Origin: Caldimonas thermodepolymerans
Lineage (GTDB): Bacteria; Pseudomonadota; Gammaproteobacteria; Burkholderiales; Burkholderiaceae_C
DNA: 64,000 bases
NCBI RefSeq assembly: GCF_015476235.1
Contig: NZ_CP064338.1
Location: forward strand, 310,001 to 374,000
Reading direction: 5' to 3'
Shown here: positions 1 through 64,000 of the stretch, piece after piece
How positions within the stretch are numbered: the first letter of the stretch is position 1
Layout of the letters: each line of letters starts with the position of its first letter
The notes under the pieces: generated by a model
Database searches by the model: none
Seen by the model: the letters and a program-made list of their open reading frames with translations, nothing else
What the model was told of the DNA's origin: nothing
Translations under genes and position numbers: made by a program

Positions 1-9
1 CGCCGTGCG

Positions 10-843
10 TCAGGCGGCATCACGGGCGAGCGCGGCATCGGCCGCGACCCACCCGTCCAGCAGCGGCAGCAGCCGCGCGGAGAGCTCAGCCGGCGCGGCG
101 AGCTGGGGCACGTGGCCGCAGTCCAGCGTGATGCGCACGGCGCCTGGCGTGAGCGCCTGCATCTTTCTCTGCAAGGTCAATGCCACCGAGCGGTCCTGCG
201 TGCACTCGACGTACGCACGTCGCACCTTTCCGGCGCGCTGCGGAGTCCACACCGGGTGCATCGCACGCCCGCTTTCGGGCTGTGCGCACAACAACGACGC
301 AGCGCGCTGCGCGGCCTGCGCCTCGCAGTCGTGCAGGAAGATCTCCAGCGCCGCCTCGGGGGGCACGCGGCTGGCGCTGCGCGCCTCGTTCCAGACCAGG
401 TGCGGCGCGATGCCCGAGAAGTCGCGCCCGGGCTGTTCGCCCTCGCAGGCGCGCAGCACGTCGCGGTAGGTCCAGCGGGAGGGCAGCATCATCCCGGCGA
501 GGTAGACCACGCCGCTCAGGCGCTCGGCCAGTTCCTCGGCGACCTGGGTCGCGGTGATGCCGCCGCCGCTGTGGCCGAGCACCACGATGGGGCCTGCGAG
601 CGGGCGTATCACCTCGCACACGTGCGCCACATAGGTGCGCAGGCCGGGCGATGCCTCCTGTTGGGGCGAATGTGCGCTGCCCGGCAGGTCGACCGCGTGC
701 ACGGTCCAGCCGTCGGCCTCCAGGTACGGCCGCCAGGCGTCGAAGGCCCAGCTGCCTTGCCAGGCGCCGTGGATCAGCACGAGGTGCTTCGCGGCCGTCG
801 GATCGATGCGGGAGGGCATGGCGAGGGCGTTGCGTTTAGCCAT
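10..843 (-). CDS. alpha/beta-fold hydrolase (esterase-like)
   Basis: A 277-residue single-domain alpha/beta hydrolase with no signal peptide, so probably cytoplasmic. The N-terminal HGAWQGSW loop is the oxyanion-hole strand, GHSGGG carries the nucleophilic serine, TQDRS the likely acid and DCGHVPQL the catalytic histidine. The layout resembles the small plant-esterase-like group (salicylate or pyrethroid esterase type), which acts on esters of small organic acids; the substrate here is unknown. Its ATG lies inside the stop region of the upstream oxygenase gene (8-bp overlap in a different frame), so the two are translationally coupled and probably serve one pathway. The gene ends 9 bp from the window edge and is complete. 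Confidence 0.85.
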   Translation of the reverse strand: MAKRNALAMPSRIDPTAAKHLVLIHGAWQGSWAFDAWRPYLEADGWTVHAVDLPGSAHSPQQEASPGLRTYVAHVCEVIRPLAGPIVVLGHSGGGITATQVAEELAERLSGVVYLAGMMLPSRWTYRDVLRACEGEQPGRDFSGIAPHLVWNEARSASRVPPEAALEIFLHDCEAQAAQRAASLLCAQPESGRAMHPVWTPQRAGKVRRAYVECTQDRSVALTLQRKMQALTPGAVRITLDCGHVPQLAAPAELSARLLPLLDGWVAADAALARDAA

Positions 844-1798
844 AGGTGCGCCGGTAGCAGTCGCGCTGGTGCTGCTCCACCGTCACCGGCGGGTACTTGG
901 GCGATTCGCCTTCCTTCAGGCAGCCGGGCAGGCAGGACACGACATGCGCCAGGTTGCCGGTGAAGAAGAACGGGATGGAGTGCCGCTCGCGCCCCGAGGT
1001 GTTGATCACGCGGTGCAGCGTCGAGCGGTAGCGGTCGTTGGTCCAGCGCCCGAACAGGTCGCCGATGTTGACCACGTAGCAGCCCGGCAACGGCGGCGCG
1101 TCGATCCAGCGGCCGGCGCGCGCGTCCCACACCTGCAGGCCGCCGCAGTCGTCCTGCGCCAGCAGCGTGATGCCGCCGAAGTCGGTGTGCGCGCCGCAGC
1201 CCTTCTCGCCGGGCGCGGGGTTGGGCGGCTGCGGCGGGTAGTGCAGCAGGCGCAGCGTCGCGGCGCCGTCGGCCAGGTAGTCGTCGAAGTAGCCCTCGGG
1301 CAGCTCCAGCGAGGCGCCCAGCGCGCGCACCACGTCGGCGGCCAGCGCGTAGGCGGCGTCGAAGTAGGCCGTCATCACGGCGCGGAAGCCGGGCAGGCCC
1401 TCGGGCCAGAGGTTGGGGCCGGTGTTGAAGCGGCCGGCCCGCACGCGCGGGTCGTCGGGCGGCACCTCGCGGCCGATGTAGAAGCTTTCCTTCAGGTCCG
1501 GCGGCGCGCCGGCCTCCAGCACCTGCGCGCGCAGCGGCTCGTAGCCGCGGTTGCAGGGCGAGCGCGACTTGTCCACGCGCAGCTTGGCCTGCATCGGCTG
1601 GTCGAAGAAGGCCTGCGACTGGGCGAAGGCCTCGGCCAGCAGGTCGGCCGGGATGCCGTGGTGGCGCAGGTAGAAGAAGCCGTGGTGTTCGCAGGCGGCG
1701 CGCAGCGCGGCAGCCACGGCGCGGCGCGCGTCGGGGCGGTCGCTGTACCACCCGGCAAAGTCGATCACCGGCAGCGAGGCAGAGGCGAAGTTCGTCAT
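836..1798 (-). CDS. isopenicillin-N-synthase-family 2-oxoglutarate/Fe(II) oxygenase
   Basis: A 320-residue non-haem iron dioxygenase. The N-terminal DIOX_N region (LPVIDF near the start) is followed by the catalytic double-stranded beta helix, with iron ligands in HTDFGG and the distal histidine of STLHRV. An arginine-x-serine in RHSIPFF would bind the 2-oxoglutarate carboxylate. The family hydroxylates or desaturates small metabolites, so the substrate cannot be read from sequence. I chose the ATG at 1798 (MTNFAS) over an in-frame ATG at 1834 because homology begins right after it. The gene overlaps the downstream hydrolase and lies 206 bp after a LysR gene in the same direction, so it may belong to that regulator's regulon. 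Confidence 0.88.
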
Positions 1799-1880
1799 CG
1801 TGTGAAGCATCAACGAGGGGCGTCGATGCTTCACTCTAAGGAGCCGTGCGTGATCGCGATAGCAGAGAATTCTGCGCGGG

Positions 1881-1901
1881 GTGATGCCGAAACGGCATCA
1901 C
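1881..1901. promoter_or_regulatory. perfect 9-bp inverted repeat upstream of the oxygenase gene
   Basis: GTGATGCCG and CGGCATCAC are separated by AAA. The repeat lies between the LysR gene stop and the oxygenase start. It could be an operator for the LysR protein, or a hairpin ending the LysR transcript; there is no T-tract on the minus strand, which weakens the terminator reading. Confidence 0.45.
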
Positions 1902-2004
1902 TTCACCAGGCTTGTGCAGGGTGTGCCGGCCTGGTGCCGGGATGTGCGCAGGCACGCCCGTGCATGCGCCTGGGCGGTGCATGCGCGCGGCAGATCGCAC
2001 GCCT

Positions 2005-2925
2005 TCAGGCGGCGGCTTCCTGCGCGGCGCGCTGCTCCAGTTCGTCCTCGACGAAGCGGATGAAGGCGTCCAGCGCCGGCGGCAGCGTGCGGCCCGCGCG
2101 CACGTAGACGCCCAGCTCGGTGAGCAGCCGGCCCGGGGCCTTGAGCGGCAGGTGCACCAGCAGCCCGTCGGCGACCTCGCGCTCGATGCCGATGCGGGTC
2201 TGGAACGCCACGCCGACGCCGCGGATCGCCAGCGTCTTGGCCAGCTCGATCGAGGCGCTTTCCAGCAGCACCGTGATCGGCCGCTTGTGGTTGCGGATCA
2301 GCGGCTTCATCGCGTGGTGGATCGACAGTTCCGGGCCGGCCAGGATCAGCGGATAGCGTGCGCACTCGGCGAAGCTCACCTGCGGCGACTGCGCAAGCGG
2401 GTGCGCCGGCGGCACGATGGCGCCGAGCGCGAAGCGCCCCACCGCGCACTGGCGCAGTGCCTCGCTGCGCTCGAGCGAAAAGCCGATCGCCACGTCCGCG
2501 TCGCCGTCGATCACCGCCTGCGCGGTCTGCGCCGAGCCGGCCGAGCGCACGGTGATCTTGATGGTCGGGTAGCGCGTGAGCATGCGCTCCAGCACCGCGG
2601 GCAGCAGGTTGGCGTTCAGCCCCTCGACCGAGATCACCTTGATCTCGCCGCGGCGGATGCCCTTGAGCGCGTCCAGCTCGGCGAGCAGCCGCTGCTCGTC
2701 CTGCAGCACGCTGATCACGTGGCGCGAGAACGCCTCGCCTGCGGCGGTGAGCTTCAGGCCACCGGGCATGCGTTCGAACAGCGGCGCGCCGATCTCCTCC
2801 TCGAGCTGCAGCAGCTGGCGGTTGACCGCCGACGAGGCCACGTGCAGGCGCCGCGCGGCCTCGCGGATCGAGCCGCAGCGGCGGATGGTGTCGAAGTACT
2901 TGAGCGCGCGCGCATGGATGTTCAT
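2005..2925 (-). CDS. LysR-family transcriptional regulator
   Basis: A 306-residue LysR-type regulator. The N-terminal winged helix-turn-helix (ALKYFDTIRRCGSIREA, then LHVASSAVNRQLLQLEEEIG) is followed by a LysR substrate-binding domain over roughly residues 90-300. The start at 2925 (MNIHAR) is preferred to one seven codons upstream because the HTH begins immediately after it. The gene sits upstream of, and in line with, the oxygenase/hydrolase pair, and 30 bp downstream of the hybrid kinase gene. Regulation of the oxygenase operon is inferred from position only. The effector is unknown. Confidence 0.88.
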   Translation of the reverse strand: MNIHARALKYFDTIRRCGSIREAARRLHVASSAVNRQLLQLEEEIGAPLFERMPGGLKLTAAGEAFSRHVISVLQDEQRLLAELDALKGIRRGEIKVISVEGLNANLLPAVLERMLTRYPTIKITVRSAGSAQTAQAVIDGDADVAIGFSLERSEALRQCAVGRFALGAIVPPAHPLAQSPQVSFAECARYPLILAGPELSIHHAMKPLIRNHKRPITVLLESASIELAKTLAIRGVGVAFQTRIGIEREVADGLLVHLPLKAPGRLLTELGVYVRAGRTLPPALDAFIRFVEDELEQRAAQEAAA

Positions 2926-2955
2926 GGCACGCGACTGTAGACCCAAAGCCTGCGC

Positions 2956-5838
<2,883 letters not shown>

Positions 5839-6121
5839 GGCAGGCGCCGCTGCAGCGGGGCCTGCAGGGCATGGAGTCGCGCTACGGCGGCGATTCTAGG
5901 AAGCGGGCCTGCACCGGGGCGCCCCGGCAAACCCTCAGGCCGGGCGGCAGACCGTGCGCAATAGCACAGGCGTGCGGATTCTGCCGCCGGCCCCCGTGCA
6001 CCCTCACGGCGGCGGCGGATTCTTTTGATCCAGCGCCACCCCCGGCGGCGATGTGTGCGTAACTTCGCGCTTTGTGCGGCCGGGCTGCGTGCCGCATCAC
6101 GTACGTCCAGAAGGAGTGTCC

Positions 6122-7240
6122 ATGCCCACGTTGTTTGATCCCATCCGCATTGGTGACATCGAACTCGCCACCCGGCTCGTGATGGCCCCGCTGACCCGCA
6201 ATCGCGCGGCCCCGGGGCAGGTGCCGGCCCCGCTGGCGGCCGAGTACTACGCGCAGCGCGCCAACCCGGCCACCGGCGCCGGCCTGATCATCACCGAGGC
6301 CTCGCAGGTCAGCCCGATGGGCCAGGGCTACCTCGACACCCCCGGCATCCACAACGCCGAGCAGGTCGCCGGCTGGAAGAGCATCACCGAGGCCGTGCAC
6401 GCGCGCGGCGGGCGCATCGTGATCCAGCTGTGGCATGTCGGGCGCGTCTCGCATGTCTCGCTGCTGCCCGACGGCCAGTCGCCGGTGGCGCCTTCGGCCA
6501 TCCAGGCCAACACCAAGACCTACACCCGCGAGGGGTTCCAGCCGACCTCGATGCCGCGCGAGCTGCGCCTGGACGAGCTGCCCGGCATCGTCGAGGACTA
6601 CCGGCGCGCCGCGCGGCTGGCGATGGAGGCCGGCTTCGACGGCGTCGAGGTGCACGCTGCCAACGGTTACCTGCTGGACCAGTTCCTGCGCGACGGCAGC
6701 AACCACCGCACCGACGCCTACGGCGGCCCGATCGAGAACCGGGCGCGCCTGCTGCTGGAGGTGATGCGCGCGGTCACCGCCGAGATCGGCGCCGGCCGCA
6801 CCGGGGTGCGCCTGTCGCCGGTCACGCCGTCCAACGACGCCTACGACAGCAACCCGCAGCCGCTGTTCAACTACGTGGTCGAGCAGCTGGCGCCGATGGG
6901 GCTGGCCTACCTGCACGTCGTCGAGGGCCAGACCGGCGGGGCGCGCGACCTGACCGAGCAGGGCCGGCCGTTCGACTACGCGCAGCTGCGCCAGCGCTTC
7001 CCGGGCCCGTGGATGGTCAACAACGGCTATGACCGGCAGATGGCGCTGGACGCGGTGGCCAGCGGCGCGGCCGACCTGGTGTCGGTGGGCCGGGCGTTCA
7101 TCGCCAACCCCGACCTGGGCCGGCGCTGGCGCGAGAACGCCCCGCTCAACGCGCTGGACCCCTCCACGCTGTACGGTGGCGGCGCCAAGGGGTACACCGA
7201 CTACCCCACGCTGGACCAGCAGCCGGTGGCCTCGGCCTGA
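6122..7240 (+). CDS. nemA: Old Yellow Enzyme family alkene reductase (NemA-like)
   Basis: A 372-residue FMN-dependent ene-reductase that uses NAD(P)H to reduce electron-poor double bonds and can act on nitro compounds. Evidence is the TIM-barrel opening (FDPIRIGDIELATRLVM), the substrate-binding His/Asn pair in VHAANGYL with the proton-donating tyrosine next to it, the phosphate-binding YGGPIENR region, and the C-terminal VSVGRAFIANPDL. ATG 6122 is chosen because AGAAGGAG lies just upstream; an in-frame ATG at 6053 lacks one. It stands alone on the plus strand between divergent and unrelated genes, and no TetR/NemR repressor is beside it. Confidence 0.93.
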   Translation: MPTLFDPIRIGDIELATRLVMAPLTRNRAAPGQVPAPLAAEYYAQRANPATGAGLIITEASQVSPMGQGYLDTPGIHNAEQVAGWKSITEAVHARGGRIVIQLWHVGRVSHVSLLPDGQSPVAPSAIQANTKTYTREGFQPTSMPRELRLDELPGIVEDYRRAARLAMEAGFDGVEVHAANGYLLDQFLRDGSNHRTDAYGGPIENRARLLLEVMRAVTAEIGAGRTGVRLSPVTPSNDAYDSNPQPLFNYVVEQLAPMGLAYLHVVEGQTGGARDLTEQGRPFDYAQLRQRFPGPWMVNNGYDRQMALDAVASGAADLVSVGRAFIANPDLGRRWRENAPLNALDPSTLYGGGAKGYTDYPTLDQQPVASA

Positions 7241-7329
7241 GGCCGGCCGCCACCCCGGGGGACGCAGCCGGCGGCATCCGCGCGACACCCGTGCGCCCGG
7301 CCCGCGTCCCCGCCACTACAATGGCCGGC

Positions 7330-7689
7330 ATGCTGCTGCGGCTCGTTGCCTTCCTGTTCGCGTGCGTCCTGCTCGGGGCGGGGCTGCTGCCGCATGCCTC
7401 GTCCGCGGCGCCGGCCGCGCCCGTGGCGTCCTGCACGCTCCAGGACGTCGTGGCGGCGGCCGACCTGCACGCCGCCGCCGAGGCCGCCCCGCTGGCGGTC
7501 GAGGAAGGCGGTACCGCTTCCCTGTCCTCGCCGGCCGACATCGGCGAACAGGCCGTGCTGCCCGACGCCTTCGTCGTACAGATGGCGCCGCTGGCCGCGG
7601 CCCCGCCGCAGCGCCTGGGCATGAGCGACATCGCCTCGGCCCACGTCGACGCGCTGCTGCGTCCCCCCTCCGTTTCCCGCTTGGCCTGA
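7330..7689 (+). CDS. small predicted exported protein, unknown family
   Basis: A 119-residue protein with a clear Sec signal (MLLRLVAFLFACVLLGAG, cleavage likely after the following SSA) and an alanine-rich remainder without recognisable motifs or cysteine pairs. The hexamer TACAAT at 7317-7322 overlaps an in-frame ATG at 7321, so that ATG cannot be the start if the hexamer is the -10 box. The ATG at 7330 falls where transcription would begin, giving a leaderless message. I do not recognise the family. The reading frame has strong GC3 bias, supporting coding. Confidence 0.55.
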   Translation: MLLRLVAFLFACVLLGAGLLPHASSAAPAAPVASCTLQDVVAAADLHAAAEAAPLAVEEGGTASLSSPADIGEQAVLPDAFVVQMAPLAAAPPQRLGMSDIASAHVDALLRPPSVSRLA

Positions 7690-7797
7690 GCCGGCATCCA
7701 CGCCGGCCCGGGCGCCGTCCGTCCGGTGTGCCCGTGCACGGGTGCGACCGGGCGTCCCGATCGTTTTCCCGTGTTTTTTCCATAGACAAGGTCGTCC

Positions 7798-8493
7798 ATG
7801 AACCCGAATCCGTACCCGTACCTGACCCGCGAGGCCGCCCTGCCGGCGGCCGCCGAACGCAACCGCGTGCTGCGCAACACCTACTGGCTGCTGGCGCTGT
7901 CCATGGTGCCCACCGTGCTGGGCGCCTGGCTGGGCGTGGCCACCGGCCTGGCCCGCGCGATGACGCCCGGCGTCAGCATGATCGTCTTCTTCGCCGGCGC
8001 GTTCGGCTTCATGTTCGCGATCGAGCGCACCAAGAACTCGGCCGCCGGCGTGCCGGTGCTGCTGGCCTTCACCTTCTTCATGGGCGTGATGCTGTCGCGC
8101 CTGGTCGGCGCGGTGCTGGGCCTGGGCAACGGCGCCGAGCTGATCATGACCGCCTTCGCCGGCACGGGCCTGATCTTCTTCGGCATGGCCAGCCTGTCGA
8201 GCATCATCAAGCGCGACCTGTCCTCGATGGGCAAGTTCCTGTTCATCGGCGCGGTCATGCTGATGGTGGCGGGCATCGCCAACTTCTTCCTGCAGTCCAG
8301 CGCGCTGATGCTGACGCTGATGGTGCTGGCCATCGGCATCTTCTCGGCCTTCATCCTGCATGACCTCAAGCGCGTGCGCGACGGCTACGAGACCAACTAC
8401 ATCTCGGCCACGCTGGGCGTGTACCTGAGCCTGTACAACGTGTTCCAGTCGCTGCTGGCCCTGCTGGGCATCTTCGGCGGCCGCGACGAGTAA
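7798..8493 (+). CDS. Bax inhibitor-1/YccA family membrane protein
   Basis: A 231-residue integral membrane protein with about seven hydrophobic helices, the usual size and pattern of bacterial BI-1 proteins. It ends with the family's charged segment (LHDLKRVRDG) and a final helix in LGVYLSLYNVFQSLLALLG. In Escherichia coli YccA modulates the FtsH protease, and other members act as pH-sensitive calcium leaks; which applies here is not known. The ATG at 7798 directly precedes NPYPYLTREA, a common N-terminus of this family. It is monocistronic and converges on the ExoD-like gene across a short hairpin. Confidence 0.9.
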   Translation: MNPNPYPYLTREAALPAAAERNRVLRNTYWLLALSMVPTVLGAWLGVATGLARAMTPGVSMIVFFAGAFGFMFAIERTKNSAAGVPVLLAFTFFMGVMLSRLVGAVLGLGNGAELIMTAFAGTGLIFFGMASLSSIIKRDLSSMGKFLFIGAVMLMVAGIANFFLQSSALMLTLMVLAIGIFSAFILHDLKRVRDGYETNYISATLGVYLSLYNVFQSLLALLGIFGGRDE

Positions 8494-8510
8494 GTCCCTC
8501 GCACTCGGCG

Positions 8511-8529
8511 GGGCCGCGGGTCGCGGCCC
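8511..8529. terminator. hairpin between convergent genes
   Basis: GGGCCGCG and CGCGGCCC are separated by GGT, in the 36-bp gap between two convergent genes. No T-tract follows on either strand, so it is a weak, possibly bidirectional terminator. Confidence 0.5.
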
Positions 8530-9165
8530 TCAGCCGAGCAGCGTCGACATCAGGTAGACGGCGCTCATCACGAGCGCCACCAGCACCCCCCACACCAGCA
8601 CGACGCCGGCGATCGCCAGCACGGTCCCGGCGATCACCCACAACCCGTCGCGCTCCAGGATGCCGAGCGAGAGCACGGCCAGCGCGAACGCGGGCAGCAT
8701 GTTGCCGAGCGGGATCGGCAGCACCAGGATCACCGCCAGCACGAGGCCGATCACGCCGACCAGGTGCTCGAACGGCGGGCGTGCCAGCACGCTCAGGCGC
8801 GGCTTGAGCAGCTTCTCGGCCCGGCGCAGCCACGGCACCATGTGCTGCACCATGCGCGCGAAGTCGGCGCGGGCGATCGAGCGCCGCGCGATGAACTGCG
8901 GCAGCCAGGGTTTCAGGCCCAGCGCGAGCTGCGCGGTCAGGAACAGCAGCGGGGCGCCCAGGATGGCCGAGGTGCCGGGCGGCATCGGCAGCGCGTTCGG
9001 GAACGAGAACAGGAAGATCAGCGCCGCCAGGGCCCGGTCGCTCAGCGCGGCGAGCAGGTCGCCGACCGAGATGCGCTCGCGCGACGGGTCGCCGGCGATG
9101 TCCAGCAGCACCCCCGACAGCGGGCGGCCGTTCCCGTGGCCGATCAGCGGCGGCAGCGTGGTCAT
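8530..9165 (-). CDS. ExoD family membrane protein
   Basis: A 211-residue protein of the ExoD family. A soluble N-terminal part (LLAALSDRALAALIFLFSFP, with the characteristic NALPMPPGTSAILGAPLL) is followed by several hydrophobic helices in the C-terminal half. ExoD affects exopolysaccharide production in rhizobia, but its biochemical role is unsettled. ATG 9165 overlaps the stop of the upstream DUF2845 gene by 4 bp, fixing the start and indicating a two-gene operon. No polysaccharide genes are nearby, so a role in exopolysaccharide is only family-based. Confidence 0.85.
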   Translation of the reverse strand: MTTLPPLIGHGNGRPLSGVLLDIAGDPSRERISVGDLLAALSDRALAALIFLFSFPNALPMPPGTSAILGAPLLFLTAQLALGLKPWLPQFIARRSIARADFARMVQHMVPWLRRAEKLLKPRLSVLARPPFEHLVGVIGLVLAVILVLPIPLGNMLPAFALAVLSLGILERDGLWVIAGTVLAIAGVVLVWGVLVALVMSAVYLMSTLLG

Positions 9166-9536
9166 CGGGGCTGCCGGCCGTAGTGGATCGAGTGCACCAC
9201 GCCGGAGCGGAAGCGCACCGTGGCCGTCAGGTGGCCCGGGCCGCGGTCGTACAGCCATTCCTCCACGGTCTCGCACGGCACCGCGATGCCCACCAGCGGC
9301 GGCGGAACCTGCTGGAGCGACGGGGCGTGGTAGACCGGTGCGCAATAGGCGTCCTTGAGCAGCGGCTCGCCGCACTTGTACAGCACCGACAGCCGGGAAT
9401 CGCCTTCCTGTGCCGACTGCCCGTTGCAGCGCAGCGACTCGGCCGCGACCGGTGGCGGCAGCATGGCGCCCACCCCGGCGAGGGCGGGCAGCAGGGCCGT
9501 GATCAGGCGGCGCAGGAGCCAGGACATGGCCGTCAT
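9162..9536 (-). CDS. DUF2845 periplasmic protein
   Basis: A 124-residue exported protein. A signal peptide (WLLRRLITALLPALAGVGA) is followed by a compact domain with RCNGQSAQEGDSRLSVLYKCGEP and EEWLYDRGPGHLTATVRF, the hallmark of DUF2845 proteins. Four mature-part cysteines could form disulfides. The function is unknown. A second in-frame ATG at 9527 is equally possible as start. The stop overlaps the ExoD-like start by 4 bp. Confidence 0.8.
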   Translation of the reverse strand: MTAMSWLLRRLITALLPALAGVGAMLPPPVAAESLRCNGQSAQEGDSRLSVLYKCGEPLLKDAYCAPVYHAPSLQQVPPPLVGIAVPCETVEEWLYDRGPGHLTATVRFRSGVVHSIHYGRQPR

Positions 9537-9677
9537 TTTCCGGCGCGGCGCGGCTTCGCGCCAGTGCGGAATGTGGCGCGCAGGGTTTCGGCGCCGGAAG
9601 GCGCCGGCCGCGGTCGGGCGCGCTCCGCGTGACGCCCCGATACCCGCAGCGCGAGAGGTGGTGGCACAGTGGGCGCC

Positions 9678-10712
9678 ATGCACATCCTGCGCGAGACCGG
9701 CCGCACCGGCGCGTCCGACGGCGCCGGGCTGCAGCTTGCGGCCGCCGGCGACGGCGCCTGGCGCGTCGAGGCCGAACGCCTGGAGCTGCGGGCGCTGCGC
9801 TTCGAGCACCCCGGGCTGGAGGTGCACGTGGCCCGCGCGCAGTTCGAGCGGCTGTCGGCCACGCTGCGGTCGCCCGCGGACGGGACCGCGCCGCAGCTCG
9901 TGCAGGCCGATGTCGGCGCCATGCAGCTGCTCGGCGTGGAAGCGCGGCTGACCGGCGCGCCGCGCGTCGATCCGGCCGCCCTCGGCCCGTGGCGGCTGGA
10001 GGCGCTGGCCGGCATGCGAGGGGCGTTGCATGCCTTCATCTCCGACGCGATCTGGGTGCTGGACGTGGAAGTGCGGCTGGCGATCGAGCGCGGCTGCATC
10101 GATTTCAACCGCACCACCGTCGCGCACCTGGGGCCGGACTCGCACATGGGCATCAGCCGCGGCGGCATCCATGTCGACGCGCCGCGTCTGGGGCGCAAGT
10201 ACCTGTACCTGTTCACCGCGCGCGAGATCCCCGGCGCGCAGTTCGAGACGCGCGGCGCCGGCCGCTCGCGCGGCGTGACCGACCGCGGCCGGCTGGACCT
10301 GCGCGCCTTCGTCGAGGGCCTGCTGTCGCACCAGCCCTTCGCGCTGCCGGGCCGCATGGCCAACCGCCAGCTGGAAGCCACGCTGGACCGCACGCGCCTG
10401 ACCGGCGAGCTGGTGCTGGGCGACGGCCGGCTCGGCACCCAGGACCACCACCTGGTGCTGGCCGGACAGGCGCAGGGCCGCAACCGCGTCATCGTCTCGG
10501 CCGCGGTGCTGAGCCACGAGCTGGTGCTGCGCCTGCCCGAGCTGGCCGCCGAGCGTGCCTGCACCGCCTGGCAGGGCCTGCCCGTGCGCAGCGGGCCGGT
10601 GTCGGCCGACCTCAGCCTGCGCGTCGGCGGGCTGGGCCTCGGGCCCCGGCCGGACGTCACGCTGGGGCTGGGCTCCCTGAGGCTGCAGGACGTGCACGTC
10701 GGGACGGACTGA
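9678..10712 (+). CDS. conserved-looking protein of unknown family, beta-strand rich
   Basis: A 344-residue protein with no signal peptide, membrane helix or recognisable catalytic motif. It shows a long run of alternating hydrophobic and polar residues (LELRALRFEHPGLEVHVAR, VLDVEVRLAIERGCIDFN, RTRLTGELVLGDGRLGTQ, RNRVIVSAAVLSHELVLRL), the pattern of stacked amphipathic beta strands. This faintly recalls AsmA/TamB-type lipid-groove proteins, but those carry an N-terminal membrane anchor that this one lacks. A CACAGT hexamer ends 7 bases before ATG 9678, suggesting a leaderless message, and I prefer it to the GTG three codons upstream. It stands alone, divergent from the DUF2845/ExoD pair. Confidence 0.65.
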   Translation: MHILRETGRTGASDGAGLQLAAAGDGAWRVEAERLELRALRFEHPGLEVHVARAQFERLSATLRSPADGTAPQLVQADVGAMQLLGVEARLTGAPRVDPAALGPWRLEALAGMRGALHAFISDAIWVLDVEVRLAIERGCIDFNRTTVAHLGPDSHMGISRGGIHVDAPRLGRKYLYLFTAREIPGAQFETRGAGRSRGVTDRGRLDLRAFVEGLLSHQPFALPGRMANRQLEATLDRTRLTGELVLGDGRLGTQDHHLVLAGQAQGRNRVIVSAAVLSHELVLRLPELAAERACTAWQGLPVRSGPVSADLSLRVGGLGLGPRPDVTLGLGSLRLQDVHVGTD

Positions 10713-10855
10713 ATCCGCGGCCCGGGCACGGCGCAGGCGCGACGGCCCGGGCGGACCTGGTCCATCCGGGTGCAGGCCCGGCGACCGCTTGCGGTGCGTC
10801 GCACCACGCGGGTGCCCGTCCCGGCGCGCTCCGGTGCGGCCCGGCAGGACGGCGA

Positions 10856-10888
10856 TTGCATGCAGTTCCAGAGGGAAATTGCGTGCAA
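10856..10888 (+). promoter_or_regulatory. paired TTGCRTGCA sites, candidate enhancer for the sigma-54 promoter
   Basis: TTGCATGCA (10856-10864) and TTGCGTGCAA (10879-10888) are near-palindromes whose starts are 23 bp apart, about two helical turns, so a protein would bind both on one face. They lie roughly 60-90 bp upstream of the predicted transcription start, close to where bacterial enhancer-binding proteins sit. The sequence is not the usual NtrC site, so the activator is unknown. Confidence 0.5.
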
Positions 10889-10920
10889 CCGGCCCTCGCG
10901 CCCACGGCCCGTGGGATTTT

Positions 10921-10936
10921 TGGCACAGCCCTTGCA
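10921..10936 (+). promoter_or_regulatory. sigma-54 (-24/-12) promoter of the ABC transporter operon
   Basis: TGGCACAGCCCTTGCA matches the sigma-54 consensus, with exactly ten bases between the -24 GG and the -12 GC and a T-rich stretch just upstream. The predicted start of transcription is about 10947, giving a leader of some 20 bases that contains the AAGGAGG ribosome site. This makes the operon dependent on RpoN and an activator, typical of nitrogen-scavenging uptake systems. Confidence 0.85.
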
Positions 10937-10966
10937 GAAGCGGCCCCGACCACAAGGAGGGGCCGC

Positions 10967-11995
10967 GTGAGCGAGACTGCCGATCTCGAACTGGTGCACC
11001 TGAGCAAGCGATACGGCACCACGACCGCCGTCGACGCGATCGACCTGCGCGTGCCGGGGGGCAGCTACTGCTGCCTGCTCGGGCCCTCGGGCTGCGGCAA
11101 GACCTCGACGCTGCGCATGATCGCCGGCCACGAGCGCGCCAGCGACGGCGACATCCTGCTGGGCGGCCGCAACATCACGCACCTGAGCGCGGCCGAGCGC
11201 GGCACCGCGATGATGTTCCAGAGCTACGCGCTGTTCCCGCACCTGAACGCGCTCGACAACGTCGCCTTCAGCCTCCGGATGCGCGGCATGCCCAAGGCGC
11301 AGCGCCATGCGCGCGCGATGGAGCTGCTGGCGCTGGTCGCGATGGAAGCCTATGCACAGCGCAAGCCGGCGGAGCTGTCCGGCGGGCAGCAGCAGCGCGT
11401 CGCGCTGGCGCGGGCGCTCGCCACCGAGCCACGCGTGCTGCTGCTGGACGAGCCGCTGTCGGCGCTCGATCCTTTCCTGCGCGTGAAGATGCGCGCCGAG
11501 CTCAAGCGCTGGCAGAAGGAGCTGGGCTTCACCTTCGTGCACGTCACGCACTCGCAGGAGGAGGCGATGGCGCTGGCGGACAAGGTGGTGCTGATGAACG
11601 GCGGGCGCATCGAGCAGGAAGGCCCGCCCCACGACGTGTTCAATGCGCCGCGCACCGAGTTCGTCGCGCGTTTCCTCGGCAGCCACAACGTGCTGGAGGT
11701 CGGCGGTGCGGTGGTCGCGGTGCGGGCGGACAAGACCCGCCTGTGGCGCAGCACGCCCGGGCGCACCTGCCTGCGCGCGCAGGTGCGTGCCGTCGAGTAC
11801 CAGGGAACCTACGTGCTGGTGACGCTCCTGCGCGAGCGCCTCGATGGGGGCGCCGGGGGACACGCCATGCCGGACGAGATCACCGCGATGCTGCACGAGG
11901 CCGAGTTCTACGCCCGGCCCTGGCAACCCGGTGAGACCGCATGGGTGTCGTGGGACGACGCCCATGCGCTGCAGGAAACCCGCCTGGCTGCCTGA
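10967..11995 (+). CDS. ABC transporter ATP-binding protein, polyamine/PotA type
   Basis: A 342-residue ATPase that powers the import system encoded by the next three genes. It shows Walker A GPSGCGKTS, Q-loop MMFQSYALFP, signature LSGGQQQRVALARAL, Walker B VLLLDEPLSALD and the switch histidine in HVTHSQEE. A C-terminal TOBE-like domain follows after residue 240. The GTG start at 10967 is fixed by the strong AAGGAGG about eight bases upstream. It is the first gene after the sigma-54 promoter, and its stop lies 73 bp before the binding-protein gene. The substrate cannot be told from the ATPase. Confidence 0.92.
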   Translation: MSETADLELVHLSKRYGTTTAVDAIDLRVPGGSYCCLLGPSGCGKTSTLRMIAGHERASDGDILLGGRNITHLSAAERGTAMMFQSYALFPHLNALDNVAFSLRMRGMPKAQRHARAMELLALVAMEAYAQRKPAELSGGQQQRVALARALATEPRVLLLDEPLSALDPFLRVKMRAELKRWQKELGFTFVHVTHSQEEAMALADKVVLMNGGRIEQEGPPHDVFNAPRTEFVARFLGSHNVLEVGGAVVAVRADKTRLWRSTPGRTCLRAQVRAVEYQGTYVLVTLLRERLDGGAGGHAMPDEITAMLHEAEFYARPWQPGETAWVSWDDAHALQETRLAA

Positions 11996-12068
11996 GACGG
12001 CGTCCGGGCGGGATTGCCGATGCCGCTTCTTCCTTCCTGACCGCCAGCCCAGAGAGAAAGGCCACACC

Positions 12069-13367
12069 ATGTCCGACCAAGACCTCGACCTGCATTCCGT
12101 CCCGTCCGCGACCGACACCGCCGTGGGCATCAGCCGCCGCAGCCTGCTCAAGGGCGCGGCCGGCATCCTGGCTGCCGGGACCTTCCCGGCAATCCACGCG
12201 CAGGACAGGATCGTGCTGCGCTACCTCGGTACCGCCGTCAACCAGGACAAGGCGATCGCGGACAAGTTCAAGGCAGACACCGGCATCGAGATCCAGTACA
12301 TCCCGGTCACGACCGACGACGTCACCAAGCGCGCCGTGACCGCGCCCAACTCCTTCGACCTGCTCGACACCGAGTACTTCTCGCTGAAGAAGATCGTGCC
12401 CACCGGCAACCTCAAGGGCATCGACGCACGCCGCATCAAGCATGCCGACAAGATCACGCCGCTGTTCACCAAGGGCGAGGTCGGCGGCAAGAAGGTCGGC
12501 GACCAGGGCACCGCGCCGAAGAAGGTGATGTTCCTCGAAGGCGAGAAGTCGAAGAAGTTCGCCACCACCAACACCGGCTACATCACGCTGATCCCGACCA
12601 CCTACAACGCCGACACGCTGGGCATCCGCCCCGACCTCATCAAGCGTCCGGTCACGTCCTGGGCCGACCTGCTGAACCCGGAGTTCAAGGGCCGGGCCGC
12701 GATCCTGAACATCCCGTCGATCGGGATCATGGACGCGGCGATGGTCATCGAGGCGATGGGCCTGTACAGGTACCCCGACAAGGGCAACATGACGCGCCAG
12801 GAGATCGACCTGACGATCAAGACGCTGATCGAGGCCAAGCGCGCCGGCCAGTTCCGCAGCCTGTGGAAGGACTTCAACGAGAGCGTCAACCTGATGGCCT
12901 CCGGCGAGGTGGTGATCCAGTCGATGTGGTCGCCGGCGGTGACCAAGGTGCGCTCGCAGGGCATCGCCTGCGTGTACCAGCCGCTCAAGGAAGGCTACCG
13001 CGCCTGGGCGTCCGGCTTCGGCGTGCCCTCGACGCTGTCGGGCCGCAAGCTCGACGCGGCCTACGAGTTCATCAACTGGTTCCTCGACGGCTGGGCCGGC
13101 GCGCACCTGAACCGCCAGGGCTACTACAGCGCGGTGCTCGAGACCGCCAAGGCCTACATGGAGCCGTACGAGTGGGCCTACTGGATGGAAGGCAAGCCGG
13201 CCGAGAAGGACATCAAGGCCCCGGACGGCACCATCATCGAGAAGGCCGGCTCGGTGCGCGACGGCGGCTCCTACGAGGAGCGCATGGGCGCGATCGCCTG
13301 CTGGAACGCGGTGATGGACGAGAACAACTACATGGTGCAGAAGTGGAATGAGTTCGTGGCGGCGTGA
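12069..13367 (+). CDS. Tat-exported extracellular solute-binding protein
   Basis: A 432-residue periplasmic binding protein of the PotD/spermidine-binding class, which captures the ligand for the permeases. The N-terminus has an unusually long cytoplasmic stretch, then the twin-arginine motif SRRSLLK and hydrophobic GAAGILAAGTFPAIHA, so export is probably by Tat. The mature protein shows the family's ligand-lobe features (SFDLLDTEYFSLKK, PTTYNADTLGI, NLMASGEVVIQSMWSP). AGAGAAAG upstream supports ATG 12069. Related clusters carry polyamines, opines, amino-acid derivatives or hydantoins; the neighbouring racemase-like gene hints at the last two. Confidence 0.9.
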   Translation: MSDQDLDLHSVPSATDTAVGISRRSLLKGAAGILAAGTFPAIHAQDRIVLRYLGTAVNQDKAIADKFKADTGIEIQYIPVTTDDVTKRAVTAPNSFDLLDTEYFSLKKIVPTGNLKGIDARRIKHADKITPLFTKGEVGGKKVGDQGTAPKKVMFLEGEKSKKFATTNTGYITLIPTTYNADTLGIRPDLIKRPVTSWADLLNPEFKGRAAILNIPSIGIMDAAMVIEAMGLYRYPDKGNMTRQEIDLTIKTLIEAKRAGQFRSLWKDFNESVNLMASGEVVIQSMWSPAVTKVRSQGIACVYQPLKEGYRAWASGFGVPSTLSGRKLDAAYEFINWFLDGWAGAHLNRQGYYSAVLETAKAYMEPYEWAYWMEGKPAEKDIKAPDGTIIEKAGSVRDGGSYEERMGAIACWNAVMDENNYMVQKWNEFVAA

Positions 13368-13433
13368 TGGACGTGTGGCGCGCTGAGGACAAGGAGGAGG
13401 GGGTGGGGCCGCTGGGTCAGGGGTGGGCTGCCG

Positions 13434-13495
13434 CCTTCGGCCCTGCGGGCCGCGCCGGGAGGCGTGCCCGGCGGGGCCCCTGCGCTGAGCGAAGG
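13434..13495. promoter_or_regulatory. nested hairpins between binding-protein and permease genes
   Basis: Within the 241-bp gap an outer CCTTCG/CGAAGG pair encloses GCCC/GGGC around TGC and the stable CGCCGGG/CCCGGCG (13453-13473). There is no T-tract. A hairpin here would stabilise the upstream mRNA or partly stop transcription, so that more binding protein than permease is made. Confidence 0.5.
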
Positions 13496-13608
13496 GGTGC
13501 CCCCTTGTTTGGCGACCTGCTTCCGGGCAAGCGGAAGCCAGCCCCCGCGCCGCCGGGCGTGCATCGCGGCCCGCCTGCCAGGCCGCCCCATGCAGGAGGC
13601 ATGCGCTG

Positions 13609-14481
13609 ATGTCCCACCGCGCACCCCCCGCCTGGCTGCAGGCCGCCCCGCTGGCGCTGACCTTCGCGTTCTTCTTCGTGATCCCGCTGGCGCTGATCGC
13701 GATGGTCAGCCTGTGGGACTACAACGAGTACGAGCTGATCCCGGCCTTCACGCTGCGCAACTACCAGGACATCTTCAGCGGCTGCAGCAACACCGCCGAC
13801 TGGTGCGTGACGCTGCGCACCTATGCGTCGACGCTGAAGTTCTGCGTGATCGTGTGGGCGGTCACGCTGGTGCTCGGCTTCACGATCGCGTACTTCCTCG
13901 CCTTCCACGTGCGCACGCCGGCGATGCAGACGGTGCTGTTCCTGCTGTGCACCATCCCGTTCTGGACCTCCAACGTGATCCGCATGATCTCGTGGGTGCC
14001 GCTGCTGGGACGCAACGGGCTGATCAACCAGACGCTGCAGTCGCTCGGGCTGATCGAGGCGCCGATCGAGTGGCTGCTGTTCAGCGACTTCTCGGTGGTG
14101 CTGGCCTTCGTGCACCTGTACACGATGTTCATGATCGTGCCGATCTTCAACTCGATGATGCGCATCGACCGCTCGCTGATCGAGGCCGCGCGCGACAGCG
14201 GCGCCAGCGGCTGGCAGACGCTGTGGCACGTGGTGATCCCGCTGTCGCGCACCGGCATCCTGATCGGCTCGATCTTCATCATCACCATCGTGATGGGCGA
14301 CTTCGTCACGGTGGGCGTGATGGGCGGGCAGCAGATCGCCTCGGTCGGCAAGGTGATCCAGGTGCAGACCTCCTACCTGCAGTTCCCGATCGCCGCCGCC
14401 AACGCGGTGATCCTGCTCGCGGTGGTGGTGCTGATCATCTACGCGCTGACGCGCCTGGTCGACATCCGCAAGGAGCTGTGA
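13609..14481 (+). CDS. ABC transporter permease, PotB type
   Basis: A 290-residue inner-membrane permease with six predicted helices. The cytoplasmic EAA loop (EAARDSGASGWQTLWHV) docks the ATPase, and the first helix (LALTFAFFFVIPLALIAM) is typical of PotB-like proteins. AGGAGG at 13594-13599 supports ATG 13609. It follows the binding protein after a structured 241-bp gap and is followed 4 bp later by the second permease, with which it should form the heterodimeric channel. Confidence 0.92.
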   Translation: MSHRAPPAWLQAAPLALTFAFFFVIPLALIAMVSLWDYNEYELIPAFTLRNYQDIFSGCSNTADWCVTLRTYASTLKFCVIVWAVTLVLGFTIAYFLAFHVRTPAMQTVLFLLCTIPFWTSNVIRMISWVPLLGRNGLINQTLQSLGLIEAPIEWLLFSDFSVVLAFVHLYTMFMIVPIFNSMMRIDRSLIEAARDSGASGWQTLWHVVIPLSRTGILIGSIFIITIVMGDFVTVGVMGGQQIASVGKVIQVQTSYLQFPIAAANAVILLAVVVLIIYALTRLVDIRKEL

Positions 14482-14485
14482 CGCG

Positions 14486-15376
14486 ATGGCCCTGCACCGC
14501 GAGCGCGAACCCCGGCCGGCGAGCTTCTGGCTGCTGGCGATCTTCTTCGGCCTGTTCCTGGTGTTCCTCTACGGGCCGACGCTGACCATCTTCGTGCTGA
14601 GCTTCCAGGGGCCGCAGGGCGGCCTGACCTTCCCGATGCGCGGCTGGTCGCTGCACTGGTTCGCGCGGCTGGCCGAGGGGCTGGGCGTGATCGACGTGTG
14701 GGCCGCGCTGCGGCGCTCGCTCAAGCTCGGGCTGGCGGTGATGGGCCTGACCATCCTGGTCTCGGTGCTCGCGGGGCTGGCCTTCCGCAAGAAGCTGCGC
14801 GGCGGCGACGCGCTGTTCTACCTGACCATTGCCAGCCTCATCATGCCCTCGATCATCGTGTCGCTGGGCATCGGCCTGCAGTTCCGGCTGATCGACACCG
14901 GCGTCCAGCGGCTGCTCGAGGCGCTGGAGTGGGAGTGGGCGCTGGAGCACTTCACGACCACGATGGGGCTGGGCACCTCGGCGCTGGGCGCGCACCTGAC
15001 CTGGACGTTGCCGTTCGGGCTGCTGATCATGTTCGCGGTGTTCAACCGCTTCACCCCGGCCTACGAGGAGGCCGCGCGCGACCTGGGCGCCACGCCCTGG
15101 CAGGCGTTCCGCCACGTGGTGCTGCCGCTGATCGGCCCCTCGGTGGTCGGCGTCGGGCTGTTCGGCTTCACGCTGTCCTGGGACGAGATCGCGCGCTCGT
15201 CGCAGGCCATCGGCGACCTCAACACCCTGCCGCTGGAGCTGCAGGGCCTGACCACCACGGTGACCACGCCGGCGATCTACGCGCTGGGCACGCTCACCAC
15301 GGTGGTGTCGCTGCTCGCCATCGGGCTGACCCTGCTGGCGCTGGCCTGGCTGCGCCGCAGCCGGCGCCTGCCCTGA
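14486..15376 (+). CDS. ABC transporter permease, PotC type
   Basis: A 296-residue second permease subunit with six predicted helices and the EAA loop EAARDLGATPWQAFRHV. The N-terminus (FWLLAIFFGLFLVFLYGP) and the periplasmic loop (LSFQGPQGGLTFP) are typical of PotC-type partners. It starts four bases after the first permease, and its stop is followed after 23 bp by the GntR gene, so all should share the sigma-54 transcript. Confidence 0.92.
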   Translation: MALHREREPRPASFWLLAIFFGLFLVFLYGPTLTIFVLSFQGPQGGLTFPMRGWSLHWFARLAEGLGVIDVWAALRRSLKLGLAVMGLTILVSVLAGLAFRKKLRGGDALFYLTIASLIMPSIIVSLGIGLQFRLIDTGVQRLLEALEWEWALEHFTTTMGLGTSALGAHLTWTLPFGLLIMFAVFNRFTPAYEEAARDLGATPWQAFRHVVLPLIGPSVVGVGLFGFTLSWDEIARSSQAIGDLNTLPLELQGLTTTVTTPAIYALGTLTTVVSLLAIGLTLLALAWLRRSRRLP

Positions 15377-15399
15377 ACGAGGCCGGGGAGGGGCTGCCC

Positions 15400-16155
15400 G
15401 TGACAGGACCGTCGACCGCCCTGGCCCTGGTCGAGGCCGCGCCGGAGGACGCGCGCCCGAGCGACGAGCAGATGTACCAGCGCATCGTCGAGGCCATCCT
15501 GGACCACCGGCTGCAGCCCGGCACCAAGCTGGTCGAGGACCGGCTGGGCCAGGCCTTCGGCGTCTCGCGCACCCGCATCCGCCACGTGCTGATCCGCCTG
15601 GCCAACGAGCAGCTGGTGACGCTGTCGCGCCACCGCGGCGCGACCGTGGTGCAGCCGAGCGCCGAGGAGGCGCGCGAGGTGTTCGGCGTGCGCCGGCTGA
15701 TCGAGCCGGAGCTGGTGGCGCTGTACCTGCGGCATGCCGGCGACGAGGCGCACGCGCGCCTGGCGGCCTGCATCGAGGCCGAGGAAGCCGCGCGCACCCT
15801 GGGCGACCGGCACCGCGCGATCCGGCTGTCCGGCGAGTTCCACCTGCTGATCGCGCAGGGCGCGCGCCACCGCACGCTGGAGCGCCTGCTGCGCGAGCTG
15901 GTGTCGCGGACCTCGCTGGTGCTGATGACCTACGGCACGCCCGAGGCCATCGCCGGCACGCCGCTGGACGGCTGCCGCTGCCACGAGCACCGCGCGCTGC
16001 TGCAGGCGCTGCGCCTGGGCGACGTGCGCGCCGCGCAGGAGGTCGCGGTGCGCCACCTCGCGCACCTCGAGGCGCTGCTGGACTTCACCCGGCCCGAACG
16101 CGGGCCGGCCGACCTGCTGCAACTGTTCGGTCGCGCCGCGGCCGATGCCGACTGA
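15400..16155 (+). CDS. GntR-family (FadR/FCD type) transcriptional regulator
   Basis: A 251-residue regulator. The winged HTH at about residues 20-85 (MYQRIVEAILDHRLQPGTKL, then GVSRTRIRHVLIRLANEQLV) is followed by an all-helical FCD ligand domain containing the metal-site pattern FHLLIA and CHEHRALLQAL. The only plausible start is GTG at 15400, preceded by GGGGAGGGG. Located inside the uptake operon, it probably senses the imported compound or a breakdown product and controls the operon, alongside the sigma-54 activator. This is inferred from position. Confidence 0.88.
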   Translation: MTGPSTALALVEAAPEDARPSDEQMYQRIVEAILDHRLQPGTKLVEDRLGQAFGVSRTRIRHVLIRLANEQLVTLSRHRGATVVQPSAEEAREVFGVRRLIEPELVALYLRHAGDEAHARLAACIEAEEAARTLGDRHRAIRLSGEFHLLIAQGARHRTLERLLRELVSRTSLVLMTYGTPEAIAGTPLDGCRCHEHRALLQALRLGDVRAAQEVAVRHLAHLEALLDFTRPERGPADLLQLFGRAAADAD

Positions 16156-16162
16156 GGACCCC

Positions 16163-16891
16163 ATGCCGCGACGCCTGCTGCTCGTCAACCCCAACACCTC
16201 GGCGCCGGTCACGGCGCGGCTGGCGCAGCACGTGCAGGCGGCGCTGCGCGACGAGGACGTGACGGTGCAGGCGTGCACCGCGCGCTTCGGTGCCGAGTAC
16301 ATCAGCAGCGAGGCGAGCTATGCCGTCGCCGCCCATGCGACGCTGGACGCCTATGCCGCGGCGGTCGCCATCGACGGCCGCCCGGACGCGGTGCTGGTCG
16401 GCTGCTTCGGCGACCCGGGCGTGTTCGCGCTGCGCGAGCTGTGCCCGCACCCGGTGACCGGGCTGGCCGAGGCGGCGATGCGCGAGGCCGCGGCGCTCGG
16501 GCGCTTCGCGATCGTCACGGGCGGTGCGGCCTGGGCGCCGATGCTGCGGCGCCTGGCGTACGGCCTCGGGCTGCACGAGGCGCTGGCCGGCGTGCACACC
16601 GTGGCGGCCAGCGGCCTGCAGCTGTCGTCCGACCTGGACGCCGCGCGGGCCGCGTTGCGGCCGGCCTGCCTGGCGGCGGCGCAGGGCGAGGGCGTGCGCA
16701 GCGTGATCGTCGGCGGCGCGGGGCTGGCCGGCCTGGCCGCCCGGCTGGCCGGGGACGTGCCGGTGCCGCTGATCGACAGCGTCGAGGCCGGGGCGCGCCA
16801 GGCGTTGCGTGCCGCGCCGGCCGCCGTGGCGGCGTCCGCGGTGCGCTGGCAGGGCCTGTCGGCGCCGCTGCAGCAGCTGCTGCTGGGCTGA
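16163..16891 (+). CDS. Asp/Glu/hydantoin racemase-family protein, second catalytic Cys missing
   Basis: A 242-residue protein of the Asp/Glu/hydantoin racemase superfamily, with the N-terminal NPNTS loop and the first catalytic cysteine in VGCFGDPG. The second half-site, normally containing a cysteine (GC-T/A-G), reads VGGAGLAG here. With only one cysteine a two-base racemisation is unlikely; the protein may be an isomerase or decarboxylase relative, as with arylmalonate decarboxylases, or a racemase acting differently. ATG 16163 follows GAGGA and is preferred to an ATG 18 bases upstream that overlaps the GntR gene. It is the last gene of the operon and ends 7 bp from the convergent HDOD gene. 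Confidence 0.82.
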
Positions 16892-16898
16892 GCGCGGG

Positions 16899-17708
16899 TC
16901 AGGCCTCGGCCGCGCGCAGCACCGCGTAGGCATCCTGCGCCGCCTCGAGGAAGCGCACCTCGTCCAGACCGCCCAGGGTGGCGGCGGCGCGCACCGCGGC
17001 CTCGAGGGCGTCGGGGGCGCGCATCAGGTAGTGCGCCACCGCCGACAGCGCGCACAGCGGCCGCGCCTCGGGCTTGTCGGGCCAGGTGCCGCCGCTTTGC
17101 ACGACCACGTGGTAGCGCACGCAGGTCACGGCGGCCGGGTGCAGCGTCCAGGTCTGGCACAGCGCCGCGCCCAGCGCGTCGTGGCTGACGCCGAAGGCCT
17201 GCATCTCCTGCAGCACCAGCAGGTCGTCGGCCGGCGCGTCGCGCAGCATCGGCCCGTAGCGCTCGGGCGCGTGCCGGAACATCACCGCCTTGCCGCATTC
17301 CTCGAACAGGCCGGCCGAGTGCGCGACGAAGGTGTCCAGGCCGAGGCGGCGCGCCATCAGCGCCATCAGCATGCCGCGCCGGTTGGCGCGCAGCCACAGC
17401 GCGTCCAGCTCGGGCGCCGACGGGAACACCGAGCGCAGCCCCATCTCGTAGGTGATCGCGGCCACCTCGTTGCTGCCCAGGTACAGGAGGGCCTGCTGCA
17501 CCGTGCGCACCTGCCGGCGCAGCCCGTAGATCGGCGAGTTGAGCGCCTTGAGCACCGCCGCGGCCAGGGTCATGTCGCCTTCGATCAGGCTGCCCATGGC
17601 CTTGAAGTCCACCTCCTCCTCGGCCAGCAGCAGCGACAGCTGCACCAGCACGGCCGGCTGGGCGGGCAGGTCGATGTTCAGCGATCGCAGGGTATGGTCG
17701 ACGGGCAT
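16899..17708 (-). CDS. HDOD domain protein
   Basis: A 269-residue protein made almost entirely of an HDOD domain, an HD-phosphodiesterase-like fold that usually lacks catalytic residues and works as a signalling module. Typical features are [11 protein letters not shown] and [13 protein letters not shown], then the C-terminal helix [14 protein letters not shown] with VRYHV. No GGDEF, EAL or receiver domain is attached. It is divergent from cheY, and HDOD proteins often occur with chemotaxis and motility genes, so a role in cell signalling is plausible. The start at 17708 has no good ribosome site and lies 15 bases from a perfect 14-bp inverted repeat. Confidence 0.85.
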
Positions 17709-17721
17709 GGGGCAATGATGC

Positions 17722-17756
17722 AAGTGCGCCGCGCGGACGTCTCGCGCGGCGCACTT
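17722..17756. promoter_or_regulatory. perfect 14-bp inverted repeat between HDOD gene and cheY
   Basis: AAGTGCGCCGCGCG and CGCGCGGCGCACTT are separated by seven bases (GACGTCT). Both flanking genes point away, so it is not their terminator. It would form a very stable hairpin in the 5' leader of the HDOD mRNA, or be an operator for both genes. Confidence 0.6.
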
Positions 17757-17963
17757 TATGCCACCGCAGCCCGGGGGGCTTGTGCGAACTGCGGCCGGCA
17801 TGCGCGGCCGCCGTCGTCCTGCGGCGTGCAGTGTGAACAACGCCACGGCCGGGCGGGACCGGAGGGGCCGGCGACGGCGTGCCATCGGCAACAATTCGTC
17901 ACCTGTTCCGGTGCGGCCGACCCATGGCGCGTCGCTTTCGCACCCCTCCACTCCCGAACGACC

Positions 17964-18356
17964 ATGTCCCTAGCTCACCTGACCATCCTGGTGGTCGATG
18001 ACTTCAGCACGATGCGCCGCATCGTGACGAACCTGGTGAAGGAACTGGGCTGCCAGCGCACGGTCGAGGCCGAGGACGGCGTCGATGCCCTGCGCAAGCT
18101 CGAGCACGGCAACATCCAGTTCGTCATCAGCGACTGGAACATGCCCAACATGACCGGGCTCGAGCTGCTGCAGCAGGTGCGTGCCAGCGAGACCCTGAAG
18201 GACCTGCCCTTCCTGATGATCACCGCCGAAGCGCGCAAGGAAAACATCATCGAGGCGGCCAAGGCGGGTGCCGACGGCTACATCGTCAAGCCGTTCACCG
18301 CCGCGGTGCTCAACGAGAAGATCCAGAACATCCTCAAGAAGAGGGGGCTGGCATGA
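17964..18356 (+). CDS. cheY: chemotaxis response regulator CheY
   Basis: A 130-residue single receiver domain. It keeps the residues of E. coli CheY at the same numbers: D12 and D13 in the acidic pocket, the phospho-acceptor D57 (VISDWNMPN), T87, Y106 and K109. Phosphorylated CheY binds FliM and reverses flagellar rotation. Its stop overlaps the start of cheZ by 4 bp. No CheA, receptor or flagellar genes lie in the window, so the rest of the pathway is elsewhere. The match to motility CheY is much closer than to generic receivers. Confidence 0.93.
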
Positions 18357-18979
18357 AGCCGACGATTTCTCCCGAGGAAGCCTTTGCCCGCCTGGGGGCG
18401 ATCACGCGGCAGCTGCACGAGGCGCTGATCGCGCTCGGCGCCGGCTCGGAGCTGCAGACCGTGGTCAGCGAGATCCCCGACGCGCGCGAGCGCCTGGCCT
18501 ACGTCGGCCGGATGACCGAGGATGCGGCCAACAAGGTGCTGAACCTGGTCGACGTGGCCCGCCCCGAATGCGAGACGGTCGCCTCGCAGGGGCGCGAGCT
18601 GGCCGACAGCCTGCGCCGGCTCGCCGAGGCGCCGGACATGTCGGTCGAGCGCGCCCGCGCGATGATGAAGCTGTGCGCCGGCTACGCGGACCGCGCCGCC
18701 TCGTTCGCGCAGGCGCAGCACGGCGTGCTCGGCGACATCATGCTGTCGCAGTCCTTCCAGGATCTTTCCGGGCAGGTGATCAAGAAGGTCATCGACATCA
18801 TCACCCGCACCGAGCACCAGCTGCTGGACCTGCTGGTCGACAGCGCGCCGGAGCAGCAGCCGGCTGCGGCCCCCGCCCCGTCCCCGGCGCCGGCGTCGGA
18901 GCTGGCCGGGCCGCAGGTGCCCGACAAGGCGCTCAAGCAGGACGAGGTCGACGACCTGCTGGCCTCGCTCGGCTTCTGA
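18353..18979 (+). CDS. cheZ: protein phosphatase CheZ
   Basis: A 208-residue all-helical phosphatase that dephosphorylates CheY-P. The catalytic segment [14 protein letters not shown] contains the Asp and Gln that position water on CheY, and the extreme C-terminus [13 protein letters not shown] is the amphipathic CheY-binding peptide, tethered by a Pro/Ala linker around residues 165-185. ATG 18353 overlaps cheY by 4 bp, showing tight coupling. The presence of CheZ agrees with a beta- or gammaproteobacterial chemotaxis system. Confidence 0.93.
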
Positions 18980-18985
18980 GCCGGG

Positions 18986-19831
18986 CTAGCCGCCCGCGGC
19001 ACCGAGCCAGCCGCGCACGAAGTCGCGCGTGGCCTCGTCGGCCGGGAACAGGTGCTCCACCTTGAGCGACGCGATCGTGATGTCGTGCGGCGTGCCGAAG
19101 GTGGTGAACATCGAGAAGAAGGCCAGCTGCCGGTCGCTGCAGGGCACCTGGAAGTGCGCGGTCAGCACCGGCGAAGGCGGTGCCATCGTCGCCTGGGCGG
19201 TGCCGCGCCGGTGCCGCGCGCCATGGCCGCGCGACTCGAAGGCCTCCAGCCGCGGCTGCAGGGCCGGCTCGTGCGGCACCTCGCGCCAGACGCGCTGGTG
19301 CAGGTGTTCCAGCAGTTCCTCGCGGTTGATCAGCAGCCGCTGCAGGCCGTCGGGGTCCAGCATGAGGTCCAGCAGGTTCAGCGGGGTGCCCGATTCATAG
19401 GCCAGCCCCAGCGCGTCGCTGCAGCTGAGCGTGCGCCACAGCGCCAGCATCCCGCGGTTGACCAGCACCAGGTTCCACTGCCGGTCCAGCACCATCGCCG
19501 GGCTCGGGTCGTGCGCCGACAGCAGCTGCAGCAGCGCCTCGCGCACCGGCTGCATGTCCGGGCTGTCGAGCGAGGTGGCCGGGTAGTGCGGCGCGTAGCC
19601 GGCCTTCATCAGCAGCTCGTTGCGCTGCGCCAGCGGCAGCTCCAGTGCATCCAGCAGCGCCAGCAGCATCTCGCGGCTGGGACGCGCGCGCCCGGTCTCG
19701 ATGAAGCTCAGGTGTCGCTGCGAGACGCCGACGCGCAGCGACAGCTCCATCTGGCTGAGCCGGCGCGCCTGGCGGGCCTGCTTCATGTGCTCGCCGACGT
19801 GGGATGAGGAGGAGTGCTGCCGTGCGTCCAT
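18986..19831 (-). CDS. XRE-family regulator with MmyB-type ligand-binding domain
   Basis: A 281-residue regulator. The N-terminal Cro/C1 helix-turn-helix (RLSQMELSLRVGVSQRHLSF, followed by IETGRARPSREML) is joined to an MmyB-like domain (MVLDRQWNLVLVNRG and HEPALQPRLEAF), which binds fatty acids or other small hydrophobic ligands in characterised relatives. ATG 19831 starts right before the HTH linker; an upstream in-frame extension lacks similarity. It is divergent from a small DUF2834 membrane gene and converges on cheZ with 6 bp between stops. The ligand and targets are unknown. Confidence 0.88.
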   Translation of the reverse strand: MDARQHSSSSHVGEHMKQARQARRLSQMELSLRVGVSQRHLSFIETGRARPSREMLLALLDALELPLAQRNELLMKAGYAPHYPATSLDSPDMQPVREALLQLLSAHDPSPAMVLDRQWNLVLVNRGMLALWRTLSCSDALGLAYESGTPLNLLDLMLDPDGLQRLLINREELLEHLHQRVWREVPHEPALQPRLEAFESRGHGARHRRGTAQATMAPPSPVLTAHFQVPCSDRQLAFFSMFTTFGTPHDITIASLKVEHLFPADEATRDFVRGWLGAAGG

Positions 19832-19965
19832 CGTGCCTTGCTCGCTTGAGTCCCGTGCCGGGCATTTCATGCCGGGCGGCGCGGTGCGCCAACTACCTGG
19901 TGCGTAATTGCCCGCCTTCCCGGCGCCAGCGCACAGTGTGCTCGGTTTCACCCAAGGAGCACATC

Positions 19966-20277
19966 ATGGAACGTACTGCTGCATGGATTGCGCTGCTGGT
20001 GTTCGGGGCCTTCTCGGCCTGGGTCGTCTGGGAGGTCGGCTACCTCGCCATCTGGCTGCACCTGTTCGAGGGGGCGGCCGGCTGGCAGGTCGCCTTCGAC
20101 ATCGTCCTGTTCGGGCTGCTGGCGATGGGGTGGATGGCCCACGACGCCGGCCGCCAGGGCCGCACCGTCTGGCCCTACTTGGTGCTGACGCTGGTGGGGG
20201 GCTCGGTCGGGCCGCTGCTGTACCTGGCGCTCGCGCCAGGACGCCGCACGACGCCGGGCGTGGCCCGCGCCGCCTGA
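19966..20277 (+). CDS. DUF2834-like small membrane protein
   Basis: A 103-residue protein with three predicted membrane helices (IALLVFGAFSAWVVWEVGYL; VAFDIVLFGLLAMGW; YLVLTLVGGSVGPLLYLAL) and a basic C-terminal tail. The pattern fits DUF2834 family proteins, whose role is unknown. AAGGAG seven bases upstream confirms ATG 19966. It is divergent from the MmyB-type regulator (134 bp apart), so that regulator may control it. Confidence 0.75.
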   Translation: MERTAAWIALLVFGAFSAWVVWEVGYLAIWLHLFEGAAGWQVAFDIVLFGLLAMGWMAHDAGRQGRTVWPYLVLTLVGGSVGPLLYLALAPGRRTTPGVARAA

Positions 20278-20313
20278 ACCGCCCTGCCGTGCCCGCCGGC
20301 CGGGCGCGGTGCC

Positions 20314-20811
20314 TCAGGCGGCGGGCTGGGGCGGTGCCACCTCGCGGCGCTGGAACATGCCCCAGCCTTCCATCGTCAGCACCACGTCCTCGGTGCCGTC
20401 GGGCCGGCGCGCGATCGCTTCCCACTGGCTGTGCACCAGGCCCACGTGCGGGCGGCTGTTCATCGGCCGCTTGGCCTTGATGGTCATGCGCACGCGCAGC
20501 ACGTCGCCCGGGTAGACGGGCTTGAGCCAGCGCAGGTTGTCCACGCCGGGCGAGCCCAGGCTGGCGGCCTGGAGCAGGTAGCCGTCGCACATCATGCGCA
20601 TGACCATCGCGCAGGTGTGCCAGCCGCTGGCCGCCAGGCGGCCGAACAGCGACTGCTGTGCGGCCGCGTCGTCGAGATGGAACGGCTGGGGATCGAACTG
20701 GCTGGCGAACTGGATCACCTCGTCGCGATCGACGAGCTTGTGGCCGAACTCGGTGACCGAGCCCGGCTCGAAGTCTTCCCAGTACAGCGTCGGGGTGGAA
20801 GAGGCGTTCAT
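20314..20811 (-). CDS. MaoC-family hot-dog dehydratase
   Basis: A 165-residue single hot-dog domain of the MaoC/(R)-specific enoyl-CoA hydratase family, hydrating or dehydrating acyl-CoA thioesters. The catalytic Asp and His lie in FDPQPFHLD, followed by the central helix and ASGWHTCAM. The strand PVYPGDVLRVRMTI is characteristic. A TAGGAT element about 26 bases upstream of ATG 20811 could be the -10 box. It is not in an operon, so its pathway (fatty acid or polyhydroxyalkanoate metabolism) is not shown by context. Confidence 0.88.
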   Translation of the reverse strand: MNASSTPTLYWEDFEPGSVTEFGHKLVDRDEVIQFASQFDPQPFHLDDAAAQQSLFGRLAASGWHTCAMVMRMMCDGYLLQAASLGSPGVDNLRWLKPVYPGDVLRVRMTIKAKRPMNSRPHVGLVHSQWEAIARRPDGTEDVVLTMEGWGMFQRREVAPPQPAA

Positions 20812-21236
20812 CGGGGACCTTGCGGATGTCGGTTTCCCCGATCCTACCGAAGCGGTCGCGACACTGCCGGCACCGGGCGCGCCCGTACGAATTGCCGGTC
20901 GGTTCAGCAGTTCTTGCCGGATGGCAAGCCGAAGCCGTACCCGCCAGGAGCGTGTGCAGCCGGGGGAAGGGTCGCGGCTTCCGGTCGCCGCAGCGGCGGG
21001 TGGCGGGACCGGAAGCCGCCTGGATACAAAAGGCGCCCCGAACCGATACGCCCAAGCTAGGTGAGGGAGGGTCGGAGAGGGAGGAGCGAACCGGTGTTGA
21101 CTCGGGGCACCATCAACCGTCGCCGTACTCCAAGCAACGGGCGTGCCCATGACCCCGACCGGCCGGTGCGCCGTCACCGGCGGTGCGGGACGCCCCCGAT
21201 GCGTCGCGGGGCCGGCCGCCGGCACACTGGCGCGCG
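20812..21236. other. 425-bp intergenic region without a convincing gene
   Basis: This is the longest gene-free stretch of the window, between a leftward MaoC gene and a rightward hydrolase gene. It contains a perfect 13-bp inverted repeat at 20974-21019 and the short hydrolase promoter at its right end. ORFs across it are shadows with no ribosome sites. It shows no tRNA shape and no riboswitch that I recognise. Confidence 0.6.
20974..21019. repeat. 13-bp perfect inverted repeat with inner hairpin
   Basis: GCGGCTTCCGGTC (20974-20986) and GACCGGAAGCCGC (21007-21019) enclose 20 bases, and CGCCG/CGGCG (20986-20998) forms a smaller hairpin at the inner edge. Neither strand has a following T-tract, and both flanking genes point away from it. 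Confidence 0.6.
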
Positions 21237-22103
21237 ATGAACCCGCTTGCCGTCACGCCCGCGTCCACGCTGTCCGAACTTGCCCTGGCCGACGGCACCC
21301 GCCTGGCACTGCGCCACTGGCCGGCGCCGGCTGCGCCCGCGCGCGGCACGGTGCTGCTGGTCCACGGCCTGGGCGAGCACAGCGGCCGCTACGAGCATGT
21401 CGCGCAGTGGCTGCGCGGGCAGGGCTTCCAGGTGGTGGCCTACGACCATCGCGGCCATGGCCGCTCGCAAGGCCCGCGCGGCGGCCTGCGCCGGCCGGAC
21501 GACCTGCTCGAGGACCTCGCCGCGGTGCTCGACCAGGTGCGCGCACAGGCCCCGGCGCCGCTGGTCCTGCTCGGCCACAGCATGGGCGGGCTGGTGGCGG
21601 CGCGCTTCGTCGCCGGCGCCTTGCGGCCGGTGGAGGGGCTGGTGCTGTCCTCGCCGGCGCTGGACCCGGGGCTGTCCGGGCCGCAGCGCGCGCTGCTTGC
21701 GCTGATGCACGCGCTGGCGCCGGACCTGCCGGTGCCCAACGGGCTGCGCGTGCGCGACGTCTCGCACGACGACGCGGTGGTGCAGGCCTACATGGACGAC
21801 CCGCTGGTGCACGCCACGGTCACCGCCAGGCTGGTGCGCTTCATCGTCGACGGCGGCCGCCAGGTCCGCGCACAGGCCGCGCAGTGGCGCGTGCCGACGC
21901 TGCTGATGTGGGCCGGGGCGGACCGCCTGGTCGCGCCGGCGGGCAGCGCGGCATTCGCCGCCCGGGCGCCGGCCGGCGTCGTCGAGGCGCGCTGCTTCGA
22001 GGCGATGCGCCACGAGATCTTCAACGAGCCGGACAACGACGCCGTGTTCGCCTGCCTGCAGCGCTGGCTGGACGCGCGCTTCGGTGCGCCCGGGGCCCAC
22101 TGA
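21237..22103 (+). CDS. alpha/beta hydrolase, lysophospholipase/monoacylglycerol-lipase type
   Basis: A 288-residue hydrolase of the monoacylglycerol lipase (hydrolase_4) group. The oxyanion region is LVHGLGEHSGRYEHVA, the nucleophile is in GHSMGG, the acid is likely in MWAGADRLVAP, and the histidine in MRHEIFNE. Such enzymes cleave monoglycerides or lysophospholipids. A CACACT hexamer at 21223-21228 ends 8 bases before ATG 21237 and would give a leaderless transcript, so I took this ATG rather than one 54 bases upstream. No signal peptide is seen, so it is cytoplasmic or peripheral. Confidence 0.88.
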   Translation: MNPLAVTPASTLSELALADGTRLALRHWPAPAAPARGTVLLVHGLGEHSGRYEHVAQWLRGQGFQVVAYDHRGHGRSQGPRGGLRRPDDLLEDLAAVLDQVRAQAPAPLVLLGHSMGGLVAARFVAGALRPVEGLVLSSPALDPGLSGPQRALLALMHALAPDLPVPNGLRVRDVSHDDAVVQAYMDDPLVHATVTARLVRFIVDGGRQVRAQAAQWRVPTLLMWAGADRLVAPAGSAAFAARAPAGVVEARCFEAMRHEIFNEPDNDAVFACLQRWLDARFGAPGAH

Positions 22104-22191
22104 CGTCGCGGCCTTCGCCGCCGCGCTGCGCACGCGCGCGCCGCGCGGCCTACACTGGTCGGGTTGCCTGCCGATTCCCGAGGAGCCTGTC

Positions 22192-23667
<1,476 letters not shown>

Positions 23668-23676
23668 GCGGGCGCG

Positions 23677-24408
23677 TCAGCGCAGGCCCAGCAGCGCTAG
23701 CGCCGCCAGCGGCGCGGTCTCGGCGCGCAGCACGCGCGGGCCGAGGCTTGCGGCCCGGAAGCCGGCCGTGCGCGCCAGCGCCTCTTCCGCCGGGGCCAGC
23801 CCGCCCTCCGGGCCGCTGAGGAACACCGCGCGCGCGCCCACCGGCAGCGCGGCGAGCGGCTGCGCGTCCTGCAGGCTCAGCACCGCGCGCAGTTCGTCGT
23901 CCGCTGCCGCGGGCAACGCCTCGCACCAGGCGCGCAGCGGCTGCACCGGCGCGATCACCGGCACGCGGGTGCGCCCGCACTGCTCGCTCGCGCTGATCGC
24001 CACGCCGCTCCAGTGCGCCACCTTCTTCCCGGCGCGCTCGCCCGCCAGGCGCAGCACCGAGCGCTCGCACACCAGCGGCTGGATGGTGGCGACGCCCAGC
24101 TCGGTGGCCTTCTCGACCAGCCAGTCCATGCGGTCGTTGGCCGGCATGCCGACCGCCAGCGTCACCGCCACCGGCAACTCCCGGTCCGCCGGGTCGTGCT
24201 GCAGCACCTGCGCGTCCACGTCGCTGCGGCCCATGCGCACGATGCGTGCGGCCCATTCGCCGCCGTCGCCGTTGAACAGCGTCACCGCGTCGCCCGGCTG
24301 CAGGCGCAGCACCTGGGCATGGCGGCTCGGGCCGGGCGGCAGCGTGAGGGTGAGGCCGGCGGCCAGCGGGGCGGGGACGTACAGGCGGGGCGCGGTGCGG
24401 TTCGACAT
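23677..24408 (-). CDS. rsmE: 16S rRNA (uracil1498-N3)-methyltransferase RsmE
   Basis: A 243-residue SPOUT methyltransferase that methylates U1498 of 16S rRNA using S-adenosylmethionine. A PUA-like N-terminal domain (LRLQPGDAVTLFNGDGG) precedes the knotted catalytic domain with EKATELGV, SEQCGRTRVP, FLSGPEGGL and the C-terminal LGPRVLRAETAPLAAL. All are diagnostic. A CACACT hexamer (24416-24421, minus strand) ends 7 bases before the ATG, pointing to a leaderless mRNA. It shares a short divergent region containing a perfect dyad with the AlkC-like gene. Confidence 0.95.
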   Translation of the reverse strand: MSNRTAPRLYVPAPLAAGLTLTLPPGPSRHAQVLRLQPGDAVTLFNGDGGEWAARIVRMGRSDVDAQVLQHDPADRELPVAVTLAVGMPANDRMDWLVEKATELGVATIQPLVCERSVLRLAGERAGKKVAHWSGVAISASEQCGRTRVPVIAPVQPLRAWCEALPAAADDELRAVLSLQDAQPLAALPVGARAVFLSGPEGGLAPAEEALARTAGFRAASLGPRVLRAETAPLAALALLGLR

Positions 24409-24445
24409 GGCGCGCAGTGTGCCTGAACGCTGCGCCGTCCGCGCG

Positions 24446-24468
24446 CTGCTGACACGCGTTGTCAGCAG
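24446..24468. promoter_or_regulatory. perfect 9-bp dyad between rsmE and the AlkC-like gene
   Basis: CTGCTGACA and TGTCAGCAG are separated by CGCGT. The 23-bp dyad sits in the 80-bp divergent region, 8 bp from the candidate -10 box of the AlkC-like gene and 25 bp from that of rsmE, where a repressor could act on both. Confidence 0.5.
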
Positions 24469-24488
24469 GCTGTGCCACGATGCGGGCC

Positions 24489-25628
24489 ATGAAGGAGGCC
24501 CCTGCCGCGCCGCTGCTGAAGGACGGTTTCGACGCCGCCACCGTGCGCGCGATCGCCGAGGCGGTCGCGGCGGCGCATCCCGGCTTCGCGGCCGACCGCT
24601 TCACGGCGCACTGCCTGGACGGGTTCGCGGCCCTGAGCCTGATGGCGCGGGTGCACCGCGTCGCGCAGGCGTTGCACGCGCACCTTGCGCTGCCGTTCGG
24701 GCCGGCGGTCGCGGTGCTGCGGCAGGCGATGGGCGAGCCCGGGCCGTCGCGCCGCGCGCCCGAGGGCATCACCGTGTTCCGCCACGCGCCGTACCTGCAG
24801 TTCGTCGCCGAGGCGGGCCTGGGCGAACCGGAGGCAGCGCTCGACGCGCTGGAATGGATGACGCGCCACTTCACCGGCGAGTTCGCGATCCGCCCTTTCC
24901 TGCAGCACCACCTGGAGCGCACGCTGGCGCGCATGCAGCGCTGGTGCGCCCATCCCGACGCGCGGGTGCGGCGCCTGGCGAGCGAAGGCGCGCGCCCGCT
25001 GCTGCCCTGGGGGCGGCGCGTGGCGCAGCTGATCGCGCAGCCGGCGCTGACCGTGCCGCTGATCGACGCGCTGGCCGGCGACCCGGACGAGGTGGTGCGC
25101 CGCTCGGCCGCCAACCACCTGAACGACCTCAGCCGCCTCGATGCCGCGCTGGCGCTCGAGGTGGCGCGCCGCTGGCAGGCCCGTGCACTGCCCGACGGCG
25201 GGCGCACCCTGCAGCGGGCGCTGCGCACGCTGGTCAAGCAGGGCCGCCCCGAGGCGCTGGCGCTGCTCGGCTACGCGGTCGATGCGCCCTTCGTGCTGGA
25301 GGAGTTCGAGCTGGACCGCCGCGAGGTGCCGATCGGCGGACGGCTGGTGCTGTGCTTTGCCCTGCGCTGCGCGCCGGGGCGCGGCGGGCGGGCCTGCGTG
25401 GACTATGCGATCGGCTATGCGAGCGGCAACGGCCGGCCGCGCCGCAAGGTGTTCAAGGGCACGGTGCGCGAGCTGCCGGGCGGCGCGGTGCAGCGGTTCG
25501 CGTTCGCGCGCGACTTCGTCGTGCGCAGCACGCGCCGGCTGTACTCCGGGGCGCACCGCGCCGAGGTGCTGGTCAACGGCCGGGTGCTGGGGGCGCTCGA
25601 CTTCGAGCTGACCGACGGCGGCGCCTGA
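24489..25628 (+). CDS. DNA alkylation repair protein (AlkC/AlkD superfamily)
   Basis: A 379-residue protein built from HEAT-like helical repeats over residues 1-270 (LLKDGFDAATVRAIAEAVA, EWMTRHFTGEFAIRPFLQHH, DPDEVVRRSAANHLNDLSR). This is the fold of AlkC/AlkD DNA glycosylases, which remove 3-methyladenine and similar alkylated bases. The last ~100 residues (VLEEFELDRREVPIGGRLVL onward) are a beta-sandwich resembling the Ig-like domain of AlkC subtypes. A CACGAT hexamer ends 7 bases before ATG 24489, consistent with a leaderless message; an ATG three codons upstream overlaps it. Ada-type regulators are not nearby. Confidence 0.82.
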   Translation: MKEAPAAPLLKDGFDAATVRAIAEAVAAAHPGFAADRFTAHCLDGFAALSLMARVHRVAQALHAHLALPFGPAVAVLRQAMGEPGPSRRAPEGITVFRHAPYLQFVAEAGLGEPEAALDALEWMTRHFTGEFAIRPFLQHHLERTLARMQRWCAHPDARVRRLASEGARPLLPWGRRVAQLIAQPALTVPLIDALAGDPDEVVRRSAANHLNDLSRLDAALALEVARRWQARALPDGGRTLQRALRTLVKQGRPEALALLGYAVDAPFVLEEFELDRREVPIGGRLVLCFALRCAPGRGGRACVDYAIGYASGNGRPRRKVFKGTVRELPGGAVQRFAFARDFVVRSTRRLYSGAHRAEVLVNGRVLGALDFELTDGGA

Positions 25629-25652
25629 ACCGGCGCGGTGCCCATGAACGAA

Positions 25653-25675
25653 ACAACCCGCCGCAGGCGGGTTGT
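25653..25675. terminator. bidirectional terminator
   Basis: ACAACCCGCC and GGCGGGTTGT with a GCA loop lie between the convergent AlkC-like and DUF4148 genes. T-rich bases follow on the minus strand (TTCGTTC), and a weaker TCTTCC on the plus strand. Confidence 0.8.
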
Positions 25676-25723
25676 CTTCCAGGGGGCTTGCGGCCGGCGT
25701 ACCGGCCGCGGCATCGTGCGGGA

Positions 25724-26050
25724 TCAGCCGCCGATGTTGTATTCGTCGACGACGTTCGAGCGGCGACGCTCCTGCATGGCCTTGATCGCTTCCTCGCGCA
25801 CTTCGGCGCGAGTGCGGCCGGGCTGGGCGCTGCGGTCGGCCGGGAAGTAGGTCGCTTCGCCGGCGAACACGGCCTGGCGGCCACCCTGCTTCAGCGCTTC
25901 GGCCAGTTCGGCCTTGACCTGCTCGCGGGTCTTGGTCGAGACGATGCTGTCGGCGATCGAGACGTCGTCCTTGGTGGCTTCCTGTGCATAGGCACCGGCC
26001 ACGGCGAAGGCGGACAGGGCAGCGACGGTGAGGGTCTTCTTGATGTTCAT
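25724..26050 (-). CDS. DUF4148 exported protein
   Basis: A 108-residue small secreted protein. A signal peptide (MNIKKTLTVAALSAFAVAGAYA) is followed by a charged mature part with LTRAEV-like repeats typical of DUF4148 (REQVKAELAEALKQG and GRTRAEVREEAIKAM). These proteins are abundant in Burkholderiales, and their function is unknown. GAGCAAC upstream supports ATG 26050. The gene is divergent from a LysR regulator; a candidate -10 (TACAGT, 26153-26158 on the minus strand) overlaps an inverted repeat, suggesting LysR control. Confidence 0.85.
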   Translation of the reverse strand: MNIKKTLTVAALSAFAVAGAYAQEATKDDVSIADSIVSTKTREQVKAELAEALKQGGRQAVFAGEATYFPADRSAQPGRTRAEVREEAIKAMQERRRSNVVDEYNIGG

Positions 26051-26157
26051 TTGTTGCTCCAGAACTTCGAGTGGACGATCCGGACGGTGGCGAGGCCGCC
26101 ATCCGCGTCGGTGAGTCACGCGCTTCGGTTCGTCGGGCTCATCGATGGCTCCACTGT

Positions 26158-26170
26158 AGGGGTTTACCCT
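26158..26170. promoter_or_regulatory. candidate LysR operator AGGG-N5-CCCT
   Basis: AGGGGTTTACCCT is an interrupted palindrome in the divergent region between the DUF4148 and LysR genes. It touches the predicted DUF4148 -10 box, the place where a LysR protein could regulate both genes. Confidence 0.4.
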
Positions 26171-26236
26171 GATTGGAAAAATCGCGTTCCGGTCAACGGA
26201 TAATTGCAGTTTCAGCAACAAACCTCAGGGGGAGCG

Positions 26237-27232
26237 ATGGATCGACTGCATTCGATGCGCGTCTTCGCGAAGGTGATCGAGGAAGGCAGCTTTGCCGGGG
26301 CCGCGCGGGCGCTGGACCTGTCCGCGGCGGTCGTGACGCGGCTGGTGGCCGACCTGGAGGCCCACCTCGGGGTGCGGCTGATCCAGCGCACCACGCGCCG
26401 GCTGGCGCTGACGGCGGTCGGCGAGACCTACCTGGAGCGGGTGCGGCAGATCCTGTCGGACATCGACGAGGCCGAGGCGCTGGCCAGTGCCTCGGTCAAC
26501 GACCCCAAGGGCCACCTGCGCGTGCTGGTGCCGGCCTCGTTCGCGGTGCACCAGCTGGCCAAGCACCTGCCGGCGTTCCGCGAGCAGTACCCGCGGGTGA
26601 CGCTGGACATCGCGGCGGCGGGCATGATCGACACGGCCGACGAGGCCTACGACGTGTCCATCCTCATCGTCGGCCCGCGCCCGCTGAGCGGCGACTTCGT
26701 CGCGCGACGCCTGGCGGTCAGCGAGGCGGTGACCTGCGCCGCGCCGGAGTACCTGAAGCGCTACGGCCGCCCGCAGCGGCCCGAGGAGCTGGTGCGCCAC
26801 GAATGCCTGGTGCCGGACCTGCCGAACACCCCGCGCCTGTGGCGCTTCCAGCGCGGCGCCGAGGGCCAGGCCTCGCCCGAGACGGTGGAGATCGAGCCGC
26901 GCGCGACGCTGACCGCCTCGCACGTGGGCACGCTGCGCGCGGCCGCGTTCGCGGGGCTGGGCATCGTCGCGCTGCCCTCGTTCATGGTGGACGACGCGCT
27001 GCGCGAGGGGGCGCTGGAGCGCATCCTGCCCGACTGGCGCATCGTGACGCTGACCATCTATGCCGCGATGCCCAGCCGCAAGTACGTGCCGGCGCGCACG
27101 CGGGCCTTCATGGATTTCCTGGTGCAGGCCTTCGGCGCCAGCGAGCACGACCCCTGGCTGGCTGCGGCCGGCTGCGAGACCGCGCTGCCCGCCCCGGGCG
27201 CCGCGTCGGCGCCGGGCCGGGCGGCGGCCTGA
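26237..27232 (+). CDS. LysR-family transcriptional regulator
   Basis: A 331-residue regulator of the CrgA-like LysR group. The HTH (MRVFAKVIEEGSFAGAARAL, SAAVVTRLVADLEAHLGVRL, then QRTTRRLALT) is followed by a substrate-binding domain in which VSILIVGPRPLSGDFVARRL is typical. ATG 26237 is preceded by GGGGGAG. The C-terminal tail of about 25 Ala/Pro-rich residues is longer than usual. It is divergent from the DUF4148 gene and converges on amgK. Effector and regulon are unknown. Confidence 0.88.
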   Translation: MDRLHSMRVFAKVIEEGSFAGAARALDLSAAVVTRLVADLEAHLGVRLIQRTTRRLALTAVGETYLERVRQILSDIDEAEALASASVNDPKGHLRVLVPASFAVHQLAKHLPAFREQYPRVTLDIAAAGMIDTADEAYDVSILIVGPRPLSGDFVARRLAVSEAVTCAAPEYLKRYGRPQRPEELVRHECLVPDLPNTPRLWRFQRGAEGQASPETVEIEPRATLTASHVGTLRAAAFAGLGIVALPSFMVDDALREGALERILPDWRIVTLTIYAAMPSRKYVPARTRAFMDFLVQAFGASEHDPWLAAAGCETALPAPGAASAPGRAAA

Positions 27233-27241
27233 GGCGCCGGC

Positions 27242-28282
27242 TCAGAAGGTGTAGCCGACCTGCGGCTCCTGCCCGACCAGGCGCTCGAGCAGGCGCGCCA
27301 GCGGCGTCAGCACGCTGTAGCGGGTCGCCACCCGGTGGGCGTAGCGCCACACCAGCGGCAGGTCCTTGAGGTAGCCGTCCTTGCCGTCGCGGTAGTTGAG
27401 GCGGCAGAAGATGCCCAGCACCTTGAGGTGGCGCTGCAGCCCCATCCATTCGAAGTCGCGCCAGAACTCGCCGAAGTCGGCCGCCACCGGCAGGCCGGCC
27501 TTGCGCGCCTTCTCCCAGTAGCGCACCGCCCAGTCGATCTGCTGCTCTTCCTCCCACTCGATGTAGGCGTCGCGCAGCAGCGAGACCAGGTCGTAGGTGA
27601 TCGGGCCCCACACCGCGTCCTGGAAGTCGAGGATGCCGGGGTTCTCCGGCGAGCCGACCGGGCCGCTGACCATCAGGTTGCGCGAGTGGTAGTCGCGGTG
27701 CACCAGCACGCGCGGCTGCGCCAGGCACACGCGCAGGATCAGCGCGAAGCTGCGCTGCAGCTGCTCCTGCTCCCGGGCGCTCAGCTGCAGGCCGCTGTGG
27801 CGGTTGATGTACCAATCGGGAAACAGCTGCAGCTCGCGCGTGAGCAGGGCCTCGTCGTAGGGCGGCACCTCGTGCTCCGCGTCGATCTGCTGCATGCGCA
27901 CCAGCGCGCTGGTGGCGTCGTCGTACAGGCCCGGGGCGCTGCCGGCGTCGAGCTGCGCCAGGTAGGTCGTCGAGCCCAGGTCCGACAGCAGCATGAAGCC
28001 CGCGGCCTCGTCCCACTCGAGCACCTGCGGCGCGTTCAGCCCCGCGCCGCGCAGCAGGCCGGCCACCTTCACGAAGGGGCGGCAGTCCTCGTGCGCGGGC
28101 GGCGCGTCCATCACGATGTAGCTGCGCGTGCCGCCGTCGACGCGGAAGTAGCGGCGAAAGCTCGCGTCGGCGCTGGCGCTGCGCACCGATTGCGGGTCGA
28201 TGCCGTGGCGGCCCAGGCGGGCGATCCAGTGTTCGAAGGCGGCCCGGCGGCGGTCGTCGGCCCAGGTGATCGTGGACGTCAT
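27242..28282 (-). CDS. amgK: N-acetylmuramate/N-acetylglucosamine anomeric kinase AmgK
   Basis: A 346-residue phosphotransferase of the APH fold. The Brenner motif VLVHRDYHSRNLM carries the catalytic Asp and metal-binding Asn, and GILDFQDAVWG the second metal Asp. Together with position next to lptD this identifies AmgK, which phosphorylates recovered MurNAc or GlcNAc at C1 in the recycling bypass to UDP-MurNAc. In pseudomonads murU follows amgK; here the next gene is a convergent LysR gene, so MurU must be encoded elsewhere. ATG 28282 is chosen because conservation starts there. Confidence 0.9.
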   Translation of the reverse strand: MTSTITWADDRRRAAFEHWIARLGRHGIDPQSVRSASADASFRRYFRVDGGTRSYIVMDAPPAHEDCRPFVKVAGLLRGAGLNAPQVLEWDEAAGFMLLSDLGSTTYLAQLDAGSAPGLYDDATSALVRMQQIDAEHEVPPYDEALLTRELQLFPDWYINRHSGLQLSAREQEQLQRSFALILRVCLAQPRVLVHRDYHSRNLMVSGPVGSPENPGILDFQDAVWGPITYDLVSLLRDAYIEWEEEQQIDWAVRYWEKARKAGLPVAADFGEFWRDFEWMGLQRHLKVLGIFCRLNYRDGKDGYLKDLPLVWRYAHRVATRYSVLTPLARLLERLVGQEPQVGYTF

Positions 28283-28440
28283 CTCGAGAAGGCGATGGCG
28301 GGAAGGGGGACTCACATCGCGCAACCCCGTTGCGCGGGCGCCTGCGGTCGGCGCCGGGTGAGGCTCGTGGAATAATCGACGATTCTACAAACCCGCCTTG
28401 CAGGCGGTTCCGTTGTCCTCCCTCCCGTTGCCACCGCACC

Positions 28441-30684
28441 TTGGTCCGCCTGCTGTCCGCAGACTCGTTCCTTCGTCGTCCTGCCGCCGTCGCGGCGGCA
28501 GGGCTGCTGGCGGCCGCGTGCGCGGCGCAGGCGCAGGGCCGCGGCGAGGCCCAGCTGCCGATCCGCATCGAGGCCAATGAGCTGACGGGCCGCCCCGACC
28601 ACTCGACGGTGGCCGAAGGGCAGGTGGAGCTGTCGCGCGGCGCCACCAGCATCCGCGCCGACCGGCTCGAGTACCGCCAGGCCGACGGCATCGCGCGCGC
28701 CACCGGCAACGTGCGCATCAGCCGCGAGGGCAACGTCTTCACCGGTCCCGAGGTGCAGATCCAGCTCGACCGCTACGAGGGCCACTTCGTCGAGCCGACC
28801 TATTTCTTCTCCGCCACCCAGGCCGGGGGGCAGGCCGAGCGCATCGAGTTCCTCGGCCGCGACCGGCTGGCCGCCAGCAACGCCAGCTATTCGAGCTGCA
28901 CGCCCGACGATGACGGCGGCTATGCCTGGCTGCTGACCGCCTCGCGCGTGACGCTGGACTTCGAGAACAACGAGGGCACCGCCGAAGGCGCGGTGCTGCG
29001 CTTCTACGGCGTGCCGCTGCTGGCGGTGCCGTACCTGAGCTTTCCGGTCAGCGAGCAGCGCAAGTCCGGCTGGCTGCCGCCGACCTTCGGCCTGGACAGC
29101 AAGAGCGGCTTCGAGCTGGCGGTGCCGTACTACTGGAACATCGCGCCGAACTACGACCTCACGCTCACGCCCACGCTGATCACCAAGCGCGGCGCGGCGC
29201 TGGGCACCGAGTTCCGCTACCTGCAGCCGGGTTTCTCGGGGGAGCTGTCCACCCATGTGCTGCCCGACGACCGCGTCCACGGCGGCACGCGCTGGTCGAC
29301 GCACTTCCTGCACCGCGGCCGGCTGCCGGGCGACGGCCTGTACGAGATCGACGCGCAGCGCGTCTCCGACGACGACTACTGGAAGGACCTGGACCGCCAC
29401 ATCGACGGGCTGACCGAGCGGCTGCTGGCCGGCAACGCGCGCGCCCAGTGGTGGCACGGCAACACCGAGCTCTATGCGCGGGTGCAGCGCTGGCAGGTGC
29501 TGCAGGACCTGGACGCGCCGATCGACTCGCCCTATTCGCGCGAGCCGCAGCTGGGCGTGCGGCACCGCCACGAGTTCGGCGCGGGCCTGCGCGCCTCGGT
29601 CGAGGCCGAGGTCAACCGCTTCGCGCAGCACGACCAGGGCGTCCTGTCGCAGCGCCCCGACGCCACCCGTGCCCACGTGCTGGGCAGCCTGAGCTGGTCG
29701 GTGGTCGACACCCCGGGCTGGTTCCTCACCCCGAGCGTGAGCTTCAACGCCGCCAGCTACCGCATCGACCGCGACGACGGCCGGCGCAACGTCTCGCGCG
29801 TGATCCCCACCTTCAGCGTCGACACCGGCTGGGTGTTCGAGCGGCCGAGCACATGGTTCGGCCGCCGCTACGTGCAGACTCTGGAACCGCGCCTGCTGTA
29901 CGTGAACACGCCGTACCGCCGGCAGGACGACATCCCGACCTTCGACACCGCGCCGAAGGACCTGAACTTCACCAGCCTGTTCACGCAGAACCCGTTCTCG
30001 GGCGTGGACCGCGTGGCCGACGCGCACGAGATCACCGCCGGCGCCTACACCCGCTTCTTCGACGAGGCCACCGGCGCCGAGGCGCTGCGCCTGGGGCTGG
30101 CGCAGCGCTACCTGTTCCGCGAGCAGCGCATCACCGCCGAGGGCACGCCCTCGGACGAGCGCTTCAGCGACGTGCTGCTGCTGGGCTCGACCAACCTGAT
30201 CCCGGACTGGACGCTGTCCGGCTTCGCCCAGTACAACCCCGACCGCGAGCGCACCGTGCGCTCGACCCTGTCGGCGCGCTACTCGCCCGGGCCGTTCCGC
30301 ACCATCGGCGGCAGCTACAGCCTGGTGCGGAACTCCAGCGAGCAGCTCGACATCGGATGGCAGTGGCCGGTGTACGAGGCGGACCGCTCGGCCGCCGGCT
30401 CCGGCGCCTGCGTCGGCTCGCTCTACAGCGTCGGGCGCGTCAACTACAGCATGCGCGACGAGCGCCTGACCGACACGCTGTTCGGCTTTGAGTACGACGC
30501 GGGCTGCTGGATCGGCCGCCTGGTGATCGAGCGGCGCTCGATCAGCCGCAGCGACGCCGCCACCCGGCTGATGTTCCAGCTGGAGTTCGTGGGCCTGTCG
30601 CGGCTGGGTTCCAGCCCGCTGCGGGCCTTGAAGGACAATATCCCCGGCTACCAGCTGTTGCGCGAGGATCGCGCGCAGCCCTGA
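28441..30684 (+). CDS. lptD: LPS-assembly protein LptD
   Basis: A roughly 747-residue outer-membrane protein that inserts lipopolysaccharide into the outer leaflet together with LptE. After a signal peptide ([18 protein letters not shown]) comes the OstA jellyroll ([40 protein letters not shown]), then the large beta-barrel with [18 protein letters not shown] and the strand-rich C-terminus. Cysteines in SSCTPDD, GACVGS and AGCWIG may form the disulfides needed for activity. No ATG or GTG precedes the signal peptide; TTG 28441 is the best start, but the exact start is uncertain and lacks a clear ribosome site. Its stop abuts surA. Confidence 0.93.
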
Positions 30685-30719
30685 TGAGAAGGCCCTGGCA
30701 CCTTCCCGAGACTGCATCC

Positions 30720-32060
30720 ATGACCCGTCTTCCTTCCTTCCGGCGCCACGCCGTCCGCTGGACCGGCGCGCTGCTCGCCGCCTGGTCCGTCCTGCTGTCG
30801 CCCGCCGTGCAGGCGCAGCCGGCTGCGGCCGCGCCGCGCACCGTGGACTACATCGTCGCCGTCGTCGACCAGGAGCTGGTCACCAACAGCGAGGTGCAGC
30901 AGCGCCTGCAGCGCATCGAGCAGGAGGCCGAGCGCAACGGCGCGCGCCTGCCGCCGCGCGACGAGCTGCGCGCCCAGGTGGTCGAGGCGCTGATCAACGA
31001 GCGGGCGCAGCTGTCCTACGCCAAGCTGGTGGGCCTGCGCATCGACGAGGCGGAGATCGACCGCGCGGTCAACAACGTCGCCGCCCAGAACCAGCTGACC
31101 CTGCCGCAGCTGCGCGAACGCCTGCGCGAGCAGGGCATGGACTTCGCGCGCTTCCGCAACAACATCCGCGACGAGCTGCTGCTGGTGCGCCTGCGCGAGC
31201 GCGAGGTGCAGCGCCGCATCAAGATCAGCGATGCCGAGATCGAGGACTACCTGCGCCAGCTGCGCGCCCAGTCGGGGGGAGCCACCGAGTACGACATCGC
31301 GCAGATCCTGATCGCGGTGCCCGAAGGGGCGACGCCCGAGCAGGAGGCCGAGCTGCAGCAGCGCGCGCAGCAGGTGCTGGAGCAGGCGCGGGCCGGCACG
31401 CCGTTCGAGGAGCTGGTGCGCTCCCACTCCCAGGGCCCCAACCGCGACCAGGGCGGGCGCCTGGGCCTGCGTCCGGCCGAACGCCTGCCCGACCTGTTCG
31501 TGCAGTCGGTGGCCGGCCTGCAGGCCGGCGAGGTGGCGCCGCAGCTGGTGCGCTCCGGCGCCGGCTTCCACATCCTCAAGCTGGCCGACCGCAAGGACCG
31601 CCAGGGCCTGGCGATCACGCAGACGCGCGCCCGCCACATCCTGCTGCGCATCTCGCCGCAGCTGACCCAGCAGACCGCGCTGCGGCGCCTGGCCGAGTAC
31701 AAGCGGCGCATCGAGCAGGGCGAGGCGGGCTTCGCGCAGATCGCGCGCGAGGTCTCCGAAGACGGCAGCGCGCCTTATGGCGGCGACCTCGGCTGGGCCA
31801 ACCCCGGCCAGTTCGTGCCCGAGTTCGAGCAGGTGATGAACCGGCTCGCGGTGGGCCAGATCTCAGATCCCTTCCTGTCGCGCTTCGGTGCGCACCTGGT
31901 GCAGGTCACCGACCGGCGCCAGTCCGAGCTGGATGCGCGCCAGCAGCGCGAGCTGGCCACCAACGCGCTGCGCGAGCGCAAGTACGAGCAGGCCTACCAG
32001 GAATGGGCGCGCGAGATCCGCGCCCAGGCCTACGTCGAGATGCGGGAACCGCCCCAGTGA
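30720..32060 (+). CDS. surA: periplasmic chaperone/peptidyl-prolyl isomerase SurA
   Basis: A 446-residue chaperone that escorts outer-membrane proteins, including LptD, to the BAM complex. A signal peptide ([20 protein letters not shown]) is followed by the SurA N-domain ([20 protein letters not shown]) and two parvulin domains beginning near [12 protein letters not shown] and [12 protein letters not shown], the second with [15 protein letters not shown] 30720 is preferred; another in-frame ATG at 30684 overlaps the lptD stop and could also serve. The stop overlaps rsmA by 4 bp. In many relatives pdxA lies between surA and rsmA; here it is absent. Confidence 0.95.
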
Positions 32061-32824
32061 AGCACATCCCGCGCAAGCGCTTCGGCCAGCACTTCCTGGC
32101 CGACTCGGCGGTGCTCGACGCCATCGTGCGCGCCATCGACCCGCAACCGGGGCAGGCGCTGGTCGAGATCGGCCCCGGCCTCGGGGCGCTCACCGACCCG
32201 CTGGTGCAACGCTGCGAGCGGCTGACCGTCATCGAGCTGGACCGCGATCTTGCCAGGCGGCTGCGCGCGCGGCCCGAGCTGACGGTCGTCGAGGCCGACG
32301 TGCTGAAGGTGGACTTCCGCGCGCTGGCCGCGCAGGCCGGGCGCAAGCTGCGCGTGGTCGGCAACCTGCCGTACAACATCTCCTCGCCGATCGCCTTCCA
32401 CCTGCTGGCCCAGGTCGACGTGGTCGAGGACCAGCACTTCATGCTGCAGAAGGAGGTGGTCGACCGCATGGCCGCCGGCCCCGGCGATGCCGACTACGGG
32501 CGCCTGAGCGTGATGCTGCAATGGCGCTACGACATCGAGTCGCTGTTCGAGGTGCCGCCCGAGGCCTTCGACCCGCCGCCGCGCGTCGATTCCGCGGTGG
32601 TGCGCATGGTGCCGCTGCCCGAGCCGCCGCAGCTGGACGCGGCCCTGCTCGAGGAACTGGTGCAGGTGGCGTTCTCGCAGCGCCGCAAGCTGCTGCGCCA
32701 CACGCTCGGCCGCTGGCTCGAGGCGCGCGGCTTTGCCGGCGACTTCGACGTGCAGCGGCGCGCCGAGGAGGTGCCGGTGGCGGAATACGTCGCGCTGGCG
32801 CAGCAGGTGCCTGCCGCGGCCTGA
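32057..32824 (+). CDS. rsmA: 16S rRNA dimethyladenosine transferase RsmA (KsgA)
   Basis: A 255-residue methyltransferase that dimethylates A1518 and A1519 of 16S rRNA late in 30S assembly. Motifs are the N-terminal [13 protein letters not shown] loop [25 protein letters not shown] and the catalytic [10 protein letters not shown], with the C-terminal helical domain containing [13 protein letters not shown]. The GTG start at 32057 overlaps the surA stop (GTGA), showing coupling. A strong terminator follows 33 bp after the stop. Confidence 0.95.
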
Positions 32825-32857
32825 GCGCCCGGCCGGCCAGGCCCGGGGCCCCAAACG

Positions 32858-32887
32858 ACGAGGCGGCCACGTGGGCCGCCTCGTTTT
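32858..32887 (+). terminator. Rho-independent terminator of lptD-surA-rsmA
   Basis: ACGAGGCGGCC and GGCCGCCTCGT form a perfect 11-bp stem with loop ACGTG, followed directly by TTTT. It ends the operon. Confidence 0.88.
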
Positions 32888-32913
32888 CTGGGTGCTTGCG
32901 ACGGGGCCGCGGC

Positions 32914-33114
32914 TTACGCGGCGGCCAGCCAGCAGGCGGTGTCGAACGCGCTGCTCATCAGCGGCATGTAGGGTGCGAAGGTCGGCGCGCTGTGCTTGGC
33001 GCGGGCCGAGGACCCCGACTTGCCGGCGTTGATCTCGCTGTTCTGGGCCACTTCATTCGCCCGCTCCCATGACCCGATTTCCTGGGAGCGGGCTACAGAA
33101 AAGAATAGAAGCAC
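32914..33114 (-). CDS. doubtful small ORF downstream of barstar gene
   Basis: A 66-codon frame whose first codons overlap the end of the barstar gene. The later part (NSEINAGKSGSSARAKHSAP, then APYMPLMSSAFDTACWLAAA) has a plausible composition but no ribosome site and no family I recognise. A strong hairpin (33059-33093) lies inside it. It may be non-coding or a gene remnant. Confidence 0.25.
   Translation of the reverse strand: MLLFFSVARSQEIGSWERANEVAQNSEINAGKSGSSARAKHSAPTFAPYMPLMSSAFDTACWLAAA
33059..33093. terminator. 11-bp hairpin directly after the barstar gene
   Basis: GCCCGCTCCCA and TGGGAGCGGGC form a perfect stem with a 13-base loop; the last base touches the barstar stop codon. On the minus strand no T-tract follows, so it may be a 3'-end stabiliser or Rho-assisted terminator of the RNase/barstar transcript. 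Confidence 0.55.
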
Positions 33115-33488
33115 CTGAAGGGGATCTTCCGTTCGGCCCAGAAATCGGCCGCGTCGCGGAACACGTCCAGCAGCTGCTCGCGCGCCTCGCGGTCGAAGCG
33201 CGGGTTGTCGGGAATCTGCTCCAGCACGACGATGAAGCCCGGCTGCGGGCCGGCCTTGTGCACCAGGTCGGTCATGCAGTCGTACAGCGCGTCGAAGTTC
33301 TTGCCGAAGTGCGGCGGGAACAGGAACGACTCCGCGATGGTTTCCAGCACGTCCTGCTTGGTCTGGGCGTTGCCCAGGTTGGCGTACAGGAAATGCTGAC
33401 CGGTGTCTTGCGCGGTCTGCATCAGGTCCTCGACGCGGAATGCGCGTATGGCCTGGACGATGTTCGGACGGACGGTCTGCAAAAGCAT
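33093..33488 (-). CDS. barstar-family ribonuclease inhibitor
   Basis: A 131-residue protein of the barstar family, cytoplasmic inhibitors that plug the active site of guanyl-specific RNases. The core FLYANLGNAQTKQDVLETIA, FPPHFGKNFDALYDCMTDL and the C-terminal strand region are characteristic. AGGGG lies 8 bases upstream of ATG 33488, which I prefer over a GTG seven codons earlier. It begins 24 bp after the stop of the secreted RNase gene on the same transcript, the expected enzyme-inhibitor arrangement, protecting the cell before the enzyme is exported. Confidence 0.9.
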   Translation of the reverse strand: MLLQTVRPNIVQAIRAFRVEDLMQTAQDTGQHFLYANLGNAQTKQDVLETIAESFLFPPHFGKNFDALYDCMTDLVHKAGPQPGFIVVLEQIPDNPRFDREAREQLLDVFRDAADFWAERKIPFRCFYSFL

Positions 33489-33512
33489 CACGATCCCCTT
33501 TTGAGTCACGAT

Positions 33513-33938
33513 TCAGTCGACGATCCGGCGAAAGCTCGCGTAGTGGTCGTCGGTGTAGTAGCAGTTGTCAGGGGTGGTCGGGATCCTGCCGCCGCAGACG
33601 ATGCGCCGGGCGCCGCGATGGCGCACGCCAGGCGTCTTCACGGTGTACTCGCGGTAGTAACCGCGCGGAGAGGCAGGCAGCAGCCGCTCGCGGTTGAAGA
33701 AGACCGTCCCGTCCTTCTCGTAAGGGAAGGGGCCTCCCTTGCGGATGAGTCGGTGGGTTTCCTGCGCCTGCCTGGGCAGCTCCGTCAACGCGACGGTGGG
33801 GAGACTGGCTGCTGCTTCCGGTACTACGCCCTTGGCAGGAGCGAGGCTCGGACTCAAGGCCGCCAGGACTGCTGCGACGACAGCGACTTTGACCTGCTGG
33901 AGCGACTGCTTCCGGACTGACCGAGCAGCGGATGCCAC
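33513..33938 (-). CDS. secreted guanyl-specific ribonuclease (RNase Sa/barnase superfamily)
   Basis: A 141-residue secreted RNase. A basic N-terminus and hydrophobic VAVVAAVLAALSPSLAPA form a Sec signal, followed by a catalytic domain of about 95 residues. It matches Streptomyces RNase Sa through FFNRERLLP, GYYREYTVKTPG (catalytic Glu), RHRGARRIVCGG (Arg) and YYTDDHYASF (His). The two mature cysteines could form a disulfide. The start is GTG 33938: the promoter at 33966-33994 lies downstream of the only upstream ATG (34007), which is thereby excluded. The barstar gene follows 24 bp later. It may serve phosphate or nucleotide scavenging, or attack on competitors. Confidence 0.9.
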   Translation of the reverse strand: MASAARSVRKQSLQQVKVAVVAAVLAALSPSLAPAKGVVPEAAASLPTVALTELPRQAQETHRLIRKGGPFPYEKDGTVFFNRERLLPASPRGYYREYTVKTPGVRHRGARRIVCGGRIPTTPDNCYYTDDHYASFRRIVD

Positions 33939-33965
33939 GGGTTTTCCCTGAAAACTGAAGGCAAG

Positions 33966-33994
33966 ATGGTATCCGTTTAGGCCTTCAGGGGCAA
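33966..33994 (-). promoter_or_regulatory. sigma-70-like promoter of the RNase/barstar operon
   Basis: On the minus strand TTGCCC (33989-33994) is followed after exactly 17 bases by TACCAT (33966-33971). Transcription would start near 33959, about 20 bases before the GTG start of the RNase. Confidence 0.6.
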
Positions 33995-34113
33995 GGTCGT
34001 GCCTCAATTTGCAGCAGTCCCCGAGTGCCCGGCAGGGAAATTTTGTGAGGGCACACTACCGCCAAACCATGCGATCCTGCACGGTGGCGTGCGCTTTTTT
34101 GCAGCACGGCTGC

Positions 34114-34146
34114 GGTGCCGGACGCGGCGCAGGGGCGTCCGGCACC
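34114..34146. terminator. 12-bp hairpin after the malic enzyme gene
   Basis: GGTGCCGGACGC and GCGTCCGGCACC with a nine-base loop lie 11 bp beyond the malic enzyme stop. The stem is perfect but no T-tract follows on the minus strand, so termination may need Rho. Confidence 0.6.
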
Positions 34147-34157
34147 GGCCTGGTGCG

Positions 34158-36452
<2,295 letters not shown>

Positions 36453-36556
36453 GGAGGATCCTCCGGGGTCGATACGGACTGCAGGTGCCGCGCGCGGCAG
36501 GTCGCTGAAAGCCGTTTGAAAGCCTGGAGCACCTGCGTCGCGAGGCAGGGGGGACG

Positions 36557-36587
36557 ATTGTAGAAGCCCTTGTGTACGTTGCGACAA
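36557..36587 (-). promoter_or_regulatory. probable maeB promoter
   Basis: On the minus strand TTGTCG (36582-36587) and TACAAT (36557-36562) are spaced by 19 bases, a little long. Transcription would start near 36550, giving a leader of about 100 bases before maeB. Confidence 0.45.
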
Positions 36588-36742
36588 ACGCCCGAGCGGG
36601 CGGCCGTGCGAGGCCGCGTGAGTGTGGCAAACGCGCCTCGTCCCGGCATGCGCAAAAGTGCGTACGGGCGACCGGCCGCCGCGTGGTCATAGTGCGGTCT
36701 GACGCGCGGCGCACCTACGGCCGCCCGCGCGACAATGTCATG

Positions 36743-38821
36743 ATGCCCGCCGAACCGCTGCCGCCGCCCACGATCCGCAGCCTGCGCCGCGCCTTCCCCT
36801 GGATCGCGCTGGTGGGGCTGCTCGTGGTCGCGCAGACCGCCCTGGTGTGGCTGACGCTGGACTACGAGTCCTCGCAGGCCCAGGAAAGCGTCGAGACCGC
36901 CGCCGCGGAAGTCGCCAACGAGGTCAAGCAGAACCTCGCCCGCGACCTGCAGAGCCTGCAGGCGCTGCTGTGGAACGACCCGCCGCTGCCGCAGTGGCGT
37001 TCCGACACGACCGCGCTGCTGCGCGCGCGGCGGGAGCTGGTGCGCATCGAGCGCCGCGGGCTGGACTTCGGGCTGGAGGCGGCGGTCGAGTCGCCGTACC
37101 GCGCGCCGGTGTTCTCCCAGCTGGCGCGCGAGGACATCCTGATCGACGCCGAGGTCGCCTGCGCCAACGCACGGCGGCTGTCCGGCCCGGCCTATTCGCG
37201 CAGCTACTTCGTGCCCCTGCCCGGCGGCCTGGGCATCGAGCTGATGGACGTGTGCCTGCCGGTGCTGTCGCATTCGCAGCTGAGCGGCTACCTGATCGCC
37301 TCGTACTCGCTGCAGGGGCTGCTCGAGACCAGCGCGCGCGACAGCCGCAAGGGCTACGAGCTGGCCTTCGTCGAGGGCGACGGCACCCGGCTGGCCCGGC
37401 TGGGCAGCCTGGAGCGCGGGCGTGGCGTATTCGTCGCGCAGCGCATCATCGACCTGCCGGGCATCTCGCTGCAGCTGCGCCTGGACAGCGCCACCGGCAA
37501 GCCGGACCTGATCCCCAACCTGTCCACCGCGCTGGTGCTGGGCCTGTCGCTGGCGCTCGGGGCGGTGGTGGTGCTGCTGGTGCGCGACGTGCGCAAGCGC
37601 GCCGAGGCCGAGCGCGGGCTGGCCGAGGCGCTGGCGTTCCGCAAGGCGATGGAGGACTCGCTGGTCACCGGCCTGCGCGCACGCGACCTGGACGGGCGCA
37701 TCACCTACGTGAACCCGGCGTTCTGCGAGATGGTCGGCTTCTCGGCCGAGGAGCTGATCGGCAAGATGACCGCCGAGGACCCGCCGCCGTACTGGCCGCC
37801 GGAGATGATCGCCGAGTACACGCGCCGCCAGAAAGGCCGCATCGCCGGCGAGGCGCCGCCGCGCGAGGGCTACGAGACGACGTTCATGCGCCGCAACGGC
37901 GAGCGCTTCCCGGTGATGGTGTTCGAGGCGCCGCTGGTCGACGGCAACGGCAAGCACGCCGGCTGGATGGGCGCGATGGTCGACATCAGCGCGCAGCGGC
38001 GCGTCGAGGAGCTGTCGCGCCAGCAGCACGAGAAGCTGCAGGCCGCGGCGCGCCTGGCGACGATGGGCGAGATGGCCTCGCTGCTCAGCCACGAGCTGAA
38101 CCAGCCGCTGGCGGCGATCTCCAGCTACGCCACCGGCTCGCTGAACCTGATGCAGCAGGGCGAGACCGACCCGCAGACGCTGGGCATGATCATGCAGGCC
38201 ATCGCGCGCATCGCCGAGCAGGCCGAGCGCGCCGGGCGCGTGATCAAGAGCGTGCACGACTTCGTGCGGCGGCGCGAGCACCTGCACGAGAGCATCCGTG
38301 CCGACCGCCTGATCGAGGCGGTGATGCCGCTGGTGAACCTGCATGCGCGCAAGACCGGCACCCGGGTCGAGATCGACGTGCCCAAGGCACCGGCGCCGGT
38401 GCCGCGCGTGGTGTGCGACCGCACGATGGTCGAGCAGGTGCTGCTGAACCTGGCGCGCAACGGCATCCAGGCGATGGACCAGGTGCCGCCGGAGCGCCGC
38501 GTGCTGCGCTTCAAGGCGCGCCAGCTGCATCCGCGCTGGGTCGAGTTCACCGTCATCGACCATGGCGTGGGCATCCCGCCCGAGGTGGCCGAGCGCCTGT
38601 TCACCCCGTTCTTCACCACCAAGCGCGAGGGCATGGGCCTGGGCCTGAGCCTGTGCCGCACGGTGGTCGAGCAGCACGGCGGCGTGCTGACCTTCGAGCC
38701 CCTGCCGGCCGCCGAAGGCAGCGGCACGCAATTTCGGTTTACTCTAGCGGCCGACGTCAACAGCGCGGCCAGCCGTGACGCGGCAGCCGGCCGGCCGGCC
38801 GAGCCGTCCACCAGCCCATGA
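36743..38821 (+). CDS. PAS sensor histidine kinase, DctS/FixL-like
   Basis: A 692-residue membrane sensor. Transmembrane helix 1 lies near residues 20-38 and helix 2 near 260-280, enclosing a periplasmic sensing domain of about 215 residues. Then come a PAS domain (~295-415) and a kinase core with the phosphorylatable His at about 450 (LSHELNQPLAA), N-box NLARNGIQAM and G-box GMGLGLSLC. The architecture is that of Rhodobacter DctS, which senses C4-dicarboxylates. GACAAT ends six bases before ATG 36743, suggesting a leaderless start; an ATG one codon earlier is less likely. The stop overlaps the response regulator by 4 bp, and maeB is divergent. Confidence 0.88.
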   Translation: MPAEPLPPPTIRSLRRAFPWIALVGLLVVAQTALVWLTLDYESSQAQESVETAAAEVANEVKQNLARDLQSLQALLWNDPPLPQWRSDTTALLRARRELVRIERRGLDFGLEAAVESPYRAPVFSQLAREDILIDAEVACANARRLSGPAYSRSYFVPLPGGLGIELMDVCLPVLSHSQLSGYLIASYSLQGLLETSARDSRKGYELAFVEGDGTRLARLGSLERGRGVFVAQRIIDLPGISLQLRLDSATGKPDLIPNLSTALVLGLSLALGAVVVLLVRDVRKRAEAERGLAEALAFRKAMEDSLVTGLRARDLDGRITYVNPAFCEMVGFSAEELIGKMTAEDPPPYWPPEMIAEYTRRQKGRIAGEAPPREGYETTFMRRNGERFPVMVFEAPLVDGNGKHAGWMGAMVDISAQRRVEELSRQQHEKLQAAARLATMGEMASLLSHELNQPLAAISSYATGSLNLMQQGETDPQTLGMIMQAIARIAEQAERAGRVIKSVHDFVRRREHLHESIRADRLIEAVMPLVNLHARKTGTRVEIDVPKAPAPVPRVVCDRTMVEQVLLNLARNGIQAMDQVPPERRVLRFKARQLHPRWVEFTVIDHGVGIPPEVAERLFTPFFTTKREGMGLGLSLCRTVVEQHGGVLTFEPLPAAEGSGTQFRFTLAADVNSAASRDAAAGRPAEPSTSP

Positions 38822-39474
38822 GCCCGACACCCTCCTCAGCCATTCCCACGGTCTACCTCGTCGACGACGAGGATGTGCTGCGTGATGCGCTCGCGTGGCT
38901 GCTGCGCTCGCGCCGCCTGCTGTCCGAGGGCTATGCCTCGGCCGAGGCGTTCGAGGCCATGCTGGACCAGCGCAGCGCCCAGGGCCCCTACCTGCCGCAG
39001 GATCCGTGCTGCCTGCTGCTGGACGTGCGCATGCCCGGCATGAGCGGGCTGGCGCTGTTCGAGCGCCTGATCGAGCGCGGGCTGATCGAGGTGATGCCGG
39101 TGATCTTCCTGACCGGGCACGCCGACGTGCCGACCGCGGTCGCGGCGGTCAAGCGCGGCGCGTTCGACTTCGTCGAGAAGCCGTTCTCGGACAACGCGCT
39201 GGTCGACCGCGTCGAGCAGGCGCTGGCGCGCAGCGCCGAGGTGATCGCGCAGCGGCGCGAGATGCAGGACGTCGAACGCAAGCTGGCCGAGCTGACCGAC
39301 CGCGAGCGCGACGTGATGCGGCTGGTGATCGCCGGCCGGCCGAACAAGCTGATCGCCGACGAGCTGGACATCAGCGTGCGCACGGTCGAGGTGCACCGCG
39401 CGCGGGTGTTCGAGAAGATGGACGTCAAGTCCGCCGTCGAGCTGGCCAACCTGCTGCGCGACGTCAAGCTGTAG
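38818..39474 (+). CDS. LuxR/FixJ-type response regulator, DctR-like
   Basis: A 218-residue response regulator. The receiver domain (TVYLVDDEDVLRDAL) has the phospho-acceptor Asp69 in LLLDVRMPG and the conserved Lys in FVEKPFSD. The LuxR helix-turn-helix at about 155-215 reads LTDRERDVMRLVIAGRPNK and ISVRTVEVHRARVFEKM. FixJ-type regulators dimerise after phosphorylation and activate transcription. It is translationally coupled to the sensor gene. Targets are likely a C4-dicarboxylate transporter elsewhere and perhaps maeB, but this is inferred from family and context. Confidence 0.92.
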   Translation: MSPTPSSAIPTVYLVDDEDVLRDALAWLLRSRRLLSEGYASAEAFEAMLDQRSAQGPYLPQDPCCLLLDVRMPGMSGLALFERLIERGLIEVMPVIFLTGHADVPTAVAAVKRGAFDFVEKPFSDNALVDRVEQALARSAEVIAQRREMQDVERKLAELTDRERDVMRLVIAGRPNKLIADELDISVRTVEVHRARVFEKMDVKSAVELANLLRDVKL

Positions 39475-39525
39475 CACGCCGCCCGCGGCCCGCCGGCGCA
39501 GGCGGGATGCGGTGACAATCGCGAC

Positions 39526-40485
39526 ATGTCCCTCGGCGAATTCGAACTGATCGAGCGCTACTTCATGCGTCCCGCGCGCCGTGCCGCGCTGGGCGTCGGC
39601 GACGACTGCGCGCTGCTGCAGCCGCGCCCGGGCATGCAGCTGGCCACCTCGGCCGACCTGCTGCTCGAGGGCCGGCATTTCCTGTCCACCGTCGCGCCCG
39701 AGCGGCTGGGCCACAAGGCGCTGGCGGTCAACCTCTCGGACCTGGCCGCCTGCGGCGCCGAGCCACTGGGCTTCCTGCTGAGCCTGGCGCTGCCCGCGGC
39801 CGAGCCGGACTGGCTGGAGCGCTTCGCGCGCGGGCTGTTCGCGCTGGCCGATGCGCACGGCTGCGAGCTGGTCGGCGGCGACACCACGCGCGGGCCGCTG
39901 GCGATCCACGTCACCGTGTTCGGCGAGGTGCCCGCGGGCCGGGCGCTGCTGCGCAGCGGTGCGCGTGCCGGCGACGACCTCTATGTCAGCGGCACGCTGG
40001 GCGATGCCCGGCTGGCGCTGGAAGCCTGGCGCGGCCGCGTCGCGCTGTCCGGCGAGGCCTTCGAGGCCACGCGCGTGGCGATGGAGCAGCCGCAGCCGCG
40101 CGTCACGCTGGGCGTGGCGCTGCGCGGCATCGCCAGCAGCGCGATCGACCTGTCCGACGGCCTGGTCGGCGACCTCGGCCACGTGCTGCGCCGCAGCGGC
40201 GCGGGCGCGACGCTGCAGGCCGACGCGCTGCCGCGCAGCGCCTGGCTGGCGGCGCAGCCGCCCGAGGTGCAGCGCCTGTGCACGCTGGCCGGCGGCGACG
40301 ACTACGAGCTGCTGTTCACCGCCGCACCGGCGCAGCGCGAGGCGGTGCAGGCCGCCGCGGCGGCGACGGGCGTGCCGGTCACGCGCATCGGCACCATCGA
40401 GGCCGAGCCGGGCCTGCGCGCCGTCGATGCCCAGGGGCGGCCGGTCCCGCTGGCGCTTTCGGCTTTCGACCATTTCCGCCCATGA
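39526..40485 (+). CDS. thiL: thiamine-monophosphate kinase ThiL
   Basis: A 319-residue ATP-dependent kinase that makes thiamine pyrophosphate, the last step of thiamine biosynthesis. Family features are GEFELIERYF, the metal-binding VGDDCALL, TSADLLLEGRHF, VNLSDLAACGAEP, VGGDTTRGPLAI and the late SDGLVGDLGHVL. GACAAT at 39514-39519 ends 6 bases before the ATG, suggesting a leaderless transcript; no TPP riboswitch is visible upstream. The stop overlaps pgpA by 4 bp. Confidence 0.95.
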   Translation: MSLGEFELIERYFMRPARRAALGVGDDCALLQPRPGMQLATSADLLLEGRHFLSTVAPERLGHKALAVNLSDLAACGAEPLGFLLSLALPAAEPDWLERFARGLFALADAHGCELVGGDTTRGPLAIHVTVFGEVPAGRALLRSGARAGDDLYVSGTLGDARLALEAWRGRVALSGEAFEATRVAMEQPQPRVTLGVALRGIASSAIDLSDGLVGDLGHVLRRSGAGATLQADALPRSAWLAAQPPEVQRLCTLAGGDDYELLFTAAPAQREAVQAAAAATGVPVTRIGTIEAEPGLRAVDAQGRPVPLALSAFDHFRP

Positions 40486-41045
40486 ACCCCGTCGACGTCT
40501 CCGATCCCGCGTCCGCCGCGGCGGCGCCCGTGCGCGCCAGCGCGCGCTTCATGTGGCGCCATCCGGCGCACTGGATCGCGCTCGGCTTCGGCAGCGGCCT
40601 GAGCCCGGTCGCGCCGGGCACGGTGGGCACGCTGTGGGGCTGGGTCAGCTTCGTCGTGCTGGACCTGTGGCTGACCGACCCGCAATGGGCCGTGGTGCTG
40701 CCCGCCGGCTTCGCCATCGGCTGGTGGGCCTGCACCGTGACGGCGCGCCACCTGCGCCAGGCCGACCCGGGCGCCATCGTCTGGGACGAGATCCTGTGCT
40801 TCTGGCTGGTGCTGTGGATGGTCACGCCGCCAGGCGGCGCACAGACCTGGTCGGCGGCGTGGACCCAGCTGTGCGCGTTCGCCTGGTTCCGCTTCTTCGA
40901 TGCCGTCAAGCCGGGCCCGGTGGCCTGGGCCGACGCGCGCTGCAAGGGCGGCGGCTGGCGCGGCGGATTCGGTATCCTGTTCGACGATCTCGTCGCCGCC
41001 GGCTGCACGCTGCTGGTGTTCGCGCTGTGGCGCGTCTGGTGGTGA
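40482..41045 (+). CDS. pgpA: phosphatidylglycerophosphatase A
   Basis: A 187-residue inner-membrane phosphatase that converts phosphatidylglycerol phosphate to phosphatidylglycerol. PgpA signatures are GFGSGLSPVAPGTVGTL, the metal-site WDEI, WFRFFDAVKPGPV and the C-terminal GGFGILFDDLVAA; about four helices are predicted. ATGA overlap with thiL fixes the start. The thiL-pgpA-pncC order is common in proteobacteria. Confidence 0.95.
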   Translation: MNPVDVSDPASAAAAPVRASARFMWRHPAHWIALGFGSGLSPVAPGTVGTLWGWVSFVVLDLWLTDPQWAVVLPAGFAIGWWACTVTARHLRQADPGAIVWDEILCFWLVLWMVTPPGGAQTWSAAWTQLCAFAWFRFFDAVKPGPVAWADARCKGGGWRGGFGILFDDLVAAGCTLLVFALWRVWW

Positions 41046-41073
41046 GTCGGGCGCTCGGGCAGGAGGGACACGC

Positions 41074-41595
41074 ATGGGCAGTCTGGGACTGGAACGGCTG
41101 GTGGAGGTGCAGGCGCTGGACACGCTGCTGACGCAGCTGGGGCTGGCGCTGACCGCGCGCGGCCTGAAGCTGGTGACCGCCGAGTCCTGCACCGGCGGGC
41201 TGATCGCCGGCGCCTGCACCTCGATCGCCGGCTCGAGCGACTGGTTCGAGCGCGGCCATGTGACCTACTCCAACGAGGCCAAGACCGAGCAGCTGGGCGT
41301 GCCGGCCGAGGTGATCGAGCGCCACGGCGCGGTCAGCCGCGAGGTCGCGATGGCGATGGCGCTCGGCGCCCTGCAGCACTCGCGCGCGCAGGTCGCGGTG
41401 GCGGTCACCGGCATCGCCGGCCCGGGTGGCGGCACGCCCGCCAAGCCGATCGGCACGGTGTGGTTCGGCTTCGCGATCGGGCAGGACTTCGTGCAGACCG
41501 AGGTGATGCTGTTCCCGGGCGACCGCGGCCAGGTGCGCGCGGCCACCGTCAAGCACGCGCTGGTGCGGCTGCTGTCGCTGGTCAGCCAGCGCTGA
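41074..41595 (+). CDS. pncC: CinA-type nicotinamide-nucleotide amidohydrolase PncC
   Basis: A 173-residue stand-alone CinA C-terminal domain that deamidates nicotinamide mononucleotide in the pyridine nucleotide cycle. Evidence is TAESCTGGLIAG, SSDWFERGHVTYSNEAK, and VTGIAGPGGGTPAKPIGTVW. GGAGGG upstream of ATG 41074 supports the start. It follows pgpA by 28 bp, in the same operon. Confidence 0.94.
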   Translation: MGSLGLERLVEVQALDTLLTQLGLALTARGLKLVTAESCTGGLIAGACTSIAGSSDWFERGHVTYSNEAKTEQLGVPAEVIERHGAVSREVAMAMALGALQHSRAQVAVAVTGIAGPGGGTPAKPIGTVWFGFAIGQDFVQTEVMLFPGDRGQVRAATVKHALVRLLSLVSQR

Positions 41596-41621
41596 GCGGG
41601 CGCGCCGTACAGTACGGCGTC

Positions 41622-42560
41622 ATGAGCCTCCTGCTTGCCGGCCGCCAGGAGACCCTGGCGCCTTACCTCGACGAACTGCAGCGCCTGCTGCCCGACGAGC
41701 GCATCGTCCTGTGGTCGCCCGACCTGCCCGAGGCCGAGCGCGAGCACATCGACATCGCCGTGATCGGCAACCCGCCGCCGGGCTGCCTGCAGGGGCTGCC
41801 GCGGCTGCGCCTGATCCAGTCGCTGTGGGCCGGCGTGGACCGGCTGCTGGCCGACGCCTCGCTGCCGGCCGACGTGCCGCTGGCGCGCATGGTCGACCCG
41901 GCCATGAACGTCGCGATGGCCGAGACCGCGCTGTGGGCCGTGCTGTCGCTGCAGCGCGGCTGGTTCGACTGCCTGGAGCAGCAGCGCCGCGGGCAATGGC
42001 GCGTGCCGCCGCAGCCGCGCGCCGACGAGGTGTGCGTGGGCGTGCTGGGGCTGGGCCAGATGGGCCGCACGGTGGCCGCGCGGCTGGCGGCCAACGGCTA
42101 CCGCGTGCTCGGCTGGAGCCGCAGCGGCGCGCAGCTGCCCGGCATCACCGCGCTGCACGGCGACGCCGGCCTGCAGCAGCTGCTCGGCGAGGCGCACATC
42201 GTCGTGAACCTGCTGCCGCTCACGCCGGCCACGCGCGGGCTGTTCGATGCCGCCACCTTCGCGCGCATGCGAGCGGGCGCGAGCCTGGTCAACCTGGCGC
42301 GCGGCCAGCACGTGGTGGACGAGGCGCTGCTGGCGGCGCTCGATGCCGGCCACCTGCACCGCGCGGTGCTGGACGTGTTCCACGTCGAGCCGCTGCCGCC
42401 CGGGCATCCGTACTGGCAGCACCCGCGCGTGGTGGTGCTGCCGCATGCGGCGGCGCAGACCGACCCGCGCAGCGCCTGCCAGGTGGTGGCCGACAACGTG
42501 CGGGCGCTGCGGTGCGGCGCGCCGCTGGCGCACCTGGTCGACCGCGCGCGGGGGTATTGA
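41622..42560 (+). CDS. ghrA: glyoxylate/hydroxypyruvate reductase (D-2-hydroxyacid dehydrogenase), GhrA-like
   Basis: A 312-residue NAD(P)H-dependent reductase of the D-2-hydroxyacid dehydrogenase family. The nucleotide loop is GVLGLGQMG; catalytic residues are the Arg of NLARGQHVVDE, the Glu of VEPLPPGHPYW and the His of LPHAAAQTDP. Length and the substrate-domain signature LIQSLWAGVDRLL fit the GhrA subgroup. TACAGT at 41608-41613 ends eight bases before ATG 41622. It converges on holA 13 bp away. Confidence 0.9.
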   Translation: MSLLLAGRQETLAPYLDELQRLLPDERIVLWSPDLPEAEREHIDIAVIGNPPPGCLQGLPRLRLIQSLWAGVDRLLADASLPADVPLARMVDPAMNVAMAETALWAVLSLQRGWFDCLEQQRRGQWRVPPQPRADEVCVGVLGLGQMGRTVAARLAANGYRVLGWSRSGAQLPGITALHGDAGLQQLLGEAHIVVNLLPLTPATRGLFDAATFARMRAGASLVNLARGQHVVDEALLAALDAGHLHRAVLDVFHVEPLPPGHPYWQHPRVVVLPHAAAQTDPRSACQVVADNVRALRCGAPLAHLVDRARGY

Positions 42561-42573
42561 AGGGAACGCCGGC

Positions 42574-43650
42574 TCAGGGCAGCAGCGCGAGCCGCCCGCG
42601 CAGCGTCGGGCCGGCCACGGCCTCGGTGGCCATCAGCGCCAGCCGGCGCAGCGCCGCCCAGGGCTCGAGCGGCCAGTCGGGGTGCTTCAGGCCCTTGACC
42701 AGGCCGTCGCAGATCGCCGCCGCGTCCAGCAGCGCCAGCACGCCGGTGTCGCTCAGGCGCGGCACGGCGCGTTCGAACAGCTTTTCCTTGACGCCCCAGA
42801 CGCGCTGGTCGCGCAGCGCCACCGGCAGCGGCCGGCCGGCGGCCAGCGCGTCCTTGACCCGCTTGAGCGCGCGGATGTCCTCGGCCAGCGTCCAGTGCAC
42901 CAGCACCGGCGCCTCGCCCTCGGCCTCCAGGCCGTCGAGGATGCGCAGCACGCGACCGGTCTGCCCGGCCAGCACCGCCTCGGACAGCTTCGCGACGTTG
43001 TAGCGCGCCACGTTCAGCACCGCCGCCTCGATCTGCTCGAAGCTCAGTTCGCCGGCGGGGTAGAGCAACCCCAGCTTCTGGATCTCCTGGTGCGCGGCAA
43101 GCAGGTTGCCCTCGACCCGGTCGGCGAAGAAGGCCAGCGTGCGCTGGCCGGCCTCGCCCGGCTGCACGCGCTGGCCCTGGGCCGCCAGGCGCTGCGCGAT
43201 CCATTGCGGCAGCACCTTGCGCTCGACCGGGTCGACGCGCACGGTCAGCCCCGCGCCGTCCAGCGCGGTGAACCAGGCGCTCTTGAGCGCGGCCTTGTCC
43301 AGGCGCGGCAGCACCACCAGCGTGACCACGTCCTGGGACAGCGCCTCGCAGTAGCGCTGCAGCGCCTCGGACCCCTCCTTGCCCGGCTTGCCGCCCGGGA
43401 TGCGGATCTCGATCAGGCGCCGGTCGGCGAACAGGCTCAGCGCCTGCGCGGCGCCGAGCAGCCCGCCCCAGTCGAAATGGGCGCCGACCACGGTGTGCAC
43501 GGTGCGCTCGGTGTGGCCGGCCGCGCGCGCGGCGGCGCGGATCGCGTCGCAGGCCTCCTGGGCCAGCAGGGGCTCGTCGCCGTGGATGGTGTAGAGCGGG
43601 CGCAGCCCGCGCTGCAGGTGGGCGTCGAGCTGGTCCAGCCGCACCTGCAT
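42574..43650 (-). CDS. holA: DNA polymerase III subunit delta
   Basis: A 358-residue clamp-loader subunit that opens the beta sliding clamp. Family features are LYTIHGDEPLLAQEACDAIR at the start, the clamp-binding/AAA-like middle region with LPRLDKAALKSAWFTAL, FADRVEGNLLAAHQEIQKL and the collar domain LKRVKDALAAGRPLP. Its start overlaps the last base of lptE. The order leuS-lptE-holA is conserved in proteobacteria. Confidence 0.94.
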   Translation of the reverse strand: MQVRLDQLDAHLQRGLRPLYTIHGDEPLLAQEACDAIRAAARAAGHTERTVHTVVGAHFDWGGLLGAAQALSLFADRRLIEIRIPGGKPGKEGSEALQRYCEALSQDVVTLVVLPRLDKAALKSAWFTALDGAGLTVRVDPVERKVLPQWIAQRLAAQGQRVQPGEAGQRTLAFFADRVEGNLLAAHQEIQKLGLLYPAGELSFEQIEAAVLNVARYNVAKLSEAVLAGQTGRVLRILDGLEAEGEAPVLVHWTLAEDIRALKRVKDALAAGRPLPVALRDQRVWGVKEKLFERAVPRLSDTGVLALLDAAAICDGLVKGLKHPDWPLEPWAALRRLALMATEAVAGPTLRGRLALLP

Positions 43651-44141
43651 CAGAGCTCCACCGCGGCCAGGCGCCGCATGACCTGGGCGACGATGTCGCG
43701 CCGCATGTCGCGCACCAGCTCGGCTTCCTCGCTTTCCTTGCCGAGCGCGTCGGTCTCGTTGTAGCTGAGCAGCTGCGAGAGCACCAGCTCGGTCTCGGGG
43801 ATGAGCTCGCGCCCGGCGGCGGTCAGCAGCCGGAAGCGCAGCCGGGTGCGCAGCGTGATCTCGCGCACCTGGCCGGCCGCGGTGCTGGCGCTGGCGCTGC
43901 GGCTGACGCGGTCTTCCAGCACCTCCAGCACCACCTGGGCGTCCTTGGCTGATTCGACCACCCGGACGTCCGGCGCGGCTGCCAGCTGCCGGCGCAGCTC
44001 GTCGCCGATCTCCGAGCGCTGCGCGAAGCCCAGCTTGATGGTCTGGAACGCGAAGCGGTAGTCTCCGCGCAGCCGGAACCCGCAGCCGGCCAGCAGCAGG
44101 GCCGGCAGGGTGCCCAGCAGCAGCGTGCGGCGCGTCGGCAT
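43650..44141 (-). CDS. lptE: LPS-assembly lipoprotein LptE
   Basis: A 163-residue outer-membrane lipoprotein that plugs the LptD barrel and binds LPS. A signal with lipobox LLLAGC (cysteine at residue 20) is followed by GFRLRGDYRFAFQTIKLGF and the two-helix, mixed-sheet domain ending ELVRDMRRDIVAQVMRRL. It starts 5 bp after the leuS stop and overlaps holA by one base, so all three form an operon. The N-terminal MPTRRTLLLG resembles a Tat signal, but the second-position context is weak. Confidence 0.93.
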   Translation of the reverse strand: MPTRRTLLLGTLPALLLAGCGFRLRGDYRFAFQTIKLGFAQRSEIGDELRRQLAAAPDVRVVESAKDAQVVLEVLEDRVSRSASASTAAGQVREITLRTRLRFRLLTAAGRELIPETELVLSQLLSYNETDALGKESEEAELVRDMRRDIVAQVMRRLAAVEL

Positions 44142-44146
44142 GGGGC

Positions 44147-46795
44147 TCACACCACCACGTTGACCAGGCGGCCGGGCACGACGATGACCTTCTTCGCCGG
44201 CTTGCCTTCCGAGAACTTCTGGAACTCGGGGCTGGCCAGCGCAGCGGCCTCGATGGCGGCCTTGTCGGCCCCGGCCGGCACGGTCACCGCGCCGCGGTGC
44301 TTGCCGTTGACCTGCAGCACCAGCTGGATCTCGTCCTGCTTGAGCGCGCCTTCGTCGACCGCCGGCCACGGGGCGTCCAGCAGGTCGCCGAGGCGGGCGG
44401 CATAGCCCAGCTGCTGCCACAGCGCATGGGTGATGTGCGGGCAGGCCGGGTACAGCACGCGCAGCAGGATGCCCAGGCCTTCCTGCACCGCCCAGGCGGC
44501 GTCGGGGCCCTCGGCCTTGAAGTCCTCCAGCGTGTTGAGCATCTTCATGCAGGCCGACACCACGGTGTTGTACTGCATGCGCTCGTAGTCGTAGGTGGCC
44601 TGCTGCAGCAGGCGGTGCAGCTCCAGGCGCAGCTTCTTGACCTCGGCGGGCACCGCCCCGGACAGCTGCGCGCCGGCGGCCACGCCCGCGACCTGCTCGC
44701 TGCGCGACTGGGCATGGTTCCACAGGCGCTTGAGGAAGCGGTGCGCGCCCTCGACGCCGGCGTCGTTCCACTCCAGCGTCTGTTCGGGCGGCGAGGCGAA
44801 CATCACGAACAGGCGCGCGGTGTCGGCGCCGTAGCGGTCGATCAGATCCTGCGGGTCGACGCCGTTGTTCTTCGACTTGGACATCGTGCCCACGCCCTCG
44901 TAGGTCACCGCCGAGCCGTCGCTCTTGAGCTTGGCGCCGACGATCTTGCCCTGCTCGTCGTAGACGTTCTCGACCTCGTGCGGCCAGAAGTACTCGATGC
45001 CGCCCTTCTCGTTGCGGCGCGAGTAGATGTGGTTGAGCACCATGCCCTGGGTGAGCAGCTTCACGAAGGGCTCGTCCACCTTGACCAGTCCCAGGTCGCG
45101 CATCACCTTGGTCCAGAAGCGCGCGTACAGCAGGTGCAGGATGGCGTGCTCGATGCCGCCGATGTACTGGTCCATCGGCATCCAGTACTGCGCGCCTTCG
45201 CCGACCATCGCGTCGTCCTTGGTCGGGTCGCAGTAGCGCATGAAGTACCACGACGAATCCACGAAGGTGTCCATCGTGTCGGTCTCGCGCCGTGCCGGCT
45301 TGCCGCACTTCGGGCAGGCGACGTTCAGGAAGTCGGCGCGCTTGTTCAGCGGGTTGCCGCTGCCGTCGGGCACGCAGTCCTGCGGCAGCACGACCGGCAG
45401 GTCCTTCTCGGGCACAGGCACCGGCCCGCAGTCGTCGCAGTGGATGATGGGGATCGGCGTGCCCCAGTAGCGCTGGCGGCTGATGCCCCAGTCGCGCAGG
45501 CGCCAGGTGGTCTTCTTCTCGCCCAGGCCCTTGGCGGCCAGCAGCTCGGCGACCTTGTCGACCGCGGCCTTGTGGTCCAGCCCGTCGAGCACGCCGGAGT
45601 TGACGCAGCGGCCGCGCTGCTTGTCGGCGTACCACTCGGCCCAGGCGTCGGCCGAGAAGGTCTCGCCCTCGACCGCGACCACCTGCTTGATCGGCAGGCC
45701 GTACTTCTTCGCGAACGCGAAGTCGCGCTCGTCATGCGCGGGCACGCCCATCACGGCGCCGTCGCCGTAGCTCATCAGCACGTAGTTGCCGACCCACACC
45801 TCGACCTGCTCGCCGGTCAGCGGGTGGGTGACGGTCAGGCCCGTGGGCAGGCCTTCCTTTTCCTTGAGCGCCAGCTCGGCTTCGGTGGTGCCGCCCTTCT
45901 TGCACTCCTCGATGAAGGCGGCCAGCCTGGGGTTCGAGGCCGCGGCGTGCCGGGCCAGCGGGTGCTCGGGCGCGACTGCGCAGAAGGTCACGCCCATGAT
46001 GGTGTCGGCGCGCGTCGTGAAGACGTAGAGCCTGCCGTCCTGGATCAGGTGGCCGCTCGCGTCACGGATCTCGTGCGTGAAGGCGAAGCGCACGCCCTCG
46101 CTCTTGCCGATCCAGTTCTCCTGCATCAGCCGCACGCGCTCGGGCCAGCCGGGCAGCTTGTTGACGACGAAGTCGAGCAGCTCCTCGGCGTAGTCGGTGA
46201 TCTTCAGGTAGTAGCCCGGGATCTCGCGCTTCTCGACCAGCGCGCCGGTACGCCAGCCGCGCCCGTCGATGACCTGCTCGTTGGCCAGCACGGTCTGGTC
46301 CACCGGGTCCCAGTTGACGACCTGGGTCTTGCGGTAGGCGATGCCCTTCTCGAGCATCTTCAGGAACAGCCACTGGTTCCACTTGTAGTAGCTGGGATCG
46401 CAGGTGGCGATCTCGCGCGACCAGTCGATCGCCAGACCCATCGCCTGCATCTGCTTCTTCATGTAGGCGATGTTGTCGTAGGTCCACTTGGCCGGCGGCA
46501 CGCCGTTCTTCAGCGCCGCGTTCTCCGCCGGCAGGCCGAAGGCATCCCAGCCCATCGGCATCAGCACGTTGTAGCCGTTCATGCGCAGGTAGCGCGTCAA
46601 CATGTCGTTGATCGTGTAGTTGCGCACGTGGCCCATGTGCAGCTTGCCCGAGGGGTAGGGCAGCATCGAACAGGCGTAGAACTTCTTCTTGTTCGTGTCT
46701 TCGGTGACGCGGTAGGCGTCACGGGCCTGCCAGTCGGCCTGGGCGTCGGCTTCCACCTGGCGGTGGTCGTAAACGGGGAGTTGTCGGGTGTTCAT
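44147..46795 (-). CDS. leuS: leucyl-tRNA synthetase
   Basis: An 882-residue class I aminoacyl-tRNA synthetase that charges tRNA-Leu. The HIGH box is in [14 protein letters not shown], the CP1 editing domain includes [11 protein letters not shown] and [15 protein letters not shown]-type sequence (here [16 protein letters not shown]), and the KMSKS loop reads [10 protein letters not shown], followed by the anticodon-binding helices. ATG 46795 is chosen because [16 protein letters not shown] is the usual N-terminus. TATAAT at 46862-46867 on this strand is the likely -10 box. Confidence 0.97.
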
Positions 46796-46861
46796 GGGGC
46801 GTGGCGCCCGGCGTGAGGCGGGCGCAGGTCCTGCTTCGTGCAAGGAAAAAGGGGGTGGCCG

Positions 46862-46867
46862 ATTATA
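46862..46867 (-). promoter_or_regulatory. leuS -10 element
   Basis: TATAAT on the minus strand lies about 67 bases upstream of leuS, in the sequence TTCCTATAATCG. A -35 box is not convincing. Very similar elements precede ptsN, the hybrid kinase gene and bamE. Confidence 0.5.
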
Positions 46868-46950
46868 GGAACCGGGCCTGCGCCGCGGGCCGGGCGCCGG
46901 CGGCCGCGGCAGGGGGCGGCACCCGGCGGGCGCCGGGCGGGGGCCGGTCG

Positions 46951-48340
<1,390 letters not shown>

Positions 48341-48459
48341 ACTGTAGGGATATGGGAGCTTGAGGTAAGGCAAAGCCCGCAACCTCGATATGATGCGCGG
48401 ATTCTACCGGCGGGCTGCTGCACCGGCAGCCAGCGGGCCGGATGCGGACGGAGCCGCCC

Positions 48460-48912
48460 ATGACCAACGTCGACGAACTCAAGAGCAGCGGCCTGAAGGC
48501 CACCTTGCCCCGCCTGAAGATTCTCGAGGTCTTCCAGACCAGCAAGCAACGCCACATGACGGCGGAAGACGTCTACAAGGCCCTGCTGTCCGACGGGTCG
48601 GACATCGGCCTGGCCACCGTCTACCGCGTGCTGATGCAGTTCGAGCAGGCGGGCCTGCTGTCGCGCAACCACTTCGAACCCGGCAAGGCGGTCTTCGAGC
48701 TCAACGAAGGCAAGCACCACGACCACCTGGTGTGCGTGTCCTGCGGGCGCGTCGAGGAGTTCTACGACGCCGAGATCGAGCGTCGCCAGCAGGAAATCGC
48801 CAAGGAACGCGGCTACGAGCTGCAGGACCATTCGCTGTCGCTGTACGTGGTGTGCAGCGACTGCAAGGGCAAGGGCGGCAACGCGCTGCACCATCACCAC
48901 GGCGAGCGCTGA
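48460..48912 (+). CDS. fur: ferric uptake regulator Fur
   Basis: A 150-residue iron-dependent repressor. The winged HTH (LKSSGLKATLPRLKILEVFQ, SDIGLATVYRVLMQFEQAG) is followed by the metal-binding dimerisation domain with HHDHLVCVSCGRVEEF and a second CSDC pair. The C-terminus ends in a His-rich HHHHGER tail. ATG 48460 is chosen over an ATG six codons upstream by N-terminal conservation. No Fur box is evident in its own upstream region. Confidence 0.96.
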   Translation: MTNVDELKSSGLKATLPRLKILEVFQTSKQRHMTAEDVYKALLSDGSDIGLATVYRVLMQFEQAGLLSRNHFEPGKAVFELNEGKHHDHLVCVSCGRVEEFYDAEIERRQQEIAKERGYELQDHSLSLYVVCSDCKGKGGNALHHHHGER

Positions 48913-48933
48913 CCCCGGCCGGCCCGCCGGCGG

Positions 48934-49884
48934 CTACTCGCCGCGCAGCATCGCGCGCTGGTGGCGCTCGATGAACTCCTTGTAGGTGTCGATGCCGCGC
49001 AGCTGCAGGATGGTGTTGCGCACCGCGGCCTCGACCAGCACGGCCAGGTTGCGCCCGGCGTCCACCGCGATCACCACCTTGCGGATCGGCACGCCCAGGA
49101 TCTCCTCGTACAGCGGCTCGTGCGGCAGGCGCTCGAAGTCGCGCTCGAGCGTGTCCTTGCGCACCAGGTGCACGATCAGCTTCAGGCGCATCTTCCGCCG
49201 CACCGCGGTTTCGCCGAAGATGGCCTTGATGTCGAGCAGGCCGATGCCGCGCACCTCGAGCAGGTTCATCAGCAGCTCGGGGCAGCGGCCCTCGATCGCG
49301 GTCTGCGAGACGCGGTAGAAGTCGACCGCGTCGTCGGCCACCAGGCCGTTGCCGCGCGAGATCAGCTCCAGCCCCAGCTCGCTCTTGCCCAGCCCCGATT
49401 CGCCGGTCAGCAGCACGCCCAGCCCGAGGATGTCCATGAACACCCCGTGCCGCGTGGTGCGCTCGGCGAAGTGCATCGCCAGGTAGCTGCGCAGCACGTC
49501 GATCACGAAGCCGGCCGACTCCTGCGTGACGAACAGGGGGATCTCGGCGCGGTCGCACATCGCGACCAGCTGGTCCGGCGGCGTCTGGCCGTCGGCCACC
49601 ACCACGACCGGCGGCTCCAGCGTGACGATGCGGGCGATGCGCCGCGCCTGGTCTTCCGGCGAGTCCGCGCTCAGGTAGCGCACCTCGCGGTGGCCGACGA
49701 TCTGTACCCGGTAGGGGTGGATGTAGTTCAGGTAGCCGACCAGGTCGGCGGCGGACTGGGCGTCGCGCACGGCCACCTCGTCGAAGCGGCGCTCGGGGTG
49801 CGCGTGGCCGGCGATCCAGTGCCACTTCAGCGTGGACCGCTGGGCTTCGAACAGGGCCTCGGCGCTGATGACGGTCGGTTTCAA
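48934..49884 (-). CDS. hprK: HPr kinase/phosphorylase
   Basis: A 316-residue bifunctional enzyme that phosphorylates and dephosphorylates HPr on serine. The P-loop is [14 protein letters not shown], followed by [13 protein letters not shown] and the C-terminal capping motif [14 protein letters not shown]. The best start is TTG 49884, which opens the usual [16 protein letters not shown]-terminus; no ribosome site is seen. It lies 34 bp after ptsN in the same direction, as in other betaproteobacteria, where it links PTS-Ntr phosphorylation to regulation rather than sugar uptake. Confidence 0.94.
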
Positions 49885-49918
49885 GCGGCGCGGGGCGGGC
49901 AGTCGTGAAGCAGGACGC

Positions 49919-50392
49919 TCAGGCCACGGCCTGCTTCATCGGCTCCCAGGATGCAATCAGTTCGTGGACCTTCGCTGCGTCGGGCTCGGTCTTCAGGCGC
50001 TCGCGCAGCTCCCGATCGGACAGCAGTTCCGCGATCTCGGACAGGATCTCGAGATGGCGCTGCGTCGCCGCTTCCGGCACCAGCAGGAAGAACAGCAGGC
50101 TGACCGGTTCGTCGTCAGGGGCATCGAAGGGGATGGGCTGCTGCACGCGCAGCACCGCGGCATGCGGGTTCTTCAGCCCCTTGATGCGGCCGTGCGGAAT
50201 CGCCACCCCGTGTCCCAGCCCGGTGGAGCCCAGGCGCTCGCGCGCAAACAGGTTGTCGGTGACCGTCGCCCGGGCGATGGAGAGGGTGTTCTCGAACAGC
50301 AAGCCCGCGTGCTCGAAAGCGCGCTTCTTGCTCGTGGCGTCCACATTCACCAGCACGTTGCTGGGCGGCAGGATGGGAGCGAGGCGGTTCAT
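49919..50392 (-). CDS. ptsN: nitrogen-regulatory PTS IIA protein PtsN (EIIA-Ntr)
   Basis: A 157-residue regulatory phosphocarrier. The active-site histidine is in [12 protein letters not shown], with [12 protein letters not shown] and [14 protein letters not shown] further on. Phosphorylated through EI-Ntr and NPr/HPr, it tunes potassium and nitrogen-related functions. ATG 50392 follows a long unrelated in-frame extension that I exclude. TATAAT at 50450-50455 on this strand is a likely -10. It is separated from hpf by a strong terminator, so it has its own promoter. Confidence 0.94.
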
Positions 50393-50449
50393 CGGATCAC
50401 GGCACCGGTTCGGAGGCTGGCCGGTACGGCTCCAGTTACAAGGCGTTGC

Positions 50450-50455
50450 ATTATA
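50450..50455 (-). promoter_or_regulatory. ptsN -10 element
   Basis: A consensus TATAAT lies on the minus strand about 58 bases upstream of ptsN, just beyond the hpf terminator. The -35 region is poor. Confidence 0.5.
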
Positions 50456-50571
50456 GGAAAGCAGCATTGCGGGCCTGCCGGACCTTCCGGCGGGCGCCGC
50501 GTGCCAGTCCGGACGATTGTGCTCCCCTTGTTGCGTTGCAGCAAGCGGCCTGTATGGCAACTGTCACAAAT

Positions 50572-50600
50572 GACAAGGCGGCCTCCCGGGCCGCCTTGTC
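50572..50600 (-). terminator. terminator of hpf
   Basis: GACAAGGCGGCC and GGCCGCCTTGTC form a perfect 12-bp stem with loop TCCCG, 27 bp beyond the hpf stop. On the minus strand it is followed by ATTTGTG. Confidence 0.8.
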
Positions 50601-50626
50601 GCTGGAATGGGGAATCAGCTGCTTGC

Positions 50627-50980
50627 TTACTGGGGGGCCTCCGTGACCGCGCCGTTCAGGCGCTTGGGCGACTCATGGTGATGCTCCTGCAGCCGCGCCT
50701 TGTGCTTGATGACCTGGCGATCGAGCTTGTCCATCAGCTGGTCGATCGCGGCGTAGAGATCCTCGTGGGCGGATTCGCAGTAAATGTCCTTTCCCTTCAC
50801 GCGGACGTTGACTTCGGCCTTCTGCCGACGTTCCTTCTCCTTCAGCTTCTCAACGCTCAACATCACGTTGATGTCCACCACCTGGTCGAAGTGCCGGGTC
50901 ACCCGGTCCAGCTTGGTGAGCACATACTCTCGCAGGGCGGGCGTGACCTCCAGGTGGTGGCCGCTGATCGTCAGATTCAT
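50627..50980 (-). CDS. hpf: ribosome hibernation promoting factor HPF
   Basis: A 117-residue ribosome-binding protein (short HPF/YhbH type) that occupies the 30S mRNA channel in stationary phase. It shows [20 protein letters not shown], the strand [20 protein letters not shown] and [26 protein letters not shown] upstream fixes ATG 50980. In most proteobacteria rpoN precedes it; here the upstream genes are an MCE transport operon, separated by its terminator. A TTGCCA/CACACT promoter lies at 51025-51053. Confidence 0.95.
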
Positions 50981-51024
50981 AAGTCCTCCTTTCCGAAGGG
51001 TTGAGGAAGCGACGTCGCAAGGCC

Positions 51025-51053
51025 AGTGTGCCCCTGCGGGGAGGGGGTGGCAA
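51025..51053 (-). promoter_or_regulatory. probable hpf promoter
   Basis: On the minus strand TTGCCA (51048-51053) is followed after 17 bases by CACACT (51025-51030). Transcription would start near 51018, about 38 bases before hpf. Confidence 0.5.
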
Positions 51054-51101
51054 GCCGGCAAGGGGATTCCCCGGGGCGGGCTTGTCCCTGATCAACAAAG
51101 C

Positions 51102-51116
51102 GCCCCGATTCGGGGC
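51102..51116 (-). terminator. terminator of the MCE transport operon
   Basis: GCCCCG and CGGGGC with loop ATT; on the minus strand GCTTTGTT follows (the stem's last GC included). It separates the MCE operon from hpf. Confidence 0.65.
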
Positions 51117-51207
51117 ATCATCTGCGTTTGACCCGGCTGCTGCGGCGCATACTTTCCCTTTCTGCGCCCCGGGGCGCCGCCAGCCCGATGCGTGCTTCGG
51201 CGCGGGG

Positions 51208-51852
51208 TCAGCGCGGGGTGCCGCGCGAGGCTTCCAGCTCGGCGGCGGCGGCGCGCGCGACCTGCTGCAGTAGCTGCGCCATGGCCTGCGCCTGCCCTTC
51301 GGGCGTGTCCGCGCCGACCGCCAGGGCCTCGCGGTGCACCGTGGTGCGCAGCAGGCGCTGCGGGGCGGCGGGCGCGGCGATCGAGATGCGCGCCTCCCCG
51401 TGCACGGTGCGGGCCGCGCGGTCGTAGTCGAACGACGCCAGCTCCACCTTCAGCAGGCGCTCGTCGGGGCCCGACGGGCAGTCCGATTCGCACACCACCC
51501 AGCCCGGCAGCGCGGCGCGCAGGCCGGCGACCAGATGGCGGCTCGCGCCGACGTCGATGCGCTCGGCCCAGGCCACATGCGGCCATTCCTCCAGCGTGCT
51601 GCTGCCGCTGCGGTAGCGCACGCGGCGCGACTGCAGGTATTCGGGCAGCGCGATGCGGCGCACCACCACGACCGGCCCAGGGGCCATGGTCGGCGTGGCG
51701 GCCGCCGGCGGGGTGGGCGGCAGCGTCAGCAGCGTGGCGGCCGGTCGCGGACCGGCGCAGGCGCCCAGCAGCGCGAGCAGGGCGGCGCAGGCCGCGAGGC
51801 GCAGCGGGCGCCGCCGCGGGGCGGGCAGGGGCGTGGCAGAGGCGTGGGTCAT
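51208..51852 (-). CDS. ABC-type transport auxiliary lipoprotein (PqiC-like)
   Basis: A 214-residue predicted lipoprotein with lipobox LLGAC after a Pro/Arg-rich N-terminus, and the ABC_trans_aux domain (VVVVRRIALPEYLQSRRVRY, EEWPHVAWAERID). In PqiABC-like systems such lipoproteins sit at the outer membrane and contact the MCE protein. It overlaps the MCE gene by 4 bp and is the last gene of the operon. Confidence 0.87.
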   Translation of the reverse strand: MTHASATPLPAPRRRPLRLAACAALLALLGACAGPRPAATLLTLPPTPPAAATPTMAPGPVVVVRRIALPEYLQSRRVRYRSGSSTLEEWPHVAWAERIDVGASRHLVAGLRAALPGWVVCESDCPSGPDERLLKVELASFDYDRAARTVHGEARISIAAPAAPQRLLRTTVHREALAVGADTPEGQAQAMAQLLQQVARAAAAELEASRGTPR

Positions 51853-52814
51853 GGTGTGTCGTTGCCAAAGATCACGGCGTTGGGCCGCTCCTCGAGCACT
51901 TCGCTCCAGGTGCGCAGGCTGCGCGCGGCCTGCGCGAGGTCGCGCACCGCGCCGTCCAGGTCGGCGCGCAGCGGCGCGCCCGGGGCGGCCATCTCGCTGA
52001 CGCGGTCGATCGCGGTCTGAGCGGATTCGGCCGCACGCCGGGCGGCCTGCAGCGTGGCAGCCAGCTCGGTCTGCAGCTGCTGCACGGTCTGGCCCGAGTC
52101 CTGCGCGAGGCGGGTCATCGCGCGCAGCGTGGCCTGGGTGTCGGCCTGCACGGCGACCAGCGCGGCCGAGGCGGTGCGCAGCGTCGAGCGCGCCTCGTCC
52201 ACGGTCTGCGCGATCGCGCCGGCGGTGGTGTCCAGGCTGCCCTGCGTGGCCGCGAGCGTCTGCTGCAGCGTGCGCAGCGTGTCGCGCAGGTCCTGCACCG
52301 TCTCGCGCAGCGGCAGCTCGGCCACCTGGTCGATCAGGGCGTCGAAGCGGTCGCCGAGCGCGGGGATCTCCGGCACGCCGCCCCCGCCGGCCAGCACCGC
52401 CGGGGTGTCGGGCGCGAAGTCGAGTTCGATGTACTTCTGGCCGGTCACGAAGCTCTGCGCCAGCAACCGTGCGCGCAGCCCCCGTTGCACCAGCGCGGGC
52501 AGGTCCAGCTCGGCGTCCTTGCCGCCGCCCGAGTACTGCACGGCGTCGGGGCGCAGCGAGACGTAGACCGGGATGCGGGCGTTCAGCGTGGCGTCGTCGA
52601 CCTCGATGCCGATCGATTCGACGCGCCCGACCGGCACGCCGCGGAAGGTGACGGGCGCGCCGACGTACAGGCCGTTGACGCTGCCCTTGAAGTAGACCGC
52701 GGCACGCAGTTCCTGGTGGAACAGCGCGTTGCCGCTCAACCAGATGATGCCGATCACCAGCAGCACCAGGGCGCCGATGACGAAGCTGCCGACGAGCAGG
52801 GCGTGACGTTTCAT
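51849..52814 (-). CDS. MCE-domain (MlaD-family) lipid-binding protein
   Basis: A 321-residue inner-membrane-anchored periplasmic protein. The N-terminal helix (LLVGSFVIGALVLLVIGIIW) is followed by a single MCE domain (AAVYFKGSVNGLYVGAPVTF and RGVPVGRVESIGIE), then about 150 residues of coiled coil (TLRTLQQTLAATQGSLDTTA, AAESAQTAIDRVSEMA). MCE proteins form hexameric tunnels or tips that shuttle lipids. It overlaps both neighbours by 4 bp. Confidence 0.92.
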   Translation of the reverse strand: MKRHALLVGSFVIGALVLLVIGIIWLSGNALFHQELRAAVYFKGSVNGLYVGAPVTFRGVPVGRVESIGIEVDDATLNARIPVYVSLRPDAVQYSGGGKDAELDLPALVQRGLRARLLAQSFVTGQKYIELDFAPDTPAVLAGGGGVPEIPALGDRFDALIDQVAELPLRETVQDLRDTLRTLQQTLAATQGSLDTTAGAIAQTVDEARSTLRTASAALVAVQADTQATLRAMTRLAQDSGQTVQQLQTELAATLQAARRAAESAQTAIDRVSEMAAPGAPLRADLDGAVRDLAQAARSLRTWSEVLEERPNAVIFGNDTP

Positions 52815-53581
52815 GGGGTGGTTGCAGGCTGCGGCGGGGCGGCCGGTTCCTCGCGGCGGAGGAAGGCGCGCACCGTCGGGTGGGTGGCTTGTTCGCGCAG
52901 GGCGCGCGGGCTGCCGTGCGCGATCGGATGGCGGCTGTCGGCGTCGAGGAAGATGCCGTCGTCGGCCACCGCGAACAGGCTGGGCAGTTCGTGGCTGACC
53001 ATCACGATCGCGGCGCCGGTGCGCTCGCGCACCTCGAGGATCAGGTCGTCCAGGCGCTTCGAGCTGATCGGGTCCAGCCCGGCCGAGGGTTCGTCGAGGA
53101 ACAGCAGCTGCGGCTCGGCGGCCAGCGCGCGCGCCAGGCCGGCGCGCTTCTTCATGCCGCCGCTGATGTCGGACGGGTAGTAGCCGGCGAAGCGCTCCAG
53201 CCCGACCCAGGCCAGCACCTCGCGCGCGCGGGCCTCGCGCTGCTTCGCGTCGAGCCGGGTGTGCTGTTCCAGCGGCAGGCAGACGTTTTCCAGCAGGGTC
53301 ATCGAGGACCACAGCGCGCCGCTCTGGAACAGCATGCCGAAGCGCCGGCGGATGGTCGCGCGCGTGGCCTCGTCGGCGCTCCAGTAGTCGGTGCCGTCGT
53401 ACTCGACCCGGCCGGCGGCCGGTCGCAGCAGCCCGACCAGGTGCTTGAGCAGCGTGCTCTTGCCGCAGCCGCTGCCGCCCATCACCGCGAAGATGGTGCC
53501 CGGCTGCACGTCGAAGGCGATGTCGCGCTGGATCAGCCGGTCGCCGAAGCGCATCTCGAGGTCACGCACGCACAGTCGCAT
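52811..53581 (-). CDS. ABC transporter ATP-binding protein, MlaF type
   Basis: A 256-residue ATPase. Walker A GGSGCGKST, Q-loop LFQSGALWSSMTLLENV, signature SDISGGMKKRAGLARAL, Walker B LLFLDEPSAGLDP and VSHELPSL are all present; the KKR in the signature is typical of MlaF. It energises lipid movement through the permease. ATG 53581 starts 2 bp after the permease stop, and the stop overlaps the MCE gene. Confidence 0.93.
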   Translation of the reverse strand: MRLCVRDLEMRFGDRLIQRDIAFDVQPGTIFAVMGGSGCGKSTLLKHLVGLLRPAAGRVEYDGTDYWSADEATRATIRRRFGMLFQSGALWSSMTLLENVCLPLEQHTRLDAKQREARAREVLAWVGLERFAGYYPSDISGGMKKRAGLARALAAEPQLLFLDEPSAGLDPISSKRLDDLILEVRERTGAAIVMVSHELPSLFAVADDGIFLDADSRHPIAHGSPRALREQATHPTVRAFLRREEPAAPPQPATTP

Positions 53582-53583
53582 GG

Positions 53584-54363
53584 CTATACCCCCAGGGCGT
53601 TCGCGCACACCGCGAACACCGCGTCCAGCGCGATGATGCCGACGATGCTGAACACCACCGAACGGGTGGTCGCCAGGCCGACGCCCGCGGCGTTGCGCTG
53701 CGCGTGCAGGCCGAAGTAGCAGCCGGTCATCGCGACCAGCGCGCCGAACACGAAGGACTTGACCAGCCCGAGGTTGACGTGCGCCCAGGACAGCGCCTGG
53801 AAGGTGCGCTCGAAGTAGGCCGCCGGGGCGAGGTCGAGCATGCCCACGCCGACCAGCATGCCGCCCACCAGCCCGGTGGCGCAGCCGTAGACGTACAGCA
53901 GCGGCATCATCAGCAGCAGGGCAAGCACGCGCGGCACGACCAGGTAGTCCACCGCGGGCAGCCCCACCACCTCCAGCGCGTCGATTTCCTCGTTGGCCTG
54001 CATCGTGGCCAGTTCGGCAGCAAATGCCGCACCCGTGCGGCCGGCCATCACGACGGCGGTGATCACTGCGGCCATCTCGCGCGCGACGGCGATGCCGACC
54101 AGGTCGGCGACGTAGATGCCGGCGCCGAACTTGACCAGCTGCACCGCGCCGACGAAGGCCAGGATCGCGCCGACCAGGACGTTGACCACCGTGACGATGG
54201 GCAGTGCCCGCGCGCTGCAGTCGGCGGTGACCCGCGCCAGCTCGCGCAGCGGGAAGCGCCAGCGCCCGCGCACCCCGGCCGCGGCGGCCAGCAGCACCTG
54301 GCCGAGGAAGGCCACGGCGCGCAGCGGCAGCAGGCGGGGCAGGGCGGAGAAGGCGGTGCGCAT
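53584..54363 (-). CDS. MlaE-family ABC transporter permease
   Basis: A 259-residue permease with five to six helices. MlaE signatures include VNVLVGAILAFVGAVQLVKF, MAGRTGAAFAAELATMQANE and EEIDALEVVGLPAVDYLVVPR. It lacks the N-terminal STAS-like extension of some betaproteobacterial relatives. Start candidates are ATG 54363 and ATG 54384, neither with a good ribosome site; I give the shorter. First gene of the permease-ATPase-MCE-lipoprotein operon, resembling Mla without MlaB and MlaC. Confidence 0.9.
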   Translation of the reverse strand: MRTAFSALPRLLPLRAVAFLGQVLLAAAAGVRGRWRFPLRELARVTADCSARALPIVTVVNVLVGAILAFVGAVQLVKFGAGIYVADLVGIAVAREMAAVITAVVMAGRTGAAFAAELATMQANEEIDALEVVGLPAVDYLVVPRVLALLLMMPLLYVYGCATGLVGGMLVGVGMLDLAPAAYFERTFQALSWAHVNLGLVKSFVFGALVAMTGCYFGLHAQRNAAGVGLATTRSVVFSIVGIIALDAVFAVCANALGV

Positions 54364-54523
54364 GAGGCCGGATTGTGCGGGCATTCGGTGACGCGCCACG
54401 GCGCGGGCCGGCACCGTGGCGGTTTGAACCTGTTGCCGGCAGGGCCGTGTGGCACCGGAGCGGACGGCCGCGCCGCCGGCGGGCACACTGGGGGCACGAT
54501 CACTTCCTCCAGGACGGCAGGCC

Positions 54524-55753
54524 ATGCGTCTTTCGGTCGACAAGGACAGGCTCAGGTTCGTGCTGCTCGAGGGCATCCACCCCTCGGCGGTGGAGGCGTT
54601 GCACCGCGACGGCTACACCCAGGTGGTCACGCACCCCAAGGCGCTGTCCGGCGAGGCGCTGGCCGAGGCGATCGGCGATGCGCATTTCGTCGGCATCCGC
54701 TCGCGCACCCGGCTCACCGAGGCGGTGCTGGCGCAGGCGCCGAAGCTGGTGGCCATCGGCGCCTTCTGCATCGGCACCAACCAGATCGACCTGGAGGCCG
54801 CGGCCCGGCGCGGCATCCCGGTGTTCAACGCGCCGTTCTCCAACACCCGCAGCGTGGCCGAGCTGGTGGTCGCCGAGATCGTGATGCTGATGCGCGGCAT
54901 CCCGCAGAAGAACGCGCTGCTGCACCGCGGCGGCTGGGCCAAGAGCGCGACGCACGCGTACGAGGTGCGCGGCAAGACGCTGGGCATCGTCGGCTACGGC
55001 CACATCGGCACCCAGGTCGGCGTGCTGGCCGAGCACCTGGGCATGCGCGTGGTGTTCCACGACATCGAGGCCAAGCTGCCGCTGGGCAACGCGCGCCAGC
55101 TGGGGTCGCTGGACGAGGTGCTGGAGGCGGCCGACGTGGTCAGCCTGCACGTGCCCGAGACGCCGGCCACGCTGAACCTGATCGGCGCGCCGCAGCTGGC
55201 GCGCATGAAGCCCGGCAGCTGCCTGATCAACGCCTCGCGCGGCACGGTGGTCGACATCGACGCACTGGTCGCCGCGCTCGATGGCGGGCACCTGCTCGGC
55301 GCGGCGATCGACGTGTTTCCCGTCGAGCCGCAGGGCAACGACGCGGCGTTCGAGTCCCCGCTGACGCGCTTCGACAACGTGATCCTGACGCCGCACATCG
55401 GCGGCTCGACGCTGGAGGCGCAGGAAAGCATCGGGCGCGAGGTGGCGGCCAAGCTGATCCGCTACAGCAACAACGGCTCGACGGTCTCGGCGGTCAACTT
55501 CCCCGAGGTCTCCCTGCCGGAGCTGCACGCGGGCGCCTGCCGGCTGCTGCACGTCCACCACAACGTGCCGGGCGTGATGGCGCGGGTCAACGAACGCTTC
55601 TCGGCCGCCGGCATCAACGTCGCGGCGCAGTACCTGCAGACCAACGCCCAGGTCGGCTACGTGGTGGTGGACATCGACGCCGCCGCCAGCCAGGTGGCGC
55701 TGCACGAGCTGTGCGCGATCGAGGGCACGATCCGCTGTCGCATCCTGTATTGA
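54524..55753 (+). CDS. serA: D-3-phosphoglycerate dehydrogenase SerA
   Basis: A 409-residue NAD-dependent dehydrogenase, first step of serine synthesis. The nucleotide loop is GIVGYGHIGTQVG; catalytic residues are the Arg of NASRGTVVDI, the Glu of VFPVEPQGN and the His of LTPHIGGST. A C-terminal ACT domain (VPGVMARVNERFSAAGINVA) is the serine-feedback site. CACACT at 54484-54489 is a likely -10, with AGGA before ATG 54524. The length matches E. coli SerA. Confidence 0.95.
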   Translation: MRLSVDKDRLRFVLLEGIHPSAVEALHRDGYTQVVTHPKALSGEALAEAIGDAHFVGIRSRTRLTEAVLAQAPKLVAIGAFCIGTNQIDLEAAARRGIPVFNAPFSNTRSVAELVVAEIVMLMRGIPQKNALLHRGGWAKSATHAYEVRGKTLGIVGYGHIGTQVGVLAEHLGMRVVFHDIEAKLPLGNARQLGSLDEVLEAADVVSLHVPETPATLNLIGAPQLARMKPGSCLINASRGTVVDIDALVAALDGGHLLGAAIDVFPVEPQGNDAAFESPLTRFDNVILTPHIGGSTLEAQESIGREVAAKLIRYSNNGSTVSAVNFPEVSLPELHAGACRLLHVHHNVPGVMARVNERFSAAGINVAAQYLQTNAQVGYVVVDIDAAASQVALHELCAIEGTIRCRILY

Positions 55754-55821
55754 ACCGGCATGGCCGGGCGAGCGCGCAGGCCCTAGGATCGGGGCCTGCC
55801 CCGAGCCGATCCGCCGCCGCC

Positions 55822-56577
55822 ATGCCCTCGACCCCCCGCCTGCCCGAACCGAACGATGTCCTGCCGGCCGGGCCGCTGGCCCGCCTGCGCCGGGGCCTGC
55901 GGCAGCGGGCGCTGCTCGCGCCGCTGCTGCTGGTCGCCTTCGTCGCGCTGGCGACCTGGGCCTTCATCGAGCTCGCGGACGAGGTCATCGAAGGCGAGAT
56001 CCACGACCTCGACCGGCGCCTGCTGCTGGCGCTGCGCCACCCCGACGACCCCTCCGCCCCCTGGGGGCCGTGGTGGGTGGAGGTGCTGATGCGCGACCTC
56101 ACGGCCCTGGGCAGTACCACGGTGCTGACGGTGGTCGCGCTGGGGGCGGTGGGCTACCTGCTGATCGTCCGGCGCTTCGGCATGGCGGTGATGGTGGCGT
56201 GCTCGGTGCTGGGCGGGCTGGGGGCGAGCCACGCGCTGAAATGGCTGATCGAGCGCCCGCGCCCGGACCTGGTGCCGCACGGGGTGCCGGTGCTCACGCT
56301 CAGCTTCCCGAGCGGCCACGCGACCATGTCGGCGGTGGTCTACCTCACGCTGGCCGCCCTGCTGGCGCGCCTGCAACCCGGCCGCGCCGCCGGTGGCTAC
56401 CTGCTCGCGGTGGCGGTGCTGCTGACGGTGGGCGTGGGGTTCAGCCGGGTCTACCTGGGCGTGCACTGGCCGAGCGACGTGCTGGCCGGCTGGGCGCTCG
56501 GGGCGGGCTGGGCCGCCGCCTGCCTGCTGGTCTGGCATGCCCTCGAGCGGCGGCGTCCGGGGCTCGGCGACGCCTGA
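55822..56577 (+). CDS. PAP2-family membrane phosphatase
   Basis: A 251-residue integral membrane phosphatase. The three PAP2 motifs are KWLIERPRP, PSGHATMS and SRVYLGVHWPSD, embedded in six predicted helices, with the catalytic His in the last. Members dephosphorylate undecaprenyl pyrophosphate, phosphatidate or phosphatidylglycerol phosphate; the substrate cannot be assigned. TAGGAT about 37 bases upstream may be the -10. ATG 55822 is the first in frame near the conserved region. Confidence 0.9.
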   Translation: MPSTPRLPEPNDVLPAGPLARLRRGLRQRALLAPLLLVAFVALATWAFIELADEVIEGEIHDLDRRLLLALRHPDDPSAPWGPWWVEVLMRDLTALGSTTVLTVVALGAVGYLLIVRRFGMAVMVACSVLGGLGASHALKWLIERPRPDLVPHGVPVLTLSFPSGHATMSAVVYLTLAALLARLQPGRAAGGYLLAVAVLLTVGVGFSRVYLGVHWPSDVLAGWALGAGWAAACLLVWHALERRRPGLGDA

Positions 56578-56713
56578 AGCACGGATCGCGCGCCCGCGTG
56601 TAACCCTGCCGCAAAAGCCCCCGGAGGGCGGTCGGCTTGGCGGGATCGCCGCGAGGCGGGAAAATCGCGGTTTCGTTTCCCTTTCCGAAGGTCTGCCTGG
56701 AGGCATCTCATTC

Positions 56714-56932
56714 ATGTCCAAAACCGTCGTCACCCGCATCCACGAGGATGGCCTGCGCTACCGGTCCAAGACGGTCGGGTCGCCGTTCGCGAGCAAGGCC
56801 AACACCCGTTCCTGCTTCAAGTGCGGGAAGCACCGGACGCCTGACCAGCTGCAGTCCAAGAAACTGCTCGGCAAGACCGAAATGGTCTGCAAGCCCTCCT
56901 GCAAGGAACTGGCCGCCGCCCTCGGCGAATGA
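56714..56932 (+). CDS. small zinc-ribbon-like protein of unknown function
   Basis: A 72-residue basic protein with four cysteines in CFKCGKHR and VCKPSCKE, spaced as a possible treble-clef or zinc ribbon. Basic residues (RYRSKTVGSPFASK) could contact nucleic acid. I do not recognise a named family. ATG 56714 lies some way after CTGGAGG. It stands alone between the PAP2 gene and convergent fliA, and a GC-rich hairpin with a pyrimidine tract follows. Confidence 0.75.
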   Translation: MSKTVVTRIHEDGLRYRSKTVGSPFASKANTRSCFKCGKHRTPDQLQSKKLLGKTEMVCKPSCKELAAALGE

Positions 56933-56942
56933 GCGGCCCGGC

Positions 56943-56967
56943 GGCGCGCGCCGTCGCTGCGCGCGCG
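56943..56967 (+). terminator. terminator after the zinc-ribbon-like gene
   Basis: GGCGCGCG and CGCGCGCC with a nine-base loop, followed by a long pyrimidine stretch (TCTCCCCTCCCTTT). Confidence 0.6.
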
Positions 56968-57037
56968 CCTCTCCCCTCCCTTTCCCCGCCCGTCTTGAGG
57001 CGTGCCCGCGCGGCCCGGCCGCACCGCGGCCGCGTCC

Positions 57038-57763
57038 TCACCAGTCCCGCAGCTTGATGCGCAGCCGGCGCACTGCCTGCGCATGCAGGTGGCAGACGCG
57101 GGACTCGCTCACGCCCAGCACCTCGCCGATCTCGCGCAGGCTCAGGTCCTGCTCGTGGTAGAGGCTGAGCGCCTGGCGCTCGCGCTCGGGCAGCGCCTCG
57201 ATCGCGCGCACCAGGGCCTGGCGGCGCCGCCGTTCGCCCACGTGGTGCACGGGGTCGGCCTGCGCATCGGCGACGTGCCGCTCCAGCGTGCTTCCCTCGT
57301 CGTCGTCACCCGTCACCTCGTCGAGCGAGACGAACTGCGATTCGTGCACGCTGGTGCGCAGGGTCTCGTACTCGTCCAGCGTGATCTCCAGCTCGCGCGC
57401 GATCTCGGAAGGCTGCGGCGCGCGGCCCAGGCGCTGCTCCAGGCGCTGCACCGCGGCGCCGGCGTCGCGCTGGCGGCGGCGCACGTCGCGGCTGGCCCAG
57501 TCGGCCGCGCGCAGCTCGTCCAGCATCGCGCCGTGGATGCGCGGCGTGGCGTAGGCCTCGAACTGCGGACCTTCGGTGAGCTCGCTGCGCGACAGCACCT
57601 CGGCCAGGCCGATCATGCCGGCCTGCAGCAGGTCGTCGAACTCCACGTTGGCCGGCAGCCGGGACACCAGCCGCTGCGCCATCCGGCGCACCATCGGCCG
57701 GTGCTGGCGCAGCAGCCGGTCCAGGTCCTGGCGTCGGGTGGTGAGGGTGGCGTCGTCCGTCAT
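57038..57763 (-). CDS. fliA: flagellar RNA polymerase sigma factor FliA (sigma-28)
   Basis: A 241-residue sigma-70-type factor. Region 2 contains FDDLLQAGMIGLAEVLSR and FEAYATPRIHGAMLDELRAADW, typical of sigma-28; region 3 LGRAPQPSEIARELEITLDE; region 4 ALPERERQALSLYHEQDLSL with the HTH ISEVLGVSESRVCHL-like (here IGEVLGVSESRVCHLH). It directs late flagellar and chemotaxis transcription. ATG 57763 precedes conserved sequence. No FlhFG or FlgM genes are adjacent; the next gene upstream is a 75-codon ORF. Confidence 0.94.
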   Translation of the reverse strand: MTDDATLTTRRQDLDRLLRQHRPMVRRMAQRLVSRLPANVEFDDLLQAGMIGLAEVLSRSELTEGPQFEAYATPRIHGAMLDELRAADWASRDVRRRQRDAGAAVQRLEQRLGRAPQPSEIARELEITLDEYETLRTSVHESQFVSLDEVTGDDDEGSTLERHVADAQADPVHHVGERRRRQALVRAIEALPERERQALSLYHEQDLSLREIGEVLGVSESRVCHLHAQAVRRLRIKLRDW

Positions 57764-57855
57764 GGCTGTCGGCTCCAGGCAAAGCCTCGCCCCTCGCGCC
57801 ATCGGCGCGATGCTCGGCTGTCGGGTTCTGGCAGCGGCCCGGGCAGGGCCGGAAA

Positions 57856-58083
57856 TCACGCGATCGTGGGATCGGCGGCGAGGTCGCCCGGGTGACGGGC
57901 CGGCGTCTGGTCCAGCGGGCGGTAGACGCGGCTTTGCAGACTGGCGAGGCGGTCGGACAGCTGCACGGCTTGCAACACGGCTTGCGGATGGGTCATCAAC
58001 GCGAACGGGTTGGCGGCAAGGTCGAGCGGCTGGGCTCCGATGTCTCCTGGCACCGTCTCGGGCACGTCGTCAAATGTAGTCAT
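57856..58083 (-). CDS. small protein of unknown function upstream of fliA
   Basis: A 75-residue acidic protein without signal peptide or known domain. Its central part (NPFALMTHPQAVLQAVQLSD, RLASLQSRVYRPLD) is helical. ATG 58083 is preferred. It lies 92 bp upstream of fliA in the same direction, so it may be co-transcribed and linked to motility, but that is inference. Confidence 0.55.
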   Translation of the reverse strand: MTTFDDVPETVPGDIGAQPLDLAANPFALMTHPQAVLQAVQLSDRLASLQSRVYRPLDQTPARHPGDLAADPTIA

Positions 58084-58212
58084 TGCTTCTCGAATTCCAC
58101 AGTAGCCGGGGTCTAGAGTGAATGTCAGGCATTTTCCGACACCTTGACGGCCGGATTGGGACACCGGCCGCTGGCACCCCGGCGAGCGGGCCGTCCGCCG
58201 CCGCGGCAGGCT

Positions 58213-60027
58213 TCAGCGTCCCAGCGGCTGCGTGCGCGCCTCGAGCCAGGCGAGCGCGTCGCCCTGCACCAGCGGCGCGACACGCTCGCGCACCGTGGCG
58301 TGGTAGGCGTTGAGCCATGCCAGCTCGTCGTCGCGCAGCAGCCTCAGCTCGATGCAGCGCGTGTCGATCGGGCACAGCGTGAGCGTCTCGAAGGCGAGGT
58401 ACTCGCCGAATCCGGTCTCGCCCGCGGGCACGTTCATCGCGAGGTTCTCGATGCGCACGCCCCACTGCCCCGGCCGGTACAGCCCCGGCTCGATCGAGGT
58501 GACCATGCCGGGCTCCATCGCGGTGTGCGGTTCGGGGGCCGCATGGTACGAGATCACCTGCGGGCCTTCGTGCACGTTGAGGAAATAGCCGACGCCGTGG
58601 CCGGTGCCGTGCCCGTAGTCGAGCCCGTGCTCCCACAGCGGCGCGCGCGCGATCGCGTCGAGCAGCGGCGAGCGGATGCCGCGCGGGAAGCGCGCCCGCG
58701 ACAACGCCATCATGGCCTTGAGCACCAGCGTGAAGTCGCGCCGCTGCTCGGCGCTTGGGGTGCCGATGGGCACCACGCGGGTGATGTCGGTGGTGCCGCC
58801 GAGGTACTGCCCGCCCGAGTCGATGAGCAGCAGGCCGTGGCCCTCGATCACCGCGTGCGACTCGGGGGTGGCGCGGTAATGCGGCATCGCGCCGTTGGCG
58901 TTGAAGCCGGCGATCGTCGCGAAGCTGGGGCACACGAATCCCGGGCGGCGCGCGCGGGCGGCGGTGATCTGCTCGTCGACGTCCAGCTCGGTGAGGCGCG
59001 CGCCGCGCTGCAGCGCCTGCTCGAAGGCGGCGAAGAACTCGGCCAGCGCCGCGCCGTCGTTGGCCATCGTCGTGCGGATGTGCGCCGCCTCGGCCGCGCT
59101 CTTGCGTGCCTTGGCCAGCGTGGTCGGGTTCACCGCCTCGATCACCTGCACGTCGCCCGGCAGCGCCTCGCGCAGGCCCAGCGTGACGCGGCGCGGGTCG
59201 AGCAGGAGGCTGCCGCGCAGCTGCAGCAGCCGCACGCGCGCCTGCTCGTAGGGAGCGATGTCCACCCCGTCGCGCGCCAGCGCCTCGCGCAGCGCGGCCG
59301 GCACCTTGGCCTCGGGGAGGAACAGCGTGGCCGAATCCAGCCCGATGAGCGCGTGGGCGACGAACACCGGGTTGTACGGCACGTCCGCGCCGCGCAGGTT
59401 GAACAGCCAGGCGATGTCGTCCAGCGTCGAGATCCAGTGCCACTGCGCGCCGCGCTCGCGCATCGTCGCGCGCAGCCCGGCGAGCTTGTCGGCGCGCGGG
59501 CGGGTCGCCTCGGGCGGCCGGTGTTCGGTCACCGGCGCGTCGGGCAGGCCGGGGCGGTCGGGCCAGACCTCGTCCATCAGGTCGAGGTCGGAGCGCAGCT
59601 GCACGCCCCGTGCCTGCAGGGCCTCGCGCAGCGCGCGCGCCGCGGCCAGCGCCAGCACCTGGCCGTCGACGCCGACCACCTCGCCGGCCGGCACGTGCTG
59701 CGCCAGCCAGTCGATGTGCGCCAGGCTCTGCCCGGAGGGGATCTTCTCCAGCGCGATGCCGGTGCCGGACAGCTGTGCCTCGGCCTGCACCCAGTAGCGG
59801 CTGTCGGCGAACAGGCGGGCGTCCGTCGGCGTGACGACCAGCGTGCCCATCGAGCCGGTGAAGCCGCTCAGCCACTCGCGGCTCTTCCAGCGCTCGGGCA
59901 GGTATTCGGACAGGTGCGGGTCGGCCGAGGGCACCAGCCAGGCGGCCAGGCGGTGGCGTTGCATCGCGGCGCGCAGCGCGCCCAGGCGCTCGCGGACGGC
60001 AGGCAGGCGGGAATCGGGCGTGTTCAT
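58213..60027 (-). CDS. Xaa-Pro aminopeptidase family (M24B) peptidase
   Basis: A 604-residue metallopeptidase of the three-domain aminopeptidase P type. Two creatinase-like N-terminal domains (LPAVRERLGALRAAMQRH, WLVPSADPHLSEYLPERWK) precede the pita-bread domain with metal ligands in LLIDSGGQY, GGTTDITR, GTGHGVGYF, TSIEPGLY and FGEYLAFE. It removes N-terminal residues before proline. The length fits the eukaryote-like long form common in proteobacteria. The ATG at 60027 is clear. The gene is divergent from corA. Confidence 0.92.
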   Translation of the reverse strand: MNTPDSRLPAVRERLGALRAAMQRHRLAAWLVPSADPHLSEYLPERWKSREWLSGFTGSMGTLVVTPTDARLFADSRYWVQAEAQLSGTGIALEKIPSGQSLAHIDWLAQHVPAGEVVGVDGQVLALAAARALREALQARGVQLRSDLDLMDEVWPDRPGLPDAPVTEHRPPEATRPRADKLAGLRATMRERGAQWHWISTLDDIAWLFNLRGADVPYNPVFVAHALIGLDSATLFLPEAKVPAALREALARDGVDIAPYEQARVRLLQLRGSLLLDPRRVTLGLREALPGDVQVIEAVNPTTLAKARKSAAEAAHIRTTMANDGAALAEFFAAFEQALQRGARLTELDVDEQITAARARRPGFVCPSFATIAGFNANGAMPHYRATPESHAVIEGHGLLLIDSGGQYLGGTTDITRVVPIGTPSAEQRRDFTLVLKAMMALSRARFPRGIRSPLLDAIARAPLWEHGLDYGHGTGHGVGYFLNVHEGPQVISYHAAPEPHTAMEPGMVTSIEPGLYRPGQWGVRIENLAMNVPAGETGFGEYLAFETLTLCPIDTRCIELRLLRDDELAWLNAYHATVRERVAPLVQGDALAWLEARTQPLGR

Positions 60028-60106
60028 CGTGACAAGGATGCGGCACCGGGTGACGAGGCCCCCAGCCTACCCGCTTCCGGCCCCTGTTGCGCGGAGGGTG
60101 CGCCAA

Positions 60107-60136
60107 TTGCTGCGGCCCGAGGCGCAGTGCCATAAT
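60107..60136 (+). promoter_or_regulatory. probable corA promoter
   Basis: TTGCTG (60107-60112) and CATAAT (60131-60136) are 18 bases apart. Transcription would start near 60143, leaving a leader of about 168 bases before corA. Confidence 0.5.
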
Positions 60137-60142
60137 CGTGGA

Positions 60143-60310
60143 TCGTTCCCATCACGGAGACTTGCCTTGGACAGTTGTCACCCTCGGTGACCGTCCGCTC
60201 CAGCCGACGCCACAGCAGCGGTCGGGGCGAGACGGTTCAGTACCTCCCCACGTACCCGCTTGCTCGTTGTTCCGGCCGCTGATGCGCGGCCGGCCTCGGT
60301 TGGAGATTGC
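60143..60310 (+). promoter_or_regulatory. structured 5' leader of corA, candidate cis-regulatory RNA
   Basis: The leader contains GTCACC/GGTGAC (60177-60191), CCGAC/GTCGG around 60203-60225, and a stable CCGGCCGC/GCGGCCGG hairpin (60272-60293) just before the GGAG ribosome site. It does not look like the known mgtA or ykoK leaders. Magnesium-responsive control is a possibility suggested by the gene, not shown. Confidence 0.4.
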
Positions 60311-61273
60311 ATGCTCAATGTCTTCACGCTGTCGAACGGACGGCTCTACCAGGAAGAGATCGACCGCCCGGACACGCTGTCTCGCGTGCAGCCGGTGTGG
60401 GTCGACCTCGAGTCGCCGACCCCCGAGGAGATCCAGTGGGTCGGCGAGCGCTTCGGCCTGGAGATCCCCAGCGACGCGATCAGCGAGGACCTGGAAGAGT
60501 CGGCGCGCTTCTACGAGGAAGACAACGGCGAGCTGCACATCCGCTCCGACTTCCTGATCGAGGACGACGACGGCGCGCGCAACGTGCGCACCGCCTTCAT
60601 CCTGCGCGACAACGTGCTGTTCTCGATCCACAACGAGGACCTGCCGGTGTTCCGCCTGCTGCGCCTGCGCGGCCGCCGCATGCCGGGACTGATCGAGGGC
60701 GCCAAGGACGTGCTGCTCAAGCTCTACGACATGGACGCCGAGTACTCGGCCGACTCGCTCGAGGGCATCTACGACGACCTGGAAGTGGTCAGCTCGCGCG
60801 TGCTCAAGGGCGACGTGAGCGACACCGAGGCCGGCGAGGTGCTGGCCGCGATCGCCCGGGCGGAAGACTTGAACGGCCGCATCCGCCGCAACGTGATGGA
60901 AACGCGCCGCGCGGTCAGCTTCCTGATGCGCAGCCGCATGCTCAATGCCGAACAGTTCGAGGACGCGCGCCAGATCGTGCGCGACATCGACTCGCTCGAC
61001 TCGCACACGGCCTTCCTGTTCGACAAGATCAACTTCCTGATGGACGCCACCGTCGGCTTCATCAACATCAACCAGAACAAGATCATCCGCATCTTCTCGG
61101 TGGCCAGCGTCGCGCTGCTGCCGCCGACGCTGATCGCCAGCATCTACGGCATGAACTTCCAGCACATGCCGGAGCTGAGCTGGCGCTACGGCTACCCGTT
61201 CTCGATCGCGCTGATGGCCGCCTCGGTGATCGCGCCGTTCTGGTACTTCCGCCGCAAGGGCTGGCTCAAGTAA
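60311..61273 (+). CDS. corA: magnesium/cobalt transporter CorA
   Basis: A 320-residue pentameric ion channel. A large cytoplasmic N-terminal domain with long stalk helix (ESARFYEEDNGELHIRSDFL, DATVGFININQNKIIRIFSV) is followed by two C-terminal helices separated by the selectivity motif YGMNFQHMPE. GGAG before ATG 60311 decides the start against an ATG 51 bases upstream. It ends in an 8-bp overlap with the convergent oxidoreductase gene. Confidence 0.95.
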   Translation: MLNVFTLSNGRLYQEEIDRPDTLSRVQPVWVDLESPTPEEIQWVGERFGLEIPSDAISEDLEESARFYEEDNGELHIRSDFLIEDDDGARNVRTAFILRDNVLFSIHNEDLPVFRLLRLRGRRMPGLIEGAKDVLLKLYDMDAEYSADSLEGIYDDLEVVSSRVLKGDVSDTEAGEVLAAIARAEDLNGRIRRNVMETRRAVSFLMRSRMLNAEQFEDARQIVRDIDSLDSHTAFLFDKINFLMDATVGFININQNKIIRIFSVASVALLPPTLIASIYGMNFQHMPELSWRYGYPFSIALMAASVIAPFWYFRRKGWLK

Positions 61274-62225
61274 GCGATTCCGCGATGTGGCACGCCAGCG
61301 CCCGGCCGCTGGTCCAGGCGCGCTCGGCGCCGTCGGCCCCGTGCGTCCCGCACCAGGCATCGCCGCAGGCGCCCAGGCGCAGCCCGGCGTCCCAGCCGCA
61401 GGGCTCGGCCAGCGGCTGCGCGACGCGGGCCTGGCGCCACAGGTGGGCCTGGGCATGCGAGGGGCGCGCCAGCCGCACGCCGATGGCGCGCCCGAACGCA
61501 TCGAGCAGGCGCTGCACCACGTCGATCGGCCGCACGTCCAGGTTGTTGGCGCTCCAGTAGGCGCTGGCGTGCAGCACCCAGCGCGAGCCCTGGCGGGTGC
61601 GCGCGTCGCGCCGGGCGCTGCCCAGCACGTCCTCGGCACCGTTGCCGGCCAGCGCATCGCCGCGCAGCGGCAACGGCATCGGCCAGGCGGCGACGACGCT
61701 CCAGCACGGCTCGCTGCGCACCGCGCGCAGCGGCTCGGCCAGCGCCGGCGCCACGCCCAGCAGCGGCAGCGCCTGCTCGGGCGGCATCGCCACCGCGACC
61801 GCGTCGTAGTGCAGCTCGAGCCCGCGCGGCGGCGCCTGGTGGGTGCGCAGCCACCACTGCGCGCCGTCGCGCTCGAGCGCGGCGACCTCCAGCCCGGGGA
61901 CGACCTTCAAGCCTGCGGCCAGCCGGGCCGCGAAGGCCTGCATCGACGGCACGCCCAGCCACCGCCCCGGGCCCGACGGCGCGGGCGCGAGCATTCCGGC
62001 GCCGGCCCAGGCCTGCAGCGGCGCGGCAAACCCCGGCGTGGCGGCGGCGAGCTCCGGCAGGCCGTGGTCGCACGGGCCGATCGGGGTGGGCAGGCTGGCG
62101 CAGCGCCCGCCGGGGATGCGCTCGCGCTCCAGCACGGTCACGTCGTGGCCGGCCTCCTGCAGCGCGCGGGCGCAGGCCAGCCCGGCCAGCCCGGCGCCGA
62201 CGACGGCGATGCGGGCGGCGCTCAT
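61266..62225 (-). CDS. FAD-dependent NAD(P)/FAD oxidoreductase (renalase-like)
   Basis: A 319-residue flavoprotein. The Rossmann loop [19 protein letters not shown] is followed by LERERIPGGRCAS, and the C-terminal FAD region reads RLGACGDAWCG. The size and layout resemble renalase-like amine oxidases. It overlaps the NTF2-like gene by 4 bp and is the last gene of the cfa operon, which suggests a role in modifying or protecting membrane lipids. The substrate is unknown. Confidence 0.85.
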   Translation of the reverse strand: MSAARIAVVGAGLAGLACARALQEAGHDVTVLERERIPGGRCASLPTPIGPCDHGLPELAAATPGFAAPLQAWAGAGMLAPAPSGPGRWLGVPSMQAFAARLAAGLKVVPGLEVAALERDGAQWWLRTHQAPPRGLELHYDAVAVAMPPEQALPLLGVAPALAEPLRAVRSEPCWSVVAAWPMPLPLRGDALAGNGAEDVLGSARRDARTRQGSRWVLHASAYWSANNLDVRPIDVVQRLLDAFGRAIGVRLARPSHAQAHLWRQARVAQPLAEPCGWDAGLRLGACGDAWCGTHGADGAERAWTSGRALACHIAESLT

Positions 62226-62671
62226 GCGGGCTGGACCTTGCGGCGCAGCCAGCGCATCAGGTTGCCGACCAGGGGCAGCTTCTCGTAGAACTGGCCGGCC
62301 GCGTCCCAGTAGTCCTCGTGGTCGGTGATGCGCCCCTCGGCGTCGAGCACCAGGTGCGAGGAGCCGCGCACCGACTGCTCTTCCCCGCGGCGGCGGAAGC
62401 GGAACTGGAAGGTCCAGGTCAGCACGCAGTGGCTGCCCTGCACGACCGCGCGGGTGATGCAAAAGCGCGGCTCGTCCAGCGTCGCGTACATGTGGGCGTA
62501 GATGCGGCGCACCGCGTCGATGCCGCGCACCTCGTTGAACGGGTCCTTGAAGCGGCAGTCGGCGGCGTAGATCTCGCCCAGCCGCTCCAGCGCGGCGGGA
62601 CTGAGGCTTTCGAAGTACTGCACCAGCCGGGCGATGCGGGGCTCGCCCACGAGCGTTTCAGTGACGGACAT
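62222..62671 (-). CDS. NTF2/SnoaL-like domain protein
   Basis: A 149-residue single NTF2-like cone domain (LVQYFESLSPAALERLGEIY, CRFKDPFNEVRGIDAVRRIY, and DHEDYWDAAGQFYEKLP). Members occur as small isomerases, hydrolases or lipid-binding partners. TAAGCT ends 7 bases before ATG 62671, which may give an internal leaderless promoter. It lies 40 bp after cfa and overlaps the oxidoreductase start. The function here is unknown; similar genes commonly travel with cfa and DUF1365. Confidence 0.85.
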   Translation of the reverse strand: MSVTETLVGEPRIARLVQYFESLSPAALERLGEIYAADCRFKDPFNEVRGIDAVRRIYAHMYATLDEPRFCITRAVVQGSHCVLTWTFQFRFRRRGEEQSVRGSSHLVLDAEGRITDHEDYWDAAGQFYEKLPLVGNLMRWLRRKVQPA

Positions 62672-62711
62672 GCCCGGGAGCTTACCCCGTTGCCGCCGCG
62701 GCTGTTACATC

Positions 62712-63944
62712 TCAGGGCCGGCGCAGCGTGAACTGGACGACGCTGGTGTTGCGCCGGGCAAACGCGGCCTCGCAGTAGGCGAGGTAGAAGGTCCACATGC
62801 GCAGGAAGCGCGCGTCGAATCCCAGCGCGCGCACCTGCGGCTCCGCGGCGGTGAAGCGCTCGCGCCAGCGACGCAGCGTCTCGGCGTAGTCGGGGCCGAA
62901 GTCCAGCTCGTCGACGATCTCCAGGCCGGCGGCCCGGGCGCGTTCGCGGAACGCCGACGGCGAGGGCAGCAGCCCGCCCGGGAAGATGTACTGCTGGATG
63001 AAGTCGGTCGAGTGCAGGTAGCGCGCGAACAGGTCGTCGCGGATCACGATGGTCTGGATGCAGGCGCGGCCCTGCGGCCTGAGCAGCCGGTGCAGCGCGC
63101 GGAAGTAGGCGTCCCAGTACTCGCGCCCGACGGCCTCGAACATCTCGACCGAGCAGATCGCGTCGAACGGGCCCTCGTCCAGCTCGCGCCAGTCCTGCAG
63201 GCGCAGCTCGACCGACGCGCCCGGCCCGGCGCGCTGCATGGCCTCGCGGCCCCAGGCGAGCTGTTCCTGCGACAGCGTCAGGCCGGTGACGCGTGCCCCG
63301 AAGTCCTGCGCCGCCATCGCGGCGAGGCTGCCCCAGCCGCAGCCGATCTCGAGCAGGCGCTGGCCGGGGCCGATGCCGCACTGCACGAGCGCGCGGCGCA
63401 TCTTGGCGCGCTGCGCGGCCTCCAGCGGGCGGGCGAGGTCGCCCTCGAACCAGGCGCTGGAGTACGACATCGTCGCGTCCAGCCACAGGCGGTAGAAGTC
63501 GTTGCCCAGGTCGTAGTGGGCGTGGATGTTCTTGCGCGCCTGGCGGCGCGAGTTGCGCCGCAGCAGGTGGCGCAGCCGGTACAGCAGGCCGGCCCAGCGG
63601 CTGCCGTAGATCATCGCCTCCAGCTCGTTGCGGTTGAGCAGGAACAGCTCGAGCAGCCCGGCGAGGTCGGGCGAGGACCAGGCGCCGTCCATGTGGCTTT
63701 CGGCAAAGCCGATGTCGCCGGCGCGCAGCGTGCGCGCGCACACCGACCAGTCGTGCAGCTGCAGGCTCGCGTGGGGCGCCGCGCCGCTGCCGAAGCGCAG
63801 CGTGCCGACGCCGGCGGGCAGCTGCACCTCGAGCGTGCCGTGGCGCAGGCGTTGCAGCAGCCGCAGCGCGGCGCGCGCGCTGCGCGGGGCATTGGCGGGC
63901 AGGGAGGCGGCGGCGGGGATCGTGAGGACGTGGCCCTGGGTCAT
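62712..63944 (-). CDS. cfa: cyclopropane-fatty-acyl-phospholipid synthase family protein
   Basis: A 410-residue S-adenosylmethionine-dependent methyltransferase. The N-terminal helical lipid-interaction domain (LLELFLLNRNELEAMIYGSR) precedes the catalytic domain with SAM loop LEIGCGWGSLAAMAA, LSQEQLAWGREAM, and CSVEMFEAVGREYWDAY. The C-terminus has WTFYLAYCEAAF. It adds a methylene, or related one-carbon group, to unsaturated acyl chains of membrane phospholipids. Its start overlaps the upstream partial gene by 4 bp. Such paralogues beside DUF1365 may make modified fatty acids other than the standard cyclopropane. Confidence 0.92.
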   Translation of the reverse strand: MTQGHVLTIPAAASLPANAPRSARAALRLLQRLRHGTLEVQLPAGVGTLRFGSGAAPHASLQLHDWSVCARTLRAGDIGFAESHMDGAWSSPDLAGLLELFLLNRNELEAMIYGSRWAGLLYRLRHLLRRNSRRQARKNIHAHYDLGNDFYRLWLDATMSYSSAWFEGDLARPLEAAQRAKMRRALVQCGIGPGQRLLEIGCGWGSLAAMAAQDFGARVTGLTLSQEQLAWGREAMQRAGPGASVELRLQDWRELDEGPFDAICSVEMFEAVGREYWDAYFRALHRLLRPQGRACIQTIVIRDDLFARYLHSTDFIQQYIFPGGLLPSPSAFRERARAAGLEIVDELDFGPDYAETLRRWRERFTAAEPQVRALGFDARFLRMWTFYLAYCEAAFARRNTSVVQFTLRRP

Positions 63945-64000
63945 CGCGAGACGAAGCGGTCGGGAGCGGCGGGTTTGGTGAAGAACGGCACGCGCTTGAG
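63941..64000 (-). CDS. partial DUF1365-like protein, C-terminus only
   Basis: The last 19 codons of a gene entering from the right edge (LKRVPFFTKPAAPDRFVSR). Its stop overlaps the cfa start as TGA/ATG. The short tail fits the end of DUF1365 proteins, which usually precede this type of cfa gene, but the piece is too short to be sure. Confidence 0.6.
   Translation of the reverse strand, partial: LKRVPFFTKPAAPDRFVSR

Follow-up and report, generated by a model that had tools for sequence, protein, structure and literature searches.

Racemases that work without a cofactor are the standard example of two thiols facing each other, and the window analysed here, a stretch of 64,000 nucleotides from Caldimonas thermodepolymerans, encodes a member of this family in which one of the two catalytic cysteines is a glycine. 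What does such a protein do, and is it an enzyme at all? Our answer is that the gene is probably not dead but encodes a racemase-like enzyme whose active site is unusual.

The two catalytic sites

The open reading frame encodes 242 amino acids, and the sole Pfam match with E up to 0.001 was PF01177 (138.9 bits against a cut-off of 31, residues 5-214). At E 0.001 no NCBIfam model was matched, nor was the family Amdase, PF17645, in the Pfam search. The protein is one of four PF01177 matches in the window's genome. Its first site (residues 79-86) reads VGCFGDPG and holds Cys81, and its second (residues 183-190) reads VGGAGLAG and holds Gly185 (Table 1). An AlphaFold2 model made with 14 sequences as input reached a mean pLDDT of 92.7 and a pTM of 0.90, and in it the two sites were pseudo-symmetric, strand 76-79 leading to Cys81 and strand 178-184 to Gly185. 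Since the two strands end just before these residues, the sites are structurally equivalent and the second cysteine is absent. An earlier, sequence-only reading of this DNA had described the first half-site as intact and the second as lacking its Cys, which sequence, alignment and model now confirm; it had also allowed that a model might place another Cys at the second site, and there we found Gly185, with no substitute Cys running through the clade described below.

As for stand-ins elsewhere in the chain, Cys169, the only other conserved Cys, also occurs in 20 of 23 relatives that possess both catalytic cysteines, and Cys38 and Cys94 are each conserved in fewer than 90% of 37 sequences; none of the three is supported as a substitute. 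Residue 205 is a separate case, being Asp in the window protein and Cys in 7 of 42 relatives of the same site type (rows L027, L048 and L071-L075, within VLCS or similar). Judging from the alignment, Cys205 could serve as an alternative thiol in those seven rows, not in the window protein.

Table 1. Positions of the operon features and of the codons discussed in the text, numbered along the window
Feature	Position	Strand	Evidence or conservation
Perfect palindrome of 7+7 nt, CCCACGGCCCGTGGG, immediately upstream of the promoter; possible binding site for a regulator	10901..10915	.	
Sigma-54 (-24/-12) promoter TGGCACAGCCCTTGC	10921..10935	+	Exact match; 31 nt of sequence between the site and the GTG of the first gene
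ABC importer ATPase, PotA-like, GTG start	10967..11995	+	PF00005, PF08402
ABC importer solute-binding protein, distant PotD/PotF relative	12069..13367	+	PF13416
ABC importer permease 1, PotB-like	13609..14481	+	PF00528
ABC importer permease 2, PotC-like	14486..15376	+	PF00528
GntR-family regulator, FCD type, start codon uncertain	15400..16155	+	PF00392, PF07729
Asp/Glu/hydantoin-racemase-family protein, Cys81/Gly185 type	16163..16891	+	PF01177, AlphaFold2 model, fold matches
Tyr46 codon, candidate acid/base	16298..16300	+	Tyr in 42/42 of the clade
His58 codon, candidate acid/base	16334..16336	+	His in 41/42 of the clade, 6/24 Ala/Gly
Cys81 codon TGC, first catalytic site	16403..16405	+	Cys in 42/42 of the clade
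Asp84 codon; Asp84 is at +3 from Cys81 and aligns with Glu78 of PfAllR	16412..16414	+	Asp in 42/42
Trp124 codon, in the clade signature TGGxxWxxML	16532..16534	+	Trp in 42/42; Thr in 21/23 Cys/Cys
Gly185 codon GGC, replacing the second catalytic Cys	16715..16717	+	Gly in 42/42 of the clade; Cys in 23/23 of the Cys/Cys clade

Relatives and their site types

The search for relatives covered genomes from the genus (9), the order (399) and the phylum (398), together with 15 named contigs. The gene is sparse, with a close copy in just two of the nine genus genomes, the window's included. The search returned 122 places, from which identical-end copies and proteins with lengths outside 180-330 amino acids (the partial L049 among them) were removed, leaving 95, and two PDB sequences brought the set to 97 proteins typed by the residues at their first and second sites: Cys/Gly (42), Ala/Gly (24), Cys/Cys (23), Gly/Cys (6), Ile/Gly (1) and Ser/Gly (1). 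Because several loci are near-copies (L037/L039/L116, L042/L067, L044/L046 and L036/L040), locus counts here and below are not independent.

The tree of the 97 proteins was built without both trait columns, by a quick method, unrooted and with several long branches among the Ala/Gly rows. In it the 42 Cys/Gly rows formed a single clade (SH-aLRT 99) and the Cys/Cys rows another (SH-aLRT 98), and Ala/Gly required three changes. A further branch of this quick, unrooted tree (98) gathered the Cys/Cys and Gly/Cys rows together with both PDB allantoin racemases and left the Cys/Gly clade outside. Alignment with racemases, the check proposed along with the sequence-only reading, showed that the trait marks a clade. 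The carriers include Paracidovorax, Azohydromonas, Variovorax, Aquabacterium, Piscinibacter and Methylobacterium among others, and the plasmid-borne orthologues L136, L137, L138 and L172 carry identical motifs at both sites. With 42 of the 97 proteins sharing the trait as one clade and four plasmid-borne orthologues agreeing, sequencing error, chance or a pseudogene can be ruled out.

Two of the other types are found side by side: Gly/Cys and Ala/Gly members adjoin on opposite strands (L028, L029, L031, L065; L054, L056, L065), with overlapping 3' ends in L054; in L054, L056 and L065 the pair has genes for 2-hydroxyacid and aldehyde dehydrogenases as neighbours.

Conserved and altered columns

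Throughout the Cys/Gly clade, Asn9, Asn11, Thr12, Tyr46, Cys81, Phe82, Gly83, Asp84, Thr119, Gly120, Gly121, Trp124, Met127, Leu128, Gly184 and Gly185 are invariant (42/42). The Tyr46 column is Ser in all 23 Cys/Cys proteins and Tyr in 18 of the 24 Ala/Gly proteins; Gly120-Gly121 is mostly Thr-Leu in Cys/Cys proteins; and at the His58 column the five residues listed as commonest among the 23 Cys/Cys proteins were Pro, Val, Leu, Ala and Ile. The exchanges of Ser for Tyr46, Thr-Leu for Gly120-Gly121 and Thr for Trp124, relative to the Cys/Cys proteins, suggest a different substrate, and with several columns changed near the motifs an altered substrate or reaction of the clade is plausible on sequence grounds. 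An acid at position +3 from Gly185 was looked for and not found, residue 188 being Leu in 39 and Phe in 3 of the 42 proteins.

Comparison with known enzymes

A fold search with the model gave as nearest solved structures two allantoin racemases, PfAllR of Pseudomonas fluorescens (5lg5; Z 30.0, rmsd 2.0 Å over 227 aligned residues) and HpxA/KpAllR of Klebsiella pneumoniae (3qvj; Z 29.4, rmsd 2.2 Å over 235 aligned residues), followed by the Pyrococcus hydantoin racemase 2eq5 (Z 24.4). Lower scores were obtained for OpaE, a fungal epimerase of the Asp/Glu racemase family (9qbx; Z 21.0, 17% identity over the structural alignment), for the maleate cis-trans isomerases 2xed and 4fq7 (Z 18.7-18.9) and for the arylmalonate decarboxylase AMDase of Bordetella bronchiseptica (Z 18.4-18.6). 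Maleate cis-trans isomerase uses two Cys, of which the second is Gly in the Cys/Gly protein; PDB titles name mutants changing Cys194 or Cys200 (2xed, 4fq7).

KpAllR shares with the window protein the fold, the CFGDPG first site and the NPNT motif, and further members of its clade are likewise encoded close to genes of purine catabolism. Unlike the Cys/Gly proteins, it belongs to a separate clade, has Ser, Thr-Leu and Thr at the columns of Tyr46, Gly120-Gly121 and Trp124, and possesses both cysteines (Cys79 and Cys184; PMC12661438). PfAllR, by contrast, is the mirror case: it has the same fold and just one of the two Cys, and in the alignment it shows Gly75 at the first site, Glu78 at +3 and Cys180 kept at the second, whereas the Cys/Gly clade keeps the first Cys, has Gly at the second and shows no acid at +3. 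This enzyme reportedly racemises allantoin with the help of Glu78, three residues after the position of the missing Cys, as Cendron is said to have described in 2016. The statement of the sequence-only reading that two-base racemisation needs both Cys was too strong, since PfAllR has Gly at the other Cys position (5lfd). OpaE tells a less favourable story for the loss itself. Both Cys90 and Cys199 are needed there, C199S retaining 0.3% or less of activity and C90S 4.8% (PMC12661438), and Cys199, the more critical of the two, is the site missing in the Cys/Gly protein.

AMDase belongs to the same superfamily and likewise combines one Cys with one Gly, but it keeps the second, Cys188, and has Gly74 at the first, which is the opposite face to Cys81/Gly185 (Gly74/Cys188: PMC4996985). 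This mirror relation raises the tentative possibility of a one-base enzyme, in which Cys81 would remove or donate a proton on one face of the substrate only, in a decarboxylation, an elimination or a stereospecific protonation within ureide or hydantoin catabolism. It would agree with the lack of a replacement acid at +3 of Gly185 and with the remodelling of several columns; an inverted AMDase, engineered as Gly74Cys-Cys188Ser, was crystallised according to the title of 3ixl, and in another epimerase a Cys-to-Thr change yielded a dehydratase (PMC8142540). Against it stand the unmatched PF17645, a fold score of 18.6 for AMDase against 30 for the allantoin racemases, and the linked gene clusters, which contain no obvious malonate-type or beta-leaving-group substrate. 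The comparison with arylmalonate decarboxylases that had been recommended for this protein thus yielded a reversed Gly/Cys arrangement in a more distant fold. Going further, the whole Cys/Gly clade might be a natural single-thiol type with its reactive face opposite to that of AMDase, a cofactor-free one-base ureide or hydantoin enzyme carrying out effectively one-way stereospecific protonation, decarboxylation or elimination instead of racemisation, a proposal that we regard as doubtful. Among open-licence papers, searched by their titles and the beginnings of their abstracts, none was found on a family member with the first Cys only.

The importer operon and its promoter

The gene stands last in an operon that runs from ATPase through solute-binding protein, permease 1, permease 2 and GntR/FCD regulator to the Cys/Gly gene; the downstream gene (16899-17708, HDOD domain) is convergent. 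Among the best 25 NCBIfam models listed for the ATPase no cut-off was reached, PotA/PhnT2 being nearest. The solute-binding protein has a twin-arginine-like SRRSLLK leader, read by eye, its best phmmer match in the PDB was 8y5h (E 2.8e-9), and it is 79-86% identical across the orthologous operons with this Pot-type importer. Polyamine uptake was considered as the role of the operon and set aside, as the importer matches PotD/PotF only distantly and reached none of the listed NCBIfam cut-offs. Of the 41 Cys/Gly loci with a length above 8 kb, 11 (window included) have a Pot-type importer, which also occurs on two annotated plasmids; 9 have a different, Dpp-type importer, five of these with an amidase gene within about 7 kb, and 21 have neither type.

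In the window alone, 9 sigma-54 matches with up to one mismatch were counted against 16.65 expected, which is not significant, and the match in the window is insufficient by itself; the case for the site lies in its conservation in orthologous operons. Of the 13 Pot-type operons (window included, L036/L040 and L044/L046 being near-copies), all but L136, hence 12, showed the strict pattern TGGCA[CT]N5TTGC 5' of their first gene, versus 0 of 207 other gene starts from 11 of these 13 loci. The claim that this is the last gene of a sigma-54 uptake operon has consequently gained in strength. Of the Dpp-type loci, 3 of 8 (L047, L066 and L117) carried a strict site, in a wider window and without a control. 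Two matches to the sigma-54 DNA-binding domain lie at separate places in the window's genome (G000:C1:209011 and 1223063), and nitrogen control of the operon may be inferred from its promoter type.

In nine of the 12 operons the strict site begins 27-28 nt before the predicted start, and the -12 element ends some 13 nt before the predicted ATPase start (L036, L038, L040, L041, L043, L050, L057, L058 and L137). So short a distance would mean either a leaderless transcript or a true start codon further downstream. A second side observation is that Cys/Cys racemase-like genes adjoin an importer of the same Pot-type family in L103, L110, L112 and L114, with permeases 58-72% identical to those of the window and, in three of the four, a solute-binding protein 59-65% identical; the ligand of the importer may hence be common to two active-site types.

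The GntR gene is present directly before the Cys/Gly gene in 10 of the 13 Pot-type operons, and this gave rise to the thought that the protein might be a paralogue that has lost its catalysis and survives as a partner, ligand-binding or regulatory, of the importer or of the GntR regulator. OpaE would speak for it too, as the lost Cys is the one whose substitution abolishes activity there (PMC12661438). Nevertheless, we consider it very unlikely: full conservation of Cys81, Phe82, Asp84, Thr119, Asn9 and Asn11 (42/42) is unexpected if catalysis has been lost, and the gene also occurs without a GntR gene and with a different type of importer.

Urate and allantoin genes in carrier genomes

In Methylobacterium, the annotated order in M. 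oryzae is puuE, NCS1, the Cys/Gly gene, MFS, uraH, uraH, uraD, FAD oxidoreductase, two further genes and xdh; the cluster of M. radiotolerans is similar, with a weak PuuE-like stretch (27% identity) where puuE would be. In L062 the Cys/Gly gene is followed directly by uraD and uraH, both above their cut-offs, and 156 bp separate the end of the Cys/Gly match in G013 from a PuuE that exceeds its cut-off. A PuuE above cut-off or a UraD lies no more than 10 kb away in 5 of the 28 carrier genomes other than the window's (G013, G067, G133, G236 and G545, with G133 and G236 from the same genus). Linkage to uraD, uraH or puuE therefore holds for a minority of carrier loci and is evidence at the level of the clade.

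Across whole genomes the association is broader. All 29 carrier genomes taken together contain UraD in 26 cases and PuuE above cut-off in 27. In the order sample, UraD was found in 19 of 22 carriers versus 73 of 377 non-carriers (odds ratio 26, Fisher p 1.4e-10) and PuuE in 20 of 22 versus 75 of 377 (odds ratio 40, Fisher p 9.8e-12), both figures ignoring phylogeny and genome size. Non-carriers here comprise the genomes that gave no match at E 1e-25 and eight whose matches are Ala/Gly, and the three order searches, which gave identical genome handles, were treated as one draw. In 10 of the 29 carrier genomes the Cys/Gly protein was the sole match of a Cys/Cys query at E 1e-10, and all ten contain UraD.

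In the window's genome itself, one cluster combines a urate oxidase domain gene, PuuE (515 bits against a cut-off of 424.6), a UraD-M20 fusion and an FCD-GntR. These purine genes lie elsewhere in the genome, and the operon of the window is not physically linked to uraD, uraH or puuE. The same genome encodes a canonical Cys/Cys relative (L115) beside an NCS1 permease and a molybdopterin-binding protein, and this relative is the likelier allantoin racemase of the organism. Genomic context points to urate and allantoin catabolism for the Cys/Gly clade. Since a racemase role is the simplest one in such a context, the single-base isomerisation or decarboxylation offered as examples by the sequence-only reading is possible but not favoured, while its broader suggestion of an unusual substrate or reaction agrees with the changed active-site columns. 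For decarboxylation in particular, the known decarboxylase of the pathway, uraD, is already at hand in nearly every carrier genome (the 26 of 29 above).

Another reading to be weighed leaves the noncanonical second base as it is but replaces allantoin as the substrate of the racemase by 5-substituted hydantoins or other ureides. Genes of the D-hydantoinase family lie near the Cys/Gly gene in L058 and L137, the amidase genes of the five Dpp-type loci would fit as well, and the related proteins with no catalytic Cys have D-hydantoinase homologues as neighbours in most rows. Yet among the Pot-type operons tested, the window's included, L058 and L137 alone showed a hydantoinase homologue near the gene, and uraH, uraD and puuE are linked to it more directly; we think this substrate class unlikely.

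Two observations belong beside this subject. The Ala/Gly group, with 24 of the 97 proteins and no Cys at either site, shows a D-hydantoinase homologue close to the gene for 12 of its 19 rows (L051 9325, L052 9046, L053, L054, L056, L101, counted twice, L103, L106, L132, L133 and L135). L137, a Polaromonas plasmid, carries at 3386-4525 a gene of the cyanuric acid amidohydrolase (AtzD) family (544.9 bits against a cut-off of 360), together with a dihydropyrimidinase gene, a ureidoglycolate lyase family gene and an importer of the window's type.

Proposed function

We propose, at a probability of about one half, that the protein is an enzyme of the allantoin or ureide racemase type in which one thiol works with a second base other than a thiol, predicted to be active and encoded beside an importer. 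Extracellular allantoin occurs in both hands. The sigma-54 operon would import allantoin or a closely related ureide, probably under nitrogen shortage, and the Cys81/Gly185 enzyme would isomerise it, converting the wrong hand to the one that can be opened by the allantoinase PuuE, whose gene lies elsewhere in the genome. In the active site Cys81 would be the single thiol on one face of the substrate and Gly185 would lie on the opposite face, where a non-thiol group, perhaps Tyr46, His58 or water, could act as the second acid/base. Such a pairing of importer and racemase-type enzyme would also account for an operon that requires no other enzyme.

This racemase proposal draws on a fold nearest to the allantoin racemases, on the unity of the Cys/Gly clade, on the gene links in Methylobacterium, L062 and G013, on the co-occurrence with UraD and PuuE and the urate genes of the organism's own genome, on the conserved promoter and on the existence of PfAllR as a racemase with one Cys. 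Several facts weigh against it. The genome has its resident Cys/Cys relative L115; only a minority of loci are linked to uraD, uraH or puuE, the operon of the window being among the unlinked ones, and about half of the loci (21/41) have neither importer; columns have changed, the empty site has no acid at +3 in the manner of PfAllR, and the equivalent loss is the more damaging one in OpaE (PMC12661438); finally, hydantoinase genes occur in L058 and L137, the latter also with its gene of the cyanuric-acid-hydrolase family.

Implications

For the organism, the finding attaches a sigma-54 importer to a likely role in purine nitrogen. For the family, it indicates that the annotation "aspartate/glutamate racemase family protein" conceals several active-site types. 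If the clade were indeed one of one-way, one-base enzymes, then, together with the no-Cys clade, much of this part of the racemase family would have left two-thiol chemistry. On the applied side, the Cys/Gly proteins are a natural counterpart of the engineered inverted decarboxylase 3ixl. The Cys/Gly clade, with 42 members sampled, and PfAllR, which has the second thiol only, make a natural pair for probing the role of the second base, and the same pair tests whether the loss of that base turns racemisation into another reaction.

What the first reader, a model, noticed from the sequence alone, without database searches (positions are those of the whole stretch)
33093..33994. Secreted RNase Sa-like enzyme with cognate barstar and own promoter
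The RNase carries the Glu, Arg and His catalytic set and a Sec signal. The barstar gene follows 24 bp later, and a -35/-10 pair with 17-bp spacing sits 20 bases upstream of a GTG start. The DNA around it is clearly less GC-rich than its neighbours (33 of 60 bases are G or C at 33961-34020), suggesting acquisition. It could be a competition weapon or a scavenging enzyme.
Basis: partly seen in the sequence, partly recalled or inferred. Interest (0 to 1): 0.6.

Follow-up and report, generated by a model that had tools for sequence, protein, structure and literature searches.

The report
Frameshifted barstar beside exported core RNase
The exported RNase and its inhibitor (barstar) are an old, vertically inherited pair found in nearly the whole bacterial family, and the inhibitor gene carries a conserved signal that appears to make some ribosomes slip one base and add a 61-residue tail that gene annotation would miss.

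Summary
33513-33938(-) encodes an exported RNase Sa-type guanyl RNase, and a barstar gene starts 24 bp later (33093-33488). The -35/-10 pair is conserved in relatives. The pair is single-copy between maeB and rsmA across the family (RNase in 165/180 good genomes, barstar in 179/180), and its lower GC relative to maeB is the family norm.

The barstar stop codon is not the end of the coding signal. In 116 family loci the barstar ends TAT TCT TTT CNG TAG/TGA, and a conserved tail continues in the -1 frame (pN/pS 0.24, against 1.31 and 1.72 in the other frames). A hairpin starts 5 nt after the TTT; the stem covaries and is at least 10 bp in 107 of 116. In 23 other loci, about 7 separate origins on a maeB tree, the tail is fused in frame; there the slip codons are free and the hairpin is gone. 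This is strong comparative evidence for programmed -1 frameshifting, untested at the bench.

Sixteen genomes lost the RNase but keep barstar (15 with the tail) under purifying selection, with relaxation confined mainly to the RNase-binding segment. That suggests a second barstar role. What the tail does is open: its invariant -AA end resembles an ssrA-type degron.

The parts
34000..34016 (-). Imperfect palindrome TGCTGCAAATTGAGGCA just upstream of the -35; possible operator
   Evidence: A related TGC..GGCA element stands at this place in many relatives; function not tested
33989..33994 (-). -35 box TTGCCC of the RNase-barstar promoter
   Evidence: Conserved as cTTGAg/cTTGtg/cTTGcc in the same clade
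33966..33971 (-). -10 box TACCAT
   Evidence: TA[CAG]CAT conserved in the clade
33939..33948 (-). Leader element GGGAAAACCC abutting the start codon
   Evidence: GGG-(A/T)4-CCC in 122 of 129 RNase+ family leaders; the longer motif TTCAGGGN4CCCGTG occurs once in the 3.86-Mb genome, here
33513..33938 (-). RNase Sa-type exported guanyl ribonuclease, GTG start, 141 aa
   Evidence: PF00545 84.7 bits, PDB RNase Sa3/Sa, catalytic residues invariant
33093..33488 (-). Barstar, frame-0 product of 131 aa (ATG start, TAG stop)
   Evidence: PF01337 97 bits; barstar Asp35 and Asp39 equivalents invariant in 111 relatives
33098..33110 (-). Slippery site TTC TAT TCT TTT C (U_UU.U class; slip codon TTT at 33099-33101)
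   Evidence: TAT, TCT and TTT are 116/116 in unfused loci and 4, 5 and 4 of 23 in fused loci
33059..33093 (-). Stimulator hairpin: 11-bp stem GCCCGCTCCCA/TGGGAGCGGGC, 5-nt spacer after the slip codon
   Evidence: Covariation, 97.8% of cells paired, 0/500 shuffles as high; fold of this copy; at least 10 bp in 107/116 unfused, at most 6 bp in 22 fused loci
32914..33099 (-). -1 frame tail SVARSQ...MPLMSSAFDTACWLAAA plus stop; frameshift product of 191 aa
   Evidence: No stop in the -1 frame before its end in unfused tails, pN/pS 0.24, all 117 measured tails end Ala-Ala; coordinates

Best explanation
This is a vertically inherited core locus of one Burkholderiales family: a promoter, an exported RNase Sa-type guanyl RNase, and a barstar that keeps the RNase inactive in the cytoplasm before export. 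The barstar gene makes two proteins. Most ribosomes would stop after FYSFL (131 aa). A fraction would slip back one base when Phe-tRNA sits on UUU of U_UUU, helped by a GC-rich hairpin 5 nt downstream, and would read on in the -1 frame to give a 191-aa barstar with a disordered 61-residue tail ending in a conserved short motif (SS[AP]F[DN]xxxWLxAA-COOH). Shown by computation: the core status, the conserved slip site, the covarying hairpin, the coding tail, and in-frame fusion in other lineages. Inferred: that the shift happens in ribosomes and not by transcript slippage, its frequency, and the tail's role (degron-like turnover signal or docking motif), including a role that no longer needs the RNase.
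For: Slip site: TAT TCT TTT is invariant in 116 unfused loci (105 distinct 120-nt junctions) while most neighbouring codons vary at the third base. Background use is TTT 26%, TAT 21%, TCT 2.4%. In the fused loci TCG/TCC/AGC, TTC and TAC are used instead. Hairpin: 97.8% of cells paired, 62 double-changed cells against 25 in shuffles (0/500), slid controls 32-46%; stem absent in fused loci. Tail: pN/pS 0.24 in the -1 frame against 1.31 and 1.72; substitutions at codon positions 1/2/3 are 209/171/527; no unfused tail has an earlier stop in this frame; 117/117 end in AA. About 7 PRF/fused changes on a maeB tree, at least 3 origins forced by well-supported branches. Fused proteins read FYSF-[SA]-V-[AT]-R, exactly what a -1 slip on TTT gives. 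Published rules match: U_UU.U is a shifty tetramer in E. coli and stimulators start 5-8 nt downstream (PMC4066793). Core status.
Against: No ribosome profiling, reporter or mass-spectrometry evidence. The site is a tetramer, not a strong X_XXY_YYZ heptamer, so efficiency may be low. Several Comamonas (L060, L068, L070) and one other genome (L119) lack the tail, so it is dispensable in some lineages. Most of the 80 GTDB loci were chosen by RNase similarity, and related genomes are not independent. No direct test of RNase activity or inhibition.
Confidence: 0.87

Rival explanations
1. The frame change is made by RNA polymerase slippage (one extra U in the run TTTT), giving a mixed mRNA pool, rather than by the ribosome.
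For: Adding one U to UUUU would give exactly the fused reading FYSFSVAR; transcript slippage is a known bacterial route (general review PMC5009743).
Against: The run is only 4 T; from established knowledge, bacterial transcript slippage usually needs clearly longer runs. Conservation includes TAT and TCT, and a hairpin with the 5-nt spacing of ribosomal stimulators.
Confidence: 0.06
2. The tail is a separate small gene translated from its own start codon and coupled to barstar.
For: All 92 unfused tails checked hold some ATG/GTG/TTG before the conserved motif, and 33 have an SD-like tetramer upstream.
Against: 59 of 92 have no SD-like start. The -1 frame is open right from the slip site in the unfused tails, which a separate gene would not need. 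Fusion to barstar in about 7 lineages and the invariant slip codons are unexplained.
Confidence: 0.05
3. The pair was recently acquired by horizontal transfer as a competition weapon.
For: The local 500-bp GC is 62-64% against 71.6% for the window.
Against: Family-wide single copy, conserved synteny and the same GC offset in relatives.
Confidence: 0.02
4. Orphan barstars are kept only as immunity against RNases from neighbouring cells, not for a second function.
For: Asp35 and Asp39 equivalents are kept in 15 and 14 of 16 orphans; purifying selection acts on orphans.
Against: The RNase-binding stretch (36-56) drops to 68% retention in orphans against 94.5% in equally diverged RNase+ barstars, while 57-107 stays at 91% against 88%. 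15 of 16 orphans keep the tail. Orphan lineages are partly clustered, so the sample of losses is small (about 7 changes).
Confidence: 0.35
5. The 11-bp hairpin is only an mRNA 3' end or attenuator.
For: It starts at the stop codon, and Comamonas has ordinary terminators at the same place.
Against: No U-run follows the stem, coding continues under selection through and after it, and it is lost exactly in lineages where no shift is needed.
Confidence: 0.05

Closest known systems
Barnase-barstar and RNase Sa-barstar (PF00545 / PF01337; PDB 1brs, 1ay7)
   Same: Exported guanyl RNase with an intracellular barstar-fold inhibitor; catalytic residues and the barstar acidic residues are conserved
   Different: RNase cysteines are at C74/C85 of the mature-domain alignment, invariant, in place of the Sa C7-C96 pair. 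Barstar has a conserved N-terminal extension (R.NIVQSIRA) and a -1 frame tail
Bacterial programmed -1 frameshifting (Z_ZZN tetramers and X_XXZ_ZZN heptamers; dnaX, IS3, IS911)
   Same: U_UU.U slip tetramer, 5-nt spacer, GC-rich covarying stem-loop
   Different: Not found reported for a barstar or ribonuclease inhibitor in the papers held; it adds a C-terminal tail to a toxin inhibitor
ssrA/tmRNA tag degron (ClpXP)
   Same: C-terminal Ala-Ala in 117/117 tails; this genome's tag is ANDERFALAA
   Different: Tail is WLxAA with Leu at -4, not LAA at -3; degradation not tested
Type II toxin-antitoxin systems
   Same: Toxin never occurs without the inhibitor; inhibitor survives toxin loss
   Different: Toxin gene first, toxin exported, core chromosomal single copy, no DNA-binding antitoxin

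Membership tests
RNase Sa / PF00545 guanyl RNase | Profile match above curated cut-off and Sa-type fold relatives | tested here: met
   84.7 bits against cut-off 24; PDB E 4e-27 to Sa3
RNase Sa / PF00545 guanyl RNase | Catalytic Glu54, Arg65, Arg69, His85 | tested here: met
   Present and invariant in 112 relatives
RNase Sa / PF00545 guanyl RNase | Guanine-specific RNase activity | not testable with these tools
   Needs enzyme assay
Barstar (PF01337) | Barstar profile and fold | tested here: met
   97 bits; a fused relative's model matches barstar chains, prob 1.0, target-normalised TM about 0.7
Barstar (PF01337) | RNase-binding acidic residues (Asp35, Asp39, Glu76) | tested here: met
   D47 and D51 invariant, D/E93 in nearly all RNase+ loci
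Barstar (PF01337) | Binds and inhibits the neighbouring RNase | not testable with these tools
   Supported only by synteny and by RNase never occurring without barstar
Programmed -1 ribosomal frameshifting | Conserved slippery sequence in frame 0 | tested here: met
   TCT TTT 116/116 unfused
Programmed -1 ribosomal frameshifting | Stimulatory RNA structure 5-8 nt downstream | tested here: met
   5-nt spacer, covarying 11-bp stem
Programmed -1 ribosomal frameshifting | Coding -1 frame under purifying selection | tested here: met
   pN/pS 0.24; third-position excess
Programmed -1 ribosomal frameshifting | Shifted product made by ribosomes | not testable with these tools
   Needs reporter, Ribo-seq or mass spectrometry
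Horizontally acquired interbacterial weapon | Patchy distribution and lost synteny | tested here: not met
ssrA-like ClpXP degron | C-terminal Leu-Ala-Ala and ClpXP-dependent turnover | tested here: inconclusive
   Invariant Ala-Ala but not LAA; turnover untested

The most novel reading that the evidence does not exclude
In this family barstar is a two-job protein. Programmed -1 frameshifting sets the ratio of a plain inhibitor to a tailed form whose C-terminal motif (SS[AP]F[DN]xxxWLxAA) feeds it to a protease or docks it to a conserved partner. That second job is old and strong enough that barstar plus tail is kept under selection after the RNase is lost.
Probability: 0.4. Interest if true: 0.85.

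Novelty: new variant of a known kind. Interest (0 to 1): 0.8.

Why it matters
Barnase-barstar is among the most studied protein pairs, yet no recoding of a barstar gene was found in the papers held. Here a family-wide core gene shows a textbook frameshift signal with natural controls: repeated in-frame fusions where the signal decays. If tested and true, it adds a conserved cellular gene to the short list of bacterial programmed frameshifts, shows that annotated barstars of this family are cut short by about 60 residues, and makes the question of what barstars do without a partner RNase directly testable.

Tried and rejected
Recent acquisition: rejected. Sequencing or assembly error at the stop: rejected, since the same arrangement is in 116 loci from many genera. 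Genome-wide regulon for the GGGTWWACCC leader: exact matches are only 1-3 per genome, and in each of the ten relatives searched with CGGGTWWACCCG one site is the RNase leader, so it looks locus-specific. Leader as a clear RNA hairpin: undecided, since flank pairing is only slightly above independent columns. Rfam gave no family for the window locus and only a sub-threshold chance-like hit in relatives. PADLOC: no hit. Tail motif elsewhere in the genome: the degenerate MSS[AP]F[DN] pattern finds only this tail in the window's genome.

Full report
CHECK OF THE OBSERVATION. The RNase gene lies at 33513-33938 on the minus strand (GTG start) and matches PF00545 with 84.7 bits; barstar lies at 33093-33488 and matches PF01337 with 97 bits. 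Solved relatives are RNase Sa3/Sa and barstar. The 24-bp gap, the 17-bp -35/-10 spacing and 33/60 GC at 33961-34020 are as stated; the GTG is 27 nt, not 20, below the -10. The generic promoter scan does not list the pair (8 of 12 matches), but both boxes are conserved at the same place in relatives.

NOT ACQUIRED. PF00545 is present once per genome in 180 of 201 family genomes (165 of 180 good ones, 129 of 141 genera). In the 110 relatives first fetched, 30 family loci and 80 GTDB loci, the neighbours are maeB, RNase, barstar, rsmA, surA, lptD wherever the contig or stored stretch reaches far enough. RNase and barstar are lower in GC than maeB in nearly all relatives, with this genome in the middle of the distribution.

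THE RNASE. Glu, two Arg and His of the active site are invariant in 112 relatives, as are Cys74 and Cys85 of the mature-domain alignment, a likely disulfide placed differently from that of RNase Sa (pairing inferred). An N-terminal signal-like segment implies export; whether the enzyme stays in the periplasm or leaves the cell is not known.

BARSTAR OUTLIVES THE RNASE. Barstar is in 196 of 201 family genomes (179 of 180 good ones). All five genomes without barstar also lack the RNase; sixteen have barstar alone. Where enough sequence is held, the lone barstar sits at the same place next to maeB and/or rsmA, ten of the sixteen still with the RNase leader element GGG-N4-CCC upstream, and one genome keeps an RNase remnant (L117). 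Lone barstars are under purifying selection (dN/dS 0.01-0.09 in three genus pairs). The RNase-binding stretch is relaxed in them (residues 36-56: 68% retention of conserved residues against 94.5% in equally diverged RNase+ barstars) while residues 57-107 are not (91% against 88%). RNase presence changes about 7 times on a maeB tree. Caveat: the lone barstars partly cluster, and only 13 are non-redundant.

THE FRAMESHIFT SIGNAL. After the barstar stop a conserved peptide continues in the -1 frame. In the window: TTC TAT TCT TTT CTG TAG; slipping back one base on TTT gives SVARSQEIGSWERANEVAQNSEINAGKSGSSARAKHSAPTFAPYMPLMSSAFDTACWLAAA, a 191-aa product against 131 aa in frame 0. In 116 unfused loci TAT, TCT and TTT are each 116/116, with zero third-base variation while most neighbouring codons vary; background use of TCT is 2.4% of Ser codons. 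In 23 fused loci the tail is in frame and the codons are mostly TAC, TCG/TCC/AGC and TTC. The fused proteins read FYSF-[SA]V[AT]R, the exact product predicted for a -1 slip at TTT.

THE HAIRPIN. A 35-nt stem-loop begins 5 nt after the slip codon. Over 38 distinct sequences, 97.8% of pair cells are standard pairs, four of eleven pairs show double changes, 62 cells are double-changed against 25 in shuffles (0/500), and slid controls give 32-46%. The uninterrupted stem is at least 10 bp in 107 of 116 unfused loci and at most 6 bp in 22 fused loci. The window copy folds alone to -24.5 kcal/mol, and in context with z -2.5.

THE TAIL IS CODING. In 33 disjoint pairs of unfused genomes pN/pS downstream of the hairpin is 0.24 in the -1 frame, 1.31 in frame 0 and 1.72 in +1; substitutions by codon position are 209/171/527; no unfused tail has an earlier stop in this frame; all 117 measured tails end in Ala-Ala. 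The maeB tree places the frameshift state in both deep parts of the family and needs about 7 changes between frameshift and fusion, at least 3 forced by strong branches. In a fused relative the barstar domain is predicted well (pLDDT mostly about 90) and the tail is disordered with a short end helix; the fold search returns barstar.

HOW IT MOST LIKELY WORKS. Shown: locus, signals and selection. Inferred: ribosomes slip on U_UUU; this tetramer class is active in E. coli and stimulators start 5-8 nt downstream (PMC4066793). The product is a barstar with a flexible arm ending in a short linear motif. The invariant -AA end recalls the ssrA tag (here ANDERFALAA), so turnover by ClpXP is one candidate; but fused RNase+ species carry the tail on every barstar, so it cannot simply destroy the inhibitor. 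Docking to a partner, tied to the RNase-independent role, is the other candidate.

KNOWN OR NOT. No report of recoding in a barstar gene was found in the papers held; the library lacks most subscription journals, so this is not proof of novelty.

LEADER ELEMENT. GGG-(A/T)4-CCC stands in 122 of 129 RNase+ leaders and looks specific to this locus. Whether it acts as RNA hairpin or DNA operator is open.

Noticed in passing
window 33939-33948 and RNase leaders of relatives: GGG-(A/T)4-CCC element near the transcript start or RBS in 122 of 129 family RNase leaders, kept above lone barstars after RNase loss; Comamonas L060 and L070 replace it with a different inverted repeat (TGCGGTAAGACCGCA in L070).
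   Followed up: partly
window 34000-34016: Palindrome-like TGC..GGCA element directly upstream of the -35, also in many relatives; possible regulator site.
   Followed up: partly
RNase alignment C74 and C85: Two cysteines invariant in 112 family RNases, at positions other than the RNase Sa disulfide; probable clade-specific disulfide.
   Followed up: partly
L128 and L159 (other families of the order): Barstars with the same kind of N-terminal extension (NVVQSIRAF / NIVQSIRAF) but no tail or slip signal; in L159 maeB also flanks the pair.
   Followed up: partly
L060, L068, L070 (Comamonas): Tail lost and a terminator-like hairpin with T-run placed directly after the barstar stop.
   Followed up: partly
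L009: Barstar reading frame disrupted in its second half although the RNase is present; possible sequencing error or decay.
   Followed up: no
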